Source: Hymenobacter siberiensis
GTDB taxonomy: Bacteria > Bacteroidota > Bacteroidia > Cytophagales > Hymenobacteraceae
Assembly (NCBI RefSeq): GCF_018967865.2
Contig: NZ_JAHLZY020000001.1
Location: 1,550,001 to 1,614,000, forward strand
Reading direction: 5' to 3'
DNA: 64,000 nt
This document shows positions 1 to 64,000 of the stretch, one piece after another. The position numbers and the translations under genes are program-made. The notes beneath the pieces are model-generated. The model did not search any database. It was not told the origin of the DNA and saw only the letters and a list, made by a program, of their open reading frames with translations. Within the stretch, counting starts at the first letter, position 1. Every line of letters starts with the position of its first letter.

Positions 1-1
1 G

Positions 2-352
2 GAAGACTACATTAAACTGTCGGTGCGCGACGTGAAGGATGCCGTGGTCCCGGCCAAGGAGGAGCCCGGCATAGTGCTTATGAACCCGCCCTATGGCGAG
101 CGAATAGGGGAGGAGGCCGAAATGACGGCGCTGTATAAGACGATTGGCGATTCGCTGAAGACGAATTTTCAGGGGTACAATGCGTTTGTGTTCACCGGGA
201 ATCTGGAGGCGGCGAAGAGCATCGGGCTGAAGCCGGCGCGGCGCGTGCCGCTGTTTAATGGGCCGATTGATTGCCGGCTGCTGAAGTATGAGCTGTACCG
301 GGGGTCGAAGCGGGAGCCGCGGGCGGCGCAGCCAGAAAACCTCACCCCCTGA
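2..352 (+). CDS. C-terminal part of THUMP/RlmL-type class I SAM-dependent rRNA methyltransferase (5' truncated by window edge)
   Basis: The frame is open from the window edge and ends at TGA 350-352. The visible part carries the N-P-P-Y catalytic motif of N-adenine/N2-guanine methyltransferases (VLMNPPYGERIGEE, about 30 residues after the edge) and the family's C-terminal segment ending near KYELYRG. This fits the methyltransferase half of THUMP-domain RNA methylases of the RlmL/YpsC group, which use SAM to modify 23S rRNA; the exact target base is not deducible. The last residues (about ENLTP) and the stop codon are supplied by the left arm of the inverted repeat at 338-380, so the repeat has replaced or extended the native C-terminus. 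The N-terminal THUMP domain is outside the window. Confidence 0.8.
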   Translation, partial: EDYIKLSVRDVKDAVVPAKEEPGIVLMNPPYGERIGEEAEMTALYKTIGDSLKTNFQGYNAFVFTGNLEAAKSIGLKPARRVPLFNGPIDCRLLKYELYRGSKREPRAAQPENLTP

Positions 353-507
353 CCCCCTCTCCAAAAAAGAGGGGCACCGGCATTGCTCGGATGTAAATTT
401 TGATGAGTTTTTGAATTGAGCTTTCAGCCTTTTTAAGGCTGAAAGCTCAAAATCAGGGCAGGTCCGGTGCCCCCTCTTTTTTGGAGAGGGGGTCAGGGGG
501 TGAGGTT
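338..507. repeat. Inverted-repeat element with internal stem-loop (DUF559-associated palindrome)
   Basis: Two arms of about 43-44 nt (338-380 and 464-507) are inverted copies differing by one G insertion; the arm core reads CTCACCCCCTGACCCCC. A second perfect hairpin lies between them (GAGCTTTCAGCC at 418-429 pairing with GGCTGAAAGCTC at 437-448). A third copy of the right arm occurs at 962-999 in direct orientation, with a few substitutions. The whole unit can fold as a long cruciform or serve as a bidirectional terminator between the methyltransferase and the next ORF. Confidence 0.85.
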
Positions 508-999
508 GACGTCAGGCGGTACTACCTTACCCGTATGGAAACCCCGCCCAAACTCAGCGGCCCGCAGGAACACATTTACACCACCGACCCCCATACTTGG
601 GACAAGCGGCTAAAGGCCTACGCCCGCGAAAACCGCAAAGCCCCCACGCCCGCCGAAAATCTGCTCTGGCAGCAACTGCGCGGCAATAAGATAGGTGCCA
701 AATTCCGCCGCCAGCACGCCATCGACTTTTTTATCGTCGATTTCATCTGCGTGGCTGCCAAGCTCACCATCGAGCTCGATGGCGAAATTCACGCTGCTCC
801 CGAGAACGCTGAATACGACCTCGGCCGTACCTTCACGCTAACTGAATTAGGCTACTGCGAACTGCGTTTCACCAACCAGCAAGTGCTAACCAGCTTAGAC
901 GCAGTCTTAGCCCAAATTACTAAATTCCTAAAAGACAACCTTATAGAACGACCGTCTGACTCCCCCTCTTTTTTGGAGAGGGGGCCGGGGGGTGAGGTG
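338..999 (+). mobile_element. Putative DUF559 endonuclease cassette flanked by palindromic repeats
   Basis: A single DUF559 (Vsr-like, restriction-endonuclease fold) coding module at about 535-960 is bracketed by the inverted repeat 338-507 on its 5' side and by a direct copy of the right arm (962-999) on its 3' side. Both right-arm copies are read in the same frame, as LERGSGGEV before and FLERGPGGEV after the module. The nuclease module shows the family signature PAENLLW, the FRRQ motif, IVDF and IELDGE, so the catalytic acidic residues appear intact. The cassette sits between a methyltransferase gene, whose last codons it supplies, and recQ, to which it is fused in frame. That it moves, and that DUF559 acts on the repeat, are inferences. 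Confidence 0.55.
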
Positions 1000-3237
1000 A
1001 CCCGCTCGAACAACATGCCCGAATTAGCCCCCGCTCCGCCCCTCGCCGCCGCCCGCCAGGCCCTGAAACGGTACTACGGCTACGACAATTTCCGCCCCAT
1101 GCAGGGCGACATCATCGAGCACATTCTGGCCGGTAAAGACACCGTCGTGCTCATGCCCACCGGTGGCGGCAAGTCCGTCTGCTTCCAGATTCCGGCCGTC
1201 GTTTCCGATGGCACCTGCATCGTCGTATCTCCCCTCATCGCCCTGATGAAGGACCAGGTGGAAGCCCTGAAAGCCAACGGCATCGCGGCCGCCTACATCA
1301 ACAGCAGCGTGGGCCAGAACGAGGCCAATGACATTGCCCGCGCCGCCACCGGCGGCTACCTCAAGCTGCTCTACGTGAGCCCCGAAAAACTGCTGAGCGA
1401 GGGCTTTATGCAGTTCCTGAACCGCATCAATATCAGCCTCTTCGCCATCGATGAGGCCCACTGTATCTCAAGTTGGGGCCACGATTTCCGACCCGAGTAC
1501 ACCAAGCTGGGAACCCTGCGCACGCACTTTCCCAACACGCCCATCATCGCCCTCACGGCCACGGCCGACCGTCTCACCAAGCGCGACATCATCACCCAAC
1601 TCAACCTGCGTGAGCCTCGGGTGTTCTTATCGAGCTTTGACCGGCCCAACATCAACCTCAACGTGCGCCCCGGCCAGGACCGGGTGGGCTCGGTCATCGA
1701 CTACATCGGCCGGCACCCCGAAGACCCCGGCATCATCTACTGCCTCTCGCGCAAAACCTGCGAAACCATTTCCGCCAAACTCGTGGCCAAGGGCATCAAG
1801 GCGGCGCACTACCACGCCGGCCTCACGCCTTTGCAGCGCGGCAAGGCCCAGGAGGCTTTTTTGCAGGATGATATTCAGGTGATTGTGGCTACCATCGCCT
1901 TCGGCATGGGCATCGACAAAAGCAACGTGCGCTGGGTGATGCACTACAATCTGCCCAAAAACATCGAGGGCTACTACCAGGAAATCGGCCGGGCCGGGCG
2001 CGACGGCGCCCCCAGCACCGCCATCCTGTTCTACAGCTTCGCCGACGTGATGCAGATGCGCGAGATGGTGACCAAGGATGTGCCCGCGCGTCAGGCCCAG
2101 CTCAACACCGCCAAGCTCGAGCGCATGCAGCAGTTTGCCGAAGCCGCCAGCTGCCGCCGCAAAATTCTGCTCAACTACTTCTCCGAAACCCTGCCCCAGG
2201 ACTGTGGCAACTGCGACATCTGCCGCAACCCGCCCACCACCTTCGACGGCACGCTCATTGCCCAGAAAGCCCTGTCGGCCGTGTTCCGCAGCCGGGAGAA
2301 AGTCGCTATCAATCTGCTGATTGACATTCTGCGCGGCATGCGCAACCAAGCCGTGCTGCAAGGCGGCTACGACCAGATAAAAACCTACGGCGCGGGCTCC
2401 GACCTGCCCTACCTCGACTGGTACAGCTACGTGCACCAGATGCTGAACGACGGCCTGTTCTACATTGCCTACGAGGAAGGCTACGCCCTGAAAATCACCG
2501 AGCGCGGCCACGAAGTATTGAAGGGCCAGCTCGCCCTGCCGCTCAAGAAGTTTCAGGTGGCCGAGAAGGCCGAGAAGACCACCCGCGCCGGCAAAAAAGC
2601 CGCCAACGCCGTCGCCACTGCCGCCTTCGGCACCCCCGAAGCGCAGCTGTTCGACAAGCTCCGCAAGCTGCGCAAGCAGATTGCCGACGAGCAGGGCGTG
2701 CCGCCCTACGTGGTGTTCTCCGATGCCACGCTGCAGGAAATGGCCGCCGAGCGCCCCGTCAACCGCGTGGGCATGCTGGGTATTTCGGGCGTGGGCATGA
2801 AGAAGTTCGAGACCTACGGCGAGAGCTTCATTCGCCTCATTCTGGAAGATGGCGGCGGGGCCGTACCCTCCGATTCCGACAACATGTTCAGCGAGCCGCG
2901 CCCCCGTATTGCCGTGGCCGAAAAGCCCGTGAGCGACTCCGAGGATGCCACCATCCAGTTCCACCAGATTGGCCTCACCCCCGAGGACATTTCCGAGCGC
3001 CGCGGCCTGGCCCTGAGCACCGTGAAAACCCATCTCTACAACGCCTACGCCAAAGGCCGCGAGCTGCGCATCCACGACTTCACCACTGATGCCGAGCTGG
3101 CCGAAATCTTCACCGCCCGCGCCCAGCTCGGCGGCGACCCCACGCTGCGCGACCTGTTCGACCACCTGCGCGAGAAATACGACTACTTTCAGCTACGCAT
3201 GGCCGCGCTGTATCACAGGCGTTTGCGCGGCCAGTAA
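535..3237 (+). CDS. recQ: ATP-dependent DNA helicase RecQ, ORF fused in frame to an upstream DUF559 module
   Basis: One continuous frame runs from ATG 535 (open back to TTG 481) to TAA. Codons 535-960 encode the DUF559 nuclease-like module. RecQ proper probably starts at ATG 1015, giving about 740 residues. From that start: Walker A PTGGGKS near residue 50, DEAH box (IDEAHCISSWGHDF), TATA motif III, GRAGRDG motif VI, the RecQ zinc-binding Cys set (CRRKILLNYF, then CGNCDICRNP), winged helix, HRDC-like region (VFSDATLQEMA) and a C-terminal helix-turn-helix extension. RecQ is a 3'-5' DNA helicase in recombination and repair. Whether a DUF559-RecQ polypeptide is made or RecQ starts internally at 1015 cannot be settled by reading. 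A LexA-like regulator follows downstream. Confidence 0.9.
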   Translation: METPPKLSGPQEHIYTTDPHTWDKRLKAYARENRKAPTPAENLLWQQLRGNKIGAKFRRQHAIDFFIVDFICVAAKLTIELDGEIHAAPENAEYDLGRTFTLTELGYCELRFTNQQVLTSLDAVLAQITKFLKDNLIERPSDSPSFLERGPGGEVTRSNNMPELAPAPPLAAARQALKRYYGYDNFRPMQGDIIEHILAGKDTVVLMPTGGGKSVCFQIPAVVSDGTCIVVSPLIALMKDQVEALKANGIAAAYINSSVGQNEANDIARAATGGYLKLLYVSPEKLLSEGFMQFLNRINISLFAIDEAHCISSWGHDFRPEYTKLGTLRTHFPNTPIIALTATADRLTKRDIITQLNLREPRVFLSSFDRPNINLNVRPGQDRVGSVIDYIGRHPEDPGIIYCLSRKTCETISAKLVAKGIKAAHYHAGLTPLQRGKAQEAFLQDDIQVIVATIAFGMGIDKSNVRWVMHYNLPKNIEGYYQEIGRAGRDGAPSTAILFYSFADVMQMREMVTKDVPARQAQLNTAKLERMQQFAEAASCRRKILLNYFSETLPQDCGNCDICRNPPTTFDGTLIAQKALSAVFRSREKVAINLLIDILRGMRNQAVLQGGYDQIKTYGAGSDLPYLDWYSYVHQMLNDGLFYIAYEEGYALKITERGHEVLKGQLALPLKKFQVAEKAEKTTRAGKKAANAVATAAFGTPEAQLFDKLRKLRKQIADEQGVPPYVVFSDATLQEMAAERPVNRVGMLGISGVGMKKFETYGESFIRLILEDGGGAVPSDSDNMFSEPRPRIAVAEKPVSDSEDATIQFHQIGLTPEDISERRGLALSTVKTHLYNAYAKGRELRIHDFTTDAELAEIFTARAQLGGDPTLRDLFDHLREKYDYFQLRMAALYHRRLRGQ

Positions 3238-3526
3238 AGTGAGGTAAGCTTTCGCTTGCCGTTTGAATTCAGGTCGTTATCAGAGCTCAAAAAGCCTGAT
3301 AAATCAACCACATAAAATCTGCGAACCTCCGCGTTACCCTCGGCGAACCTCCGCGAGAAAAAGCAAAGGCGGGGAATTGGGAGCCGAAAGACAAATTGCT
3401 CGACGCTAAAGTGGTGGGCAGAAATTTATTAGCTAAGTGAATTAGTAACTTCGCACTTGCGTTGCTAACTTCACCAGCCGAATCCGCGTTGAATCCAACG
3501 CCACTCCCGGCTGCCGCCTCCCACCG
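3238..3526. promoter_or_regulatory. recQ-repressor intergenic region with possible operator at 3442-3468
   Basis: The first half holds a degenerate dispersed repeat (two copies of GAACCTCCGCG at 3322-3354; a related ACCTCCGCG pair lies at 41849-41870). About 60 nt before the next ATG is an imperfect palindrome, TTAGTAAC (3442-3449) and GTTGCTAA (3461-3468), separated by 11 nt with one mismatch in eight. The position and symmetry would suit an autoregulatory operator for the downstream LexA/CI-like repressor; this is inference. Confidence 0.35.
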
Positions 3527-4363
3527 ATGATAAATACCAACCTCAAGTTTTGCCGGCGCGAGCTCGCCCTCACGCAGGCCCAGATGGCCGAAAAGCTCGG
3601 CATCAAACGTTCCCTGGTGGGTGCCTACGAAGAAGGCCGCGCCGAGCCCCGCCTCGCTACGCTCGTCAACATGGCCCGCCTATTCGGCATCACGCTCGAC
3701 CAGCTCGTAACCACCGATTTCAGCAAGAAGAAGAACACCAAAATTATCGGTTCGTTGCCCGCGCCCGACCCCAACGCGCTCGATTCTGATTCCGCCGACG
3801 ATAACCCCGAGCCGCCTACGCCGGCGGCTGGCGGCCGGCTCCGCGTGCTGGCCTTCACCGTGGATAAGGACCAGAACGAGAACATCGAGCTGGTGCCCCA
3901 GAAAGCCGCTGCCGGCTACCTCAACGGCTACGCCGACCGCGAATACCTGGAGGTGCTGCCCAAATTCCGCCTGCCCATGCTCTCGCAAACGGGCACGTAC
4001 CGCGCCTTCGAAATTGCCGGCGACTCGATGCTGCCCATCGCCAGCGGCACCGTTATCGTAGGCCGCTACGTAGAAGAATGGGCCAGCATTAAGGATGGCA
4101 CGCCCTGCATCGTGGTGAGTTCGCGCGACGGCATCGTGTTCAAGCGCGTGTTTAATAAGATGCGCTCCGGGGCCATGTTCGTGCTCCACTCCGACAACCC
4201 GAATTTCTCGCCCTACGACGTGAAGGCCGACGACGTGCTCGAAATCTGGGAGGCTAAAAGCTACATCAGCAGCACGTTCCCCATTGCCGAGCTCTCGCTG
4301 GAGCGTGTGGCCAGCCTCGTGCTCGACCTGCAGCAGCAGGTAGCCCTGTTGCGCAAAGCATAA
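3527..4363 (+). CDS. XRE-family repressor with LexA/CI-type S24 self-cleavage domain
   Basis: 278 residues. Residues 7-65 form a Cro/CI helix-turn-helix (LTQAQMAEKLGIKRSLVGAYEEGRAEP). A charged, Pro-rich linker at 70-105 leads to an S24 peptidase domain. The catalytic pair is visible: Ser167 in GDSM and Lys206 in IVFKRV. An Ala129-Gly130 bond lies 37 residues before the Ser, matching the Ala-Gly autocleavage geometry of LexA, CI and UmuD. It is likely a DNA-binding repressor inactivated by RecA-stimulated cleavage or a similar signal. It resembles phage repressors, but no phage genes are adjacent. It lies downstream of recQ, which makes a DNA-damage link attractive but unproven. The start is the only good ATG; a palindrome 60 nt upstream may be its operator. 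Confidence 0.85.
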   Translation: MINTNLKFCRRELALTQAQMAEKLGIKRSLVGAYEEGRAEPRLATLVNMARLFGITLDQLVTTDFSKKKNTKIIGSLPAPDPNALDSDSADDNPEPPTPAAGGRLRVLAFTVDKDQNENIELVPQKAAAGYLNGYADREYLEVLPKFRLPMLSQTGTYRAFEIAGDSMLPIASGTVIVGRYVEEWASIKDGTPCIVVSSRDGIVFKRVFNKMRSGAMFVLHSDNPNFSPYDVKADDVLEIWEAKSYISSTFPIAELSLERVASLVLDLQQQVALLRKA

Positions 4364-4497
4364 CCTGAAACTGCTTCCTTAAATAAGGTCATAAATCCCT
4401 TTCGACTTTCGGAGGGGATTTGCTGTGCGGGGCAAGGCCAACTTCCGGCCCGGCCTGCGCGTATGGTAGGCACGCCATGTCCTCTCGCTCTCACGCT

Positions 4498-5220
4498 ATG
4501 CTCAAGTACATTTCCGCCGCCGACCGTCACCATGCTGCTCCCGCTGCCTGGCTCAGTAGCTACTTTCTGTTTTCGTTCGCCGATTATTTCGACCGCGCCA
4601 ATATGCACTTCGGGCCGTTGCGCGTGTTCAATGATGACAGCGTGGCCGCCCAGTCGGGCTTTCCGCAGCATCCGCACTCGGAAATGGAAATCGTGACGCT
4701 GATGCTCGACGGCGAAATCACGCACCAGGACACGATGGGCAACAAAACGACCATCAAGGCGGGCGAAGTACAGCGCATGACCGCCGGGACCGGCCTGGCC
4801 CATTCCGAGTTTAACCGTCAGGATACCCCCCTGCATCTCTACCAACTGTGGTTCATCCCCAGCCAGAAGGGCCTGGCCCCCAGCTACGAGCAGAAAGACC
4901 TGGGCTTCACCAGCGGCAACAAGAACCAGCTGGTGCCCCTCGTAACCGGCCAGAAAGTGCTGGAAGACGTGGTGTACATGAATTCCAACAGCACGGTTTA
5001 CTGGTCAAATCTGGACGAGGGTGAGGAAATTGAGTTCAAAACTTTCCCCATTCGCCTCACCTTCATTTACGTGAAGCAGGGCTCCATTTTCGTAAACGGC
5101 ACCGAGCTCGGCCCCAACGACCAGGCCCGCATGACCGACGACGACGTGGTGCAGATTCGCGCCGCCAAAGACGCGCAGTTTATCCTGATTGACCTGCCTT
5201 CGTCAGAATCGAATTATTAA
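4498..5220 (+). CDS. Pirin family bicupin protein
   Basis: About 240 residues from ATG 4498 (MLKYISAADRHH); an alternative ATG at 4477 adds seven residues. The N-terminal cupin has the pirin signature HPHSEMEIVTLMLDGEITHQD followed by GEVQRMTAGTGLAHSE, supplying the metal-binding His/Glu set. The C-terminal half is a second cupin with less conserved residues. This architecture resembles YhhW-type pirins, some of which act as quercetin 2,3-dioxygenases in vitro; physiological roles are generally unknown. It is cytosolic, with no signal peptide. It is transcribed alone, convergent with the outer-membrane protein gene downstream, from which it is separated by a strong 24-bp-stem hairpin. Confidence 0.88.
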   Translation: MLKYISAADRHHAAPAAWLSSYFLFSFADYFDRANMHFGPLRVFNDDSVAAQSGFPQHPHSEMEIVTLMLDGEITHQDTMGNKTTIKAGEVQRMTAGTGLAHSEFNRQDTPLHLYQLWFIPSQKGLAPSYEQKDLGFTSGNKNQLVPLVTGQKVLEDVVYMNSNSTVYWSNLDEGEEIEFKTFPIRLTFIYVKQGSIFVNGTELGPNDQARMTDDDVVQIRAAKDAQFILIDLPSSESNY

Positions 5221-5232
5221 GATTTAAGCCAC

Positions 5233-5304
5233 AAGCCACAAGCTCCAGGCTGCAAGCCTTTTCCGAAACAACGGAGAAAGCTTGCAGCCTGGAGCTTGTG
5301 GCTT
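5233..5304. terminator. Bidirectional hairpin between convergent genes
   Basis: A perfect 24-nt inverted repeat: AAGCCACAAGCTCCAGGC begins the left arm (5233-5256) and the right arm is 5281-5304. The 24-nt loop itself partly pairs (CTTTTCCG with CGGAGAAAG). It lies exactly between the stop codons of the pirin gene and the minus-strand outer-membrane protein gene. There is no long T-run, so it may act as a transcription barrier or mRNA stabiliser rather than a classical terminator. Confidence 0.65.
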
Positions 5305-5321
5305 AATGAAAGCTGATTAAC

Positions 5322-6227
5322 CTAGAAGTTATACGTGATACCGGCCGAGTAGCCGGTGGCCTTGCCAATGTTGCGGCCGGCCACGTAGGTATTGGCCCCC
5401 AGCGTCAGGCCGAAGCCGTTGGTGATGGGCCGGTAGGCGCTGGCGCCCAGGCGGAGATAATTGACGCGCGTGGAGGGGAAAAAGCCGTTGAAGCCCTGGG
5501 CGGCAATGTCGGTGCCGCCGTTCGATTCCTGGAAAGAGGCATTGCCTTCGAGGTAGATTTTGGGGCCTGCGTAGCCCAGCTTGGCCTCGCCCACAAGGGC
5601 ATCGGGCACGGAGCCGGTGCGCAGGCTGTAGCCCACCTGGGCCGTGGCAAACACGCCCGAGCTGGTTTTGAGGTGCGCCACGCCGGAGGCCGTGTACTTG
5701 GTGGCCCGGTTGCCGATGGCGATGATGTAGCCGTAGCCGGTGTTGCTCTGGTAGTCGCTCACCGGGGTGCTGAAGCTGACCACGCCCAGCAGGTCGAGGA
5801 TGCTGCTGCCAATTTCGCGGGTGTAGGATTTGAACTTGAGTAGGGCGGTAACGTCCTGCAGGCCCTGGCGCACGTTGGTGTAGCCCTGCGTGGAGTAGTA
5901 GGAGTTCAGGCCATCGATTACCCCCTCCGCAGCGCGGCCTTTCGACTGAATGTAGGGCAGGCTGATAACGGCGTCAATCTTGTCGGATAGGCCATAGGTG
6001 CCGTAGAGATTGAGCGAATTGACGCGTACCTCCTGAAAAACCGGCACGCCCGATATTTTTTCGGGGGCTAGGTACACATCGGTATAGCGCTCGGCCGTGC
6101 CCGACACTACCACCGAGCCGTGGCCCTTGCCCGCCATAAAACCACTCACCAGGCTCTGCCCCCGAGCAGTGGTAGCCACGCCGGTAAGTAAAAAAACACC
6201 ACAAAACAGCTTGGAAAAATTTTGCAT
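5322..6227 (-). CDS. Secreted outer-membrane beta-barrel-like protein, unknown function
   Basis: 301 residues from the ATG at 6227 (MQNFSKLFCGVFLLTGVATTARGQS), chosen because it gives a clean Sec signal peptide; the frame extends upstream to 6296 without one. The mature part alternates polar and hydrophobic residues in amphipathic strands, rich in Gly, Tyr and Ser, and ends in a C-terminal strand YSAGITYNF with a terminal Phe. This is typical of outer-membrane barrels such as the MetA-pathway/transporter-like porins of Bacteroidota. No substrate can be named. Convergent with pirin and divergent from the fasciclin gene. Confidence 0.65.
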   Translation of the reverse strand: MQNFSKLFCGVFLLTGVATTARGQSLVSGFMAGKGHGSVVVSGTAERYTDVYLAPEKISGVPVFQEVRVNSLNLYGTYGLSDKIDAVISLPYIQSKGRAAEGVIDGLNSYYSTQGYTNVRQGLQDVTALLKFKSYTREIGSSILDLLGVVSFSTPVSDYQSNTGYGYIIAIGNRATKYTASGVAHLKTSSGVFATAQVGYSLRTGSVPDALVGEAKLGYAGPKIYLEGNASFQESNGGTDIAAQGFNGFFPSTRVNYLRLGASAYRPITNGFGLTLGANTYVAGRNIGKATGYSAGITYNF

Positions 6228-6439
6228 AAAAACAATAAATAAGAAACTACTATTAGGGGTAGCCTGGCTGGGTATGGCCAAACAAAAACAGCTCATTTAG
6301 TCTATTCTGATGCAATTTACGGGTGTGTTTAATGGAACAGATTTACCTTAGCGCAATCCGATGGCTTTATGAAATCATTTATATTCAGCAATTTGAGTTG
6401 AATGAACTTGTTAGCACGATAAAAACAATAATTTACCCG

Positions 6440-7438
6440 ATGAAAAAATATCTTCCCATTAAAGCCGGTTTGCTGGCATTGGGCCTTTTAGCCATGAATG
6501 GCTGCGCCAAGAATAAAGAGGTTGACCCTTCCATCACCAATATTGCGGTTACCAATCCCGATTTTCAGGAACTGGAAGATGCCGCTATTCGTGGCAACGT
6601 GGCCGTGCTGCTCGGCAACAAAAACGAAGACCCGGCCAGCGGCGGAAAGTTCACGGTGTTTGCGCCCACTAATGCCGCTTTCAGCCGCCTCGGCCTCAAC
6701 ACGGCCCAGGACCTGGGAGCGTTGCAGCAGTCCTTTTTGCAGAGCACCCTCTATTACCACGTCTTCAGCGGGACGCTGGCGGGCAGCGCGCTCACGGCGG
6801 GCAGCACGTCTGGTTCGGCGCTGGGTGTCACGCGGCGCATTATCCGGCGGGCCGATGGTACGCTATATGTCAACGGCTCCAAAATTCTGGGTACCGATGT
6901 GAAGGCGGCCAACGGCCTGATTCACCCCATCGACAAGGTGCTGCTGGCTACGGGTGTCGATATCCTTAATTCGGCGCTGGCCCTGCAAAGCAGCAAGGTT
7001 TTCGTGAAGCCGGAGCTGACATTTCTCGTTGAAGCCGTGGTATATTGCAACCTGCAGGGGGGCCTCACGGGGTCGCCCGGCAGCGCGCCGCTCACCGTAT
7101 TTGCGCCCACCGACCAGGCGTTTAAAGACCTTGGCGTGCTGCTGGGCGTACCGCTGAATCAGCCCAGCGACATCCGCAAGCTGCCTGTGGCTACCGTGAC
7201 GGCAGTGCTGCTCAACCACGTAGTTGGGGGTGCGCAGGGTGGGAAATTCACGCCCGAATTACCCGAAAACACTTCGGTGGCCTCGGCTGGTGGCGCACCG
7301 GTGGTGCTGGGAGGCTTCCAGAGCGGTGTGCTTACCGTGAAAGGTGCCAGCAACACGGTACCTGCCAACATGGTGATTCCGGACGTGCAGTGCACCAACG
7401 GCGTGGTACACGTGATTGACCGCGTGCTGCTGCCATAA
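6440..7438 (+). CDS. Fasciclin (FAS1) domain lipoprotein with two FAS1 repeats
   Basis: 332 residues starting at ATG 6440, which opens a lipoprotein signal peptide (MKKYLPIKAGLLALGLLAMNGC) whose lipobox Cys is followed by AKNKEVDPS. Two FAS1 domains follow: the first with GKFTVFAPTNAAFSRLG near residues 75-95 and a YYHVF motif, the second with PLTVFAPTDQAFKDLG near 215-235 and NHVVGG. Each ends in the conserved hydrophobic stretch ahead of IHPIDKVLLA or VHVIDRVLLP. FAS1 proteins are cell-surface adhesion modules; this one should be anchored to a membrane facing the periplasm or outside. The frame upstream of 6440 is open but non-conserved. Confidence 0.88.
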   Translation: MKKYLPIKAGLLALGLLAMNGCAKNKEVDPSITNIAVTNPDFQELEDAAIRGNVAVLLGNKNEDPASGGKFTVFAPTNAAFSRLGLNTAQDLGALQQSFLQSTLYYHVFSGTLAGSALTAGSTSGSALGVTRRIIRRADGTLYVNGSKILGTDVKAANGLIHPIDKVLLATGVDILNSALALQSSKVFVKPELTFLVEAVVYCNLQGGLTGSPGSAPLTVFAPTDQAFKDLGVLLGVPLNQPSDIRKLPVATVTAVLLNHVVGGAQGGKFTPELPENTSVASAGGAPVVLGGFQSGVLTVKGASNTVPANMVIPDVQCTNGVVHVIDRVLLP

Positions 7439-7492
7439 GTAGTTAATAATCATGGTTTTATTGCTTAGGTCATGAGTTTGCCTTAAATTGAT

Positions 7493-9091
7493 ATGATACG
7501 GAAGCTGCTCCGCAACGCGGGAAAGGTGGTAATAGGCGTGGGGCTGTGGCCGGCGGCAGTGCTGGGGCAAGCCAGCGCGCCCATCCGTCCCGACTCGGTG
7601 GCCCAGCATTCCGCAGCGCCGGTGGCCAGTATGCCCAGCGTTGCCGGCGTTTGGAAGGGGCCGCTGTCAATCCCCGGCGGGACGCTGCCCATCCAAATCA
7701 GCATCATTCAGCCGGGGGCCAATAAGCTGATTGCCACCCTTGACCTGCCCGCCAAGCGCCTGAATAAGGTGCCGGCCTCGCTCACGCTGCGGGGCGATAC
7801 GCTCATCTTCTACGCCGCTACCGTGGATTGCCGCTTCGTGTGCATTCAGGCGGGCGAGGCGGGGCAGGAGCTGCGCGGCGTGTGGCTACAACCCGGGCTG
7901 CGCGTGCCGTTGGTGCTGCAGCGCGCCGACCCCAACGGTGCCGGCACAGTAGCCGTGGAAAAAACCGCAGCCGTGAAGGCGACCACCTACCACATTGAAG
8001 CCGTGCACCTGACCAGCCAGCCGGGCAACGTGGCCCTGGCCGGCACCCTCAGCATTCCGGACGGGGCCGGGCCGTTTCCGGCCGCCGTGCTGCTCACCGA
8101 TATGGGCAGCCAGGACCGTGACTCGCGCCAGGGCAGCTACCGCTTCTTTGCCGATATCGCCGCTTCGCTGGCCCGCCAGGGTATTGCTGTGCTGCGGCTC
8201 GACGACCGGGGCGTGGGCGAGTCGGGTGGCAACGGCCCGCTGGCCACCACCGCCGACCTGGTGCGCGATGCGCAGGCGGGCCTCGGCTACCTGCGCATCC
8301 GGCCGAGCATCGACCCGGCGCGCACCGGCCTCATCGGCCACGGCGAGGGCGGTAATGTGGCCCTGCTGGCGGCGGCCCAGCCCGTGCCCCCCGGCTTTGT
8401 GGTGGCGCTGGCGGCATCTGGCCTGGTGGGACTGGACCTGCTGGCCAGCCAGCCCGAACCGCTGAGCGCCGCCGACACGGCCCGCACTGGCGAGGCCCGC
8501 CGCCAGGCCTGGGCCGAGGTGTTGGCCAAGGCCGCCAAGCTGCGGGCCAGTGGCTCTAACTCAGCCCAGGTCGAAACCTACGTGGCGCAGCAGCGCCTCA
8601 AAATCAAAAGCGAAGAGCGTAAGCAGGCGGAAACAACCCTCAAATTTCGGCGAACCATGCTGGAAATTGTGCGCCAAACGGCCAGCAACGACCAGGCGCA
8701 GGCCATCGTGGTAAACATGCTGCACCAGCGCTACCCCAACCAGGACCCCGCCCTGGCCCGCGCCCGCGCCACCGATTTGCTTACGCCCTGGTACCGCTAT
8801 TACCTGAAATTCGACCCCCAGCCCGGCCTGGCCGATGTGCAGTGCCCCGTGCTACTGCTTAATGGCACCGACGATGCTGAGGTGAATGCCGCTACCAACC
8901 TGACCGCCCTCGAAAAAGGCCTTAAAGGGAATAAGCGCGTCAGCGCCCGCCGGCTGCCGGGCCTCAACCACTGGTTTCAAACCCCCGCCGCCGAGCGCAT
9001 TGCCGCCGCCGATGGCACGGTGGAGTCCGTGGTTGCTCCGGTGCTGCTGACTGCGGTGCGTGATTGGGTATTGCAGCAGGGGAGCCGGTAG
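7493..9091 (+). CDS. Exported alpha/beta hydrolase (S33-like) with nucleophile Ser replaced by Gly
   Basis: 532 residues with an N-terminal signal peptide ending near LGQA. Residues about 45-145 form a beta-rich N-terminal domain (VAGVWKGPLSIPGG) found in this family before the hydrolase fold. The hydrolase begins with VALAGTLSIPDGAGPFPAAVLL and has LRLDDRGVGESGG. The nucleophile elbow, normally GHSEGG, here reads GHGEGG, with Gly284 encoded by GGC at 8342-8344. The acid (LLLNGTDDAEVN) and His (LPGLNHWFQ) positions are retained. A single A-to-G change from AGC would explain this. Unless another residue substitutes, the protein should lack classical serine hydrolase activity. Periplasmic location is inferred. 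Confidence 0.8.
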   Translation: MIRKLLRNAGKVVIGVGLWPAAVLGQASAPIRPDSVAQHSAAPVASMPSVAGVWKGPLSIPGGTLPIQISIIQPGANKLIATLDLPAKRLNKVPASLTLRGDTLIFYAATVDCRFVCIQAGEAGQELRGVWLQPGLRVPLVLQRADPNGAGTVAVEKTAAVKATTYHIEAVHLTSQPGNVALAGTLSIPDGAGPFPAAVLLTDMGSQDRDSRQGSYRFFADIAASLARQGIAVLRLDDRGVGESGGNGPLATTADLVRDAQAGLGYLRIRPSIDPARTGLIGHGEGGNVALLAAAQPVPPGFVVALAASGLVGLDLLASQPEPLSAADTARTGEARRQAWAEVLAKAAKLRASGSNSAQVETYVAQQRLKIKSEERKQAETTLKFRRTMLEIVRQTASNDQAQAIVVNMLHQRYPNQDPALARARATDLLTPWYRYYLKFDPQPGLADVQCPVLLLNGTDDAEVNAATNLTALEKGLKGNKRVSARRLPGLNHWFQTPAAERIAAADGTVESVVAPVLLTAVRDWVLQQGSR

Positions 9092-9111
9092 CGGCAGGTC
9101 AGGATAAATCA

Positions 9112-9157
9112 AAGCAGTCCGTCATGCTGAGCGCCATTGAAGCATGACGGACTGCTT
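9112..9157. terminator. Hairpin between convergent genes
   Basis: A perfect 16-bp stem (AAGCAGTCCGTCATGC at 9112-9127; complement 9142-9157) with a 14-nt loop containing TGAGCGCCATTGAA. It lies between the convergent hydrolase and metallopeptidase genes. The GTCATGC...GCATGAC core is shared with the larger REP-like palindromes elsewhere in the window, so it may be a shortened member of that family doing terminator duty. Confidence 0.65.
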
Positions 9158-9166
9158 GATAGGTGT

Positions 9167-10105
9167 TTATACCGGCTGCACCGCCAGGTGGCAGTCCTTG
9201 TATTTCCGGCCACTGCCGCAGGGGCAGGGCGTGTTGCGGCCAAATTTGCGGCTGCTGCGCAGGGTTTTTATCCACTCGCGCGGGTCGGTGGCGAAGCGGA
9301 GGAAGCGTTGTTTGGGTTTTTGGCGGAAGGCCTGGGTGAGCAGCTGATAGAGTTCGGGGTGGTGCTCCTGCAGCTTCTCGGGCTTCTCAAAGAAGTACTC
9401 GGTGACGACGGCGAAGAACTCGGCCTCGTTGGTGGCGGCGTAGGGGTTGATTTCTGATTTGCCGGCCTGAATGGCCGCGATTTCGCGTTGCACCACGGCC
9501 GCCCACTGGGGCAGCAAATCGGGGGGCATGGCGACTTTGGGCAGGCCGTCAATCACGCCGTCTGCTTCATCGAGCAGGTGCGCAAATTCGTGGATGCCCA
9601 CGTTCTGGCGGTCCACCGCGTCGCGGAAGCCCTGTTCGAGAGACGCTTTGGAAAGGCGCATGTAGTGCTGGTTCTGGAAGCCCTGCACCGAGCCGAGCAG
9701 CGTGCCCTGCAAGGTTTTGATTTCCCTGGTAGGGTCGTTTTGCAGCTGCCAGGCATCGGGCACGATGAGAACTTCGCTCAGATTGCGGTACTCCCAATCG
9801 GGAAACCCAAACACGGGGATGAGGGCCGAGGCGGCCACCAGCAGGCGCGTGTTGTCGTCCACTTCCGTCTGTACGCCGGTGATGCGGGTGCGGGCCAGGA
9901 AAACTTGCGTCTGCTTTTCAAACCGGGCTTTTTCGGCATCCGTCAGGGCCACGTAGAAGGCCACCTGCTCGAATAGAATCTGCCGCCAGGCGGCCGGAAA
10001 TTCATGGGCCAGCGCGGCCGTGCGGAGGCGCGAGTCGGCGGTGGCGTATTGGTAAAACGCGTACAGAATGGCCACCAATACGGCCAGGGAAATGAGGTAG
10101 GGCAT
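9167..10105 (-). CDS. MtfA-like zinc metallopeptidase (M90) with C-terminal SEC-C motif
   Basis: 312 residues. The first ~20 residues are a single hydrophobic segment (LISLAVLVAILYAFYQYA), suggesting a membrane anchor. The body matches the M90/MtfA family: zinc-binding HEFAH (NVGIHEFAHLLDEADG), a downstream acidic NEAEFFAVVTEYFFEKP region and PFxxL-type helices. MtfA in E. coli is a peptidase regulated by Mlc. Unlike MtfA, this protein ends with a SEC-C zinc motif (NTPCPCGSGRKYKDCH), as in the SecA tail, which binds zinc and often ribosomes or SecB-like partners. The combined architecture suggests a membrane-tethered peptidase with a small targeting tail. The role is inferred. Confidence 0.85.
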   Translation of the reverse strand: MPYLISLAVLVAILYAFYQYATADSRLRTAALAHEFPAAWRQILFEQVAFYVALTDAEKARFEKQTQVFLARTRITGVQTEVDDNTRLLVAASALIPVFGFPDWEYRNLSEVLIVPDAWQLQNDPTREIKTLQGTLLGSVQGFQNQHYMRLSKASLEQGFRDAVDRQNVGIHEFAHLLDEADGVIDGLPKVAMPPDLLPQWAAVVQREIAAIQAGKSEINPYAATNEAEFFAVVTEYFFEKPEKLQEHHPELYQLLTQAFRQKPKQRFLRFATDPREWIKTLRSSRKFGRNTPCPCGSGRKYKDCHLAVQPV

Positions 10106-10141
10106 GGGCTGTTAGTACGGCCCGGCGCCGGCTGGGTTGAC

Positions 10142-11497
10142 TTAGCGGGCGGCTGATGGGCGCACAGCGTCCGGGTTGCGGCCCAGCTGGTAGGTGGCCA
10201 TCAGCCGGGCGCTCCATGCCGAGCCTAGGAATAGGCTCTCTACGGCATTGTTTTTATCGCGAAAATCGTAGCCCCGCTGAGCATCTATGGTCAACGTCAG
10301 GCGATTGGCCCGCCATCCCAGGGTCAGTGCGGGAAGAAGAGTTTGGGCTGTAAATCCCACTTGGGTGTTAAAAGCAGGCGCGGCAGGTGCTGTTTCGGTG
10401 GGATTGTCGCTGCTGCCAGTGGTGATGGTGGAAAACGCCGGATTGAAAATACTGTTCAGCTCGTAGCTAACACCAAGCACCAATTGCTGATTGTGCTTAA
10501 GCGAACTATACTTACGTAGGCCAATGCGCGCTGAACCCAGCCAGGCCGAATAGTCAGCATACGCAAATTCGTAAGCCTTAACGCCTCCCACCGTGATTCC
10601 GGAGCGGTAGCTATACAGTCCTTGGCGGCTGCGAAAGGTGCTCAGACTGAGCTCCCCGTAGATTGAAGTTGTGCGGCCGGGAAGAAACATCTCGGCAAAC
10701 AGTCCGGCCGTGGGACGGGGGCGCTGGTCGAGTACTTCATAGCCGTCCATGTCTCGGGGCGAGGCCACCTGGTTGTAGCGCATCCCCAGCAGAATACCGC
10801 CTTGTACTGATACCCGGCGTCGCACTTTAGCCTGGGCCAGCCAGATACGTCCCGGCTGCCGGCTGGGAGCACAGCCGGTATTATAGGCCTGCACCACCAC
10901 CGCTATGCCGGGCGCAGTGAATGGGGCCTCAGCAGCGGCTGCTTGGGCCGCCGGGCAATCGCCGAAATACACTCCCAGCGTATTTCGATAGTTGTTACCA
11001 TCGGTGATGGCTTGGGTGCCGGCTGCCGTTTCACGTAGGTATTTCTGCTCACTCAGGTCCAGAAAAGGCTGGCCGTGCCGATGAACGAGGTAATGGGTGA
11101 TGCCATTCACCTCGACCCGCAGCATCTCGGCCGCGCCTTCGAGCAGCACGTCGGCCAGCAGGGAGTCTGTGTGCACATCGATAGTGTAGCCACGTGGCAG
11201 CCGGTCCAGTTGAACTTCGGCCGCGTAGTTAATGGGCAGGGCTTCGTAGCGGAAATAGCGCCCGTTGGTAAAGAGCACGGTACGCAGCTGCCGGGGCTTC
11301 AACACCTGTACCAAACTGCCGGGCGTGGTCTGAAAACGAATAAAAGTGGGGGGCTCTTTCCAAAAACTGTTTTCGATTTCACCGCGTAGCGTATCGCCGT
11401 TGGCGCGCACCAGCATGCCCGACTCAAAGGCCTGGGCCTGGGTTTGGAAAGTATAGGATAGCGCGAAGGCCAGCAGGAGTAAAAGTCGTTGCAGCAT
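10142..11497 (-). CDS. Secreted protein with C-terminal barrel-like region, function unknown
   Basis: 451 residues with a clear Sec signal peptide (MLQRLLLLLAFALSYTFQTQAQA). The N-terminal ~200 residues form a repeated motif, 'vNGDTLrGEI', typical of Bacteroidota proteins that begin 'GMLVRANGDTLRGEIE'. The C-terminal ~220 residues alternate as membrane beta-strands (GGILLGMRYNQV, GLFAEMFLPGR, LVLGVSYELNSIF, LTIDAQRGYDF) and look like an outer-membrane barrel. No catalytic motif was recognised. It lies 36 bp upstream of nothing co-directional except the metallopeptidase (same strand), so weak co-transcription is possible. Confidence 0.6.
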   Translation of the reverse strand: MLQRLLLLLAFALSYTFQTQAQAFESGMLVRANGDTLRGEIENSFWKEPPTFIRFQTTPGSLVQVLKPRQLRTVLFTNGRYFRYEALPINYAAEVQLDRLPRGYTIDVHTDSLLADVLLEGAAEMLRVEVNGITHYLVHRHGQPFLDLSEQKYLRETAAGTQAITDGNNYRNTLGVYFGDCPAAQAAAAEAPFTAPGIAVVVQAYNTGCAPSRQPGRIWLAQAKVRRRVSVQGGILLGMRYNQVASPRDMDGYEVLDQRPRPTAGLFAEMFLPGRTTSIYGELSLSTFRSRQGLYSYRSGITVGGVKAYEFAYADYSAWLGSARIGLRKYSSLKHNQQLVLGVSYELNSIFNPAFSTITTGSSDNPTETAPAAPAFNTQVGFTAQTLLPALTLGWRANRLTLTIDAQRGYDFRDKNNAVESLFLGSAWSARLMATYQLGRNPDAVRPSAAR

Positions 11498-11518
11498 AAA
11501 GGGTAGTTGATGCGGCTG

Positions 11519-11838
11519 CTAAAGTAGTGGCAAATGCGTCGCCAGCTTCTCCCGCAGCAGGGCAATCAACGTACTGTCGCCAAACGGGTACTTATCTGGA
11601 ATGCACAGGGTAACCACTGTTTTCCCGTGCAACACCTCTGCAAACTTTTCCCGTAGCCGGTCGGCGTGGCGGCGCTCTATCACGAAGATGATTCCGGCCC
11701 AGCCCAGGTAGCCGGCCGTGACGCGCACCCCTGCCCCGGCTTGGTGCCGGCCGAGCGGGCCTCGTAGTGCGGGTGGTCGTCAAAAAGCCGCTCAGCGGTG
11801 AGGCTGCGCCACTTGTTCTGGCTGCAGATGAAGCGCAT
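11519..11838 (-). pseudogene. Low-molecular-weight protein tyrosine phosphatase-like gene, frameshifted
   Basis: From ATG 11838 the frame reads MRFICSQNKWRSLTAERLF, then DDHPHYEARSAGTKPG, the N-terminal half of a small LMW-PTP-like protein (CSQNKWRS replaces the classical CxxxxxRS P-loop). It loses frame in a G-rich run near 11735-11745. The C-terminal half (VTAGYLGWAGIIFVIERRH, then PDKYPFGDSTLIALLRE) continues in another frame to TAG 11519. Adding one G restores a single ~106-residue ORF. The break is at a homopolymer, so either a recent pseudogene or a sequencing error is possible. Confidence 0.75.
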
Positions 11839-11870
11839 GAGTATGGCTACTGGCTAGTGATGAATAAAAA

Positions 11871-11982
11871 GAACGTCATGCTGAGCGCAGCCGAAGCATC
11901 TCGCGTGTGGTAGTTACTCAATCGTTCAACGAAAGAATTACCATTGCACGCGAGATGCTTCGGCTGCGCTCAGCATGACGTT
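11871..11982. repeat. REP-like palindrome, family A copy 1
   Basis: A 112-nt imperfect palindrome. Its left arm starts GAACGTCATGCTGAGCGCAG and its right arm ends CGCTCAGCATGACGTT, with CCGAAGCATCTCGCG and its complement inside each arm. The central ~40 nt are less paired. It is intergenic, downstream of dbpA and upstream of the PTP pseudogene on the minus strand. It shares its core with 13506-13618, 31859-31950, 35870-35961 and 38021-38101. Confidence 0.85.
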
Positions 11983-11999
11983 TAGGGTGACGTTTCAGC

Positions 12000-13451
12000 C
12001 TACCGAATCAGCGCCACTTTCACTTTCTTCCCCTTCACCTTGGCACCCTGCATTCTCGCCAGCACTTCCTCGGCCAGCGCCTCGGGCACGGCCACGAAGC
12101 TGTGGTGGTCGAAAACTTCGATGCGGCCCACGGCGTCGCGCTCCAGGCCGCCCACGCTCACGAAGGCCCCGGCGAGGTCGCCCCGGCTGATTTTTTCACT
12201 CTTGCCGGCCGATACGTGCAGCGTAACGGTGCTGGGGCGCGGGGCTTTGGGAGCGGCGGCGGGCAGCACTGGCGGACGCAGGCCGGCCCACTGCACGGTG
12301 CTGGCGGCGGGCCAGTTTTTGATTTTTTCCTGCTCGAAGGGCGTCACGATGAGGTGGGCGGTGCCCACGGCCCCGGCGCGGGCCGTGCGGCCGGCGCGGT
12401 GCTGGAAGGTATCAGTTTCGTGGGGCGGGTCGAACTGCACCACGGTGTCGAGCTCGTTCACGTCGAGGCCGCGTGCGGCTACATCGGTGGCTACCAGAAC
12501 GGTAGCCGAGCCGTTGCGCAGCTTCATCATGGACTTGTCGCGCTCGGGCTGAAGCATTTTGCCGTGCAGGGCTTCGGCGGCCAGGCCCCGGCCGCGCAGG
12601 AAGCGGGTTAGCTCCTCTACCCGGTCGCGGGTGTTGGCAAACACCAGCGACCGGCCGGCGGTGGGCTGGGTGATAAGGTGAAAGAGGGCGGCGGGCTTCT
12701 GGTCGGCGGCGCTCACTACGTGGCCGCGCAGCACCAGGCTTTCGGGCAGGGTAGTGGCGTTGGAGCCGCCCACGTTCATCACCCGGGGACGGGTAAGGTA
12801 TTCGCGCACCAGCGTCAGCACCTTATCGGGCATGGTGGCCGAGAACAGCAGCGTTTGGCGGCGCTGCGGCAGGCGGCTGATAATGGTGGCCATTTCTTCC
12901 TGAAAACCCAGCTCCAGCAGCTTGTCGGCCTCGTCCAGCACCAGCACTTTCAGGCGATTGGGCACAATGGTGCGGCGCTCCAGGTGGTCGAGCATGCGGC
13001 CGGGCGTGGCCACTACTACGTGGGGCATCTGCTGCAGACCTTTCACTTCTTCGCGCATGGCGTGGCCGCCGTAGTAGCCGGCCACGCGCAGGTTGGGCAT
13101 GTGCTTGCCGAGGCTGCGCAAGGCGTCGCGCACCTGCATCACCAGCTCGCGGGCGGGCACTAGCACCAGGGCCTGCATGGTGGCCGAGGTCACATCGACC
13201 TGCTGCAGCATGGCCAGGCCGTAGGCAGCGGTTTTACCCGAGCCGGTGGGCGCCTGGCCGGCCACGTCCTGCCCTTCGAGTGCGGGGGCCAGCACCAGCT
13301 GCTGCACGGGGGTGGGCTGGGTGAAATTCAGCTCGGCCACGCCAGCCAGCAGGGCGGGGGAGAGGCCGAAATCGGCGAATTGGAGGTTGGGCTTGGTGGT
13401 GGGCTGGGCCGGCGAAGCGCCGGCAGCGGCGGAGGTATCAGGAGTTTGCAC
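12000..13451 (-). CDS. dbpA: DEAD-box ATP-dependent RNA helicase DbpA
   Basis: 483 residues from a GTG at 13451 (VQTPDTSAAAG). Longer in-frame starts up to 13628 would translate the REP-like palindrome 13506-13618, so they are unlikely. Helicase motifs in order: Q-motif region (FADFGLSPALLAGVAELNF), APTGSGKT, PARELVMQV, TPGRMLDHL, DEAD (VLDEADKLLELGF), SATMP, ATDVAARGLDV and HRAGRTARAG. The C-terminal ~75 residues form the DbpA RNA-binding domain (SRGDLAGAFVSVGGL then VGRIEVFDHHSFVAVP), which in E. coli recognises hairpin 92 of 23S rRNA during 50S assembly. A TACCTTTG -7-like box ends 4 nt before the GTG, implying a leaderless transcript. Confidence 0.9.
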   Translation of the reverse strand: MQTPDTSAAAGASPAQPTTKPNLQFADFGLSPALLAGVAELNFTQPTPVQQLVLAPALEGQDVAGQAPTGSGKTAAYGLAMLQQVDVTSATMQALVLVPARELVMQVRDALRSLGKHMPNLRVAGYYGGHAMREEVKGLQQMPHVVVATPGRMLDHLERRTIVPNRLKVLVLDEADKLLELGFQEEMATIISRLPQRRQTLLFSATMPDKVLTLVREYLTRPRVMNVGGSNATTLPESLVLRGHVVSAADQKPAALFHLITQPTAGRSLVFANTRDRVEELTRFLRGRGLAAEALHGKMLQPERDKSMMKLRNGSATVLVATDVAARGLDVNELDTVVQFDPPHETDTFQHRAGRTARAGAVGTAHLIVTPFEQEKIKNWPAASTVQWAGLRPPVLPAAAPKAPRPSTVTLHVSAGKSEKISRGDLAGAFVSVGGLERDAVGRIEVFDHHSFVAVPEALAEEVLARMQGAKVKGKKVKVALIR

Positions 13452-13455
13452 GGGA

Positions 13456-13463
13456 CAAAGGTA
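13456..13463 (-). promoter_or_regulatory. Putative -7 promoter box of dbpA (TACCTTTG)
   Basis: On the minus strand the octamer TACCTTTG fits the Bacteroidota -7 consensus TAnnTTTG and ends 4 nt before the GTG start at 13451. Transcription would then begin at or next to the start codon. No convincing -33 TTTG was seen. Confidence 0.4.
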
Positions 13464-13505
13464 CGGCTTGGGTTTTCGGGCCGTCGAAGGGACGATAAAA
13501 GAAAA

Positions 13506-13618
13506 GAACGTCATGCCGAGCGCAGCCGAGGTATCTCGCATGTAATAGTAGTTCTGTCGTTCAACGATGGGATTACTATGGCACGCGAGATGCCTCGGCT
13601 GCGCTCGGTATGACGTTC
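13506..13618. repeat. REP-like palindrome, family A copy 2
   Basis: A 113-nt imperfect palindrome with outer arms GAACGTCATGCCGAGCGCAG and CTGCGCTCGGTATGACGTTC, and inner arms around CCGAGGTATCTCGC and GCGAGATGCCTCGG. It is closely related to copy 1 but has C/G substitutions at matching positions in both arms (CTGAG to CCGAG, GAAGCAT to GAGGTAT), so pairing is preserved. It lies between the BrkB-family gene and dbpA. Confidence 0.85.
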
Positions 13619-13631
13619 TCCTCTGCACACG

Positions 13632-14567
13632 CTACTCCTCCACATTCACCAGCCGGTACCGCACGGCCGACTTCTTGGGCCGGATATCGAGCCCGATGCG
13701 GTGAGCGTATGCCTTCGTAAATGCTGCCCCGAAATAGAATATCATGGCGCAGTAAAACACGAATAGCAGCACCAGCACCAGGCTGGAGGCGGGGCCGTAC
13801 ACCGGCCCCAAATCGCGGGCTACTAGCAGCTGGCCCAGCACCACTTCGCCCAGGCTGATGAGCAGGGCCGTGAGCGCCGCGCCGCGCGTGACGACCCGCC
13901 ACGGCACTTTGGCCAGGCTCAGGGTGCGGAAGGTGACGCCGAACCACGCCGCCAGAATAAGCCAGGCAATCACGGAGTTCAGCCCGCGCACAATGAAATA
14001 AGTGAAGGTGGTATCGAAGTCGCGGATGCTTTCGGCGAATAGGCTCAGGGCAGCATCGGTGCCGAATGCCAGCAGCGTGAGCGCCGCCGTGGCCAGCAGC
14101 ACGCCGCCCGAGCGCATCCGCTCGCGCACGGCCTGCAGTACCTTGCCCGTACCCCGCTTGGGCCGGATTTGCCAGAGCTGATTGAGCGAATGCTGGATGA
14201 CGGTGAACAGCGTGGTGGCCACAAACAGCAGAAACGCAAAGCCCAGCCACGTTACCAGCCGGCTGCGCATGGGGTCGGCCACGTTCATCACAATCTGCGA
14301 TACCAGCCCGGCTGCCGGTGCCCCCACCAGGTTGCTCACCTTGCCCAGCAGCATCACCCGCACGATGGACGAGGGGTAGAGCGAGCTCAGCAGCTGCACC
14401 AGAATGATGAGGATGGGCGGCAGGGCAAACGAGGTGAAAAATGCCGTGGCCGCGCCCAGCCGCAGCGGGTCGTTCTGACCCAGCTCGCGGGCGGCGCGGT
14501 GCAGCAGAATGGGCAGCTCGCGCCACCACGGACCCGGCAACTCGACCGGGGAATCTAACTTTGTCAT
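13632..14567 (-). CDS. YihY/BrkB-family inner membrane protein
   Basis: About 311 residues from ATG 14567 (MTKLDSPVELPGPWWRE); an upstream in-frame ATG at 14597 is less likely. It has five or six hydrophobic segments, the family's N-terminal ATAFFTSFALPPILIILVQLL helix, and a conserved LNQLWQIRPKRG loop. The C-terminal membrane helix pair is followed by FGAAFTKAYAHRIG, diagnostic of YihY/BrkB (often mislabelled ribonuclease BN). The family is thought to be inner-membrane transport-like proteins without established substrate. Divergent from the DUF2062 gene with ~105 bp between starts, so they share a promoter region. Confidence 0.87.
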   Translation of the reverse strand: MTKLDSPVELPGPWWRELPILLHRAARELGQNDPLRLGAATAFFTSFALPPILIILVQLLSSLYPSSIVRVMLLGKVSNLVGAPAAGLVSQIVMNVADPMRSRLVTWLGFAFLLFVATTLFTVIQHSLNQLWQIRPKRGTGKVLQAVRERMRSGGVLLATAALTLLAFGTDAALSLFAESIRDFDTTFTYFIVRGLNSVIAWLILAAWFGVTFRTLSLAKVPWRVVTRGAALTALLISLGEVVLGQLLVARDLGPVYGPASSLVLVLLFVFYCAMIFYFGAAFTKAYAHRIGLDIRPKKSAVRYRLVNVEE

Positions 14568-14672
14568 AAATACCCGTGGGGCAACATTGCGGGCCACCGC
14601 CGTATGAGGAAAGCCCCCAGCGAAGGTACGGGCTGCCGTGCGGCCCGGCTTTCGGCCCCGTTATATTTCTGT

Positions 14673-15218
14673 ATGTCGCCTTCCGAAACCCAATTGCCGC
14701 CAGTAGTCCCGCCGCGCTCCTGGCTGCGCCGCCGCGTGCTCGACCCCTTGCTGGACCTGCTCAAGGCCGGCCTCTCGCCCCAGCAGCTGGCCCTCACCGT
14801 GGGGCTGGGCGTGGCCGTTGGGCTGGTGCCCGCCTTCGGCATCACCACCGTGCTGAGCGCCGCCGTGGCCCTGCGTCTGCGCCTCAACGTGGCCGCCATG
14901 CAGCTGGCTACTCACCTGATGACGTTTTTTCAGCTGGCGCTGCTTATTCCATTTTTGCGCGCTGGGGCCGTTATCATGGGCCAGGGCGATAAAGTGGCGA
15001 ACCTCACGGTAGCCAGCCTGCGCCAGCTCATCGCCCTCGAAGGCTGGGCCGCGGTGGGCAAGCTCCTGTGGCGGGCCGAGCTGGGCGCGCTGCTGCTGTG
15101 GGTCATGGCGATGGTGCCGCTGGTGGCCGTGCTGTATTTCACGCTACGGGTGGTATTTCGGCGGGTATTGGTGCGGCAGGCGGCCACGCTGGATAGCGAA
15201 GCGGAAGTAAAAGCCTAA
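14673..15218 (+). CDS. DUF2062 membrane protein
   Basis: 181 residues from ATG 14673 (MSPSETQLPPVV). Family features are visible: the amphipathic start RRRVLDPLLDLLKAGLSPQQ, then LTVGLGVAVGLVPAFGIT with its Gly-rich first membrane segment. Further segments follow near residues 70-95 and 140-165 (LLLWVMAMVPLVAVLYFTLR). DUF2062 proteins are small inner-membrane proteins sometimes fused to glycosyltransferases; the function is unknown. A TATATTTC box ends 3 nt before the ATG, so a leaderless message is possible. The broken DUF2254 gene begins 13 bp downstream on the same strand, suggesting an operon. Confidence 0.82.
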   Translation: MSPSETQLPPVVPPRSWLRRRVLDPLLDLLKAGLSPQQLALTVGLGVAVGLVPAFGITTVLSAAVALRLRLNVAAMQLATHLMTFFQLALLIPFLRAGAVIMGQGDKVANLTVASLRQLIALEGWAAVGKLLWRAELGALLLWVMAMVPLVAVLYFTLRVVFRRVLVRQAATLDSEAEVKA

Positions 15219-15230
15219 ATAACCTGCCCT

Positions 15231-16613
15231 ATGTCTCGTTTTACTGGCCCATCCCTTGTGTTTTACCTGCGGCAGGTGCGGCAGCCGCTGCGCGAGTCGC
15301 TCTGGTTTGTGCCCGTCCTGATGGTGCTGGCCTGATTCGGGCTGGCCTATAGCGTAGTGCAGTTTGACCAGGCCAGCAGCGTGCAGGGCCTGCGGCGGCT
15401 GCCGCTACTGTTTGGCATTGATGCGGGCGGGGCCAGCGGGATGCTGTCGGCCATTGCGGGCTCTATGCTGACGGTGGCCGCACTCACGTTTTCACTGCTG
15501 CTGGCGGCGCTGGCGCAGGTCAGCAACCAATATTCGCCCCGGGCGCTGCGCAACTTCATGCGCGACCGGGTGAACCAGGTGGTGCTGGGCTATTTCGTGA
15601 GCGTGTTCACCTACTGCCTGGTAGTGTTGGGCACTATTCGCTCGGTGGTGGGCGGCCACCAGGTGGGCTTGTCGCGGTTTGTGCCCAACACGGCCGTGCT
15701 GGTGGGGCTGGTACTGGCCCTGGGCGGCGTGGGCGCGCTGGTGTATTTCGTGCACCACGTAGCCGAGGCCCTGCAAACCGGCACCCTGCTGCGTAACATC
15801 GCGCTCGAAACCGAAGCGGAGATTGAAGCGCTTTTCCCGGACCGCATTGGCCCGCCCGTGCCCGAGGCCGAGCAGGCGGCGGCCCATGCCTTCGTGGCCC
15901 GGCACGGCTGACACGCGGGGCCGTCCGACACGGCTGGCTACCTCCAGCCCATCGATGCCGACGGCCTCCTGCGCTGGGCGCAGCGGCACCGCACCGTGGA
16001 GCGCATCAATGTGCCGGTGGGCGGCTTTGTGGGCGAGTGCCAGCCGCTGTTTGGCGTACGGGCCGGCATGGAGCGCGCCGCCGCTCCCGACGCCGACAAA
16101 ACCCCTGCCGACTGGCCCGACGACCTGATATGCTACGTGGGCATTGGCCGGCACCGCAATCCGGCGCAGGATGTGGCCTTTGGACTCCAGCAACTGGTTG
16201 ATGTTGCGCTCAAAGCCCTCTCACCGGCCGTGAACGACACCACCACGGCCATCATGGCCGTCGATTACCTGGGCGAGCTGGGCGGCCGGCTCGCCCGCCG
16301 CGACTCCCCCATTCCCCTGCGCTCCGACGGCCAGCACCTGCGCGTATTGGTAAAAGTGCCCGATTTCGGCGATTACATCCACCTGGCCTTCGATTTGATT
16401 CGTGCTAATGCCCTAAACAACCCGGCCGTGCTGCGCCGAATGCTGTGCGCCCTGGCCCTAATCGGCGGCCAGACTACTTTACCCGAGCGCCGGCGCATCC
16501 TGCGCGAGCAGGCCGGCCTGCTCCTGGTCGGCGCCGTGGCCACCCTGCCCCAACCCTACGAGCGCCAACAAGTGGAGGCGACCCACGCGGAGCTGAGTGC
16601 CGCCTGGCAATGA
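15231..16613 (+). pseudogene. DUF2254 membrane protein gene with two in-frame TGA codons
   Basis: A single frame of 460 codons from ATG 15231 is interrupted by TGA at 15333-15335 (codon 35) and at 15909-15911. The translation on both sides stays family-like: membrane segments LWFVPVLMVL, MLSAIAGSMLTVAALTFSLL and VLGYFVSVFTYCLVVLG, then the soluble C-terminal half with AFGLQQLVDVALKALSPAVND, the DUF2254 signature. The first stop falls inside a membrane helix and the second in the linker before SDTAGYLQ. TGG-to-TGA transitions would explain both. Other genes here end with TGA, so recoding is unlikely. It is either a decayed gene or two base errors. Confidence 0.82.
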
Positions 16614-16675
16614 TGGGGCCGACCGCCAGTGAGCTGCGCAGCAACAAAAACCCGCCGCAGTAGTAACCCTATGCG

Positions 16676-16769
16676 CCGGTCGGACCGCCCTAGGCGGTCC
16701 GACCGGTTGTCGGGAGGACAAAATCGGGGGTACTTCAACCGGTCTGACCGCCTAGGGCGGTCAGACCGG
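16676..16769. repeat. Tandem 31-nt perfect palindromes with a compensatory pair change
   Basis: Two hairpins, 16676-16706 and 16739-16769, each have 14-bp perfect stems and a 3-nt loop. The first begins CCGGTCGGACCGCC; the second begins CCGGTCTGACCGCC and its partner strand changes correspondingly (C to A), so a G-C pair became T-A. Spacing is 32 nt. They sit between the convergent DUF2254 and FMN-reductase genes, where they probably act as bidirectional terminators or RNA end stabilisers. Confidence 0.85.
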
Positions 16770-16797
16770 AGCATCCGCCTGTTGCCATACGACTACT

Positions 16798-17325
16798 TTA
16801 AGACGCGAGCAGTGCCACCGCCTGCTCGCGCAGCAACTGGCGCGACAGGTCGTGGTTGAGGCCGTGCTCGGCGTTCAAATCCTGATTGATGAAGGGCAGG
16901 CGCACGCGCTGGGGCAGTACCGTGGTGCCGAGATACATCAGCACGTCGGTGAGGTGGGTCATGGCCAGCAGGCCGCCCTGGCCGCCGCTGCTCAGGCCCA
17001 CCAATACTGCTTTTTTGCCCTGAAGGCCGCTGGGGTAAGTGAGGCCGTCGATAAACGCCTTCAGCACGCCGGGAAACGAGGCATTGTACTCGGGCACGAT
17101 GATGACCACCTTCGCACTGTCATCGAGCATGGCGGCCAGGCGGTTGAACTCGGGGTGCGTGCCGGCGTTGGCATACAGCGCCGTGGCAATGAAATCGGCT
17201 GGCAGCTCGGCCAGGTCCAGAATCTGGCTTTCGGCCCCCAGCTCTGTAAGCAGGTTGCGGTAGTATTTGGCAATGCGGCGTGCGCGCGAATTGGGCCGGT
17301 TGGTGCCCGCGAGAATGGTAATCAA
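16798..17325 (-). CDS. NADPH-dependent FMN reductase family protein
   Basis: 175 residues; the start appears to be TTG at 17325 giving M-ITILAGTNRPNSRARRIA, since no ATG is available in the conserved N-terminus. The flavodoxin-like fold shows the phosphate-binding TNRPNSRARRIAKYY, the middle strand VVIIVPEYNASFPGVLKAFIDGL (FMN isoalloxazine contact, PEYN) and GLSSGGQGGLLAMTHL. The family transfers hydride from NAD(P)H to FMN, quinones or azo substrates; the physiological substrate is unknown. A soluble cytosolic enzyme. Convergent with the DUF2254 locus. Confidence 0.87.
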   Translation of the reverse strand: MITILAGTNRPNSRARRIAKYYRNLLTELGAESQILDLAELPADFIATALYANAGTHPEFNRLAAMLDDSAKVVIIVPEYNASFPGVLKAFIDGLTYPSGLQGKKAVLVGLSSGGQGGLLAMTHLTDVLMYLGTTVLPQRVRLPFINQDLNAEHGLNHDLSRQLLREQAVALLAS

Positions 17326-17575
17326 AACAAGAGTGGGCTAACTAACAATGGAAACCGTGTTGCTAACCGGTTGGGATGGCTGCTGGTTACGGCCAATTGG
17401 ATAATAGTATCACATTGCCGGAAATAGCCTTGGCACAGCAAGCTGCTGACGCGAAAAAAAGAGGGGCGCCCAATGCAGGACGGTGCGGCTACCATAGCTG
17501 CCTGAGCTGCTACCTGGTTCGGGTAATAGAGTGAGGCTCTGAAATAAAATAGGCTCTTTTCCGGCCCGCCCCTGG

Positions 17576-18004
17576 CTAACGCACCTTGCCGTTGCCGGTG
17601 AGCTTTTTGTTGCGGCCTTTGGGTTTGGCGTAGGGGCTGGCCAGTGGGGTCAGGGTGATGTCGAGCGGCTGGCAGTTGGTCAGGGGTAGTTCCAGGGTGC
17701 TGTAGCCCAAGGCGTTAATCTCCATAACGGTATTGCGGGCAATGGCCTGCTTCGACGTGATGATGTAGTGCCCCTCGGCGTTGGTGCTGAACGCATCGGG
17801 GCTGAGGCCCTGCCCGGGATGCCGCAGCATGATGGTGGCCCCCGTGAGCGGGTACGCAAACGGGTCGGTTACCCGGCCGGTCAGCACCCGGCATTCCAGC
17901 TCATCGGCCTGCGGTGATGGCTTAGCCGCTGCCGGCTGCTGGGCTCGCACGGTGGTAGCAGTCAATAGCAAAGCCAGCTTAATCGCAACGGAAAAGTACC
18001 TCAT
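17576..18004 (-). CDS. Secreted carboxypeptidase-regulatory-like domain protein
   Basis: 142 residues. Signal peptide MRYFSVAIKLALLLTATTVRA is followed by a low-complexity QQPAAAKPSPQ segment. One CarboxypepD_reg/TonB-plug-type beta-sandwich follows: LTGRVTDPFAYPLTGATIML, then TNAEGHYIITSK, ending ALGYSTLELPL and ITLTPL. These modules normally precede TonB-dependent receptors (SusC-like) in Bacteroidota, but here no receptor follows, so this is a free-standing surface or periplasmic module. The basic C-terminal tail (KPKGRNKKLTGNGKVR) is unusual. Confidence 0.72.
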   Translation of the reverse strand: MRYFSVAIKLALLLTATTVRAQQPAAAKPSPQADELECRVLTGRVTDPFAYPLTGATIMLRHPGQGLSPDAFSTNAEGHYIITSKQAIARNTVMEINALGYSTLELPLTNCQPLDITLTPLASPYAKPKGRNKKLTGNGKVR

Positions 18005-18142
18005 GAGAGCGGTAATTAGCAGTAATGAAACCAGTTCAGTCCAAACACCCGCAGGAAGCGGAGAGTGCCGGACCTGAGTCAGGAAATCAGCTAAAAATAA
18101 AAAACGCGAATTCCCTGATATGGCAATATAGTAACCCGTGGC

Positions 18143-19369
18143 TTACCTGCGTTTCCGGCCTTCGCTATCCGTAGCCGCCAGCACGGCTACGGCCCCCAGG
18201 CACAGCGCAAACCACGCCCACGGCAGCCGCAAATCCAGCACCGATAAACCCCCGAATACCAGCGCTGTGCCGAAGCTGGCCAGGGATTGAAAAGCCTGGT
18301 TCAGCCCGAATATCTCGCCCCGGTCGGCCTCGGTGGTGTGGCGGGCCAGGCGGCCTTCCAGCAAGCCCTGAATGAGCGAAAGCGTGAAGCAGTCCAGCGT
18401 AACCAGCACGTACAGCGCCAGCTTGGAGGTGCCCATCAGGCCGTAGCCGGCCAGCACCGGCGCGCCCAGCGCGGCCAGCCACACAATGACCCGGCGCTGG
18501 TTGATGCGGTCGGCAAAATAAGTGTAGAACACGTAGTTCAGTCCCACGCTCAGCGCCCCGAAGTACATGAAGAAATAGGAAATTTGCCGCGCATCTAGGT
18601 GCAGCGGCCCCAGGCTGGCAAAGGGCACAAAGTAGAAATAATAGCCCGTGCTGAGCGTGAGGGCCACCTGCGTGAGCACAATGCGCCGCACCCCGGGATT
18701 TTGCCCGTTCTTTTCGCACAGCCGCGCCCAGAGCGTGAGCGGGTTGATGGCGAGGCTCAGCTCGGCCCGTAGCTCGGCCCCGCGCACTCCCCCGCGTCCG
18801 GCGTGCGTTTCGGGTAGCCACACGCTCAATAGCACGTTGAGGGCGGCCAGCGTCACGGCCAGGCGCACTACGTAGGTAGCCTGCTGGCCGGGCGGCACCG
18901 CCAGAAAGGTCAGCATCAGCCCGGCCGCCATGGGCCCCAGCACAAAGCCCAGCGAGATAATTGCGCCCTCGATGCCGAGGTTGCGAAACAGCCGCTCGGG
19001 CGGGGAAATATCGGTAATGGCCGAGCGCACCGTGGCGTACATGCCGTTGGTGAGGCCGTCGGAAACCCGGTTTGCGAAATACAGCCCCGCCTGCACCGGC
19101 AGTAGCAATATGTTGGCCAGCAGCGTGCCCACCGCCGAAAGAATAAAAATGGGCCGCCGCCCGTAGCCGTCGCCCAGCCGCCCCAGCAGCGGGGCCGAAA
19201 ACAGCTGTACGCCCAGAAAAATGCCCGTGCCCACGCTCAGCCATAGTTGTGGCTGTGGCAGGCCCCGCACAAACTCCGGTAGCACCGGCCCCACCGCCGC
19301 CCCCACAATTACATCAACAAGAATAATGGCGTAGAGAAGTGGCAGGCGACGGTCGGAGGGCAAGGGCAC
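18143..19369 (-). CDS. MFS transporter
   Basis: About 408 residues if it starts at GTG 19369 (VPLPSDRRLPLLYAIILVDV); an in-frame ATG at 19465 would add a non-conserved 32-residue tail. A TTACTTTG promoter-like box just before the GTG favours the shorter form. Twelve hydrophobic segments are recognisable, with the MFS loop 2-3 motif GRLGDGYGRRPIFILSAVG and a related LARHTTEADRGEIFG loop in the second half. It resembles TetA/drug-proton antiporter type MFS proteins (DHA1-like). The substrate is unknown. It is divergent from the aldo/keto reductase gene. Confidence 0.85.
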   Translation of the reverse strand: MPLPSDRRLPLLYAIILVDVIVGAAVGPVLPEFVRGLPQPQLWLSVGTGIFLGVQLFSAPLLGRLGDGYGRRPIFILSAVGTLLANILLLPVQAGLYFANRVSDGLTNGMYATVRSAITDISPPERLFRNLGIEGAIISLGFVLGPMAAGLMLTFLAVPPGQQATYVVRLAVTLAALNVLLSVWLPETHAGRGGVRGAELRAELSLAINPLTLWARLCEKNGQNPGVRRIVLTQVALTLSTGYYFYFVPFASLGPLHLDARQISYFFMYFGALSVGLNYVFYTYFADRINQRRVIVWLAALGAPVLAGYGLMGTSKLALYVLVTLDCFTLSLIQGLLEGRLARHTTEADRGEIFGLNQAFQSLASFGTALVFGGLSVLDLRLPWAWFALCLGAVAVLAATDSEGRKRR

Positions 19370-19530
19370 GCAACAAAGTAACGGCACTGCTGCGGGGTAA
19401 TCCGGCTGGTGCCCGCCCGCCAGCACTATCTCACGCTTTCGGCCCTGATAAAACAATCCCGTCATTTAAACGTCTTATGAACCACCTCGCCATTAATTGT
19501 GCCGGGGCATTTCATCTCAAACCAGTTCTC

Positions 19531-20388
19531 ATGTCCGATACCACCACTTACCCCGCTACCTTCACCATCGGCGGTGACCTCACCGTCAACCGCCTCGGCT
19601 ACGGTGCCATGCGCATCACCGGCGAAGGCATCTGGGGGCCGCCCGCCGACCACGACGAATCCATCCGTGTGCTGAAGCGGGCCGTGGAGCTGGGCGTCAA
19701 CTTTATTGATACCGCCGACAGCTATGGTCCCAATGTATCGGAGGAGCTGATTGCCGAAGCCCTGCATCCCTACGCCAAAGGCGTCGTCATCGCCACCAAA
19801 GGCGGCCTGCTCCGCACTGGGCCCAACGAGTGGCCCATCGATGCCAGCCCCAAGCACCTCGAAGAAGTTCTCAACGGCAGCCTGAAGCGCCTGAAGGTGG
19901 AGCAGATTGACCTCTACCAGCTCCACCGCATCGACCCTAACGTGCCCTTCGAGGATACGCTCAAATTTCTGCAAAAGGCGCAACAGGATGGCCGCATCAA
20001 ACACATCGGTTTGTCCGAAGTGAGCGTGGCCGACATCAAGAAGGCCCAGGAATTCGTGCCCATCGTGTCGGTGCAGAACATGTACAGCGTCGAAAACCGC
20101 AAGTGGGAGGCCGAGCTCACCTACACCCGCGAGCAGAACATCGCCTTCATTCCGTGGTTCCCGCTGGGCGGCGGCAATGCCGACGCCCTCAAGGCCCTCG
20201 ACCAGATTTCTGCCAAGCACGGCGTAAAACCCCAGCAGATTGCCCTGAGCTGGCTCCTGCATTACTCGCCCAACATCCTGCTCATTCCCGGTACTTCCAA
20301 AGTAAAGCACCTGGAAGAGAATATGAAAACAGCTGACATTCGACTCTCTGCTGAGGATATGAAGGCGCTGGATGCCGTGATAGCCTAG
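19531..20388 (+). CDS. Aldo/keto reductase
   Basis: 285 residues from ATG 19531 (MSDTTTYPATFTIGGDL); the frame upstream is open but unlike the family. The TIM barrel shows NRLGYGAMRITGEGIWGPP, the catalytic Asp/Tyr motif in FIDTADSYGP (Asp and Tyr of the DxxxxY tetrad), Lys in IATKGG and His in YQLHRID, with cofactor loop LIPGTSKVKHLEEN. The family reduces aldehydes and ketones with NADPH; this branch resembles the YdbC/pyridoxal-reductase-like oxidoreductases. Soluble. Followed by an 88-nt palindrome and a strong terminator. Confidence 0.9.
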   Translation: MSDTTTYPATFTIGGDLTVNRLGYGAMRITGEGIWGPPADHDESIRVLKRAVELGVNFIDTADSYGPNVSEELIAEALHPYAKGVVIATKGGLLRTGPNEWPIDASPKHLEEVLNGSLKRLKVEQIDLYQLHRIDPNVPFEDTLKFLQKAQQDGRIKHIGLSEVSVADIKKAQEFVPIVSVQNMYSVENRKWEAELTYTREQNIAFIPWFPLGGGNADALKALDQISAKHGVKPQQIALSWLLHYSPNILLIPGTSKVKHLEENMKTADIRLSAEDMKALDAVIA

Positions 20389-20395
20389 AAGTGCA

Positions 20396-20483
20396 GTAGG
20401 GTGCGGGGGCTTGCCCCCGCCCGCCGTCGAACGTCTGCGAATGAGCCGTTCGACGGCGGGCGGGGGCAAGCCCCGCACCCTAC
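20396..20483. repeat. 88-nt near-perfect palindrome
   Basis: Left arm GTAGGGTGCGGGGGCTTG with the continuation CCCCCGCCCGCCGTCGAACG pairs with the right arm ending CAAGCCCCGCACCCTAC; only one G differs over more than 35 bp, with a short A/T-richer centre (TCTGCGAATGAG). It contains the GGGGGCTTGCCCCC-type core that also occurs, as GGGGGCTTGTAGCCCCC, beside the RAYT gene at 46918-46936. Intergenic, immediately 3' of the aldo/keto reductase gene. Confidence 0.85.
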
Positions 20484-20527
20484 AACAGAACGCCCCGGCA
20501 GTCGCACGACTGCCGGGGCGTTCTGTT
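20484..20527. terminator. Bidirectional terminator between aldo/keto reductase and sdhB
   Basis: A perfect 21-bp stem (AACAGAACGCCCCGGCAGTCG at 20484-20504, complement at 20507-20527) with a 2-nt spacer lies between the convergent genes; the ends carry the A/T-rich flanks needed for termination in both directions. Confidence 0.75.
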
Positions 20528-20545
20528 AATTATATTTTACCGGCC

Positions 20546-21331
20546 TTACGCCAGGTTATTCGACGTAGCCTTTGCCGCGAGGAACTCACGGTTCAGGATG
20601 GCGATGTTCTCCAGCGAGATGCCCACCGGACACTCAGCCGCACACGAGCCGATGTTGGTGCAGGCACCAAAGCCTTCTTTGTCCATCTGAGCTACCATGT
20701 TTTCAACGCGGGTTTTGCGCTCCACATGGCCCTGGGGCAGCAAGGCCAGCTGCGAAACCTTAGCCGAAACGAACAGCATAGCCGATGCATTTTTGCAGGC
20801 TGCTACACAAGCTCCGCAGCCGATGCAGGTAGCCGCCTCGAAAGCACGGTCCGAAATTTCCTTTGGAATCGGAATCTCGTTGCCGTCGGGTGCGCCGCCG
20901 GTGTTCACGCTCACATAGCCACCCGCCTGAATGATGCGGTCGAATGCCGAGCGGTCCACGCTCAGGTCCTTGTTCACGGGGAACGACGATGCGCGCCAGG
21001 GCTCGATGGTGATGGTGTCGCCATCCGAGAACTTGCGCATGTGCAGCTGGCAGGTAGTAGTGCCCTTCTCCGGACCGTGCGAACGGCCGTTGATGAACAG
21101 GTCGCACGAGCCACAAATGCCCTCGCGGCAGTCATGGTCGAAAGCCACCGGGTCTTGGCCACCGCGCAGTAGGTCCTCGTTCAGCACATCGAGCATTTCC
21201 AGGAACGACATATCGGGCGAGATGTCCTTCACGTGGTACTCCACAATTTTCCCCTGCGCCTGACGGTTGGGCTGCCGCCATACGTTCAGGGTCAGATTCA
21301 TCGGTTTAGCGTTGGGGTTGGAACCGGCCAT
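20546..21331 (-). CDS. sdhB: Succinate dehydrogenase/fumarate reductase iron-sulfur subunit
   Basis: 261 residues. The N-terminal plant-type [2Fe-2S] site is present ([14 protein letters not shown] and a later CQLH), followed by the [4Fe-4S] set [13 protein letters not shown] and further Cys in [12 protein letters not shown] for the second cluster. It couples electron flow from the flavoprotein SdhA to the membrane cytochrome SdhC in complex II of the TCA cycle and respiratory chain. It is the third gene of an sdhC-sdhA-sdhB unit on the minus strand. The 100-bp AT-rich gap to sdhA is longer than expected for this operon and contains a palindrome. In Bacteroidota this B-type complex may work as fumarate reductase or succinate dehydrogenase. 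Confidence 0.95.
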
Positions 21332-21337
21332 TTTTTT

Positions 21338-21431
21338 GAATTAATAATTAATAATTAAGAATTAGAAATTAGCACATTTGATTTTTTGCCAATTCTCAAT
21401 TCCTAATTATTAATTCATAATTATTAATTAA

Positions 21432-21434
<3 letters not shown>
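21338..21434. repeat. AT-rich imperfect palindrome between sdhB and sdhA
   Basis: Almost entirely A/T in an otherwise GC-rich operon. AATTAATAATTAATAATTAA on the left and the complementary TTAATTCATAATTATTAATT on the right surround GAATTAGAAATTAGC/GCCAATTCTCAATTC-type inner arms, with TTTGATTTTTT in the centre. It could attenuate or process the sdh mRNA, giving different SdhA and SdhB yields. It also resembles dispersed AT-rich intergenic repeats seen in Bacteroidota. Confidence 0.6.
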
Positions 21435-23366
<1,932 letters not shown>

Positions 23367-23468
23367 AGAGCGACGGAGTGATTGAATGACTGAGTGATGG
23401 AGCAATAAGGTAACAGCGAAACGCCGCAGGTGTTAGCGCGTTAGGCGAGTTTTATCGCTCCTAATCAA

Positions 23469-24227
23469 TTAAAAAGCCGCAGCCACGGTGTGCAGAAAAG
23501 CGGGGGCGTTGGCGGCCATTTCTCCCTGCGCATCGGTGAACAGGAAAAAGTAGAGGGGCATGGAGGCAAAGCCCGCCGATACAACCACGGCAAAGCCATA
23601 GCCCACGTATTTAATAAGCGGGGTGTACTTGCGGTGGTTCAGGCCCAGGGTCTGGAAACCTGAGCGGAAACCGTGCCACAAGTGGTAGCCGAGGCTGATT
23701 TGAGCAGCCACGTACAGCAGCACGTACCACCAGATGTGGAACGACGACACCACGGCCAGGTACAGGTTATCATAGTCGCTGGTCAGCGGGTCGGCACCGC
23801 CCATGCGGGGCAGGTCGCCGGCAAAGCGGGCGCGCCAGAAGAAGTTGTAGAGGTGAACAATGAGGAAAATCAGGATGATGCTACCCAAAATACCCATGTT
23901 GCGCGAGGTCCACTCGCTGTTTTGCTCCGAGTGGTTGCTCACGTAGCCCTGCGTGCCCCGGGCAGCTTTGTTGCGGCGGGTGAGCGCGAAGGCTTCAAAA
24001 ATATGGAAGCCGAAACCCAGCACCAGGCCCCACTCGATGGTGCGGATGATGGGGTTGGTGCCCATAAAGTGGGAGTAGGTGTTGAAGGCCGCGCCCTGGT
24101 CGTGCTTGAATAACTGCAAGTTGCCAACCAGGTGAACTACCAGGAACGTGCACAGAAACAGGCCTGTAGCGGACATAATTATCTTCCGGCCGATGCTGCT
24201 GGTTAAAGCTTTTGTTATCCAACTCAT
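23469..24227 (-). CDS. sdhC: Succinate dehydrogenase cytochrome b subunit (membrane anchor)
   Basis: 252 residues with five membrane spans: SATGLFLCTFLVVHLVGN, IEWGLVLGFGFHIFEAF, MGILGSIILIFLIVHLYNFF, YVLLYVAAQISLGYHLWHGF and YVGYGFAVVVSAGFASMPLYFFLF. Conserved histidines in the helices (HLVGNLQLF, FHIFEAF, HLYNFFW, YHLWHGF) would bind the two b-hemes and quinone. This is the single-subunit five-helix anchor of B-type complex II. It is the first gene of the operon; a TACCTTTG box at 24272-24279 on the same strand is a candidate promoter. Confidence 0.93.
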   Translation of the reverse strand: MSWITKALTSSIGRKIIMSATGLFLCTFLVVHLVGNLQLFKHDQGAAFNTYSHFMGTNPIIRTIEWGLVLGFGFHIFEAFALTRRNKAARGTQGYVSNHSEQNSEWTSRNMGILGSIILIFLIVHLYNFFWRARFAGDLPRMGGADPLTSDYDNLYLAVVSSFHIWWYVLLYVAAQISLGYHLWHGFRSGFQTLGLNHRKYTPLIKYVGYGFAVVVSAGFASMPLYFFLFTDAQGEMAANAPAFLHTVAAAF

Positions 24228-24271
24228 AAAGTAGCCAAACTAGGGAAGTGAAGAGGTGTGTTTAGGTTGCC

Positions 24272-24279
24272 CAAAGGTA
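24272..24279 (-). promoter_or_regulatory. Putative -7 box of the sdh operon (TACCTTTG)
   Basis: The minus-strand octamer fits TAnnTTTG and lies 44 nt upstream of the sdhC ATG. The remaining ~290 bp between divergent sdhC and the secreted-protein gene has no other motif I can support. Confidence 0.4.
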
Positions 24280-24516
24280 GCCCCCACCCGCTAACCGGGC
24301 AACGGGCGAGCCTGATTCTTGCAAGGACAGGCAGGCCGAAAAACATTGCGGGGACGTGGTGAATCTATCCGCGCCCGGAATCGTTAACACGCACGGGCGT
24401 GCTGATGTTAGCTATCGGCAAATAGCAACAGCTGATGATGTCGAATTCAGCGGCCGGCTCCCTTGCTAGGTGCCCGTGCGTGCATCGCAGTTTTCCTTTC
24501 TCGTAAACAAGTTGGT

Positions 24517-27480
24517 ATGGTACAGTTTACTATTCCGAAGGCTGGCACGCTGGCGCGGACGGCGCTGCTGTTGATGGTGGTGCTGGCAGGGCTGGGCCTG
24601 CGGCCCGAGGTGGCCCAGGCCACCCACATCCGGGCGGGCGACATTCAGGCCAAGGTGGACACCACGGCCAGCCCAAACCCGAGACGCATTTTTTTTAAGA
24701 TGATTCTGTACCTCGACATTAGCCGGGGGGCAAATTCGGTAGACCAGCCCAACGCGGTTATCTTTTTTGGCGATGGCACGTCGAGCTGCAACCCGGGCAT
24801 TGCCCGGCAGGGGGGGCGGCTGCCCATTCCCGGCAACACCGATACGGCACTCAGTATCTATTACTTCGAGCATACCTATCCGGCCACGGGCAGCTACACG
24901 GTCAGCTTTGTGGGCGAAAACCGCAACGGGGGCGTCATCAATATGAGCAACCCACTCGACCAGTCTTTCTATATCAGCACCAAAATCACCATTGACCCGG
25001 CGCTGGGGCTGAATCATTCGCCGGTGCTCACGGCCCCGGCCATTGACAAGGGAGGCATGGGGCAGGTGTTTTTGCACAACCCGGCGGCGTACGATGCCGA
25101 CCAGGATTCGCTGTCCTTTCACCTGCGCACCAGCCAGAAGGAGCCCCGGCTGGCCTCTACCATTATCGGCCCGCCCTGCCCCGGTACCACCGGCGACAAC
25201 TCGCCCAGACCGGTAACGGTGCCCGATTTTAAATACCCCAACGACCCCGCCATTGCGGCCAACCCCCTGACCGTGCCCTACGGCGGTGTGCCGGCCGACC
25301 CCACCGGCGGCAACCCCGCCATATTAGTGCAGGACGTGCACACCGGCCAGATTACCTGGAACGCCCCCGTGGCGGCCGGCCTCTACAACGTGGCGATGGT
25401 GGTGGAGGAATGGCGGCGCACCCCGCTGGGGCGTCGGCTCATCGGCGAGGTGATTCGGGATATGCAGATTGCCATTGTTGCCACTAACAACTTGCGGCCG
25501 ACTCTGACTATTCCGCCCGACATTTGCGTGGTAGCCGGGCAAACCGTGACCGGCAGCGTAACCGCTGTGGACGGCGTGGCTTCGGGCAGCCCCCAAACGC
25601 CGATTACCCTGTTTGCCTACGGGGGGATTTTCCCGCCCGCCACTTTCCGGCAAACCACGACCGGCCCGCCCCAGGCCGCTGGCACCTTCCAGTGGCAGAC
25701 GAATTGCAGCAACGTGGCCGGACTGCCCTATCAGGTGGTGTTCAAAGCCCAGGACAGCCCCACGGCTCCTGCGCCGATATTGATTGACGAGAAAACCTGG
25801 CGCATTACGGTAGTAGGCCCGCCGCCCCAAAGCCTGCGCGCTACGCCCACGGCGGCGGCCGGCGGCTACAATGGCATGGTGCTGAGCTGGGACGCCTACA
25901 CCTGCGCCAACGCGGCTCGCATCTACATCTACCGCAAGGTGAACCCCTCCACGTTCACGCCCGGGCCATGCGATACCGGCATTCCGGCCTCGGCGGGCTA
26001 CGTGCGCATTGGCACGGTAGCGCCCGGTGCCATCACCTTCACCGACCTGAACGTGGACCCCGCCACCGGCACCACGCTGGGCCTGAGCCGGGGCCAGAAC
26101 TACTGCTACCGCATTTATGCCGACTTCCCGCTGCCGGCCGGTGGCGAGAGCATCGCCTCGAACGAGGCCTGCGCCCAGGTATCGGGCCGGGGCGCGCTGC
26201 TGACCAACGTGGACGTGGCCACCACCAGCGCCACCATCGGCCAGATGGCTGTGCGCTGGACCCAGCCCCGCCCCACCGGCGGGGGCACGTTCACGGGCAC
26301 GCCGTCGTATGTGCTGTCGCGGGCCGAAGGGCTGAACCCGTTGGCCACGGCGTTTGGGCCGGTGGCGCACGGGCCGTTCACGGCGCTGACTGACACGAGC
26401 TATGTGGACCTGGGCCTCGATACCCAGAACAAGCAGTACACCTACAAGCTGGAGTTTGTGCGCACCTTCGCCCAGGGCCAGGGTACTACGCTCACCGAGG
26501 CCTCGCTCACGGCCAGCAGCGTTCGCCTCACGGCGCTGCCCAACAACCCGCCCACGGCCATTACGTTGAGCTGGACGTATCAGGTGCCGTGGAATAATTC
26601 GGGCAAGCCGGCAATTATTTATCGCCGTACCGGGACTGCCGGGGCGCTGGTCCAGATTGGCACTGCGCCCACGGGCGCCACTGGCGGCACCTTTACCGAC
26701 CTTGACCCCACGCTGGTGAAGGGCCAGAACTATTGCTACTACGTGCAGACCGAAGGCGGCTATGCCGGCTTCGGCTTCCTGAGCTCGTTGCTGAACCGCA
26801 GCCAGGTGCAGTGCCTCTCTCTCAGTTCGCTCCCATGCAAGCCGGTGCTCACGCTACTGCCCACCAACTGCGACAGCCTGGCCAACCTGCCCGAGTTCCC
26901 GGGCCTGCACGAGCGCTACACCAACCGCCTGCGCTGGACGGTGGGCACCACGCCCCCCGGCTGCGATGCCAACATCATCAGCTACCGGGTATACTACCGG
27001 CCCACGCCCACGGGGCGCTTCGCCCTGCTGGGCACCACCTCGGCCACCAGCTTCGTGCATTCGGACCTGGCGTTTTCGGGCGGGTGCTACGCCTTGCAGG
27101 CCGTGGTAGCCAGTGGCGCGGTGAGCGACACCAGCAACGTGGCCTGCCAGGATAATTGCCTGTTTTTCAAGCTGCCCAATATCTTTACGCCCAACGGCGA
27201 CGGCCAGAACTCGGTGTTCCGGCCCAAGAATAACAGCCCGGTGCGGCGCGTTCACTTCCAGGTCTTCAACCGCTGGGGCACCAAGGTCTTCGAGAACACC
27301 ACCACGGCCGACGACCCCATCCTCATCAACTGGGACGGTGGCGGGCCCACGGGCGAATCGGGCAACGGCACCAGCAGCAAAGTGAGCGATGGCGTGTATT
27401 TCTACCTGGCCGAGGTGGAGTTTGCCGACTTTGCCAATACCAGGCGTACGTATAAGGGCTGGGTTGAAATCATCCGCTAA
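24517..27480 (+). CDS. Type B T9SS-secreted protein with gliding-motility C-terminal domain, paralog 1
   Basis: 987 residues from ATG 24517, which opens a signal peptide (LARTALLLMVVLAGLGLRPEVAQA) before THIRAGDIQAKVD. Residues ~25-330 form an N-terminal region with PKD-like text (SIYYFEHTYPATGSYTVSFVGENRNGG) and YDADQDSLSFHL. Fibronectin/Ig-like repeats follow from ~430 (SLRATPTAAAGGYNGMVLSW, then AVRWTQPRPTGGG). The last ~90 residues are the type B sorting domain: NIFTPNGDGQNSVFRP, FQVFNRWGTKVFE, YLAEVEFADFANTRRTYKGWVE. It is exported to the cell surface by the T9SS, probably as adhesin or matrix protein. A near-identical paralog follows at 27794. Confidence 0.85.
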   Translation: MVQFTIPKAGTLARTALLLMVVLAGLGLRPEVAQATHIRAGDIQAKVDTTASPNPRRIFFKMILYLDISRGANSVDQPNAVIFFGDGTSSCNPGIARQGGRLPIPGNTDTALSIYYFEHTYPATGSYTVSFVGENRNGGVINMSNPLDQSFYISTKITIDPALGLNHSPVLTAPAIDKGGMGQVFLHNPAAYDADQDSLSFHLRTSQKEPRLASTIIGPPCPGTTGDNSPRPVTVPDFKYPNDPAIAANPLTVPYGGVPADPTGGNPAILVQDVHTGQITWNAPVAAGLYNVAMVVEEWRRTPLGRRLIGEVIRDMQIAIVATNNLRPTLTIPPDICVVAGQTVTGSVTAVDGVASGSPQTPITLFAYGGIFPPATFRQTTTGPPQAAGTFQWQTNCSNVAGLPYQVVFKAQDSPTAPAPILIDEKTWRITVVGPPPQSLRATPTAAAGGYNGMVLSWDAYTCANAARIYIYRKVNPSTFTPGPCDTGIPASAGYVRIGTVAPGAITFTDLNVDPATGTTLGLSRGQNYCYRIYADFPLPAGGESIASNEACAQVSGRGALLTNVDVATTSATIGQMAVRWTQPRPTGGGTFTGTPSYVLSRAEGLNPLATAFGPVAHGPFTALTDTSYVDLGLDTQNKQYTYKLEFVRTFAQGQGTTLTEASLTASSVRLTALPNNPPTAITLSWTYQVPWNNSGKPAIIYRRTGTAGALVQIGTAPTGATGGTFTDLDPTLVKGQNYCYYVQTEGGYAGFGFLSSLLNRSQVQCLSLSSLPCKPVLTLLPTNCDSLANLPEFPGLHERYTNRLRWTVGTTPPGCDANIISYRVYYRPTPTGRFALLGTTSATSFVHSDLAFSGGCYALQAVVASGAVSDTSNVACQDNCLFFKLPNIFTPNGDGQNSVFRPKNNSPVRRVHFQVFNRWGTKVFENTTTADDPILINWDGGGPTGESGNGTSSKVSDGVYFYLAEVEFADFANTRRTYKGWVEIIR

Positions 27481-27793
27481 GGCTGGCGGTTGGCTGGACT
27501 AATATACTGAAGCTGTTTGGAAAGTCAGCCCAAAGTCGTTGTTCCGGTCCGATTTTCTAAACAGCTTCATTGGTAGCCCCGTAAAAACTGCCCTGCTCGG
27601 AGCGGTTTTTGCGGGGCTATCTGGCGTAAGCAACCCGCTGGGCGCGGCCGGCGGCCGATGCGCTTTCGGCCAAACTAAGGACTAACTTTTCCTTCTCCCG
27701 TTACTTCTCGTATAGCTTCGCGCTGCAGGGCTTGCCCTTGAGACCCAAATCAGCGTAAGGCTAACGATTTTTCTTTCTTTCGTTCAACATTAT
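27481..27793. other. Intergenic region between the two T9SS paralogs: two hairpins, no gene
   Basis: A hairpin formed by TGAAGCTGTTT (27508-27518) and AAACAGCTTCA (27559-27569) is followed by a second between TAGCCCCG (27574-27581) and CGGGGCTA (27612-27619), whose inside also pairs (AAAAACTGCC with AGCGGTTTTT). Together they probably terminate the first gene. The rest (27620-27793) has a short TTTTTCTTTCTTTCG tract before the next ATG and must carry its promoter, but I see no clear consensus. Confidence 0.55.
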
Positions 27794-30754
27794 ATGATAC
27801 AATCTTTTCTACTCCGGGGTGGGGCCGGGGCGCGGCTGACGCTGCTGCTGCTGCTCATGATGACGGGGCTGAGCCTGCGCCCGCATGCTGCTCAGGCATC
27901 GCACCTGCGCGCCGGCGATATTCAGGCTAAGGTGGACACCACGTCGCCCGCCAACCCGCGCCGCATCTTTTTTAAGATGGTGCTTTACACCGACAACAGC
28001 TCGCCGGTGGACCAGCCGGCGGCCACCATCTTCTTTGGCGATGGCACCTCCAGCTGCATCGACGGCATTCCGCGCGCCGTGAAGCGGGCCATTCCGGGCA
28101 ATACCGATACGAGCGTTAATATTTATTACTTCGAGCATATTTACCCGGCCACGGGCGGCTACAACGTCGAGTTTATCGGCGAAAACCGCAACGACGGGGT
28201 GGTGAACATGAGCGACTCGAAAAGCCAGTCGTTCTACATCCGAACCTACGTTTACATCGACCCGGCGCTGGGGCTGAACCACTCGCCCGTATTCACGGCC
28301 CCGGCCATCGACAAAGCGGCCACGGGCCAGGTGTTTTTGCACAACCCCGGAGCCTATGATGCCGACCAGGATTCGCTGGCTTTCCACCTCATGGCCAGCC
28401 AGCAGGTACCGGCCGGCATTCGTGGCACAGTGGGCGGCTTTCCGTGCAGCGGCCAGGGGGCCGGCACGGGCAACAATACGCCCGTGCCAAGGCCGGTGCC
28501 GAATTTCCGCTTTCCCAGCGACCAGGCTATTACTGCCGGCAACCCCCGCGCCGTGCAGGTAGCCTACGGTGGCGTGCCGGCAGGAGTTGTTGATGCCGAC
28601 GCCATTTTTGTGCAGGACGTAAATACCGGCCAGATTACCTGGAATGCGCCTGTGGCGGTGGGCTTCTACAACATCGCGTTTGAAGTGGAGGAGTGGCGGC
28701 GTGTGCCGCTGGGGCGTCGGCTCATTGGCCGCGTGATTCGCGACATGCAGATAATCGTGACGGCCTCGACCAACCTGCGCCCCACCATTACCATTCCGCA
28801 GGACATTTGCGTGGTGGCCGGGCAGCGGGTGACGGGCACGGTAACGGCCGTGGACGGAGCTACACCCAGCAGTCCGCAGTCGCCCATCACGCTATTTGCC
28901 TACGGCGGAATTTTTCCGCCCGCCACCTTCCGCCAAACCGCATCCGGCCCGCCGCAAGCCACCGGTACCTTCAGCTGGCAAACCACTTGCAGCAACGTGG
29001 CCAAGGTGCCGTATCTGGTGGTGTTTAAGGCCCAGGATAACCCCGTTTTGCCCTCCAACACCAATCCCGCGCTGATTGACGAGAAAACCTGGCGCATTAC
29101 GGTGGTGGGCCCGCCGCCCCAAAACCTGCGCGCCACGCCCACTGCGGCTCCCGGCGGCCTCAACAGCATGGTGCTGAACTGGGACACCTACACCTGCGCC
29201 AACGCAGCTCACTTTTACATCTACCGCAAAGTGAACCCCTCCACGTTCACGCCCGGACCGTGCGATACCGGCATCCCGGCTTCGTCGGGCTACGTGCGTA
29301 TTGCTACAGTGGGGCCTAATATGACCACGTTTACGGACCTGAACACGGACGCTACCAACACCAACCGCGGCCTGGATCGGGGCCAGAACTACTGCTACCG
29401 CATTTATGCCGACTTCCCGCTGCCGGCTGGTGGCGAGAGCATCGCCTCGAACGAGGCCTGTGCTCAGATATCGGGCCGGGGCGCGCTGCTGACCAACGTG
29501 GACGTGGCCACCACTAGCGCCACCACCGGTCAGATGGCCGTGCGCTGGACCCAGCCCCGCCCCACCGGCGGGGGTAGCTTCTCCAGCGCGGTGCGCTACA
29601 ACCTGTCGCGGGCCGAGGGGCTGACCCCCGCCGCCGCCGACTTCGTGCCGGTGGCGCACGGGCCGTTCACGGCGCTGACTGACACGAGCTATGTGGACCT
29701 GGGCCTCGATACCCAGAACAAGCAGTATACCTACAAGCTGGAGTTTGTGCAGGCCCTGGCCACGCCCATCAGCGAGATTTCGCCCACGGCCAGCAGCGTG
29801 CGCGTGAGTGCCTTGCCGGCCAACGTGGCCGCCTCGGCCATCACGGTAAGCTGGACGTATAATGTGCCCTGGGACAACGCCACGCAGCCCACTGCTATTT
29901 ACCGACGCACTGGCAATGCCGGGCCTTACGTACGCATCGGCACTGCCGCCTCTACCGCCGCCGGCGGCACTTACGCCGACCGCGACCCCGCGCTGGTGAA
30001 GGGCCAGAACTATTGCTACTACGTAGAAACCAACGGCCGCTATCCCGGCTTTGCCTTTCTGAGCTCGCTGCTGAACCGCAGCCAGGAGCGCTGCCTCACG
30101 CTTATTTCGCCGCCCTGTACGCCGGTGCTCACGCTGCTGCCCACCAATTGCGACAGCTTGGCCAGCCTGTCTGAATTTCCGCGTCTGAACGAGAAATACA
30201 CCAACCGACTGCGCTGGACGGTGGGCAACACGCCGGCAGGATGCGATGCGGCCCCGGTGAGCTACAAGGTGTATTACCGGCCCACGCCCACGGGCCGCTT
30301 CACGCTGCTGGGCACTACCACCGCCACCAGCTACGTGCACGGCAACCTGGCCTTTTCGGGCGGCTGCTACGCCTTGCAGGCCATTGCCGGCAGCGGCGCG
30401 GTGAGCGACACCAGCAACGTGGCTTGCCAGGACAACTGCGTGTTCTTCAAGCTACCCAACATCTTCACGCCCAACGGCGATGGGGCCAACGACCAGTTCC
30501 GGCCCAAGAACAGCAGTCCGGTTCGGCGCGTCCACTTCCAGGCCTTCAACCGCTGGGGCACCAAGGTATTTGAGAATACCACGACATCCGACGACCCCAT
30601 CCTCATCAACTGGGACGGCGGCGGGCCCACGGGCGAAGCCAACACCAAGCTGAAGAATGTGGACGGTGTGTATTTCTACCTCGCCGAAGTAGAGTTTGCC
30701 GACTTCGCCGGTACCAAGCGCACGTATAAGGGTTGGGTCGAAATCGTCCGGTAA
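27794..30754 (+). CDS. Type B T9SS-secreted protein with gliding-motility C-terminal domain, paralog 2
   Basis: 986 residues with the same order of parts as paralog 1: signal peptide (LTLLLLLMMTGLSLRPHAAQA), SHLRAGDIQAKVD start, PKD-like FEHIYPATGGYNVEFIGENR, YDADQDSLAFHL, fibronectin-like repeats, and a type B C-terminal domain (NIFTPNGDGANDQFRP, FQAFNRWGTKVFENTT, KRTYKGWVEIVR). Most differences are substitutions in surface loops, such as residues ~200-225 and the Ig-like modules, while the signal, TYTCANAA and sorting regions are nearly identical. A recent tandem duplication with diversification is the simplest reading. Terminated by a hairpin with an 8-T tail at 30791-30824. Confidence 0.85.
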   Translation: MIQSFLLRGGAGARLTLLLLLMMTGLSLRPHAAQASHLRAGDIQAKVDTTSPANPRRIFFKMVLYTDNSSPVDQPAATIFFGDGTSSCIDGIPRAVKRAIPGNTDTSVNIYYFEHIYPATGGYNVEFIGENRNDGVVNMSDSKSQSFYIRTYVYIDPALGLNHSPVFTAPAIDKAATGQVFLHNPGAYDADQDSLAFHLMASQQVPAGIRGTVGGFPCSGQGAGTGNNTPVPRPVPNFRFPSDQAITAGNPRAVQVAYGGVPAGVVDADAIFVQDVNTGQITWNAPVAVGFYNIAFEVEEWRRVPLGRRLIGRVIRDMQIIVTASTNLRPTITIPQDICVVAGQRVTGTVTAVDGATPSSPQSPITLFAYGGIFPPATFRQTASGPPQATGTFSWQTTCSNVAKVPYLVVFKAQDNPVLPSNTNPALIDEKTWRITVVGPPPQNLRATPTAAPGGLNSMVLNWDTYTCANAAHFYIYRKVNPSTFTPGPCDTGIPASSGYVRIATVGPNMTTFTDLNTDATNTNRGLDRGQNYCYRIYADFPLPAGGESIASNEACAQISGRGALLTNVDVATTSATTGQMAVRWTQPRPTGGGSFSSAVRYNLSRAEGLTPAAADFVPVAHGPFTALTDTSYVDLGLDTQNKQYTYKLEFVQALATPISEISPTASSVRVSALPANVAASAITVSWTYNVPWDNATQPTAIYRRTGNAGPYVRIGTAASTAAGGTYADRDPALVKGQNYCYYVETNGRYPGFAFLSSLLNRSQERCLTLISPPCTPVLTLLPTNCDSLASLSEFPRLNEKYTNRLRWTVGNTPAGCDAAPVSYKVYYRPTPTGRFTLLGTTTATSYVHGNLAFSGGCYALQAIAGSGAVSDTSNVACQDNCVFFKLPNIFTPNGDGANDQFRPKNSSPVRRVHFQAFNRWGTKVFENTTTSDDPILINWDGGGPTGEANTKLKNVDGVYFYLAEVEFADFAGTKRTYKGWVEIVR

Positions 30755-30790
30755 TCATGCTTTTAGATTAATTGACTGCTAATATTGAAG

Positions 30791-30824
30791 CGGAGCGGGC
30801 CTGATGGTTCGCTCCGTTTTTTTT
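30791..30824 (+). terminator. Rho-independent terminator of T9SS paralog 2
   Basis: CGGAGCG (30791-30797) pairs with CGCTCCG (30810-30816), and eight Ts follow directly. It is a classical intrinsic terminator for the plus strand. Confidence 0.8.
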
Positions 30825-30935
30825 GGGCAATGCGGCTTTTTGTGCAGCTTGCGCCCGCTTTGCCGCTGCTGAGGTAGCCGGCAGCCCCCATTTATCAATT
30901 CCCACTACCTGAAAACCGCGAATCCGCGACTTCCA

Positions 30936-31832
30936 ATGAATCCGACCCAATCCGTACTATTTCCCGGCCAGGGCAGCCAGTTTCCGGGCATGGCCCGCGA
31001 GCTGTTCGACCAGCACCTCGACGCCCGCGCCCTGCTTACCCACGCCAACGACATCCTGGGCTTTAGCCTCACCGACATCATGTTCGGCGGCTCCGAGGAC
31101 GACCTGCGCCGCACCGACGTTACGCAGCCTGCCATTTTTGTGCATTCGGTGGCGCAGTTCGTGGCCCGGCCCGATTTCCAGCCGGCCAGCACGGCCGGGC
31201 ATTCGCTGGGCGAATTTTCGGCCCTGGTAGCCGCCGGGGTATTGAAATTTGAAGATGCCCTGCCACTCGTGGCCCGCCGCGCCCAGGCCATGCAGGCCGC
31301 CTGCGAGGAACAGCCCGGCACCATGGCCGCCATCCTCGGCCTCGACGATGCCACGGTGGAGCGTATCTGCCAGGAAATTACCGGCGCCGGCAACGTGGTA
31401 GTAGCCGCCAACTACAACTGCCCCGGCCAGCTCGTCATCTCCGGTTCGGCCGAAGGCGTGGCCCAGGCCTGCGAAGCCATGAAAGCCGCCGGCGCCAAGC
31501 GCGCCCTGCCGCTGCCCGTGGGCGGGGCCTTCCACTCGCCCCTGATGCAGAGTGCCGCCGCCGCCTTGGCCGAGGCCATCGAAAAAACCACCTTCAGCCC
31601 CGCCCGCTGCCCCGTGTACCAGAACGTGGATGCGCTGCCCCATACCGACCCGGCCGAAATCAAAGCCAACCTGCTGGCCCAGCTCACCGCCCCCGTGCGC
31701 TGGACGCAGTTGGTGCAAAACATGGCCGCCGATGGCGCGACCGACTTCGTGGAGTGCGGCCCCGGCAAGGTGCTGCAAGGCCTGGTGAAGAAAATAGTGC
31801 CCACGGCCACGGTGGGTAGCTTCGCGGTATAA
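30936..31832 (+). CDS. fabD: ACP S-malonyltransferase
   Basis: 298 residues from ATG 30936. The FabD signature is complete: SVLFPGQGSQFPGMARELF at the start, catalytic Ser in GHSLGEFSALVAAG, Arg in ARRAQAMQ, oxyanion-hole Gln in PGQGSQ, and catalytic His in GGAFHSPLMQ. C-terminal CPVYQNVDALPHTDPAEIK is typical. It transfers malonate from CoA to acyl carrier protein, starting fatty acid elongation. It stands outside the usual fab cluster here: the neighbours are a T9SS gene and a membrane protein, so it appears monocistronic. A REP-like palindrome follows its stop. Confidence 0.95.
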   Translation: MNPTQSVLFPGQGSQFPGMARELFDQHLDARALLTHANDILGFSLTDIMFGGSEDDLRRTDVTQPAIFVHSVAQFVARPDFQPASTAGHSLGEFSALVAAGVLKFEDALPLVARRAQAMQAACEEQPGTMAAILGLDDATVERICQEITGAGNVVVAANYNCPGQLVISGSAEGVAQACEAMKAAGAKRALPLPVGGAFHSPLMQSAAAALAEAIEKTTFSPARCPVYQNVDALPHTDPAEIKANLLAQLTAPVRWTQLVQNMAADGATDFVECGPGKVLQGLVKKIVPTATVGSFAV

Positions 31833-31858
31833 ACCGAGGGCGTCAGGGTGAATTTTAT

Positions 31859-31950
31859 CGTCATGCTGAGCGGAGTCGAAGCATCTCTACTGCGCAGGTA
31901 ATTTGATTTACTCCTGCGGTAGAGATGCTTCGACTCCGCTCAGCATGACG
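31859..31950. repeat. REP-like palindrome, family A copy 3
   Basis: 92 nt; outer arms CGTCATGCTGAGCGGAGTCG and CGACTCCGCTCAGCATGACG, with inner AAGCATCTCTAC/GTAGAGATGCTT, give near-complete pairing. Compared with copies 1 and 2 the CGCAGCC segment became CGGAGTC, changed on both arms. Located 27 nt after the fabD stop and 27 nt before the next ATG. Confidence 0.85.
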
Positions 31951-31976
31951 TCTTGTACGCCATCATAATCGAATCT

Positions 31977-33320
31977 ATGGCGTTTGCCAAGTTTCCCTCT
32001 GATTCTGCCGCCGCCCGGCGCTTCCGGTGGCTCTTCGCGGGGCTGCTGGCGGCAGCCGGGGTGTTGCAGCTGGCCCTGTTTGCCTACGCCGCCGCGCCCG
32101 GCCTGGCCGGCACCGGCGACTCGCGCCACTACCTCTATGCCGCCCGCACGCTGCGCGAAACCGGCCGCCTGCTCAACCTCGATGGCACGCCGTACCGCTA
32201 CTGGCCCCCGCTATTCCCGCTGCTGCTGCGCACCGTTGGCTCGCTGGCAGGGGCGCGGGTTCTGCACGGCGCGTGCTTGCTAGGCAGCCTGCTGCTGTGG
32301 AGCTGGCTGGGCCGCCAGCTGCTGCCCGCCCGCCGGGCGCTGGTACTACCGCTGTTGCTGGCGCTGAGCACGCCGTGGCTGCTGGTGAGCAAATTTGTGT
32401 GGGCCGAAAGCGTTTTCCTGCTGCTGTTTGCGGCCTACGCGGCGGCGCTGTGGCGGTGGCTGCGCACGGGGCAGTGGCAGTGGTGGGGCGTACTCACGGT
32501 TGCCGGGGCTTTGCTGCCTTTGCAGCGCACCTTGGGACTTTTTCTGTTGGTTGGGGTAGGAGCGGGGCTGCTGGTGAGCGGCTGGCGCAGGCTTTCGGCG
32601 CGTGGTTGGGGCATGTTTTTCTTCCACTTGCTGATGAGCGGCACCGGCGGCGTGCTGTGGCAGTGGTACGCGCTGCTGGTGGCCGGCCCCAGCCGCTACC
32701 ACCCCAGCCGCGGCTGGAGCCAGCTGCTCAGCTCAGTGGCAGATTACGGCTTCGTGCTGGGCCGCTGGCTGCTACCGCTACCGGTTTCGGGCCGAACGAT
32801 GCTGCCTGATTTGATATGGGCCATCAGCCTGCTTGTATTAGGTTGGCTGATATGGCCACGCCATAAGACGACTACGACCAAAACGGCTGCTGCTCCGGCT
32901 GCTGTTCCGGCTGCTGCTCCGGCTGCCGCGTTGCTACGTAGCCCAAATCTGCTTTTTAGGCCACAATTGGATATTGATTTTAGCCGTCAGCTAATGTCGA
33001 AAATACTTTGGAGTGCCGGTGCCGCTTTGATTTTATTGGTGGCGGGCCTGACAGTATTCTCCCAAAGTGCCGCTGGTATTCACGATGCCGAGCGGTACGC
33101 CAGCGTGCTATTTGCGCCGTTTGCGCTGCTGGTGTTGGCGGCGTGGCCGGTCCGGGCGCCGCGCTGGCTGGGGGCGGGGCTGCTGGCCGTCTGGCTGTTG
33201 GGTGCGGGGGTTCGGGCAGGCCACGTAGCGCAGGAATTGCGCCGGGTGCCGCCGCTGCCGGCCGGCTCATTCGCCGGGCCAGGGCCGCACGGGCAAGGGG
33301 TCGGGGCAGCGGGCGAGTAG
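31977..33320 (+). CDS. Polytopic membrane protein, glycosyltransferase-C-like, function uncertain
   Basis: 447 residues from ATG 31977 (MAFAKFPSDSAAARR). It has about nine to ten hydrophobic segments. The N-terminal loop after the first helix contains GDSRHYLYAARTLRETGRL followed by YRYWPPLFPLLLRTVG, reminiscent of the acidic periplasmic loop of GT-C/PMT-like glycosyltransferases, but I cannot assign a family firmly. A 12-bp tandem repeat (GGCTGCTGCTCC-like, 32885-32927) encodes an Ala/Pro-rich insert around residues 304-318. The last 54 bp overlap folK on the opposite strand, so the C-terminus was probably extended recently. Confidence 0.55.
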   Translation: MAFAKFPSDSAAARRFRWLFAGLLAAAGVLQLALFAYAAAPGLAGTGDSRHYLYAARTLRETGRLLNLDGTPYRYWPPLFPLLLRTVGSLAGARVLHGACLLGSLLLWSWLGRQLLPARRALVLPLLLALSTPWLLVSKFVWAESVFLLLFAAYAAALWRWLRTGQWQWWGVLTVAGALLPLQRTLGLFLLVGVGAGLLVSGWRRLSARGWGMFFFHLLMSGTGGVLWQWYALLVAGPSRYHPSRGWSQLLSSVADYGFVLGRWLLPLPVSGRTMLPDLIWAISLLVLGWLIWPRHKTTTTKTAAAPAAVPAAAPAAALLRSPNLLFRPQLDIDFSRQLMSKILWSAGAALILLVAGLTVFSQSAAGIHDAERYASVLFAPFALLVLAAWPVRAPRWLGAGLLAVWLLGAGVRAGHVAQELRRVPPLPAGSFAGPGPHGQGVGAAGE

Positions 33321-33764
33321 CGTGGCCACCGTTTCATCCGATTGCGGATGAGCCAGCGAGCCGGCAATTTCGGCCAGTGGCACCAGCGCAAAGCGGCGCT
33401 CGGCCAGGCGCGGATGCGGCACGCTCAGCGTGGGCGTGGCAATGGTTTCGTGCCCAAAAAACAGGATATCGACATCCAGTGTGCGGCTGCCCCAGTGCTC
33501 CAGCCGCTCGCGGCCGGCGGCCTGCTCGGCGGCCTGGCAGGTCGCCAGCAGCGCTTCCGGCGATAAAGCCGTGAGTACGGCCAGCGCCTGGTTGAGAAAT
33601 GCTGGTTGGTCTTCGCGGCCCCAGGCGGCCGTTTCATACAGCCCGGATTCGGCCACGATGGCCCCGGCCGTGGCCGCCAGCCGGGCGCGGGCCTGCGCCA
33701 GCAGCGCGGCGCGGTTGCCGAGGTTGCTGCCCAGCAGCAGGTAGGCCAGCACGGGTTCGCTCAT
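33267..33764 (-). CDS. folK: 2-amino-4-hydroxy-6-hydroxymethyldihydropteridine diphosphokinase
   Basis: 165 residues. HPPK signature: AYLLLGSNLGNRAALLAQAR at the start, SGLYETAAWGREDQPAFLNQALAV, and RTLDVDILFFGHETIATPTLSVPHP near residues 95-120 with the Mg-binding DVD. It transfers pyrophosphate from ATP to the pterin in folate synthesis. Its ATG overlaps the stop of the upstream hydrolase by 4 nt (33761-33764), so the two are translationally coupled in one minus-strand operon. It overlaps the converging membrane protein gene by 54 bp. Confidence 0.93.
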   Translation of the reverse strand: MSEPVLAYLLLGSNLGNRAALLAQARARLAATAGAIVAESGLYETAAWGREDQPAFLNQALAVLTALSPEALLATCQAAEQAAGRERLEHWGSRTLDVDILFFGHETIATPTLSVPHPRLAERRFALVPLAEIAGSLAHPQSDETVATLLARCPDPLPVRPWPGE

Positions 33765-34621
33765 GTTTGCTGCTTAAAAAAGGCTGTTGTGGCCTCCGCA
33801 ACGTGCCGGGCGGGCGCGGGCAATTCCGCTTCGGGCCAGGGGTGGGCACCGCCAAACATGTGCGTGGCCCCGGTCACCAGCAGCAGCTCCGCATCGGGCT
33901 TAAGCTGCTTGAGCTTGTGGGCCGCCGCCACGCCCACCGTCTCGTCCTCATCACCGTGGATGATGAGCAGCGGCTGCTTCAGCTTGCGGCGCACGTTGTG
34001 CGGAATATCGAGGCGCGGGCGGTTGGCGTGGTAGTTCTCCACAATCTGGTAGTGCATGGGCAGTTCCACGCCGGTGCGGGTGTTGGGCACGTGCAGCACC
34101 CCCACGCGCTGCCACTCATCAAACACCGCCTGGGGCCACTGCGGATGAATTTCGGCGATGGCGGCCCACGTAGCCACGGCCCGGATGCGCGGGTCTTCGG
34201 CGGCTTTCAGCAGCGCCAGGCCGCCGCCCCGGCTGTGGCCGGCCAGGAAAAAACGCTGCAAATTAATCTCAGTGGCGGGCACGGGCGTGGCGCCGGGCGT
34301 AAAAAGTGCGTCGATAACCTGGCCAATGTCATCGAGCTCAACACAGAAATTATTACGCCCAAAAGCCTCCAAATCTTCCAAATCGCCGGTGCCGCCCACC
34401 ACCAGGCCGTTGTGCGACAAGTTCAGCTTCACGCACACAAAGCCCTGCGTGGCGAAATAATCGGCCAGCAGTGGGAAGTGCCCCCAGTCCTTAAACCCCT
34501 TGAAACCGTGCACGAACAGCAGCACCGGTTTGGCGTGGCCGGTAGCCTGGTACGTGGCGTCGGCCTCGAAGGGCCGGCCGTGGGCGGGGCCCGTGAGCAG
34601 GAAGGAGGCGTGGGTGAGCAT
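33761..34621 (-). CDS. Alpha/beta hydrolase (dienelactone hydrolase-like)
   Basis: 286 residues from ATG 34621 (MLTHASFLLTGPAHGRPFEAD); a longer start at 34651 is possible. Fold motifs: oxyanion loop LLFVHGFKGFKDWGHF, nucleophile FLAGHSRGGGLALLKAA with Ser intact, acid in LLIIHGDEDETVG and His in VTGATHMFGG. It likely acts as an esterase or acyl hydrolase on an unknown substrate. It is the first gene of an operon with folK. A TACCTTCG box lies 4 nt upstream of its ATG and may be the -7 element of a leaderless transcript. Confidence 0.85.
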   Translation of the reverse strand: MLTHASFLLTGPAHGRPFEADATYQATGHAKPVLLFVHGFKGFKDWGHFPLLADYFATQGFVCVKLNLSHNGLVVGGTGDLEDLEAFGRNNFCVELDDIGQVIDALFTPGATPVPATEINLQRFFLAGHSRGGGLALLKAAEDPRIRAVATWAAIAEIHPQWPQAVFDEWQRVGVLHVPNTRTGVELPMHYQIVENYHANRPRLDIPHNVRRKLKQPLLIIHGDEDETVGVAAAHKLKQLKPDAELLLVTGATHMFGGAHPWPEAELPAPARHVAEATTAFFKQQT

Positions 34622-34746
34622 AGGGCGAAGGTAGGAGCGAAGCGCAGCCAATTGGCCGCCGACGCGGTTATAATTCGTAGCCGGCCCAAAAGGTTGGCGC
34701 TTCCCGGGTGGTCCCTCCGCCGTTCTGCCGTATCATTGTCGCCGCA

Positions 34747-35754
34747 ATGCCCCAACACTCCCCCTTGTCCCTCGACCAGATTCAGGCCCCCATCGCGGCC
34801 GAAATGGAAGAGTTTGAGCACAAATTCCGCCAGTCGATGCGCACCAAAGTGCTGCTCCTCGACAAGATAATGGGCTACATCGTGAAGCGCAAGGGCAAGC
34901 AAATCCGGCCCATGTTCGTGTTCCTCACGGCCCGCGCCACCCGCCCCGAGCCCGCCACCAGCGACCCGCTGCCCGACGCCAGCTTTCGGGGCGCTGCCCT
35001 TATCGAGCTGCTGCATACCGCTACCCTCGTACACGACGACGTGGTGGACGAGAGTAATTACCGGCGCGGCTTTTTCTCCATCAACGCGCTTTGGAAAAAT
35101 AAAATCGCGGTTTTAGTCGGCGATTATCTCCTCTCGCGTGGCCTCTTACTAGCCCTCGAAAACGACGATTTCGACCTGCTGAAAATCGTGAGTAATGCCG
35201 TGCGCGAATTGAGCGAAGGCGAGTTATTGCAAATCGAAAAAGCTCGCAAATTAGACATCACCGAAGAGGTGTATTTTGACATTATCCGGCAAAAAACCGC
35301 TTCGCTGATTGCCTCCTGCACGGCCGTGGGCGCGGCCTCCGTGGGGGCCGATAAAGAGGTGATTGAGCGTGCCCGTTTATTCGGTGAGAAAGTGGGGATT
35401 GCCTTCCAGATTAAAGACGATTTATTCGATTACGGCACTGCCGAAATTGGAAAGCCCGTGGGCATCGACATCAAAGAAAAAAAGATGACCCTGCCGCTCA
35501 TTTATGCTCTGCAACAGGCTTCCTGGCTCGAAAAGCGCAAGGTTATTTTCAACGTAAAAAATAACGACGGCCACCGCGACCGGGTGCAGCAGGTAATTGA
35601 ATTTGTGAAAAAATCGGGCGGCCTGGACTATGCCATACAAACCATGAAACGCTACCGCGACGAGGCCCTCGCCATCCTCCATACCTTCCCCGAATCGCCC
35701 AGCCGCACGTCGTTGGAAGCGTTGATTAACTACACGATTGAGCGGGAAAAATAA
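34747..35754 (+). CDS. Polyprenyl synthetase family protein (trans-isoprenyl diphosphate synthase)
   Basis: 335 residues from ATG 34747 (MPQHSPLSLDQIQAP). All-alpha fold with the first Asp-rich motif VHDDVVDESNYRRG and the second IKDDLFDYG, the RRG contact after it, and conserved KRKGKQIRPMFVFL in the N-terminal helices. The spacing before the first DDxxD and the length suit long-chain (octaprenyl or heptaprenyl) synthases that make quinone side chains, rather than FPP synthase. The product length cannot be fixed from reading. Its gene is followed by a nested inverted-repeat region. Confidence 0.9.
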   Translation: MPQHSPLSLDQIQAPIAAEMEEFEHKFRQSMRTKVLLLDKIMGYIVKRKGKQIRPMFVFLTARATRPEPATSDPLPDASFRGAALIELLHTATLVHDDVVDESNYRRGFFSINALWKNKIAVLVGDYLLSRGLLLALENDDFDLLKIVSNAVRELSEGELLQIEKARKLDITEEVYFDIIRQKTASLIASCTAVGAASVGADKEVIERARLFGEKVGIAFQIKDDLFDYGTAEIGKPVGIDIKEKKMTLPLIYALQQASWLEKRKVIFNVKNNDGHRDRVQQVIEFVKKSGGLDYAIQTMKRYRDEALAILHTFPESPSRTSLEALINYTIEREK

Positions 35755-35869
35755 ATCACTGATTAGCACTGATTTTAGCGGATTTCACGGATTTTGTAGT
35801 CGACTGCTAATTTTAATGGGTGGTATTATTGCAATGGAGTGGTTTAGAAAGTCATAAAGGGTACTCAAA

Positions 35870-35961
35870 CGGTCATGCAGAGCGCAGCGAAGCATTTTGC
35901 TTGCATCGTTGAACGGGCCTGACGATGCGAGCAAGATGCTTCGCTGCGCTCTGTATGACCG
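35870..35961. repeat. REP-like palindrome, family A copy 4
   Basis: 92 nt; arms CGGTCATGCAGAGCGCAGCG and CGCTGCGCTCTGTATGACCG, inner AAGCATTTTGCTTGCATCG/CGATGCGAGCAAGATGCTT. The GAGCGCAGCGAAGCAT core is the clearest form of this family in the window. Confidence 0.85.
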
Positions 35962-35987
35962 TCCGGGGGCTTTCTAAACAACCCCAA

Positions 35988-36019
35988 TAAAAAAGCCTCT
36001 CATGCGAGAGGCTTTTTTA
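35988..36019. terminator. Bidirectional terminator
   Basis: TAAAAAAGCCTCT (35988-36000) and AGAGGCTTTTTTA (36007-36019) form a stem with a CATGCG loop and A/T tracts on both sides, serving the plus-strand polyprenyl synthase and the minus-strand zinc-ribbon gene. Confidence 0.75.
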
Positions 36020-36106
36020 TGTTTTTATTCTGGGAATCGGGAAAACGAAAGTCGGCTACAAAATCCGTGAAATCCGCTAAAATCCGTGCTAATTAGTGGC
36101 TCAGAA

Positions 36107-36409
36107 TTAGTGGCTCAGTTGGTAGCTCACTTTTTCGGGTGCCACTTCGCTCACTTTAAAGCGGACCCCGGCGGTGGTGCTGTCTACTTCCAGCTGGTGC
36201 GTCATTTCGCAGGTGGGGCACTTCACCTCTTCAATTTCGTGGTTGGCGGCGTGCTTGATGGAGTCGGCACTTTCGTTGATTTCCGGCACACCGATGAGGG
36301 CGGTAAATACCTCGGTCTGGCACTTGTTGCACTCAAATTTGAGGCCCACCGTGCGGCCCTGCAGGTCGGAAAGGGAGGCGGGAGCATTGGCTTGTTGCTG
36401 AATCCACAT
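36107..36409 (-). CDS. Small zinc-ribbon-like hypothetical protein
   Basis: 100 residues from ATG 36409 (MWIQQQANAPASLSDLQGR), chosen over the non-conserved 5' extension to 36550. Two Cys pairs, CNKC at about 30-33 and CPTC at about 65-68, sit on beta-hairpin-like text (LKFECNKCQTEVF and IEEVKCPTCEMTH) and should bind one zinc. The remainder is polar, with no membrane segment. No named family is recognised; it may be a small regulatory or RNA/protein-binding protein. It lies divergent from the P450 gene. Confidence 0.55.
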   Translation of the reverse strand: MWIQQQANAPASLSDLQGRTVGLKFECNKCQTEVFTALIGVPEINESADSIKHAANHEIEEVKCPTCEMTHQLEVDSTTAGVRFKVSEVAPEKVSYQLSH

Positions 36410-36532
36410 AACGGAGAAGGGTTTTTGGGATGGCAAGAAAGATAAGTGGCGCTCGGGAGCTGGAGCCGTACTAGGTGCCTTTGGCTGTACGCGGGTAGGG
36501 GCAAAAAAGATGAGCCGGCGCGTGGTCAGCTG

Positions 36533-36540
36533 TATTTTTG
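36533..36540 (+). promoter_or_regulatory. Putative -7 box of the cytochrome P450 gene (TATTTTTG)
   Basis: A match to TAnnTTTG 28 nt before the P450 ATG at 36569. No certain -33 element. Confidence 0.35.
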
Positions 36541-36568
36541 GGGGCCGCATCCAAGTGCGGCCCGTACC

Positions 36569-37987
36569 ATGAGCGAGCTGCTGGTTGCTGATAAAGCTTC
36601 GGAAACGCCATTTCGGCTGCCCCGGCTGCCGCGCTGGCGCTCGCTGCTGCGCTCATTCGCCCTGGCCAAGGACCCGCTGCCGGTGCTGAACCAGGTGCTG
36701 GCCCGCCACGGCGATACGGTGGAGCTGTTCATTGGTGGGGTCGAAAAAAGCATTCTCACCCGCGACCCCGGCCTTATTCAGCACGTGTTGCAGAAGAACA
36801 ATCGGAACTACGCCAAGTCGAAGTTCACGCGGGGCTTTTCGCGCTACATCGGCCACGGCCTGCTCACCAACGACGGCCCCGACTGGCTGCGGCAGCGCCG
36901 GCTCATTCAGCCCGGTTTTCACCGGCAGCGGGTGGCGGGCCTCACTGGCCTCATGCAGGAAATAACGACCGAAACGCTGGCCCCGCTGGTGGCGCAGGCC
37001 ATGGCTGCGGGCGGCGTGGCCACCGTGGCCGTACACGAATTGATGACGCGCCTGACCTTCCGCATCATTGCCCGCTCGGTGTTCAGCACCAATTTCCCGG
37101 AGGCCGAACTGGACCGGCTGGCGGGGCTGATTACCGAGATTCAGGCGTTTTTCGTGCGCTCCATCCGGCAGCCGTACCTCAAGCCGTGGTTTCGGTTGCG
37201 GGGGCGGTTTGCGTATCACGATGCGCTGGCCGCCGAGCTGCGCACGCTGCTGGGTGGCCTCATCGCCCAGCGCCAGCAGGCCAACGCCCACCCCAACGCC
37301 CCCACGCCGCCCGACGACCTGCTGCAAATGCTGCTCGACGTGCGCTACGAGGACACCGGCGAACCCATGCCCGCCGACCGGCTCATAGACGAGTCGCTCA
37401 TCCTGCTCGTGGCTGGCCACGAAACCAGCGCCAACGCCCTCACCTGGCTGACCTACCTGCTGGCCCACCATCCGGCCGAGGCCGTGGTTATTCAACAGGA
37501 AATGGCCGCCGTGCTGGCCGGCCGCACCCCCACGTTTGAGGACCTACCGCGCCTCGGCACGGCCCTCTATGCCGTGCAGGAAGCCATGCGCCGCTATCCG
37601 CCCGCCTGGATGGTGGACCGCGTGGCCCTGGCCGATGACGAATACCAGGGCCTGCGTATTCCCAAAGGTACGCTGTTTTCGCTTTATTTCCACGGCCTGC
37701 ACCACAACCCGAAATATTGGCCCGCGCCCGAGGAATTCCGGCCCGGCCGCTTCGCGCCCAGCCCGGCGCAGCCGGTGCAGGCCAATGCTTACGTGCCCTT
37801 TGGTGGTGGGCCGCGCCTGTGCATCGGCATGCAGTTCGCCCTCACCGAAATGCAGCTCGTGACGCTGGAGCTGCTGCGGCAGTTTGATGTTGAGTGGGTG
37901 GCTGGCCAGCCGCCCGTGGCCATGCAGCCGCTCGTTACGCTAAGGCCGAAAAACGACTTTCAGGTACGGCTGCGGGTACGGGGGTAA
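36569..37987 (+). CDS. Cytochrome P450
   Basis: 472 residues from ATG 36569 (MSELLVADKASETPFRLP). P450 landmarks: C-helix WLRQRRLIQPGFH near 105-120, I-helix oxygen-activation motif LLVAGHETSANALTW near 275-290, K-helix ExxR (QEAMRRYPPAW), PERF-like EEFRPGRFAP, and heme-binding FGGGPRLCIGMQF with the thiolate Cys. It is a heme monooxygenase needing an unlinked redox partner; none is adjacent. The length and GHETS motif suit the class I bacterial/fatty-acid-like group (CYP102/CYP4-like). The substrate is unknown. Followed by a palindromic repeat before the converging stress protein genes. Confidence 0.92.
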   Translation: MSELLVADKASETPFRLPRLPRWRSLLRSFALAKDPLPVLNQVLARHGDTVELFIGGVEKSILTRDPGLIQHVLQKNNRNYAKSKFTRGFSRYIGHGLLTNDGPDWLRQRRLIQPGFHRQRVAGLTGLMQEITTETLAPLVAQAMAAGGVATVAVHELMTRLTFRIIARSVFSTNFPEAELDRLAGLITEIQAFFVRSIRQPYLKPWFRLRGRFAYHDALAAELRTLLGGLIAQRQQANAHPNAPTPPDDLLQMLLDVRYEDTGEPMPADRLIDESLILLVAGHETSANALTWLTYLLAHHPAEAVVIQQEMAAVLAGRTPTFEDLPRLGTALYAVQEAMRRYPPAWMVDRVALADDEYQGLRIPKGTLFSLYFHGLHHNPKYWPAPEEFRPGRFAPSPAQPVQANAYVPFGGGPRLCIGMQFALTEMQLVTLELLRQFDVEWVAGQPPVAMQPLVTLRPKNDFQVRLRVRG

Positions 37988-38020
37988 ACGTTTTTGATTG
38001 CAGAACGAACTTGTTAGACC

Positions 38021-38101
38021 GTCATGCAGAGCACAGCATCTTTACCGCAGTAGTAAAGAATTAGTATCGAGGTAAAGATGCTTCGCTGCGCTCTGCATGA
38101 C
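38021..38101. repeat. REP-like palindrome, family A copy 5, with a left-arm deletion
   Basis: Right arm GGTAAAGATGCTTCGCTGCG then CTCTGCATGAC is full-length. The left arm GTCATGCAGAGCACAGCATC lacks about five nucleotides of the GCGCAGCGAAGC core, leaving a bulge. Intergenic between converging P450 and universal stress protein genes. Confidence 0.8.
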
Positions 38102-38142
38102 AGTCCTGATTGTGGCGGTCTGAATAACCAAACGGCCAATAA

Positions 38143-38997
38143 CTACGCGGCCAGATGGTACGTCAGCACTGGTGGGAAGGCGTGGGTAGCCACGGTTTCG
38201 GCAATGCTGGTGCTTAGGAAGCGGCTCAGGCCCGAGCGGGCGTGCGTGGGAATGACCACCATATCGGCTCCTACCTGCTGGGCGTATTCTTCGATGCCGA
38301 GGCTGGTGCGCTCCGCGTCTACCTCGGCCGTCTGGCAGTTGTGCAGGTGATGCTGCCGGGCAAAAGCCTGCATTTGCTGCTGGGCGACGTGGCTGCTGCC
38401 GCCGGCCGCTACGTGCAGCAGGTGCAGCGTGGCATTGGGAAAATCGGCTTGTACCTGGCGCAGGCCTTCGAGGGCGCTGGCAGCATCGGCCGCGAAATCG
38501 GACGGAAACACGATGTTCTGCACGTCGAAATCGGTGTGTGGGTGCTTCACGGTGAGCATCGGGCAGGGGGGCAGTCGAATGATGCGCTCGGTGGTGGAGC
38601 TCACGAAAAAGTGCTCTACCGCGCCGTGGCCGCGCGCGCCCAGCACCACCAGGTCGGGGTGGTCGCGCCGGATGGCATGCAGAATTCCATCGCCGACGCG
38701 GGCAATTTCTACTTCGTCCTGCACCGGTACTTCGGGGGCCAGCTGGGCGGCCTCATCGCGCAGGAAGTGCATTCGCCGCTTGGTGGTTTCCAGTAGCTTG
38801 ATGGTGAAAATCCGGTCGACGCTGTGGGCACCCGTCGGGATGCCCATCGTGCTGAAGCCGCCTGCTACGCCCTCGGCTTCTTCCAGCACATACAGCAGCG
38901 TGACGCGGCCATCCGTGCGTTTGGCCAACTGCAAGGCCACTTCAAAAGCGTTGTGGGCTTCGGGCGAAAAATCGGTGCAAACCAATATGTTCTTCAT
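38143..38997 (-). CDS. Universal stress protein, tandem UspA domains (copy 1)
   Basis: 284 residues in two UspA-like halves. Each begins with a beta strand (ILVCTDFSPEAHNAFEVALQLA and QNIVFPSDFAADAASALEGLRQV) and ends with a VVxGxxGxG type segment (VVLGARGHGAVEHFFVSST in half 1; VVIPTHARSGLSRFLSTSIAE in half 2). The first half retains the G-2x-G-9x-G(S/T) ATP-binding pattern; the second is degenerate. Such proteins respond to stress and may bind ATP. It is a paralog of 39288-40160, arranged in tandem on the same strand. The product is cytosolic. Confidence 0.85.
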   Translation of the reverse strand: MKNILVCTDFSPEAHNAFEVALQLAKRTDGRVTLLYVLEEAEGVAGGFSTMGIPTGAHSVDRIFTIKLLETTKRRMHFLRDEAAQLAPEVPVQDEVEIARVGDGILHAIRRDHPDLVVLGARGHGAVEHFFVSSTTERIIRLPPCPMLTVKHPHTDFDVQNIVFPSDFAADAASALEGLRQVQADFPNATLHLLHVAAGGSSHVAQQQMQAFARQHHLHNCQTAEVDAERTSLGIEEYAQQVGADMVVIPTHARSGLSRFLSTSIAETVATHAFPPVLTYHLAA

Positions 38998-39287
38998 GGC
39001 CGAAGTGGAATTAGGGTGGGCAGTAATCCGTCATTTTTGCCGTGTAATGGCGGGGCGCAGCCATTGAGTTGTTCTATAAGTTGCCACATAAATTTCAGGA
39101 TTAATATTTATAATTAGCTATTTGTATTATAATATTGATTTAAAGGTGTTTAAGTGAAATGATTGTCGGATTTTTGGAGGATAGCACTTATTAGAAGCCT
39201 GGGCATTCAACAAAAAAGGCTGCCCCTGGGGCAACCTTTTTTGTTGGGATGTATCCGTTGTAATAGCGTGTGAAACCTGGGCGCTCG
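38998..39287. other. Intergenic between the two stress protein genes, with a terminator at 39208-39246
   Basis: CAACAAAAAAGGCTGCCCC (39208-39226) pairs with GGGGCAACCTTTTTTGTTG (39228-39246), a strong hairpin with A/T tracts on both sides, ending the upstream stress protein gene at 39288. The region 39080-39190 is A/T rich (for example TTAATATTTATAATTAGC) and should carry the promoter of the 38143-38997 gene. Confidence 0.7.
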
Positions 39288-40160
39288 CTATGCCAGATGG
39301 TAAGTGAGCACCGGTGGGAAGGCATTGGTCGCCACCGCTTCAGCGATGCTACTTTGGAAGAGACGGCTGAGGCCAGAGCGGGCGCGGGTCGGAATCACCA
39401 CCAGGTCGGCGCTGACCTGCCGGGCAAATTGCTCGATGCCGGCGCTGGTGCTGTCGGCGGAGATGGAGGCGGTCTGGAAGCTAGTCAGCTGGGCGCGTTC
39501 GGCAAAGGCCAGCTCGTGCTGCCGGGTCGTGGTGGTTTCGGCGCCGTTCGTGACGTGTAGCAGGTGCACAACGGCGTTGGGGAAAGCGGCCTGCACCTGC
39601 TGCAAACCAGCAATGGCCCCGGTCGATTCCTCCGTGAAATCAGACGGGAATACGATGTTGCGCACCTCAAACGTGCTTTGCTGATGCTTCACGGTCAGAA
39701 CCGGCACCTTGGCCAGCCGGATGAGCCGCTCGGTGTTCGAACCCACAAAAAAGTTCTCCATCGCCCCGTGGCCCTGCGCGCCCATCACCACCAGGTCGGA
39801 GCCGTGGCGCTCCACGGCTTTCAGAATGCCGTCGCCGATGCGGTCAGCTTCCACGGCATCGGTTACCGGCACGCCGGGGGCCAGGGTTTCGGCTTCGTTG
39901 CGCAGGGCGTGCAGCCGGCCCTTGGTCACCTCCATCAGTTTGATGAAGAAAATCTTGTCGATGCCGCCGTCGCTGTTGGGTAGCTCGCTGCCGTTCACGG
40001 GGCCGCCGTAGGTGCTGAAATTGCCCGTGTTTGTCTCGGGGGCTTCCAGTACGTGCAGCAGGGTTACGGTGCCGCCGGTTTGACGGGCCAGCTGCAGGGC
40101 TACCTCAAACGCATGGTGCGACTCGGCCGAAAAGTCGGTGGGAACAAGAATGTTTTTCAT
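39288..40160 (-). CDS. Universal stress protein, tandem UspA domains (copy 2)
   Basis: 290 residues and the same two-domain plan as copy 1. N-half: ILVPTDFSAESHHAFEVALQLA, VVMGAQGHGAMENFFVGSN; C-half: RNIVFPSDFTEESTGAIAGLQQV, VVIPTRARSGLSRLFQSSIAEAV. It is clearly paralogous to copy 1, with an insert of about ten residues at NSDGGIDKIF. A tandem duplication with separate terminators suggests separate regulation. About 280 bp lie upstream before the next gene (40441), with no motif I can assign beyond A/T-rich text. Confidence 0.85.
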   Translation of the reverse strand: MKNILVPTDFSAESHHAFEVALQLARQTGGTVTLLHVLEAPETNTGNFSTYGGPVNGSELPNSDGGIDKIFFIKLMEVTKGRLHALRNEAETLAPGVPVTDAVEADRIGDGILKAVERHGSDLVVMGAQGHGAMENFFVGSNTERLIRLAKVPVLTVKHQQSTFEVRNIVFPSDFTEESTGAIAGLQQVQAAFPNAVVHLLHVTNGAETTTTRQHELAFAERAQLTSFQTASISADSTSAGIEQFARQVSADLVVIPTRARSGLSRLFQSSIAEAVATNAFPPVLTYHLA

Positions 40161-40440
40161 AGGGAAAAGATATTGGGTGCTGAAAGATGCAGCGCGGGTA
40201 AGGAAGCCACTATAATAAAGCTTGTGCGGAATAATGCGTTAGATTAATGCGCGAGATTCAGCAGTGGCCGAAAAGCATCCCAAGACGCATTGTTGCAAAT
40301 CGTCTGTTTGTGCATATAAGCATTTTTCCCGCATTAACATTAATGTTTACGTAGATTACTAACTTAGGTCGTAAGCTTCTGCGTAATAGGGCTTATTCCA
40401 GCGCCCAATCCTCACTTCCGCTTCATCTTTTTGCCCCGCA

Positions 40441-41766
40441 CTACTCCTTTAGCAGCTTGTCAATCTCCTTATTAAAACCATCGATTTCTTCCTGATAATA
40501 TCGGCCCGTGCCCGGCCCTGAGAAGCCGGTATGAATCTTCCGCACGTTGCCTTTTTTATCCAGGAAAATGGTGGTCGGAAACGCTACGAATTTTGCCAGC
40601 TGCGGCAGCGACCGCGCCACCGAATCCTTATCGGAAACGCCCGCAAAAGCTACGTCGTAGCCAATGTGAAACCGCTCGCGCATGTTGCGCAGCTTGGGTG
40701 CCGACTTGGTGTAGTCGCCGCTGCGTTCGTAGCCCAGGCCGATGATTTCCACGCCGCGCGCCTTATTCTTTTCGTACCACGGGGCCAGAAAGTTGGTTTC
40801 GTCCATGCAGTTGGGGCACCACGAGCCCAGAATTTGCACCACCACCACCTTGCCCCGGTACTTGGGGTCGGTGGGGGAGATGCTGCCGCCTTCCAGCACG
40901 TTCGGGAACTTGAAATTCAGCCGCGATTCGCCTTTTTTGAGGTAGACAAGGGTGTCGGCGTCGGGCAGCTTGGCCTTGGGGTCGGGCACGGCCGTCCAGG
41001 TTTCGTGACCCGCTTTGCCGGAGTAGAAGTCGCCGAACAGCGTGTTAGGCGCGTATTCCTTGGTGATATCCACCGGTTCCTTCGGTCCGTTGTGGGCCGT
41101 GAACAGAAAGGCGTGGCTGCCGTCGAAGGTGCTCAGCTTTATATCCTGGCCGCTTACCTGGCCGCTGAGGTAGCGATAGTCGCCAGTGTTGGTCAGGAAG
41201 GTGCCGGTGAGCAGACTGCCCTGCTGGGTGAAGACCCCCGTGGCCGGGTAGCGCTTGCCGTTATCGTCGAAGGTAGCCCGCCAGGTACCGTTAAAGTCAC
41301 CCGGCTTTTCCGCCGATTGAGCGGCTGGGAACAGCTCCTGCGCACCCGCCGTGGCCGTCATTGGCACGCGATAGGGCGTTTTGGAATCATACTTCACCCA
41401 AGTGCCTTTCAGCTTATCCGCGCCGTCGGCCCGCACGACCAGCGCCGCATCAAAAGCGTGCATCCTTATCGTAGTAGAGTCGCCGGCCGATTTAATGTCC
41501 TCGCAGCGCAGCCGTTCCTCGCCGTTCAGGCCTTTGTTAATAAGATAAACCACCGGCTTGCCGTCTTCATCTTTCACCTCAAATAAAAACGGGATTCCCT
41601 GGCCCTGCGTGGCCAGTACGCCGCGCCACGGGCCGGGCGTGAGCACCGGGGCTCCGGCCGCGCCGCCGGTAGCGGCCGTTTCGGAAGAAGTGGAATTGGA
41701 TGAGCAGCCGGCGAGGCTCAGGCCCAGCGTGGCCGTAGCCAGCAGCGAAAGGGAAATTGATGTCAT
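40441..41766 (-). CDS. TlpA/thioredoxin-like lipoprotein with N-terminal accessory domain
   Basis: 441 residues. The start MTSISLSLLATATLGLSLAGC is a lipoprotein signal with the lipobox Cys followed by SSNSTSSETA. Residues ~40-260 are beta-rich (WRGVLATQGQGIPFLFEVKDEDG, then FNGTWRATFDDNGKRYPATG) without a recognised family. The C-terminal ~150 residues are a thioredoxin fold with CxxC in LGSWCPNCMDE and a cis-Pro-like segment FPTTIFLDKKGNVRKIHTGFSG. It probably reduces disulfides or handles thiol oxidation in the periplasm, facing the inner or outer membrane by its lipid anchor. Divergent from aconitase. Confidence 0.82.
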   Translation of the reverse strand: MTSISLSLLATATLGLSLAGCSSNSTSSETAATGGAAGAPVLTPGPWRGVLATQGQGIPFLFEVKDEDGKPVVYLINKGLNGEERLRCEDIKSAGDSTTIRMHAFDAALVVRADGADKLKGTWVKYDSKTPYRVPMTATAGAQELFPAAQSAEKPGDFNGTWRATFDDNGKRYPATGVFTQQGSLLTGTFLTNTGDYRYLSGQVSGQDIKLSTFDGSHAFLFTAHNGPKEPVDITKEYAPNTLFGDFYSGKAGHETWTAVPDPKAKLPDADTLVYLKKGESRLNFKFPNVLEGGSISPTDPKYRGKVVVVQILGSWCPNCMDETNFLAPWYEKNKARGVEIIGLGYERSGDYTKSAPKLRNMRERFHIGYDVAFAGVSDKDSVARSLPQLAKFVAFPTTIFLDKKGNVRKIHTGFSGPGTGRYYQEEIDGFNKEIDKLLKE

Positions 41767-41974
41767 GGTAAGCGCAAAAATGCAGACAGAAGCCCAACAA
41801 CCAAGCCCCGGGCCGTTAGGTTACGCCTGCCTTTGCGTACCGCTGCGGAAACCTCCGCGCACCTCCGCGAGAAATAACGGCCGCCCCACCCCGAACGCCA
41901 CCCCAAAAAATCACGTTAAACCTATGAAAACCCGCATCGGCGCATTTTGGCTAGGTACAACTTAGCCGGAGTGC

Positions 41975-41982
41975 TACATTTG
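41975..41982 (+). promoter_or_regulatory. Putative -7 box of the aconitase gene (TACATTTG)
   Basis: Exact TAnnTTTG match 31 nt before the ATG at 42013; a TTTG lies 25 nt further upstream (41946-41949), somewhat far for a -33 element. A degenerate ACCTCCGCG repeat lies at 41849-41870 in the same gap. Confidence 0.4.
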
Positions 41983-42012
41983 CGCAACCACTCTTTATAT
42001 AACACGCATCCT

Positions 42013-44292
42013 ATGGCTTTCGACCTGGAAATGATTCGCACGGTGTACGCCGGCATGGGTTCCCGCATCGAGGCGGCCCGCGCCGCCGTGGCACGCCCGC
42101 TTACCCTCACTGAGAAAATTCTCTACGCCCACCTCTATGGCGGCGAAGTAAAGCAGGCCTACGAGCGCGGCGTTTCCTACGTCGATTTCGCCCCCGACCG
42201 CGTGGCTATGCAGGATGCCACCGCCCAGATGGCGCTGCTCCAGTTTATGCAGGCCGGCAAGCCCACCGCCGCCGTGCCCAGCACGGTGCACTGCGACCAC
42301 CTCATTCAGGCCAAAGACGGCGCTACTGCCGACCTGGCCGAAGCCAACTCCGAAAACAAGGAAGTGTACGACTTCCTGGCCTCGGTTTCCAACAAATACG
42401 GCATCGGCTTCTGGAAGCCCGGCGCGGGCATCATTCACCAGGTAGTGCTGGAAAACTACGCCTTCCCCGGCGGCATGATGATTGGCACCGACTCGCACAC
42501 CCCCAACGCGGGCGGCCTGGGCATGGTGGCCATCGGCGTGGGCGGCGCTGATGCCGTGGACGTAATGGCCGGCATGGCCTGGGAGCTGAAGTTCCCGAAA
42601 GTCATCGGCGTGAAGCTGACCGGCCGGATGAACGGCTGGACTTCGGCCAAAGACGTGATTTTGAAAGTAGCCGGCATCCTGACCGTGAAGGGCGGCACGG
42701 GCGCTATCGTGGAGTATTTCGGCGACGGTGCCGAAAGCCTCTCGGCCACTGGCAAAGGCACTATTTGCAACATGGGCGCTGAAATCGGCGCTACCACGTC
42801 GGTGTTCTCCTACGACGAGAAAATGGGCGACTACCTGCGCGGCACCGGCCGGGCCGAGATTGCCGAGGCCGCCGCCGCCGTGCGCCAGCACCTGCGCGCC
42901 GACGAGGAAGTGTATAACGAACCTGCCAAATACTACGACCAGCTCATCGAAATCGACCTCAACACGCTGGAGCCTTACGTGAACGGCCCGTTCACGCCGG
43001 ACGCCGCTTGGCCGATTTCGGAGTTTGCCGCCGCTGTAAAGGAGCACGGCTGGCCCGAGAAGCTGGAAGTGGGCCTCATCGGCTCGTGCACCAACTCTTC
43101 GTACGAAGACATTACCCGCGCTGCCAGCATTGCCAAGCAGGCCGTAGATAAGGGCTTGACTGTAAACGCCGAGTTCACCATCACGCCCGGCTCGGAGCTG
43201 GTACGCTACACGGTGGCCCGCGATGGCCTCCTCGACACCTTCGCCGACATGGGCGGCGTGGTGCTCGCCAACGCCTGCGGCCCGTGCATCGGCCAGTGGG
43301 CCCGCCACACCGACGACCCCAAGCGCCGTAACTCCATCATTACGAGCTTCAACCGCAACTTCGCTAAGCGCAACGACGGCAACCCCAACACCCACGCCTT
43401 CGTGGCCTCGCCCGAAATCGTGACAGCCTTCGCCATTGCCGGCGATTTGACCTTCAACCCCCTCACCGACACGCTACCCGGCAAAAACGGCCCCGTGAAG
43501 TTCGACGAGCCGGTGGGCGTGGAAATGCCCCCGCGTGGCTTCGCCGTGGAGGATGCCGGTTTCCAGGCTCCCGCCGCCGATGGCTTGGGCGTGCAGGTAC
43601 TGGTGAGCGATACCTCCGACCGCCTGGAGCTGCTGACACCCTTCAAGGCTTGGGAAGGCACCGATTTGATGGGCCTGCGCCTGCTCATCAAAGCCCAGGG
43701 CAAGTGCACCACCGACCATATTTCGATGGCCGGCCCGTGGCTGAAATACCGCGGTCACTTGGATAATATCTCCAACAACATGCTCATCGGAGCCACCAAC
43801 GCCTTCAATGGCGAGGCCAACTCGGTGCGCAACTTCGCCGTGCAGGGCGACGGCTACACCACCGTGCCGCAGTCGGCCCGCGCCTACAAGAGCATGGATA
43901 TCGGCACCGTGGTCATCGGTGACGAGAACTACGGCGAAGGCTCGTCGCGCGAGCACGCCGCCATGGAGCCCCGCCACCTCGGCGTGCGCGCCGTGATTGT
44001 GAAGAGCTTCGCCCGCATCCACGAAACCAACCTGAAGAAGCAGGGTATGCTCGGCCTCACCTTCGCCAACAAGGCCGACTACGACCTGATTGAGGAAGGC
44101 GACACCATCGACATCCTCGGCCTGACGGATTTCCAGGAAGGCAAGCCCCTGCAAGCCCGCCTGCACCATGCCGATGGCGACACCGACCTGATTACGTTGA
44201 ACCACACCTACAACGAAGGTCAGATTGAGTGGTTCAAAGCCGGCTCGGCCCTGAACCTGATTCGCTTGAAAGAAGCCGGCCAGGTGGCGTAA
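42013..44292 (+). CDS. acnA: Aconitate hydratase
   Basis: 759 residues from ATG 42013 ([16 protein letters not shown]). Aconitase signature: [10 protein letters not shown] (catalytic His/Asp), [29 protein letters not shown], cluster Cys in [13 protein letters not shown] and in [10 protein letters not shown], and the C-terminal swivelling domain with [21 protein letters not shown]. Binds a [4Fe-4S] cluster and interconverts citrate and isocitrate in the TCA cycle. The length and sequence resemble the mitochondrial-type group used as the housekeeping aconitase in Bacteroidota rather than AcnB. Terminated by a hairpin with a T-run at 44321-44355. Confidence 0.94.
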
Positions 44293-44320
44293 TTGCCATC
44301 AGCCAAGAGCTTAAGCTGCA

Positions 44321-44355
44321 ACGGCCGCCTCAGGAAACTGGGGCGGCCGTTTTTG
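44321..44355 (+). terminator. Terminator of acnA
   Basis: ACGGCCGCC (44321-44329) and GGCGGCCGT (44342-44350) form a stem, followed by five Ts. Confidence 0.75.
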
Positions 44356-44880
44356 GTTGTATTTGAATCGGTTTAATTTCTGTATTAAACGAATTTGCAA
44401 TCATGGACACTCCTAAAATTTCTCTTGCAGATTAGACCTCTTTCCTAAATACGTATAACTTTTTCAATATTAAGATTTATGAGTCCGCATACGATGAGCC
44501 AAATTTGCGCAATGTGATTCAATCGGTTCCGGTAGGTTTCTTTAACCATTCGAAAGCACTTGCACAGCCGGTTAACGTGTTCAATTTTGGCTCGTTTGCT
44601 CCTAAAAGCCTTGTTTTGCCTCTTTTGCTTGATGGTCAATTCCCCGTTTTTCGGTTTTTTGTGCGGGATTTGGCTGCGGGTATGCACTTTTTGAATGCCA
44701 ACGTATCCTAAATCGCCTTTCACCTTGATTTTCCGATGAATTTCCAGGGGCGTCTCCTGAAAAATGCGAATATCTGACTTGCGGCCTTCCAGTTCTACCC
44801 GGCAATGCTCAATCGTTTTATCCTTTTGACTAATAATTAATTGTGACTTAATGATATGTTTTTTTTAGAGCCATTATAGT

Positions 44881-45861
44881 AGACTTGTTGCGAAGTGAGT
44901 GAAGTGCGGAATTTTCGACAAACTGTACTTAAATTTAGAACATGAACTTTTCCGTAAAAAACCTCACTACTTCGCGTAAATGGCGTGCTGCCACGGGACT
45001 CACGGCGGAGCGTTTTGCGCAGCTTTTGGCGCATTTTAAGCAGGCGTATTTTCGGTTGAATGGAACAGATATGATTGAACGTGGGGCTTTTGCGCCGTAT
45101 GAAGTAGCCCTTAAAACAGAAGAAGAATTACTGCTTTTCACCCTATTCAGCTTCAAAGCAAACTTGACGTATGATTTGTTGGGATTGGTCAGTGGGATGG
45201 ACGGTTCCAACGCGAAACGCAACCAGGAATTAGGCATTACGGTGCTCCAAGAAGCGCTGGAGCAAACCGGGCATGCGCCAAAGCGGGAATTTACGACAGT
45301 GGCCGAATTTGAAGCCTATTTTCAGGAACACGAGACGTTATTGGTCGATGGAACGGAGCAACGCAAGCAACGACCAGGAAATAAAGAGATGCAAAAAGAC
45401 TACTATAGCGGTAAAAAAAAATGCACGCCGTAAAAGAGATAGTTATTTCAACGACCATCCGCTGGATTGGTTTTATCAGCCGTTGTTACGGCGGAAGACA
45501 CCACGACTACAGTGTGCTAAAAAGCATTTTACCAGTTGATAAAGAGTGGTTTAAAAAGTTCAAGGTGCGGTTGGACCTGGGGTTTTTGGGCTTCGCGAAA
45601 GACTACGTTTGCCGGAAAGTTTTTATTCCTATCAAAAAGCCGAAAGGGAAAGAACTCACCGATGAACAACGAGAAATAAATACAAAACAAGCAAGTGAAC
45701 GAATTACCGTAGAGCATAGCATTGGCGGATTGAAACGTTATCGAATTTTGGAAGACCGATTACGTTTGCATAATTTGAACCTGTACAATGACGTGCTGGG
45801 AGTGTGTGCGGGCTTGTGGAATTTCAGCTTAAATCTGTGATTAATAGCTCGCAACAAGTCT
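44881..45861 (+). mobile_element. Intact IS5-type element (981 bp) nested in the outer IS
   Basis: Perfect 13-bp inverted repeats AGACTTGTTGCGA (44881-44893) and TCGCAACAAGTCT (45849-45861) bound the element, and AGT is duplicated on both sides (44878-44880, 45862-45864). An ANT-type 3-bp duplication fits the ISL2-like/IS5 group, but the family assignment is inference. It carries one frameshifted transposase gene at 44942-45840. Everything needed for activity is visible, so this element may be functional. Confidence 0.85.
44942..45840 (+). CDS. Transposase of the inner IS, predicted -1 programmed frameshift product
   Basis: Two overlapping frames: orfA 44942-45433 (163 codons, MNFSVKNLTTSRKWRAATG, HTH-like ELLLFTLFSFKANLTYDLLG, catalytic Asp in HETLLVDGTEQRKQRP, ending DYYSGKKK) and orfB 45421-45840 in the -1 frame (second Asp in GGRHHDYSVLKS and Glu in SERITVEHSIGGLKRY). 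The overlap lies on nine As (45413-45421) where an A AAA AAA heptamer in the orfA frame would slip to give KKKMHAVKEIV. The two parts make a 299-residue DDE transposase. OrfA alone may act as inhibitor, as in IS3/IS5 relatives. Confidence 0.82.
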
Positions 45862-46330
45862 AGTAGACTTCCTGATTCTTTTTCGGTCGTTCGATGGGCT
45901 GCACGGTAACATCAACGACAACTGTTTTTACGTGGGTATATTTTAATTTCTCCGGATTTTTGAGCCCGATTACGTCGGCTAGAATGGGTCGCATCTTGTG
46001 AAAAATCTTGTGGCAATAGCTTTCCGAGATTCCGTACGAAAACCCCAGGCTCAAAAAAGTGGGGTATTGCCGCAGGTATTCGAATGTCAGCAGCAGTTGA
46101 TTCGCAACGCTCAATTCTGCCTCAATTCCACGTTTGGAGAGCGGATTTTCCCGCAAATACTGGTCAATCCGGTTTTGCACTTTCACCAGCACTTGTTGCA
46201 GTTGAACAAAATCAACCCCAAAAAGCCGTTTGCAAATGGTTGGGTTAGCCTGAAGTAGTTTGTATTTATCATTCATAACCAGTGATTTACATGTTATAAC
46301 TTGTTTGTTTTATAAATATATGCATGAAAG

Positions 46331-46696
46331 ATGTCTAATAGTAGCATGGCAGAGATTCTTGCTGACAAAGCATATCACTTGGAAATTCATCACAAATATT
46401 ATATCCATTCATCGTTGCCTTGGCAGTACAATGACGAAGCATTAATTACACTTTGTAATTGGTGTCACCGTGAAATCCATGAAGCTGGAACATCTATCCC
46501 TGTTTTTTTAACGCAGGTAGCGCGTGATGAAGTGCTTCTTAAAGTCGCTGATTTAAAACAAAAAGTATTCTATTATACGTCTTGCTCAAGATGTGGAGGT
46601 AGTGGCGATATACCAAGCTATAAACATGTAGAAGGCGGCGTTTGCTTTCGTTGTGGCGGCTCTGGATACGACGAACTAAAGAATTTCAAAGCTTAG
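46331..46696 (+). CDS. HNH nuclease-like ORF with DnaJ-type zinc motif, probably 5' truncated
   Basis: 121 residues reading from inside the outer IS end. The core is HNH-like: YHLEIHHKYYI, then LPWQYNDEALITLCNWCHREIHEAG with the HH, the CxxC-equivalent and the final His. It lacks the usual N-terminal CxxC. Two CxxCGGSG modules (CSRCGGSGDI and CFRCGGSGYDEL) form a DnaJ-like zinc site at the C-terminus. The first codons (MSNSS) lie in the IS terminal repeat, so the real N-terminus was probably lost to the insertion. Low G/C compared with neighbours. The function could be an anti-phage or mobile-element endonuclease remnant. Confidence 0.5.
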   Translation: MSNSSMAEILADKAYHLEIHHKYYIHSSLPWQYNDEALITLCNWCHREIHEAGTSIPVFLTQVARDEVLLKVADLKQKVFYYTSCSRCGGSGDIPSYKHVEGGVCFRCGGSGYDELKNFKA

Positions 46697-47029
46697 TAAT
46701 ATGCCACCATTTTCCCCGGTCAGAGCTAAGTGCAGAACCATTAGCTTTTAGCTGATAGTCTTTCTCTTTCTTGTTTTCTATCAGTTAGTTATGTCAAATG
46801 CATCAACTGTTTAATTTGGAACAAGCACTTAGTAGCCATATTTTAGAAGAGCAGTCATCACGGCTTTTTAGAAGCCCCGCTGCTCTTTCGGAGTTGTACT
46901 CCGAAAGCCAAACCTGTCGGGGGCTTGTAGCCCCCGCTCGTTGAGCGTGCATACGGGCGGAGTAGAACTCCGCAGCAGGTGGCTTTCGGAGTATAACTCC
47001 GAAAGAGCTTTTTGAGCTTTTCGGCTTTT
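46697..47029. repeat. REP palindrome cluster downstream of the RAYT gene
   Basis: Four small palindromes in tandem: CTTTCGGAGTTGTACTCCG... (46885-46907), CGGGGGCTTGTAGCCCCCG (46918-46936), GCGGAGTAGAACTCCGC (46957-46973) and CTTTCGGAGTATAACTCCG... (46983-47005). The last is followed by AGAGCT and is repeated exactly upstream of the gene (47674-47696). No gene in this gap apart from the first ~180 bp of unassigned A/T-rich text. Confidence 0.85.
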
Positions 47030-47575
47030 TCAGTCGAGAAATAGGACGTCGAGGAGGCCGCCTTGCTCGGCGTAGTTGGAGGCGGAGCTGTAGAGGTAGT
47101 GTTCGGCCTCGGCCACAAGTTCGGCGCGAACGGGGTTTTGGTGCAGGTAATGCAGCTTTTGCAGGGTGAAATCCCGGGTCATTAATTCTTTGGCTTCGTT
47201 GCCGTCCTGCCAGAATTTATAGGTTTCGCTTTTGGCATTGGTGCGGGCGTTGTAGGCGAAGCGGTGCAACAGCCACTGCCGCCGGCTTTCGGGGTCGCGC
47301 TGGATGGCGGTGGTAATGGCTTTGCTGGTGTGGCGCTTGAAATCGTGCAGGATGTCCGACAGGTTCTTGCCGGGCGGGGTGGCGGCAATCAGGTGTAGGT
47401 GGTTGCTCATCAGGCACCAGACGTACAGTTCCAGGCCCTTGTGCTGCTGGCAGTAGCGCAGGGCATCGACGATGATGTGGCGGTAGGAGGGGCGGGTGAA
47501 TACGTCGACCCAGTCGACCACGGTCATGGTGAGGAAGTAGATGTGGTCGGGGAAGATGCGGTTTTTTAGGCCCAT
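47030..47575 (-). CDS. REP-associated tyrosine transposase (RAYT, Y1/HUH family)
   Basis: 181 residues from ATG 47575 (MGLKNRIFPDHIYFLTMTV). HUH motif in YVWCLMSNHLHLIAA, followed by the conserved FKRHTSKAI helix with a downstream Tyr-rich YKFWQDGN; C-terminal LHYLHQNPVRAELVAEAEHYLYSS is diagnostic of the REP-associated branch of IS200/IS605-like proteins. Such proteins cut and join single-stranded REP palindromes. Flanked by cognate-looking hairpins CTTTCGGAGTATAACTCCG... and GGGGGCTGCAAGCCCCC on both sides, a REPtron-like unit. The frame is open 27 codons upstream. It likely lacks autonomous IS ends. Confidence 0.88.
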   Translation of the reverse strand: MGLKNRIFPDHIYFLTMTVVDWVDVFTRPSYRHIIVDALRYCQQHKGLELYVWCLMSNHLHLIAATPPGKNLSDILHDFKRHTSKAITTAIQRDPESRRQWLLHRFAYNARTNAKSETYKFWQDGNEAKELMTRDFTLQKLHYLHQNPVRAELVAEAEHYLYSSASNYAEQGGLLDVLFLD

Positions 47576-47645
47576 TTGGGTGGGGGCTTTTATGAGTGGT
47601 TGCGGGGTTGAGTTCTGTTTGGTGGGTGAATTTCGTGCGCCGGGC

Positions 47646-47696
47646 GGGGGCTGCAAGCCCCCGGCAGATTGGGCTTTCGGAGTATAACTCCGAAAG
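47646..47696. repeat. REP palindromes upstream of the RAYT gene
   Basis: GGGGGCTGCAAGCCCCC (47646-47662) and CTTTCGGAGTATAACTCCG... (47674-47696) mirror the downstream cluster; the 23-nt palindrome is identical to 46983-47005, including the trailing AGAGCT. Confidence 0.85.
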
Positions 47697-47716
47697 AGCT
47701 GTGAGCTATTTCGGCA

Positions 47717-48448
47717 CTACTCCAGTTGCCGGGCCGTAAAATACCGCATCCGGTAGCAGTTCTGGGCCGTGTGTCCCAGCTGCGCGATGAGCTTGTAGTT
47801 GGCCACGGCCCCCACGGCGGCCCCCACGAAGGGCAGGAGCTGGGCCATTTTGGCGAGGTCGATGTAGTCGCGGTATTCCTGTTGAAAAGTGCGCCAGTCG
47901 AATTCCTCGGGGTTGAGGGGCAGGGTGAGGCGGTAGGCGTCCCAGGTGGCGAGGCGGTGGTAGGTGGCGTTGCGGGTGTGCTGGCTGCTGAAGGCCAGCT
48001 GGAACACGTAGAGCACGTAAAGGCGCTCGGTGTAGTCGTGCACGTCGTAGCCGTAGGCGGCGGCCACGTCGAAGAGCAGCTTGAGCTTGATGCCGAGCAG
48101 CAGCGGAAAATCGGCCAGGCCGAGCAGGAAGCCGCCCGCACCGGTCACGGCACCTTCGGCGGTGGCCATGGTGCGGTAGTTGCGAATCTGGCTGCGCACG
48201 GCGGTTTCGCGCTGCGCAAAGGTGGCGTTGGCCAGCAGTTTGCCGGTGGTGTGCTGCGAGCCGAAGAGCACGCCGCGCACCATTTGCCGGATGGCGGCCG
48301 TGATGGCCTGGTGCACACGCTCGGGCAAAAAGGCATTGAGCCGCACCTGCACACGCCGGGCAAAGTTGTTGAGAAACGACGGCGACCGCTGCATTTTCAG
48401 CTGCCAGGCACGAAGCTCGATGCGGGCTTGCTGTTCTTCGGAGTTCAT
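47717..48448 (-). CDS. EcsC family protein
   Basis: 243 residues from ATG 48448 (MNSEEQQARIELRAWQLKM); the longer open frame upstream reads unlike a protein. Family features: NFARRVQVRLNAFLPERVHQAITAAIRQMVRGVLFGS, GAVTGAGGFLLGLADFPLLLGIKLKLLFDVAAAYGYD, and LPFVGAAVGAVANYKLIAQLG near the end, with hydrophobic amphipathic helices. EcsC of Bacillus is the third gene of the Ecs ABC system, but no ABC genes are adjacent, so the role here is unknown. Followed directly by the RAYT-associated repeats. Confidence 0.8.
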   Translation of the reverse strand: MNSEEQQARIELRAWQLKMQRSPSFLNNFARRVQVRLNAFLPERVHQAITAAIRQMVRGVLFGSQHTTGKLLANATFAQRETAVRSQIRNYRTMATAEGAVTGAGGFLLGLADFPLLLGIKLKLLFDVAAAYGYDVHDYTERLYVLYVFQLAFSSQHTRNATYHRLATWDAYRLTLPLNPEEFDWRTFQQEYRDYIDLAKMAQLLPFVGAAVGAVANYKLIAQLGHTAQNCYRMRYFTARQLE

Positions 48449-48492
48449 TCGGAAAAGGGAAAAGGGCCGTAGCGCGAACGTTACAGCTTGCG

Positions 48493-48915
48493 CTACAAGG
48501 TAGCTACCTGGCTGGCCCGCGTTTCGCGGGGCTTTTGCACCAGGTAATAATACAGCAGAATGCCCAGCCCGATGAGAAACGGCACCAGCGCCAAGTGCTT
48601 GCCCGTGACGTGCGGAGCCACCTGCACGGTATCGAACCCAAAAAACTCGCTGGTCATCCAGTAGGAATTGGCCGTAATCCAGAATACGATGGCCAGGTTG
48701 TGAGCCAGCTCCGAGGCGTAGGCGCGGGTGCGCCAGGCAATGACCAGGGCAATGCCCAGCGTGGGCACCACCATGAGCAGGCCCAGCGGCCGCCACACCA
48801 TGCACCAGGCAATATCCTTCAGCAGCCAGAACAGGATGTGCGTGTTTTCCATCTTCCGGTACGCGGCCGGGATGGCGTATACTTCGGGGGCGGCGGCAGT
48901 TTCGGGGACGGCCAT
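48493..48915 (-). CDS. Conserved membrane protein, four predicted helices, function unknown
   Basis: 140 residues with hydrophobic segments at about 26-48 (ILFWLLKDIAWCMVWRPLGL), 48-65 (LMVVPTLGIALVIAWRT), 70-90 (LAHNLAIVFWITANSYWMT) and 112-130 (LVPFLIGLGILLYYYLVQK). No catalytic motif or family is recognised. It is the last of a set of same-strand genes, 45 bp from EcsC and 34 bp from the glycosyltransferase, so an operon is possible. The C-terminus is short and basic. Confidence 0.55.
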   Translation of the reverse strand: MAVPETAAAPEVYAIPAAYRKMENTHILFWLLKDIAWCMVWRPLGLLMVVPTLGIALVIAWRTRAYASELAHNLAIVFWITANSYWMTSEFFGFDTVQVAPHVTGKHLALVPFLIGLGILLYYYLVQKPRETRASQVATL

Positions 48916-48948
48916 GGGGCGGGCAAAAGCCCAAAAATAAGGCCGGCG

Positions 48949-49710
48949 CTACTTCCCTGGTGCGGCAATGCCCAGCGCCCGCAGCTGCGGCGCGTATTTT
49001 TCGTAAATCACCTGCAAATCGGCGTTGTGCTTCCCGGCATCTACCCCAATGCTCACGTTGCGGGCGTGGAAGCGGTGCAGGTGGCTGATGTGCGGGCACA
49101 CCACCGGCAGCTGCCCGGCCAGCAGGAAGCGCACGTAAAGGTCGAGGTCCTCGGCCATGGCCAGCTCGCCGTCGTAGCCGCCCACCTCGTCTACAAAAGC
49201 CCGGCTGTAGCACACGTTGCCCTGGATGAAATGCTCGGCCCGGAAAATGGCTTGCAGCATGGCCGTGGGCGTTTCAAACTGCCAGGCGTAGTAGTCCTCG
49301 TGGGGCAGGTAGCGGCCGGATTCATCCACGCGCAGGAAATCGGCCACGAGCCATGGCCGGTCGGGGTGGGCCTGAATGTGGGCGGCGTAGTGGTACAGGG
49401 TGCGCTGGAGCATGATGTCGTCGTCATCGAGGGGCACAACCCAGGCATCGGGCGCGGCTTCCCGGATGAGGGCGTTGCGGGCCGCGCCGGCCAGCTGGCG
49501 GCTGGGCGAGTGCCAGTGGCGCAGCGGCGGGCCGGGCTGGGCGGCGGCCTCGCGCAGGTAGGCGGCCGTGCCATCGCGCGAGCCGCTGTCGTAAATCAGG
49601 TGTTCGAAGGAGAAGTTGAGCGGGGCGCTGATGTTGGCGCGTACGCTGGCCACGGCCTCGGGCAATAGCTCCCGGCGCTGGTGGGTGGGGGTGATGACGG
49701 TAAAATGCAT
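48949..49710 (-). CDS. Glycosyltransferase family 2
   Basis: 253 residues from ATG 49710 (MHFTVITPTHQRRELLPEAV). GT-A fold: nucleotide-binding start VITPTHQRRELLPEAVASV, DSGSRDGTAAYL, metal site AWVVPLDDDDIMLQ (DxD within DDDD), acceptor ED motif in GELAMAEDLDLYVRFL. Probably transfers a sugar from a nucleotide donor in surface polysaccharide or protein glycosylation; the donor is unknown. It has no membrane segment. It is divergent from the ATP-pyrophosphatase gene. Confidence 0.87.
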   Translation of the reverse strand: MHFTVITPTHQRRELLPEAVASVRANISAPLNFSFEHLIYDSGSRDGTAAYLREAAAQPGPPLRHWHSPSRQLAGAARNALIREAAPDAWVVPLDDDDIMLQRTLYHYAAHIQAHPDRPWLVADFLRVDESGRYLPHEDYYAWQFETPTAMLQAIFRAEHFIQGNVCYSRAFVDEVGGYDGELAMAEDLDLYVRFLLAGQLPVVCPHISHLHRFHARNVSIGVDAGKHNADLQVIYEKYAPQLRALGIAAPGK

Positions 49711-49842
49711 AGGCAGGGTGTTCGTCGGGAAAGCCAAAAAAGTTGTCGTTTAGGCCTGTTGGGGTGCAGCGCCCGCCTGCCCAGCCGAACCGTGCGGCCC
49801 TGAACCCGCCGAATGCCCGGCACTTGGTTACTTTGCCGGCAC

Positions 49843-50586
49843 ATGCAACAATCGGCCATTTTTAACTGGAGCGGGGGCAAAGACTCGGCGCTCGCGCTCT
49901 ACAAAACGCTGCAAAGCGGGCACTACGCGGTGCAAACGCTGCTCACCACCATCAGCGAGCCTTACCAGCGCATTTCCATGCACGGCGTACGCACGGCCCT
50001 GCTCGACCGGCAGACGGCCGCCCTCGGGCTGCCTTGCCGCAAGCTTCAGCTGCCCGAAACCCCCACCATGGCTGCCTACGAGCAGCTGATGGCCAGTACT
50101 ATGCACGAGCTCCAAAGTGCCGGGGCCACGGCCTCCATCTTCGGCGATATTTTCCTGGAAGACCTGCGGCAGTACCGCGAAACTAAGCTAGCCGAGCTGG
50201 GCATGCAGGCCGTTTTTCCGCTCTGGGGCGTGCCCACGGGCGAGCTTATCCGCGAGTTTATCGGCCTGGGCTTCAAAACCATCACCACCTGCGTCAACGA
50301 GAAATTCCTGGACCAGCGCTTCGTGGGCCGCATCATTGACGAGGAATTCCTGCGCGACCTGCCCGCCAATGTGGACCCCTGCGGCGAAAACGGCGAATTC
50401 CACACCTTCGTGTTCGATGGCCCGCTGTTCAGCCAGCCCATTCCCTTCGAGAAGGGCGAAATCGTGTACCGCAAATACCTCGCGCCCGCGCCCCAGCCTA
50501 CCGACGCGGCCGACTACGACTGCGCCCCCGCCGCCTCCGACCCTAGCCCGTTCGATACCGGCTTCTGGTACTGCGATTTAATTTAG
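49843..50586 (+). CDS. Diphthine-ammonia-ligase-like ATP pyrophosphatase (DUF71/MJ0570 family)
   Basis: 247 residues from ATG 49843 (MQQSAIFNWSGGKDSALALYK). The N-type ATP-pyrophosphatase P-loop is SGGKDS. The middle has ASIFGDIFLEDLRQYRE and GVPTGELIREFIGLGFKTITTCVNEKFLDQRFVGR, and the C-terminus NVDPCGENGEFHTFVFDGPLF is the DUF71 signature. Eukaryal and archaeal relatives amidate diphthine; bacterial members have an uncertain substrate, since diphthamide is absent from bacteria. Cytosolic. Its stop overlaps the converging MutS-like gene by 4 bp. Confidence 0.87.
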   Translation: MQQSAIFNWSGGKDSALALYKTLQSGHYAVQTLLTTISEPYQRISMHGVRTALLDRQTAALGLPCRKLQLPETPTMAAYEQLMASTMHELQSAGATASIFGDIFLEDLRQYRETKLAELGMQAVFPLWGVPTGELIREFIGLGFKTITTCVNEKFLDQRFVGRIIDEEFLRDLPANVDPCGENGEFHTFVFDGPLFSQPIPFEKGEIVYRKYLAPAPQPTDAADYDCAPAASDPSPFDTGFWYCDLI

Positions 50587-52193
50587 CCGGCGGCTGTGCC
50601 CGGGGCTGCGGCACCGGCCGCATCCAGGGTGCGGCTCAGGGCCAGGGCCTGCTGCACGATGCTGGCCGGGTAGCCCGCCCGGGCCAGCAGCCGGATAGCG
50701 TTGCGGGTGGTGAGCGGGCCGGGCTTGAGCTCGTAGTCGAAGTACCAGTCGGCCTCGGTCACGGTTTCGGAGAAGTGGTATTCGGTGAAAGCCGGGGCCA
50801 GGAGTGCGCCCAGCTCGCCGTCGTGCGTGGAGGCCACCACCAGGCTGCGCGATTGCAGGTGCGCCAGCACCGCCTGCGTGGCCGCAATGCGCTCCACGGT
50901 ATTGGTGCCCTTAAACAGCTCATCGAGAATAAACAGGTAGCCCTCGGCTTCGGTCTGCTGAATAAAGCCCAGCACGGCCTCGGCCTCGGCGAAATAATAG
51001 CTCTTGCCCTCGGGTAGGTTATCGGCCAGGTTGATGCTGGATACTACCCGCCGGAATGGGGCCGCGTAGGCCGCCGCCGGACAGGTAGCAATGGTTTGGG
51101 CCAGCAGGGTATTGAGGCCGATGGTACGCATAAAGGTGGTTTTGCCCGACATATTGGAGCCTGTGAGCAGGATGCTGGCCTCGGTTACGGCCAGGTCGTT
51201 GGGCACGCAGCCGGGCACCAGCGGGTTGTAGGCCGCCGTGAGGTGCAGGCCGGTTTCTTCCGTTGAAAAAACCGGGGCGCAGTGTGCGTATCTCGCTCGA
51301 AACCCGGCTACTGCTACCGCGCAATCGGCGTAGCCCACTGCCTCATACACGGCCCGGATGGCCTCGGCGTGCTGCATCACGTCGCGCCGGCAGCGGTGGT
51401 ATACGATGAAATCGAGCAGCAGCACAATCTTCACGTATTGCAGTATCAGCCACGGCAGGGCCGCCAGGTCGGACTGCAGCTGGCCCTCAAACTGTAAAAA
51501 AGCTGCCTTACTCACAATGGAGCTCAGCCGGCCCAGCGGCGCGGCCAGCCCAGCCAGGGGCTCCAGGGGCAGGCTCAGGCGGCCCAGGTCGCGCCCGGCG
51601 CGGTAGAGGCTGCCCAATTGCAGCATGGGCCGCACGCCGGCCACCACCCGCGTCCGGTTCCAGAAATGCAGCAGCGTGTGCACCAGCAGCTGTCCCGCCG
51701 TGAGCAGCCACAGCGCCGGCTCCCAAAAGCCGCCCACGGCCGTGGCCAGCAGCAGCAGTACCAGCGCCGGGGCGGTGGCCGTCCAGGACAGCTCGGGCAG
51801 GGCATCGCCGGCCAGCAGGTCGGTCAGGTAGTAGGCTTCGGTAGAGGCGAGGCGGCTGAGAGCCAGCTGCGCCCGGCCGCGCTCAGGGGTCTGGGTGGCG
51901 AAAAACGTAGCTGCTTTGTCGAACTCCCGCAGGGCCGTTGCATCGGCCAGGGGGCTGCGCAGGCGGTGGTAGAGGCACTGCTGGCCCACGCGGCTCACGG
52001 TGCCGTCGAGGAGCGTGAACAGCTCGTCGCCGTTCAGGTCGGTCCAGGTTTGCTGGTCGAGGCGGTGGTAGGCGGGCTCGGCCTGCACCGCTGCGTGGTA
52101 GCGGGCAATAAGCGGAAAGTTGCGAAAGCGGGCCGGGGGCTGCCGCCACTCGGCGTCGAGGGCGGCCAGCCGCTCGGAGGTTGAAGTCCACAT
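50583..52193 (-). CDS. MutS-related DNA mismatch repair-type ATPase
   Basis: 536 residues from ATG 52193 (MWTSTSERLAALDAEW), supported by a TACTTTTG box at 52235-52242. The N-terminal half holds helical membrane-like segments (ALVLLLLATAVGGFWEPALWLLTAGQLLV), unlike housekeeping MutS. The C-terminal ABC-type ATPase has Walker A in LTGSNMSGKTTFMRTIGLN, Walker B in YLFILDELFKGTNTVERIAA and the His in VASTHDGELGALL. Such short MutS-like proteins (lacking the mismatch-binding domain) may act in recombination or lipid/membrane processes. Overlaps the ATP-pyrophosphatase by 4 bp, tail to tail. Confidence 0.82.
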   Translation of the reverse strand: MWTSTSERLAALDAEWRQPPARFRNFPLIARYHAAVQAEPAYHRLDQQTWTDLNGDELFTLLDGTVSRVGQQCLYHRLRSPLADATALREFDKAATFFATQTPERGRAQLALSRLASTEAYYLTDLLAGDALPELSWTATAPALVLLLLATAVGGFWEPALWLLTAGQLLVHTLLHFWNRTRVVAGVRPMLQLGSLYRAGRDLGRLSLPLEPLAGLAAPLGRLSSIVSKAAFLQFEGQLQSDLAALPWLILQYVKIVLLLDFIVYHRCRRDVMQHAEAIRAVYEAVGYADCAVAVAGFRARYAHCAPVFSTEETGLHLTAAYNPLVPGCVPNDLAVTEASILLTGSNMSGKTTFMRTIGLNTLLAQTIATCPAAAYAAPFRRVVSSINLADNLPEGKSYYFAEAEAVLGFIQQTEAEGYLFILDELFKGTNTVERIAATQAVLAHLQSRSLVVASTHDGELGALLAPAFTEYHFSETVTEADWYFDYELKPGPLTTRNAIRLLARAGYPASIVQQALALSRTLDAAGAAAPGTAAG

Positions 52194-52234
52194 GGAAAGC
52201 GAGGGGAGGAGCGCCGCAGGTGGCGGCGGCCAGG

Positions 52235-52242
52235 CAAAAGTA
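52235..52242 (-). promoter_or_regulatory. Putative -7 box of the MutS-like gene (TACTTTTG)
   Basis: Minus-strand TAnnTTTG match 41 nt before the ATG at 52193. Confidence 0.35.
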
Positions 52243-52329
52243 CTGGCGGCGGCCGGTTGCCGCCGGCCCGTGGCTTTCCCTGTTTCTGCCATACTTGGCG
52301 GCGCAAAATTCAACCATTTCCACCCACCT

Positions 52330-52734
52330 ATGAACCCCCAGCCGCAACCGTCCAATGCCTTCATCGCCGCTTTCTGGGCAGCCCTGCTGGCTGGGCTAGC
52401 CGCCTTCATCATCGGCCTCTGGAACGCCGCCATGCCCCTGAACGAGAAAGGCTACTACTTCACGGTGCTGATGTACGGCCTGTTTTCGGCCATTTCCCTG
52501 TAAAAAAGCGTGCGCGACCGTCTCGAAGGCATTCTCGTAACCAACATTTATTACGGCCTGAGCTGGTTTTCTACCGTACTGTGCATTCTGCTGCTCAGCG
52601 TGGGCCTGTGGAACGCCACGCTCATCCTGAGCAAAAAAGGCCTCTACGCCATGTCGTTTCTGCTGAGCATGTTTGCGGCCATTGCCGTGCAGAAAAACAC
52701 CCGCGACAGCCAGCGCATGGGCACTGCTCAATAA
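52330..52734 (+). pseudogene. YiaA/YiaB-like two-repeat inner membrane protein gene with an in-frame TAA
   Basis: The frame from ATG 52330 (MNPQPQPSNAFIAAFWAALL) runs into TAA at 52501-52503, then continues with KSVRDRLEGILVTNIYYGLSW and ends at 52734. The two halves are repeats of each other: GLWNAAMPLNEKGYYFTVLMYGLFSAISL and GLWNATLILSKKGLYAMSFLLSMFAAIAVQKNTRD. The second repeat has Q at the stop position, so CAA to TAA is the likely change. Either a pseudogene or a sequence error. Four membrane helices in the intact form. Followed 18 bp later by the TIGR02117 gene. Confidence 0.8.
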
Positions 52735-52752
52735 ATCCGCTTACCCCAATCT

Positions 52753-53442
52753 ATGCCGCTTAAGCTTCGCAAAACGCTGAAATTAAACGCCTATACCGTT
52801 GGCGGCATCATAGGCGTCGCGGCGCTTTATGTGGGGTCGGCGCTGGTGCTGTCGGCCATTCCGGTGCCCAAGGCCGACTCCAACGCTCCGGCCGACGTCA
52901 CGGTTTTTCTGCGCACCAACGGCGTGCACACCGACATCGTGCTCCCCATCAAAACCAACCAGATTGACTGGGGCCAGTCGCTGCCCATCGCCAATATTCC
53001 CTCGCAGGACAGCACCATGCGCTATATCGCCTTCGGGTGGGGCGATAAAGGATTTTACCTCGATACGCCTACCTGGGCCGACCTCAAGGTGAGCACGGCC
53101 TTCGTGGCGGCGTTCTGGCTGGGCTCGTCGGCCATGCACACCACCTACTTTCACAGCCTCGCGCCCGGCCCCGAAACCATCCCGCTGCACCTCAGCCACG
53201 CCGAATATGCCCGCCTGATTGCCTACATCCAGCGTAGCTTCGCCCTCGATGTCGCCGGCCGCACCCAGCACATCGCCGGCCACAGCTACGGTCCGGATGA
53301 TGCTTTCTACGAGGCCCACCGCGTGTACAGCTTCCTCTACACCTGCAACACCTGGACTAACAATGCCCTGAAAGCCAGCGGCCAGCGCGCCTGCCTCTGG
53401 ACGCCTTCCGACAAAGGTATTTTCCTCATCTACGGCCGGTAG
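52753..53442 (+). CDS. TIGR02117 (DUF2459) family protein
   Basis: 229 residues from ATG 52753. One N-terminal membrane helix (VGGIIGVAALYVGSALVLSAI) leads to a periplasmic domain with the family text VFLRTNGVHTDIVLPI, YIAFGWGDKGFYLDTPTW, and the Cys in FLYTCNTWTNNALKASG. The HTD and CNTW residues make a cysteine-hydrolase-like (NlpC/P60-related) site plausible, but the family's biochemistry is unknown. Close to the YiaA-like gene, probably co-transcribed. Confidence 0.82.
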   Translation: MPLKLRKTLKLNAYTVGGIIGVAALYVGSALVLSAIPVPKADSNAPADVTVFLRTNGVHTDIVLPIKTNQIDWGQSLPIANIPSQDSTMRYIAFGWGDKGFYLDTPTWADLKVSTAFVAAFWLGSSAMHTTYFHSLAPGPETIPLHLSHAEYARLIAYIQRSFALDVAGRTQHIAGHSYGPDDAFYEAHRVYSFLYTCNTWTNNALKASGQRACLWTPSDKGIFLIYGR

Positions 53443-53565
53443 CTGATTGGTGCGGCTGGTTCCGTGGGCCGCAGATGAGCATCACCGTTCTTTGTTGCTC
53501 TTGTTTGGCCGGGTGCGTTGTTTCGCGCGCCGTTTTCCCCGTCTTGTCCCGCTATTTTGCTTCTA

Positions 53566-54243
53566 ATGCAGCCCGCAACCATCATCACTCCCCGCACCGC
53601 TCGTTTTTTTAGCCTGGGCGAGCCGGGGCCAGCCATTCAGCACGTCTGGATATGCCTGCACGACCACGACCAGCCCGTGGCGGAGCTGGCCGCGCAGCTC
53701 GTGAACCTCGATACCCCGGAACGGCTGCTCATCCTGCCCGAGGCGCTTTCGCGCTACACGCTGCCCGACGGGTCCGACCAGCCCGCGTCGGACCGCGCCA
53801 TGTGGTTTGCCCCCAACTCGATAGCGGATGACCTGGCCGATTCGGCTACCTACCTGCAAGCTCTGGCCGCCCAAACGCTGGCCGCCTGCCCGGCCGGTAC
53901 CCCCGTTACGGTACTGGCCTACGGGCACGGCGCGGTGGTGGCCTGCCATTGGCTGGCCGAAAGCAACATGGCCTACCAGCGGCTGGTTCTGTACGCGGCC
54001 GTGTTTCCCCCGCTGCCCGACCGGCGCAATTTGCTTGCGGGCTTGCCGCTGCGCCCGGTGCAGGTGGTGGCCACTACCGCCGATGTCTTTACGCCCGAAG
54101 CCGATGGCCCGGCGCTGCTCCAGGACCTGCGAGCCGCCGGCCACACCGCCCGCCTGAGCTACACCGAGCCCGGCCCGCTCACGCTGGCCGCCCTGGGCGC
54201 GGGGCGCGAAGAAGGTGGCCTGCTCACCTCCGCCACGGCCTAG
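53566..54243 (+). CDS. Alpha/beta hydrolase-like protein without a nucleophile Ser
   Basis: 225 residues from ATG 53566 (MQPATIITPRTARFFSLG). The plan matches phospholipase/carboxylesterase-type alpha/beta folds: IQHVWICLHDHDQ at the N-terminus, then strand VTVLAYGHGAVVACHWLAE where the elbow, usually GFSQGA, reads YGHGA with Gly120 at the Ser position. It carries PVQVVATTADVFTPEA for the acid, but no clear His. A conserved but catalytically altered fold is likely. The neighbours give no functional clue. The possibility of substitution by error is the same as for the 7493 gene. Confidence 0.6.
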   Translation: MQPATIITPRTARFFSLGEPGPAIQHVWICLHDHDQPVAELAAQLVNLDTPERLLILPEALSRYTLPDGSDQPASDRAMWFAPNSIADDLADSATYLQALAAQTLAACPAGTPVTVLAYGHGAVVACHWLAESNMAYQRLVLYAAVFPPLPDRRNLLAGLPLRPVQVVATTADVFTPEADGPALLQDLRAAGHTARLSYTEPGPLTLAALGAGREEGGLLTSATA

Positions 54244-54259
54244 GCTGGTGGTTCCGCAG

Positions 54260-56164
54260 CTAGTGGACGGCCGGCCCGCCGGTAGGCAGCGGCTCTACCC
54301 GGAAGCTCGGCGCCACGTAGTCGGCGGGCAGGTAGCTGGCCGGGATGGTGGTCTGGTTGCCGTCGCGGGCGGCGCGGTAGTGGGGCGACATAATTTCGAC
54401 CCCGGCCGCGTTGAACTGGTCCTGGATATTCTGGTGAATGCGCGAGTAGATGCCCGCCTGCGCCCCGGCGGCGCGGGTGTAGGCATTGAGCTGGTAGCTC
54501 ACGTAGAAATCGTCGAGGCTGGTTTGCAGGATGAAGGGGGCCGGGTCGGGCAGCAGCTCCTCCACCTGGGCGGCGGCGGCCAGCATCAGGGCGTGCACCT
54601 GCTTCCAGGGCACATCGTAGCCGATGGTAATGGTGGTGTGCAGAATCAGGCCGCGGGTGGGGGCGGCCGTGCTGTAGTTGGTGGTGTGCGAGCTCATCAC
54701 CGTAGAATTCGGGATAGTAATTTCCTCGTTTTTGACGGTGCGGATGCGCGTTACGAGCAGGGTTTTTTCGAGCACGTCGCCGGTCACATCGCCGATTTTC
54801 ACCCGGTCCCCGATTTTAAAGGCCCGCATGTACGTCAGCACCAGCCCGGCCACCACGTTGGAGAGCGAGCCGGCCGAGCCGAAGGTGAGTAAAAAGCCCA
54901 GAAACACCGATACTCCCTGAAAAATAGGCGAATCGGACCCCGGCAGGTAAGGGAAAACCACTACCAGCGCAAAGGCAAACACCAGCACCCGCACAATCTG
55001 ATAGGTCGGGTCGGCCCAGTCAGGGTAAAAGCCGTCGATGGTGAGCGTGCCCTGCCGGATGCCTTCCTTCAGCGAATAGATGAACTTGAGCACGTAGCGA
55101 AACACCGCCACTATCACAATGATGGTGAACAGATTGGGCAGGTAGTTCCAGACCGAGTGCAGAATCTTTCGCACCGGGTTCAGTACGTAGCCCACCAGCA
55201 TATCGGCAATGTTCTGGGTGCCGGGAAAAATGCTGAATACGATGGGCAGCACCAGGTAAATAGTGAGCAGAATTACGGTCCACTGCAGAATGGTGAGCAG
55301 CAGTAGCACGGCATTGAGCTGCCAGTCGGCATTGAAAAACTCGTAGGTGCCCATCTTCATGCCCGTAAACCAGGTGCCCTTGCGGGCCACCAGCTTGCCC
55401 TGCACCCAGCCAAACAGCCTGTTGATGTACTTAACGGCAAAGAAGAACACCAGCAGCACGAGTAGCGTGAGCCCCGCCTGTCGCAGGTAGGTCTTCACGC
55501 TATTGGCCTTTTGGTAGGCCGTGATGGCCCGGATAATGGCTTGCTGGTGCTGGCGGGCCAGCGAGTCCTTGCTCACGTTTTGCCACAGCGCGTCGTTGTC
55601 GCTCACGCTTTGCAGCACGCGGTCGGCATACATCAAATCCACGGTTTGCTCCGAGGGGACCAGTCGTAGCGAGTCGGGCCGGAAGAAGGCCTGTTTCTCC
55701 AGCTCCAGAATTTTGCTGGTCGTAAGCGCGGCCCGCTCCTCCGGCCGGAACGGCCCGAACCGGGTATATACGTAGAACAGCGTATCGGCATGGGCCACCA
55801 CCGGGTAGCCCCGGGCAAACTGCTTGAGCGAGTCGATGTAGCGGTGGGCCCGCACCTGCCGCATCGAGTCGACGGTGCGCAGCGCCTGGAATTGGGTGAG
55901 CAGCTCGCGCTCGCGCGAGCGGTTGGGCCCACTTTTTAGCCCCAGCAGCTCCTGTTGCAGCTGGGCCAACTGGGCCGTGTTCTGGCGGCGCAGCGAGTCG
56001 AGGCGCTGTAGCCGGCCCATGTCGGTGCTCAGGCCCAGGGTGCGTGCCGAATCTTTGATAACCGTCGCGGCGGGCTTGGCTGGTGGGGTTTGCGCGTAGT
56101 CAGCGCGAGGGATAATAAACAGGCTCAGGCACAGCAGCCAGAGGCCCAGGGTATAAAAACGCAT
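54260..56164 (-). CDS. Mechanosensitive ion channel (MscS family) with large N-terminal extension
   Basis: 634 residues. Signal-like start (LGLWLLCLSLFIIPRADYAQT), then a ~180-residue periplasmic region rich in charged helices (LDSLRRQNTAQLAQLQQELLGL, coiled-coil-like). Membrane helices span ~230-400. The pore helix TM3 and beta domain read as GSAGSLSNVVAGLVLTYMRAFKIGDRVKIGDVTGDV followed by NSTVMSSHTTNYS. The C-terminal domain contains YDVPWKQVHALMLAAAAQVEE. It gates open on membrane tension to relieve hypo-osmotic shock. The large size and periplasmic domain resemble the MscK/MscM subfamily. It is convergent with the 53566 gene. Confidence 0.9.
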   Translation of the reverse strand: MRFYTLGLWLLCLSLFIIPRADYAQTPPAKPAATVIKDSARTLGLSTDMGRLQRLDSLRRQNTAQLAQLQQELLGLKSGPNRSRERELLTQFQALRTVDSMRQVRAHRYIDSLKQFARGYPVVAHADTLFYVYTRFGPFRPEERAALTTSKILELEKQAFFRPDSLRLVPSEQTVDLMYADRVLQSVSDNDALWQNVSKDSLARQHQQAIIRAITAYQKANSVKTYLRQAGLTLLVLLVFFFAVKYINRLFGWVQGKLVARKGTWFTGMKMGTYEFFNADWQLNAVLLLLTILQWTVILLTIYLVLPIVFSIFPGTQNIADMLVGYVLNPVRKILHSVWNYLPNLFTIIVIVAVFRYVLKFIYSLKEGIRQGTLTIDGFYPDWADPTYQIVRVLVFAFALVVVFPYLPGSDSPIFQGVSVFLGFLLTFGSAGSLSNVVAGLVLTYMRAFKIGDRVKIGDVTGDVLEKTLLVTRIRTVKNEEITIPNSTVMSSHTTNYSTAAPTRGLILHTTITIGYDVPWKQVHALMLAAAAQVEELLPDPAPFILQTSLDDFYVSYQLNAYTRAAGAQAGIYSRIHQNIQDQFNAAGVEIMSPHYRAARDGNQTTIPASYLPADYVAPSFRVEPLPTGGPAVH

Positions 56165-56777
56165 ACTGGGAAAGGAAGAAAGATGGCAGGGATAAGCCCG
56201 ACAATGTAGGTAATCTTTTTTCCCAAGCTAGTATTTTATGCTAATCAACGCCCTTCTCGCGGTCAGTGGCACCAGCGTCCACACGAATAGGGCCATTGCA
56301 CCAAATGCACAGTTAGCGTTGCTATAGTTGAGCTAATATTTACAACGCATTGACCAATAGCATACTTTGAACAAGGCAAGTTGTGAGGAGGCTGTTGTAA
56401 CTATTTGAGCAGCCAGTAAATCATTTCACCGAATCCTGGCGCTGTAAAGGACTTTCCGATTCAGCAATCGACACATGTTTTTTTAAGCTCAACCAGAAAA
56501 TGCTAACTACGCATTTGGTGCAATGACCCTATCCACACGAACGGGAATCGGGCGATTTGAGTAATTGCTGTTAAGTACTCGATTTCTGGTTGCTTGTTTT
56601 TGGTTGCTCGTTTCCCGTTTTTAAGCCGTTTTAGGGTCGGAATTCAACCAGCAGCAACAGAAGCCAAGGCCGCTGGCGTGCCGGGCATTCCCCCCCCCCC
56701 AAACAAACCGACCCCGCCGGCGATGAAGCCAGCGGGGTCTTAAGGGATGAAACCATCGGGCGAACGGCCGGCGCGGC
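56165..56777. other. 613-bp intergenic region with a MITE and a terminator
   Basis: Holds the MITE at 56288-56531, an 11-C homopolymer (56690-56700), and a hairpin GACCCCGC...GCGGGGTC (56711-56739) that is placed to terminate the small gene ending at 56778. Apart from these I see nothing gene-like; the text 56542-56640 is unassigned. Confidence 0.6.
56278..56541. mobile_element. MITE of 244 bp with 10-bp target duplication
   Basis: The element 56288-56531 begins TAGGGCCATTGCACCAAATG and ends with the complement CATTTGGTGCAATGACCCTA. Imperfect inverted arms extend over about 50 nt (GTTAGCGTTGC.../...AGTTGAGCTAA versus CTAACTACGC and TTTAAGCTCAACC on the right). It has no ORF. TCCACACGAA is directly repeated on both sides (56278-56287, 56532-56541). 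A parent transposase is not in the window. Confidence 0.75.
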
Positions 56778-57026
56778 CTAGTTCAACCATACATCCGCCA
56801 CCTGCTCGAAGCGGTGGGCGGCAAAAGCCCCGTAAGGACGCTCGGCATAGAAACCAAGGACGTGCACCTGCGGCTGGCCCGTGCGCACATGCGGCAACAC
56901 GCGCACGGCGTACACGCGGCCGGCCTCAGGCCAGTCGCCAACGTAGTCGGCCGGACGTTGCGCGTCGTTCACGCAACGGGCAAATTGCTGCAAGGGCAGC
57001 GGCGTAGGGAGTTTGACGTTTGACAT
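56778..57026 (-). CDS. Small hypothetical protein
   Basis: 82 residues from ATG 57026 (MSNVKLPTPLPLQQFARC). No family is recognised. It is mildly basic, and PADYVGDWPEAGRVYAVRVL and VHVLGFYAERPYGAFAAHRF look like short strands. The TATCTTTG box at 57030-57037 lies 3 nt before the ATG on the minus strand, a strong -7 match that argues the gene is real and leaderless. A terminator hairpin follows at 56711-56739. Confidence 0.5.
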   Translation of the reverse strand: MSNVKLPTPLPLQQFARCVNDAQRPADYVGDWPEAGRVYAVRVLPHVRTGQPQVHVLGFYAERPYGAFAAHRFEQVADVWLN

Positions 57027-57029
57027 ACC

Positions 57030-57037
57030 CAAAGATA
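57030..57037 (-). promoter_or_regulatory. Putative -7 box TATCTTTG, leaderless transcript
   Basis: Matches TAnnTTTG and ends 3 nt before the ATG at 57026, implying that the mRNA starts at the first codon. Confidence 0.45.
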
Positions 57038-57586
57038 CAATTATTACAGTAAGCTAAAAAATTTGGAAAGTATTTTATTTAGGCTTTTTTGATGAGGAGT
57101 TAGGTGATTTCATATTTTCAATATGATTATATCATGAATCATGTAACGTGTTCAGCGAAAGATAGTTGTGTAATAGTTAGGATAGTGGAAAATGCCCGAC
57201 TAATTTATTTAGTAATTTATGGGAGCGATTTTTTTCACTAAGACAGCTAAATATTGTTATGCTTGTATTGTCTGACTGGTTTATTGTTGCTCCGCTTTTT
57301 AGCACCCGGCAGCTGCTATTGCTTGGTTGTCCGGGGCCGGTCAGCTAGTCCCTGCCGCGTGCCGCAATGGGCTGGAAAATAATTGCGCGGGTAAGCTACT
57401 GATGGCGTAAGCGGGAGCCGAGATGCACCACAAACCTAGCGCGCCAGGTGCGCCAGATTGCACTAAACCGCTGGATAGCTGATATTCCCCGGCGAAGCAC
57501 CCATTAATCACTATGTATGCTCCCGGCGGCGGTAATGCAGTGCAATTGCGGCAGGCGGCACGAACTGCTTTCGGCTCAAGCCAAAA

Positions 57587-57627
57587 AAAGGCCCTTCAGC
57601 ATGCGGATGGGCATATGAAGGGCCTTT
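57587..57627 (-). terminator. Terminator of the subtilase gene
   Basis: AAAGGCCCTTCA (57587-57598) and TGAAGGGCCTTT (57616-57627) pair perfectly; the minus strand continues into a run of seven Ts. Confidence 0.75.
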
Positions 57628-57648
57628 GGGCAATTCTGGTAAGTGCCG

Positions 57649-60501
57649 CTAACGGGTTATCACCACTTTCTGCTGATAGGTGCCGGCTGTGCCGGGAATG
57701 CGCAGCACGTACACGCCGGCGGCTATCGCGCTCAGGTCGAAGGTAGCCTCGGCCTGCTGGGTGGGCAGGGCCCAGCGGCGCACGGCGCGGCCGGTGAGGT
57801 CGAGTAGGGTGGCCTGCGTGGCGGGCGCTACGGCCGGCAGCACCACGGTGAGGCGCTGGCTGGTGGGGTTTGGATACACTCGGAATGTGTTGTTTGCCAA
57901 AGCTGCCGAGCGCGTGGGTAGCACGGTGGCATAAGCCGTGGCCGCCGCATCGGCCGAGGCCTGGAGCTGTGCCAGCGTGGGCGCGGCCAGCACGGCAAAG
58001 GCCACGGTGGTAGAGTCGCCGGGGGCCAGCCGGGCCAGCCGGGTGCCCACTACCTGCGATACATCGGCCCCGTTGGGCAGGCCGGCGGTGCGCTGGGCGC
58101 GGGCGGTGCCGCTGCTCAGGGCCAGGAATTTTTCGGCCAATGAAAAGCCGTCGGCCAGGCGGATGGGGGCGCCGGCGGGCGCGCCGCCGTCAATGGAATA
58201 CACGGCCGGCGCGCCGCCGCGCAGCAGCCGGATGCCCGCGTAGGCCATGGGGGCGGGGGTGCCGGCCGGGCCGGCCAGCGCGTAGCAGTAGCCCAGGGCG
58301 CGGGCGCTGTCGTAGGCGGCGGCGTTGCGGGCCGCGCCGTTGGAATTGGGTAGGTCCCAATCGGCAAAAATGCCGGCGTAGAGGGGCTTGAGCGTATCGG
58401 CGGTGAGGTTTTTGAGCGAATATTCCAGCACCACGAAATCGCGGCGGTCGGGCGTGGCCCAGGCGTAGGCGCGCTGGCGCACGGCCACGCCCACGCTCCG
58501 CACGCGGCTGCCGGCCACCGGAATGGTGTCCTGAAAGGCGATGCGGGCTTCCTGGTCGGTGCGGGGGCCGGGCTGCTGACGGGTAGCCTGGCGCAGGCTG
58601 AAAAACGACTGCCGCGACTGCCCGCCGCTGCTGCGCAGCCGGTCCGATACCCGGGTGGGCGTGGTGGCCAATAGCAGGCCGCCTTCGCTCAGGATATTGC
58701 CACCGGCGCGGTAGCTCAGGCCTGCGCCCACGGTGCCGATGAGGTTATCGAAGGCCAGATTGCCCCGGCTGGTGAGCGTGATATTCAAATCGTTGGCATC
58801 GAGTACCACGTAGTCGGGGTTCAGCATCAGGTCCACGTATTGGTCGTACTGAAAGCCGGCGGCGGCCGTGATGCGGTAGCGCAGCGTGGCCGTGGCATTG
58901 AGCGGAATACCGCTGGCCGCCACCGCCAGCCGGAAGGGCGCGCTGAAGTTGGTGGCGCGGACCAGCGTGGCCATGTTGCCCACCACAAAGCTGCCCTGCC
59001 GCACCGTGAGGTAGGGCGAGAGCGAAGTGAGCGTGACCGTGAGCCCGGCCACCGGCAGTAGCATATTCTGCACGTCCACGGCCAGGCGCAGGGTGTCGGC
59101 GGGGGCATAGGCGGGCCGGGCGGGTAGGAACGTGCTGGCGATGACGCGGGCCTCCTTCGGGCTTTCGGTGAGGGCGCGCAGCACGTTGAGGCGGCCGGTG
59201 CCGAGGCGGCCGGCCCAGGCCGCGTTGGCGGGCAGGGCGTCGATATTGTCGGTGGTCTGGCGCAGGCGCGCCCTTACCTGGGCGGCCGTGAGCTGCGGGA
59301 ATCGCCACCGCACCAGCGCCGCCGCCGCCGCCGCCAGCGGCGCGGCAAACGAGGTGCCGCCCACGGCCACGTAATCGGCATCGGCCACGCCGCTCGCCGA
59401 TACCGTGTGGTAGCCCTGCGTGGTGAGGATGCTGATGCCCGGGGCCACCAAATCGACGCGGTGGTTGAACGTGCCGCTGCCGCTTTTCTGGTCCGTGCTT
59501 TGCACCCCGGATACCGACAGCACATGGTCGTAGGAAGCGGGGTAAAAGAGCACGTCGGCGTTGGTATTGCCGGCGGCGGCTACCACCACGGCGTCGCGGT
59601 TCACGGCTGCGTACGTGATGGCATCCTGCTCGAAGCGCGAGTAGCCACCTATTGCGCCCCAGCTCATGTTGATGACCTGACAGCCGTGGTCGGCGGCATA
59701 CACCACGGCCTCGAACCCGGCAAAAGAGCCGGTGGGCGTGTTGGGATAAATGTTCAGGGGTAGAAACCGGCACTGGTTGCCCAGGCCGGCAATGCCGAGG
59801 CCGTTGTCGGTGCGGGCGGCGGCCACCCCGGCCACCATCGAGCCGTGGATGATGGTGATGTCGTAGCCGCAGTCGTTGTCGTTGTTGGCCAGGTCCCAGC
59901 CGGTGAAGTTGTCCACGTAGCCGTCGCCGTCGTCGTCGAGGCCGTTTATAGGGTCGGCGTAGTTGTGCTTCAGCTGCTGGCGCAGGTCCTCGTGGGTGAG
60001 GCGCACGCCGCCATCGGTGATGCCGATGACGATGCTGCTGTCGCCCCGGGTAACATCCCAGGCGCGGTAAGCGTGAATTTGCTTCAGGTAGAACTGACTG
60101 GCTGCGAGGCTGGTGAGCGTAGAGTCGGCCCGGGGGTCGTTGGGCTGGTATAGCGGCTCGCGGGTATAAAGCGGCTCCACGTACTCCACGGCCCCGGTGC
60201 CCAGCAGCACGGCTCGGGCCCGGTCGAACGGCGTGGCGGCGGGCAGCTCAACCTGGTAAATCCGCCGCAGGTCCACGCTGCCGGGCCGCTCGGGACTAGG
60301 GGCCTGGGTGTGGGGAAATTTCTGCCGCAGGCCGTGGGCGCTCAGCGCATTCAGCGCGGCCTCAAGAGCCGCCGGGGCCTGGCCGGGCCGCAGCTTCAGC
60401 ACCAGCCGGCCAGGAATGGTGGGCGGCGTGGCCACGGCCGTAGCCGCCTGCCCCAATCCAATTAATAAGAAGAAAAATAATGCACGTAACGTGTTTTTCA
60501 T
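57649..60501 (-). CDS. Secreted subtilisin-like serine peptidase (S8) with T9SS type A C-terminal domain
   Basis: 950 residues with signal peptide (LRALFFFLLIGLGQAATAVA). A propeptide ~30-140 leads to the S8 domain. Catalytic Asp in SIVIGITDGGVRLTHED, His in IIHGSMVAGVAAA, oxyanion Asn in AAGNTNADVLFYPASYD, nucleophile Ser in VGGTSFAAPLAAAAAALV. A long linker of beta modules follows (~450-850). The C-terminus is a T9SS type A sorting domain: VYPNPTSQRLTVVL, LLDLTGRAVRRW, LSAIAAGVYVLRI, YQQKVVITR. Exported and attached to the cell surface; a role in nutrient or protein turnover is inferred. HGSMVAG in place of HGTxVAG is common in this branch. Confidence 0.9.
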   Translation of the reverse strand: MKNTLRALFFFLLIGLGQAATAVATPPTIPGRLVLKLRPGQAPAALEAALNALSAHGLRQKFPHTQAPSPERPGSVDLRRIYQVELPAATPFDRARAVLLGTGAVEYVEPLYTREPLYQPNDPRADSTLTSLAASQFYLKQIHAYRAWDVTRGDSSIVIGITDGGVRLTHEDLRQQLKHNYADPINGLDDDGDGYVDNFTGWDLANNDNDCGYDITIIHGSMVAGVAAARTDNGLGIAGLGNQCRFLPLNIYPNTPTGSFAGFEAVVYAADHGCQVINMSWGAIGGYSRFEQDAITYAAVNRDAVVVAAAGNTNADVLFYPASYDHVLSVSGVQSTDQKSGSGTFNHRVDLVAPGISILTTQGYHTVSASGVADADYVAVGGTSFAAPLAAAAAALVRWRFPQLTAAQVRARLRQTTDNIDALPANAAWAGRLGTGRLNVLRALTESPKEARVIASTFLPARPAYAPADTLRLAVDVQNMLLPVAGLTVTLTSLSPYLTVRQGSFVVGNMATLVRATNFSAPFRLAVAASGIPLNATATLRYRITAAAGFQYDQYVDLMLNPDYVVLDANDLNITLTSRGNLAFDNLIGTVGAGLSYRAGGNILSEGGLLLATTPTRVSDRLRSSGGQSRQSFFSLRQATRQQPGPRTDQEARIAFQDTIPVAGSRVRSVGVAVRQRAYAWATPDRRDFVVLEYSLKNLTADTLKPLYAGIFADWDLPNSNGAARNAAAYDSARALGYCYALAGPAGTPAPMAYAGIRLLRGGAPAVYSIDGGAPAGAPIRLADGFSLAEKFLALSSGTARAQRTAGLPNGADVSQVVGTRLARLAPGDSTTVAFAVLAAPTLAQLQASADAAATAYATVLPTRSAALANNTFRVYPNPTSQRLTVVLPAVAPATQATLLDLTGRAVRRWALPTQQAEATFDLSAIAAGVYVLRIPGTAGTYQQKVVITR

Positions 60502-60592
60502 CAGGTAAAAGCCTTGCGGTGATATCGCAGTTAAAGATAAGAGCTTACGTATTGATTACGCGGGTTGGATTATCGGCAGACCCGTAAAAAGC

Positions 60593-60624
60593 AAGCCCGT
60601 CGCTTCAGCAGAAGCGGCGGGCTT
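60593..60624 (-). terminator. Hairpin downstream of the small secreted protein gene
   Basis: AAGCCCGTCGCTT (60593-60605) and AAGCGGCGGGCTT (60612-60624) pair with one mismatch and a CAGCAG loop; the minus strand continues into GCTTTTTAC. Confidence 0.6.
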
Positions 60625-60646
60625 GGCAGGATAGGGCTGCGCGGTG

Positions 60647-60964
60647 CTAACGCGGGTTGTAGTACTTGTAGGGCTTAGGCGATTTGGCCGTTTTGAAGGA
60701 CTCCAGCTTGTGGGGCTTCATGTCGATAACCGGGCGGTTGCTCTCGCGGCGAAACTGAATTTTGTTGTTTTTGCCCTGGCCCGATTCCGAGGTGTGGGAA
60801 AAGGCGCGCCGGGCTTTCAACTTGGGGCGCGACTGCGCGGTGGCCGGAATGGTCAGGCTCAGGCCGAGGCCCAGGAACAGCAGAAAAAAAACTTGTGCAT
60901 GATGGTAAAAAAAGACAGTGAAGGACAGAGCAAATAAGTTGCTCGGGAAGTGATTGAGGAGCAA
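60647..60964 (-). CDS. Small secreted hypothetical protein, start uncertain
   Basis: 105 residues. A hydrophobic stretch (FFLLFLGLGLSLTIPATAQ) ends in a signal-peptidase-like ATAQ, after which a basic ~65-residue mature part follows (SRPKLKARRAFSHTSESG then PHKLESFKTAKSPKPYKYY). The nearest ATG that would give a compact signal peptide (MHK-FFF) lies in another frame: eight Ts at 60889-60896 separate it from the ORF, where nine would be needed. A one-base indel or another start is possible. It may be a family-specific surface protein. Confidence 0.45.
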   Translation of the reverse strand: MLLNHFPSNLFALSFTVFFYHHAQVFFLLFLGLGLSLTIPATAQSRPKLKARRAFSHTSESGQGKNNKIQFRRESNRPVIDMKPHKLESFKTAKSPKPYKYYNPR

Positions 60965-60990
60965 GTAAGTGGCTAACCAGCAGCAGATAG

Positions 60991-61299
60991 CTATAATAGG
61001 GCTTGTACGTCGTGGCCCAGATTTTCGATATCCTGCCGCAGCTGCTGCCAGGTGCCGTGCTCGGAGCCGGAGGTCGGAGTGTCGGCCTGCGTAAGCTGCG
61101 CTGCCAGGCGGGCGCGCTTGGCTTCGAGGGCGGTGGCGTGGGCCTCGTAGGTATTGGCGGAGCCGGCGGCCGTGGCGTGGGCGCGGTTGTGCAGGGTCTT
61201 GATTTTGGCATCCAGCTCATCAAGGGCCAGGCGCAGGTTGGGAGCCGAAAGCTGCGGGTCGCGCGGAGCACAAGCGTCGGAAGTAGGGGAGGGGACCAT
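60991..61299 (-). CDS. Small coiled-coil-like hypothetical protein
   Basis: 102 residues. After a polar start (MVPSPTSDACAPRDPQ), most of the sequence is predicted helix with heptad-like hydrophobics (LALDELDAKIKTLHNRAHA, then ALEAKRARLAAQLTQAD and WQQLRQDIENLGHDVQALL). It resembles stress-inducible helical proteins of unknown function. No membrane segment. Followed downstream in the same direction by the small secreted protein. Confidence 0.5.
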   Translation of the reverse strand: MVPSPTSDACAPRDPQLSAPNLRLALDELDAKIKTLHNRAHATAAGSANTYEAHATALEAKRARLAAQLTQADTPTSGSEHGTWQQLRQDIENLGHDVQALL

Positions 61300-61402
61300 G
61301 GGCGGCGAAGTAAGCGGCAGGACAGTTGGGTGTTGTACTGCTTTCAGCCCCGAAAAGATGCCGCCCAGGGCCGCCGTCCCGCCCCCCGGTTATGTTGCCA
61401 AC

Positions 61403-62604
61403 TACTCTACCCTACTATTTTTAGTAATTGATTTTTAGCAAGTTGCCTCGTAATCCAGTTCAGTAGCGTTTCAACCAAGCGGGCCAATGGGTCCTCGGGC
61501 AGGGTCAGCGGGCGGGCGAGTTGGCGGAGCAGATTGAGGCCGTGGCGGCTCAGGCTGGCGGCCCGGTAGCCGTGGTTTTTGCGGGCAATGGGCTGGCGGC
61601 CGCCGTGGGCGGCCGCGCCCACGCCCAGACAAAACGCGTAGGCCAGGCTGACCAGGGCCACGAGCTTGCGCAGCTTTTGGAAACAGCGCAAGTGGGTGGC
61701 TTCCAGGTTAAAGCCCCGCCCTTTCAGATTTTGAAAGCATTGCTCAATCGTCCAGCGCTTGGCATAGAGTTGCTCGAGGTGGTTCAGACCGGCCGTGGCA
61801 AACAGGAAGACAAACGCGTCCGCCGCCACGGCCTTGACCCAGACCTGCCCCCAGACTCCGTCGACCTGCACGTGGGCGAAGCGGCGCACCTGCCCCGGCA
61901 CCAGGCCCAGGTCGGCCACGGCCTGCCGCCGGCCGTCGGCGTGGGTCAGGCAGTGGTGCTTGGGCAGGCGCATGACAAAATTAAGCCCATTGTCTTTGAG
62001 CCACTTGAACCACGCATGGCCGACAAATTCCCGGTCGCCCACGACCAGGCCGATGCGGTCTTTGCCCAGCAAGGCCAGGCACTTTTCGAGCACCGCGATG
62101 CGGTCGGCGGCGTTGGAGTTGCCGCTGCGGTTGTCGAGCAGGTGCCAATAAAGGGGCACGTGGACCTCGCCCGTGCCGACGGTGACGAGCAGGATGTTCA
62201 CTTGGCACTGGCCGAAGTCCCACTCCGTGCGGTCGAGGCATAAGCGCAGCTTGCCCTGCGCAGGCAACAAACTCAGTAAAATCCTGGCCACCAGTACGTA
62301 ATTGAGGTCTACTTCGCGGAAAAAGTCCTGAATGCGCGTTTCGTTCGAGGCGGGCTTGGCCGCGTCATTGAGGTGCTGGGCCACCTCGCCGAATTGCACG
62401 TTGCGGCTCTTTATCAGGCCAAGAATAAACTGGCCCACAAACTTTTGGCGGGACAAGTGGCCCACAAACGGGGCCTGCTGCAAAAGCGTCGTAATTTTAG
62501 CGGCGAAGTGTTGCTTCACGGGGCAGAACGGGTTTTTGGTGGTGTCGTAACCCCAAAGGTCGGGCTGCCCCGTTTTTGTACCTGAAAAATAGTAGGGTAG
62601 AGTA
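61403..62604 (-). mobile_element. IS4-family insertion sequence (1,202 bp)
   Basis: Perfect 20-bp inverted repeats, TACTCTACCCTACTATTTTT (61403-61422) and its complement (62585-62604), bracket a transposase gene. GTTGCCAAC is directly repeated immediately outside (61394-61402, 62605-62613), a 9-bp target duplication. The flanks otherwise read as plain intergenic DNA between the coiled-coil gene and the TonB-like gene, so no gene was disrupted that I can see. Confidence 0.85.
61407..62519 (-). CDS. IS4-family transposase
   Basis: Starts are uncertain: the open frame runs back to 62681 through the terminal repeat, but a GTG at 62519 (VKQHFAAKITTLL) fits IS4-like N-termini inside the element; this gives about 370 residues. 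DDE residues: Asp in LRLCLDRTEWDF, Asp in IGLVVGDREFVGHAWF, and Glu in YAKRWTIEQCFQNLKGRGFN (the Y-(2)-R-(3)-E-(6)-K signature of IS4 transposases). It ends 4 bp inside the left terminal repeat. The protein appears intact. Confidence 0.87.
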   Translation of the reverse strand: MKQHFAAKITTLLQQAPFVGHLSRQKFVGQFILGLIKSRNVQFGEVAQHLNDAAKPASNETRIQDFFREVDLNYVLVARILLSLLPAQGKLRLCLDRTEWDFGQCQVNILLVTVGTGEVHVPLYWHLLDNRSGNSNAADRIAVLEKCLALLGKDRIGLVVGDREFVGHAWFKWLKDNGLNFVMRLPKHHCLTHADGRRQAVADLGLVPGQVRRFAHVQVDGVWGQVWVKAVAADAFVFLFATAGLNHLEQLYAKRWTIEQCFQNLKGRGFNLEATHLRCFQKLRKLVALVSLAYAFCLGVGAAAHGGRQPIARKNHGYRAASLSRHGLNLLRQLARPLTLPEDPLARLVETLLNWITRQLAKNQLLKIVG

Positions 62605-62667
62605 GTTGCCAACATTACCACAACAAAAGGATAATTCTCCGGCCGCTGCGCCCGCAACAAGGCCAGG

Positions 62668-62675
62668 TAGCTTTG
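62668..62675 (+). promoter_or_regulatory. Putative -7 box of the TonB-like gene (TAGCTTTG)
   Basis: TAnnTTTG match 28 nt before the ATG at 62703, outside the IS element. Confidence 0.35.
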
Positions 62676-62702
62676 TGGCATAGAACTTTAGCCCGACCCC
62701 TC

Positions 62703-63146
62703 ATGCATTACCGTTGCGCTTTTGTGGTTGGCCTGATGGTGGCGGCGAGCGGCCTTGCTCAGGCCCAGACGGCTTCGGTAGTGGCGGTGGCCCAGGCCGA
62801 AGGCAGCGCCGCCGCCGCCCCGGCGGCTCCCACCGTCTATTTCACGGCCGAGGAAATGCCGAGCTTCCCCGGCGGCGACGCGGCGCTGGTGAAGTTCCTG
62901 AGCAGCAAGGTGCAATGCCCCGCCGCCGCCCTCGACCGTGGTTTGTCTGGCAAAGTCCACGTCGCCTTCACCGTAGACCCCGCCGGCCACCTGCACGACC
63001 CGCACGTAGTGCGCGGCCTGGGCAGCGGCCTCGACGCAGAAGCCCTGCGCCTCGTGCGCCTCATGCCTTGGTGGACGCTCGGCAAGGTCCACGGCCAGCC
63101 CGTGTGGGTGAGCATGACCATGCCCATCGTGTTTCGGTTGCTTTGA
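62703..63146 (+). CDS. TonB C-terminal domain-containing secreted protein
   Basis: 147 residues from ATG 62703 (MHYRCAFVVGLMVAASGLAQA), a signal peptide rather than the usual TonB membrane anchor. The C-terminal ~95 residues match the TonB_C fold: MPSFPGGDAALVKFLSSKVQCP, GKVHVAFTVDPAGHLHDPHVVRGLG, ALRLVRLMPWW and VWVSMTMPIVFRL. It lacks the Pro-rich spanner of energy-transducing TonB, so it probably binds a periplasmic partner instead of driving a TonB-dependent receptor. Convergent with the next gene with an 11-bp gap. A TAGCTTTG box lies 28 nt upstream. Confidence 0.8.
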   Translation: MHYRCAFVVGLMVAASGLAQAQTASVVAVAQAEGSAAAAPAAPTVYFTAEEMPSFPGGDAALVKFLSSKVQCPAAALDRGLSGKVHVAFTVDPAGHLHDPHVVRGLGSGLDAEALRLVRLMPWWTLGKVHGQPVWVSMTMPIVFRLL

Positions 63147-63157
63147 AAATCAGTTAA

Positions 63158-63712
63158 TTAGCCATCCATAATGCGGGGCAGGCCCAGCTCTCGCGCTAGT
63201 GGGGCCGCGCCCGACTGCCACAGGGCGGCCAGCACCGCGTTGGCGGTTTCGGCCAGTTCCAGGTGGAAGTCTTCGTGCAGGCGGGTGGTTTGGCGCAAGG
63301 CCTCCTGGGTGCGTTTGGCCAGGTGCTGAAGCAGGGGCTGGGTGGGGCCGTGCAGGCGCGCCGTGCTGGCCGTCTGGTGCCGGAACACGTTGGCCAGCAG
63401 CCGCCAGCTGAGCTCGGCCTCGCCAAAAGCATCATCGGTTATTTTGGCGTGGTAGGCCAGCCGCGTCTGGAGCTGCCGCAGGATAACGAGCAGGTCGTTG
63501 GGCGTTTGGTGGAAGCCCCGCACCGGGTCGTCGACCTGGGTGCGCAGGGTGGCGCGGCGGGTTGCCAGCGCCTCGGGGCCCTCCAGCAGCCGGAAGGCCA
63601 GCTGTTCGGTCAGCACGGCATCTTGGGCCACGAGGCGGGCCAGGAGCTGGTCCTTTTCTTTCTGCGGCAGCTGCAGTAGGGCTTTGCGAAGGGCGGGCGG
63701 GAGGGCGGGCAT
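63158..63712 (-). CDS. Hypothetical helical protein
   Basis: 184 residues. Dominated by helices with many Leu, Gln, Arg and Ala (LRKALLQLPQKEKDQLLARLVAQ, then LAYHAKITDDAFGEAELSWRLLANVF and LAKRTQEALRQTTRLHEDFHLELAE). No signal peptide, motif or family was recognised. Probably a cytosolic protein conserved in this lineage. It lies ~70 bp from the stress protein gene that runs off the window, in the same direction. Confidence 0.45.
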   Translation of the reverse strand: MPALPPALRKALLQLPQKEKDQLLARLVAQDAVLTEQLAFRLLEGPEALATRRATLRTQVDDPVRGFHQTPNDLLVILRQLQTRLAYHAKITDDAFGEAELSWRLLANVFRHQTASTARLHGPTQPLLQHLAKRTQEALRQTTRLHEDFHLELAETANAVLAALWQSGAAPLARELGLPRIMDG

Positions 63713-63781
63713 GGGGAGGTGCTACGCGGGCAAGGTTCAGCCGCAAGCTACGTGCCTCGCGCCCGCAAGGTGCCGCTGTGC

Positions 63782-64000
63782 CTACCGGGCCGGCAGTATC
63801 AGGATGGGCAACGCGCTGTCCAGCGCGAGCTGGGCCGTCACGCTATTATGAAAAAGCTTGCCCAGAAAGCTGCGCTCACGGGCAATCACCACCAGCAAAT
63901 CGAAGTCATGGGGCTGGGCCACCTGCATAATGCCCCGGGCCGCGCTGGCGCTGGTCACGGTGCGGGCGTGGGGCGGGGCCAGGTCGACCAGCAGGCCGGT
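63782..64000 (-). CDS. Universal stress protein, C-terminal part (5' beyond window)
   Basis: Minus strand, open to the window edge; the stop TAG is at 63782-63784. The visible 72 residues read IMQVAQPHDFDLLVVIARE, then RSFLGKLFHNSVTAQLALDS and ALPILILPAR, which resembles the last strands and helix of a UspA domain (the VVIxxxG-type segment and terminal LPxLILP). The ATP-loop glycines are mostly replaced (ARERSFLGKLF). The product is a third universal-stress-like protein in the window, besides 38143 and 39288. Confidence 0.7.
   Translation of the reverse strand, partial: TGLLVDLAPPHARTVTSASAARGIMQVAQPHDFDLLVVIARERSFLGKLFHNSVTAQLALDSALPILILPAR

Follow-up and report, generated by a model that had tools for sequence, protein, structure and literature searches.

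The closest described relatives of the arrangement reported here are the REPIN-RAYT systems (REPtrons, TIRtrons), in which a small enzyme gene lies between dispersed palindromes, often arranged as inverted pairs, and each enzyme type is accompanied by its own repeat family. A candidate enzyme for bacterial palindromic repeats is known only for RAYT-linked ones. According to a 2013 survey (PMC3733652), CGTC-tagged REPs, which occur also in Bacteroidetes, seem to be without a dedicated transposase. Such REPs are said to be most frequent in Alphaproteobacteria. Terminal inverted repeats like those found here around a DUF559 gene are also the mark of insertion sequences and MITEs. As for the enzyme itself, the DUF559 protein shares its fold with Vsr and with Caulobacter VsrA, which carries a DUF559 domain, and its catalytic domain is related to that of the EDxHD homing endonuclease I-Bth0305I, which the PDB lists as a mobile intron protein. 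A literature search, with most subscription journals outside its coverage, found no title or abstract linking DUF559 or GIY-YIG genes to REPs, and GIY-YIG and "repetitive extragenic palindromic" were found together in no paper.

The locus considered here lies in a stretch of 64,000 nucleotides of the Hymenobacter siberiensis genome (the window). Its organization is already known from REPtrons; the type of enzyme differs. RAYT is an HUH (Y1) tyrosine transposase, whereas the protein here is a PD-(D/E)XK nuclease of the DUF559/Vsr fold, and the window arms lack the GTAG tag at the palindrome end. Neither are they CGTC-tagged, although CGTC-like repeats bracket GIY-YIG genes in the genus. Unlike I-Bth0305I, the DUF559 gene is free-standing between palindromes; and while Vsr and VsrA are linked to cytosine methylation, DUF559 here is linked to palindromes. 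The parallel with REP-RAYT drawn in the preliminary description, but with a Vsr-like nuclease, is borne out by dispersed paired arms, by clade-specific flanking, and by an enzyme fold of the Vsr/homing kind.

The locus and its palindromic arms

The features of the locus are as follows (positions in the window).

2..352, + strand: 3' end of a methyltransferase gene (UPF0020/RMKL-like), with its stop inside the left arm
338..380, + strand: left arm of the palindromic element, B-type, with the tail CCTCACCCC outward
338..507, no strand: REPIN-like unit of two inverted arms around a spacer, based on fold and dispersed copies
416..450, no strand: inner hairpin in the spacer, with 16-nt arms
464..507, - strand: right arm, an inverted copy of 338-380
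535..957, + strand: DUF559 nuclease gene (PD-(D/E)XK, Vsr-like, clade b), domain at 607-930
962..999, - strand: third arm, repeating 464-507 directly and 338-380 in inverted orientation; its in-frame translation is FLERGPGGEV
1015..3237, + strand: recQ, the host gene downstream, in the frame of the nuclease

The 43-nt inverted repeat originally described at 338-380 and 464-507 contains 37 nt (338-374 and 471-507) that are 100% complementary and separated by 96 nt; by eye, CACCGG at 375-380 and CCGGTG at 464-469 lengthen the arms to 43 and 44 nt with one bulged base. The inner hairpin was located at 416-431/435-450, and the third arm was found to be 95% identical to the right arm (962-998 versus 470-506). 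As single-stranded DNA, the 170-nt element at 338-507 folds with -76.2 kcal/mol (z -15.5). There was no Rfam family at gathering scores in window positions 1-3300, and neither GTAG nor CTAC is present, by reading, in 338-380, 464-507, or 962-999.

The methyltransferase ORF ends at 352, within the left arm, as had been claimed. A single open frame at 481-3237 then runs through MERGSGGEV, DUF559, FLERGPGGEV, and RecQ, and consequently the LERGSGGEV-type peptides previously noted are indeed in frame with both the nuclease and recQ. From the reading of this frame, the most likely start codons are ATG 535 for the nuclease and ATG 1015 for RecQ; the 3' limit of the DUF559 gene is uncertain because the open frame continues past it. 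The complete look of the nuclease ORF was upheld by its match to PF04480 (98.7 bits), which spans profile positions 2-108 of 109.

The arms are dispersed in the genome. A 23-nt arm core, allowing up to 3 mismatches, has 45 genome copies, compared with 0 for the reversed pattern, and the arm pattern matches 3 times within the window, compared with a shuffle mean of 0.01. A chance palindrome was ruled out on these two counts, and the arm is not confined to this locus; its absence elsewhere in the genome would have spoken against the cassette. On contig C1, 43 arms form 15 facing pairs and 13 solo copies; 10 of the pairs are spaced by 91-398 nt and 5 are back to back (26-28 nt). This pattern of dispersal is REPIN-like.

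The genome has two PF04480 matches, both of which lie between inverted palindromes, but of two different families. The second gene (L002) is flanked by CTCCCCTCC..GGAGGGG palindromes with a GGGGTGGTTG tail. In what follows, arms of the L002 type are called A, those of the window type B, and close variants of B are called C. The window also holds CGTC-type arms at 9120, 11874/11967, 13509/13602, 31859/31937, and 38020/38089; four of these are facing pairs with 69-93 nt between the arms, and 10 matches were counted versus 0.78 expected.

The nuclease has the fold of Vsr and I-Bth0305I. The Vsr Pfam model gave no match, PF04480 alone being reported for the nuclease part at E 0.001, and a Pfam scan of the open frame found PF04480 and RecQ domains and no Y1 transposase. 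Among the 92 DUF559 copies analyzed in the genus, 8 of 14 checked residues are invariant in all 92, an internal stop is present in 5, and dN/dS site medians of 0.06-0.22 indicate purifying selection; within the species, dN of the clade-a copy is about equal to dS, on few changes. Low dN/dS values and conserved sites resemble what is seen in vertically inherited RAYTs more than what a fast-moving selfish element would show.

Bracketing of DUF559 genes

A DUF559 match is present in 51 of 61 genomes of the genus. For the genus set, 92 of 95 full-length matches were used, weak or partial matches being excluded, and a locus was scored as bracketed if an inverted repeat was found between the 450 nt on each side of the domain (score at least 20; 18 in the phylum and diverse samples). 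Two of the 92 loci were too short. Inverted flanking repeats were present at 79 of 90 loci and at 0 of 408 windows shifted along the same loci; at the threshold of 20, they were missing at 11 of 90. A null in which flanks were paired across loci came out high (255 of 720 at score 20), arms being common to the loci of a family; consequently, the shifted windows and a cold-shock (PF00313) control were relied on. In the latter, 3 of 30 loci were bracketed, by eye all with CGTC-type repeats and none with DUF559-type arms. The association between DUF559 genes and repeats is virtually certain. The "DUF559-REP cassette" of the preliminary description stands as far as bracketing is concerned, but it comprises several clade-tied repeat families rather than one.

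Beyond the genus, DUF559 was found in 61 of 118 genomes sampled from Bacteroidota. The phylum set consisted of 29 of the 30 first loci and 60 of 67 further strong matches, of which 2 of 89 were too short; 4 matches of G000, the window's genome, and G042 were assigned to the genus set. At a score of at least 18, 27 of 72 standalone loci had inverted repeats, compared with 0 of 286 shifted windows, and 49 of 72 had inverted or direct repeats, compared with 5 of 286; 23 of 72 were without flanking repeats at this threshold. Where DUF559 lies inside long open frames, 3 of 15 loci were flanked. An 80-locus sample that included other phyla gave a higher share (54 of 74 flanked versus 9 of 517 shifted windows, with 6 of 80 too short), but it is biased, as the proteins used as queries have tails encoded by repeats, and the phylum sample, with its lower share, was made for this reason. 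Bracketing of DUF559 genes by palindromes is thus well supported in the genus and more weakly in the phylum. Some Bacteroidota DUF559 genes (L367, L378, L431, L439, and others) lie between long direct repeats, with alignment scores above 150, rather than between inverted ones.

Repeat families follow nuclease clades

With nuclease clades and arm types assigned by simple motifs in a script, all 52 flanked loci of clade b carry B (40) or C (12) arms, and 26 of the 27 of clade a carry A arms; in the exception (L057), B arms enclose a nested A cassette. Pairing is complete in the 16 genomes with both clades (29 of 29 and 19 of 19, or 48 of 48). Nuclease protein and arm are correlated (Mantel r 0.72, p 0.001), and at 56 loci the arm is nearer to that of the closest protein relative in another genome than to the other DUF559 arms of the home genome, with the reverse at 4.

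In one site cluster, made up of 13 loci whose flanks match, 8 genomes carry clade a and 5 carry clade b; in the 5 of 13 inspected by eye, the site is located between a flotillin-like and a DNA-repair-ATPase-like gene. By the script, the arms follow the clade in 12 of 13, the remaining one being the nested L057. The same site can therefore hold either clade, each with its own arms, which argues that arms track the nuclease and not the site or the genome.

The number of repeats also follows the matching clade. The median number of A repeats is 20 in the 25 genomes with clade a versus 0 in the 36 without (rho 0.78), and that of B repeats is 21 in the 39 genomes with clade b versus 1 in the 22 without (rho 0.64), whereas comparing each repeat family with the other clade shows no trend (rho 0.14 and 0.00). 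With 4 arms per gene subtracted, p values of 7e-7 and 7e-4 remain, in tests that ignore shared ancestry. The copy-number correlation that had been put forward as a check on mobility was thus obtained among the genomes of the genus, shared ancestry being ignored: repeat number follows its own nuclease clade and not the other. There are departures in both directions. More than 5 A repeats occur in six genomes without clade a (among them G006 with 30, G055 with 18, and G010 and G060 with 12 each) and more than 5 B repeats in four without clade b (among them G024 with 53, G008 with 34, and G039 with 12), and two clade-b genomes have one B match each. Loss of the enzyme would explain the repeat-rich genomes without a matching nuclease.

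The recQ site

Of the 61 genomes, 11 (including G036, at a contig edge) carry a full-length DUF559 domain ahead of recQ and in its frame, and DUF559 remnants are present at recQ in 3 more (G012, G022, and G058). Of 60 recQ matches, 30 were examined as loci. In 8 of the 30, there is no DUF559, and the methyltransferase lies 77-161 nt before recQ with no repeat between. Empty sites thus exist in 8 relatives, and the alternative of a fixed fusion without repeats in all relatives did not materialize; these sites have diverged too far to reveal where the insertion took place. The arrangement at recQ goes back to a single old insertion that part of the genus has retained.

The proposed in-frame fusion to recQ fared less uniformly. 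The frame is open throughout 481-3237 in the window, and the spacers between the DUF559 domain and RecQ (81, 84, 87, or 96 nt) are all multiples of three, mildly favoring a kept frame. However, there is a stop before recQ in 3 of the 11 genomes, within the domain in G029 and G046 and just after it in G042. As judged from the open frame, a DUF559-RecQ fusion protein is possible; read-through into recQ arises because the arms are free of stops, and it may or may not make such a protein. A recQ-specific fusion was rejected as the main story, since the 92 DUF559 loci fall into 29 site clusters and the recQ arrangement is found in 11 of 61 genomes only. In L125 (G022), recQ-site DUF559 copies have a near-constant 3' part and a differing 5' part (two pieces with 53% and 84% identity), a pattern suggestive of recombination between cassettes.

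GIY-YIG genes and the turnover of repeat sites

GIY-YIG genes were tried as a negative control. This failed, in that 23 of 30 loci of the genus (L233-L262) were bracketed by inverted repeats (score 20) of another kind, by eye mostly CGTCATGCTGAGC-type (CGTC-type), with DUF559-type tails in 0 of 30; the cold-shock family was substituted. Bracketing is therefore not unique to DUF559. In 35 distant genomes, 11 of 26 small GIY-YIG loci had inverted repeats (score 18; from a set of 30, 3 long-frame loci were skipped and 1 was too short), and one Xanthomonas locus is bracketed by CGTCATTCCCGC-type arms. Tandem GIY-YIG genes were also seen: eight within about 3.1 kb, about 410 nt apart, in G090 (C1:170852-173946), and others in G083 (C1:229870-230843) and G062 (C50 and C16). 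The regular tandems give the impression of a joint amplification of gene and repeat.

Within one species, G000 was compared with G029 using 30 of 45 and 30 of 40 arms, respectively. Of the 30 G000 arm loci, 24 align to a G029 locus, two of them on one side only; in one such one-sided match, the L013/L023 arms of G000 are 398 nt apart and L304 of G029 is a single back-to-back palindrome. Locus L296 is not strain-specific, being present in both genomes. At a site read as carA-carB, G029 (L319) has a B-type REPIN and G000 (L251) a GIY-YIG cassette with CGTC-type arms, and the end of the upstream gene also differs. Furthermore, a B pair at 983963 of G000 corresponds to a CGTC-type pair at the same place in G029. 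Such repeat sites turn over between strains, although no clean empty site with a target duplication was found between G000 and G029.

These observations bear on the idea that REP-rich intergenic spots are simply tolerant docking places, in which small nuclease genes are kept without any functional link to the repeats. The limited number of sites (29 clusters for 92 loci), the bracketing of another small nuclease family, GIY-YIG, and the presence of different elements at the same site in two strains would all fit. This reading is nevertheless unlikely, as it does not account for the match of arm and clade inside single genomes (48 of 48) or for the clade-specific link to copy number, and cold-shock genes are rarely bracketed (3 of 30).

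A proposed role for the nuclease

Taken together, the results have led to a hypothesis in which DUF559 nucleases are the cognate partners of their own REP-like families and mobilize them; as a whole, this statement is favored with some reserve. Its two parts differ in strength. It is probable that the nuclease acts on its own palindrome, whereas the chances that it mobilizes the repeats appear evenly balanced. In this model, the nuclease would recognize its cognate palindrome as a hairpin, cruciform, or duplex and would nick or cut it; repair or replication from another copy would then spread the repeat and, on rarer occasions, the cassette with its gene. One enzyme gene, inherited mostly vertically, would thus serve a population of non-autonomous repeats. 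The location of the DUF559 loci in few conserved sites indicates that recent gene movement is rare. By analogy, the chemistry would be homing-like and the organization RAYT-like.

Two other explanations were weighed. DUF559 could be a host enzyme, a Vsr-like nuclease for repair or palindrome processing that acts against the cell's own REPs or against deamination without mobilizing anything. This is quite improbable: by itself, it leaves unexplained that the gene sits between copies of the repeat on which it would act, genomes without the nuclease tend to have few such repeats and not more, and PADLOC returned two weak matches for L002 and none for the window protein. It is also unlikely that a RAYT or other transposase encoded elsewhere moves the palindromes, with the nuclease gene as cargo of arm-bounded units. 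RAYTs are the established or presumed movers of those REPs that have a known partner (PMC3733652), and an arm-gene-arm unit is the expected look of a cargo-bearing element; against this, one transposase would need to track the nuclease clade in each genome, and the GTAG tag is missing from the window arms.

The hypothesis of cognate nucleases may extend further. Tentatively, and with slightly more doubt than belief, it is suggested that REP families without a transposase are served by small single-domain nucleases of superfamilies that also include homing endonucleases, DUF559/Vsr-like enzymes acting on CCCCTC-type stems and GIY-YIG enzymes on CGTC-tagged palindromes. Each clade would drive only its cognate repeat by cutting and repair copying, a second route beside HUH transposition.

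Short palindromic repeats are common across bacterial genomes, and the clade-matched pairing of nuclease and repeat provides directly testable enzymes for such REP families, as well as a possible role for DUF559, which is still named as unknown in Pfam. Genomes with both clades offer built-in controls for specificity. If cutting and repair are the true route, these nucleases and their repeats would constitute a separate kind of system.
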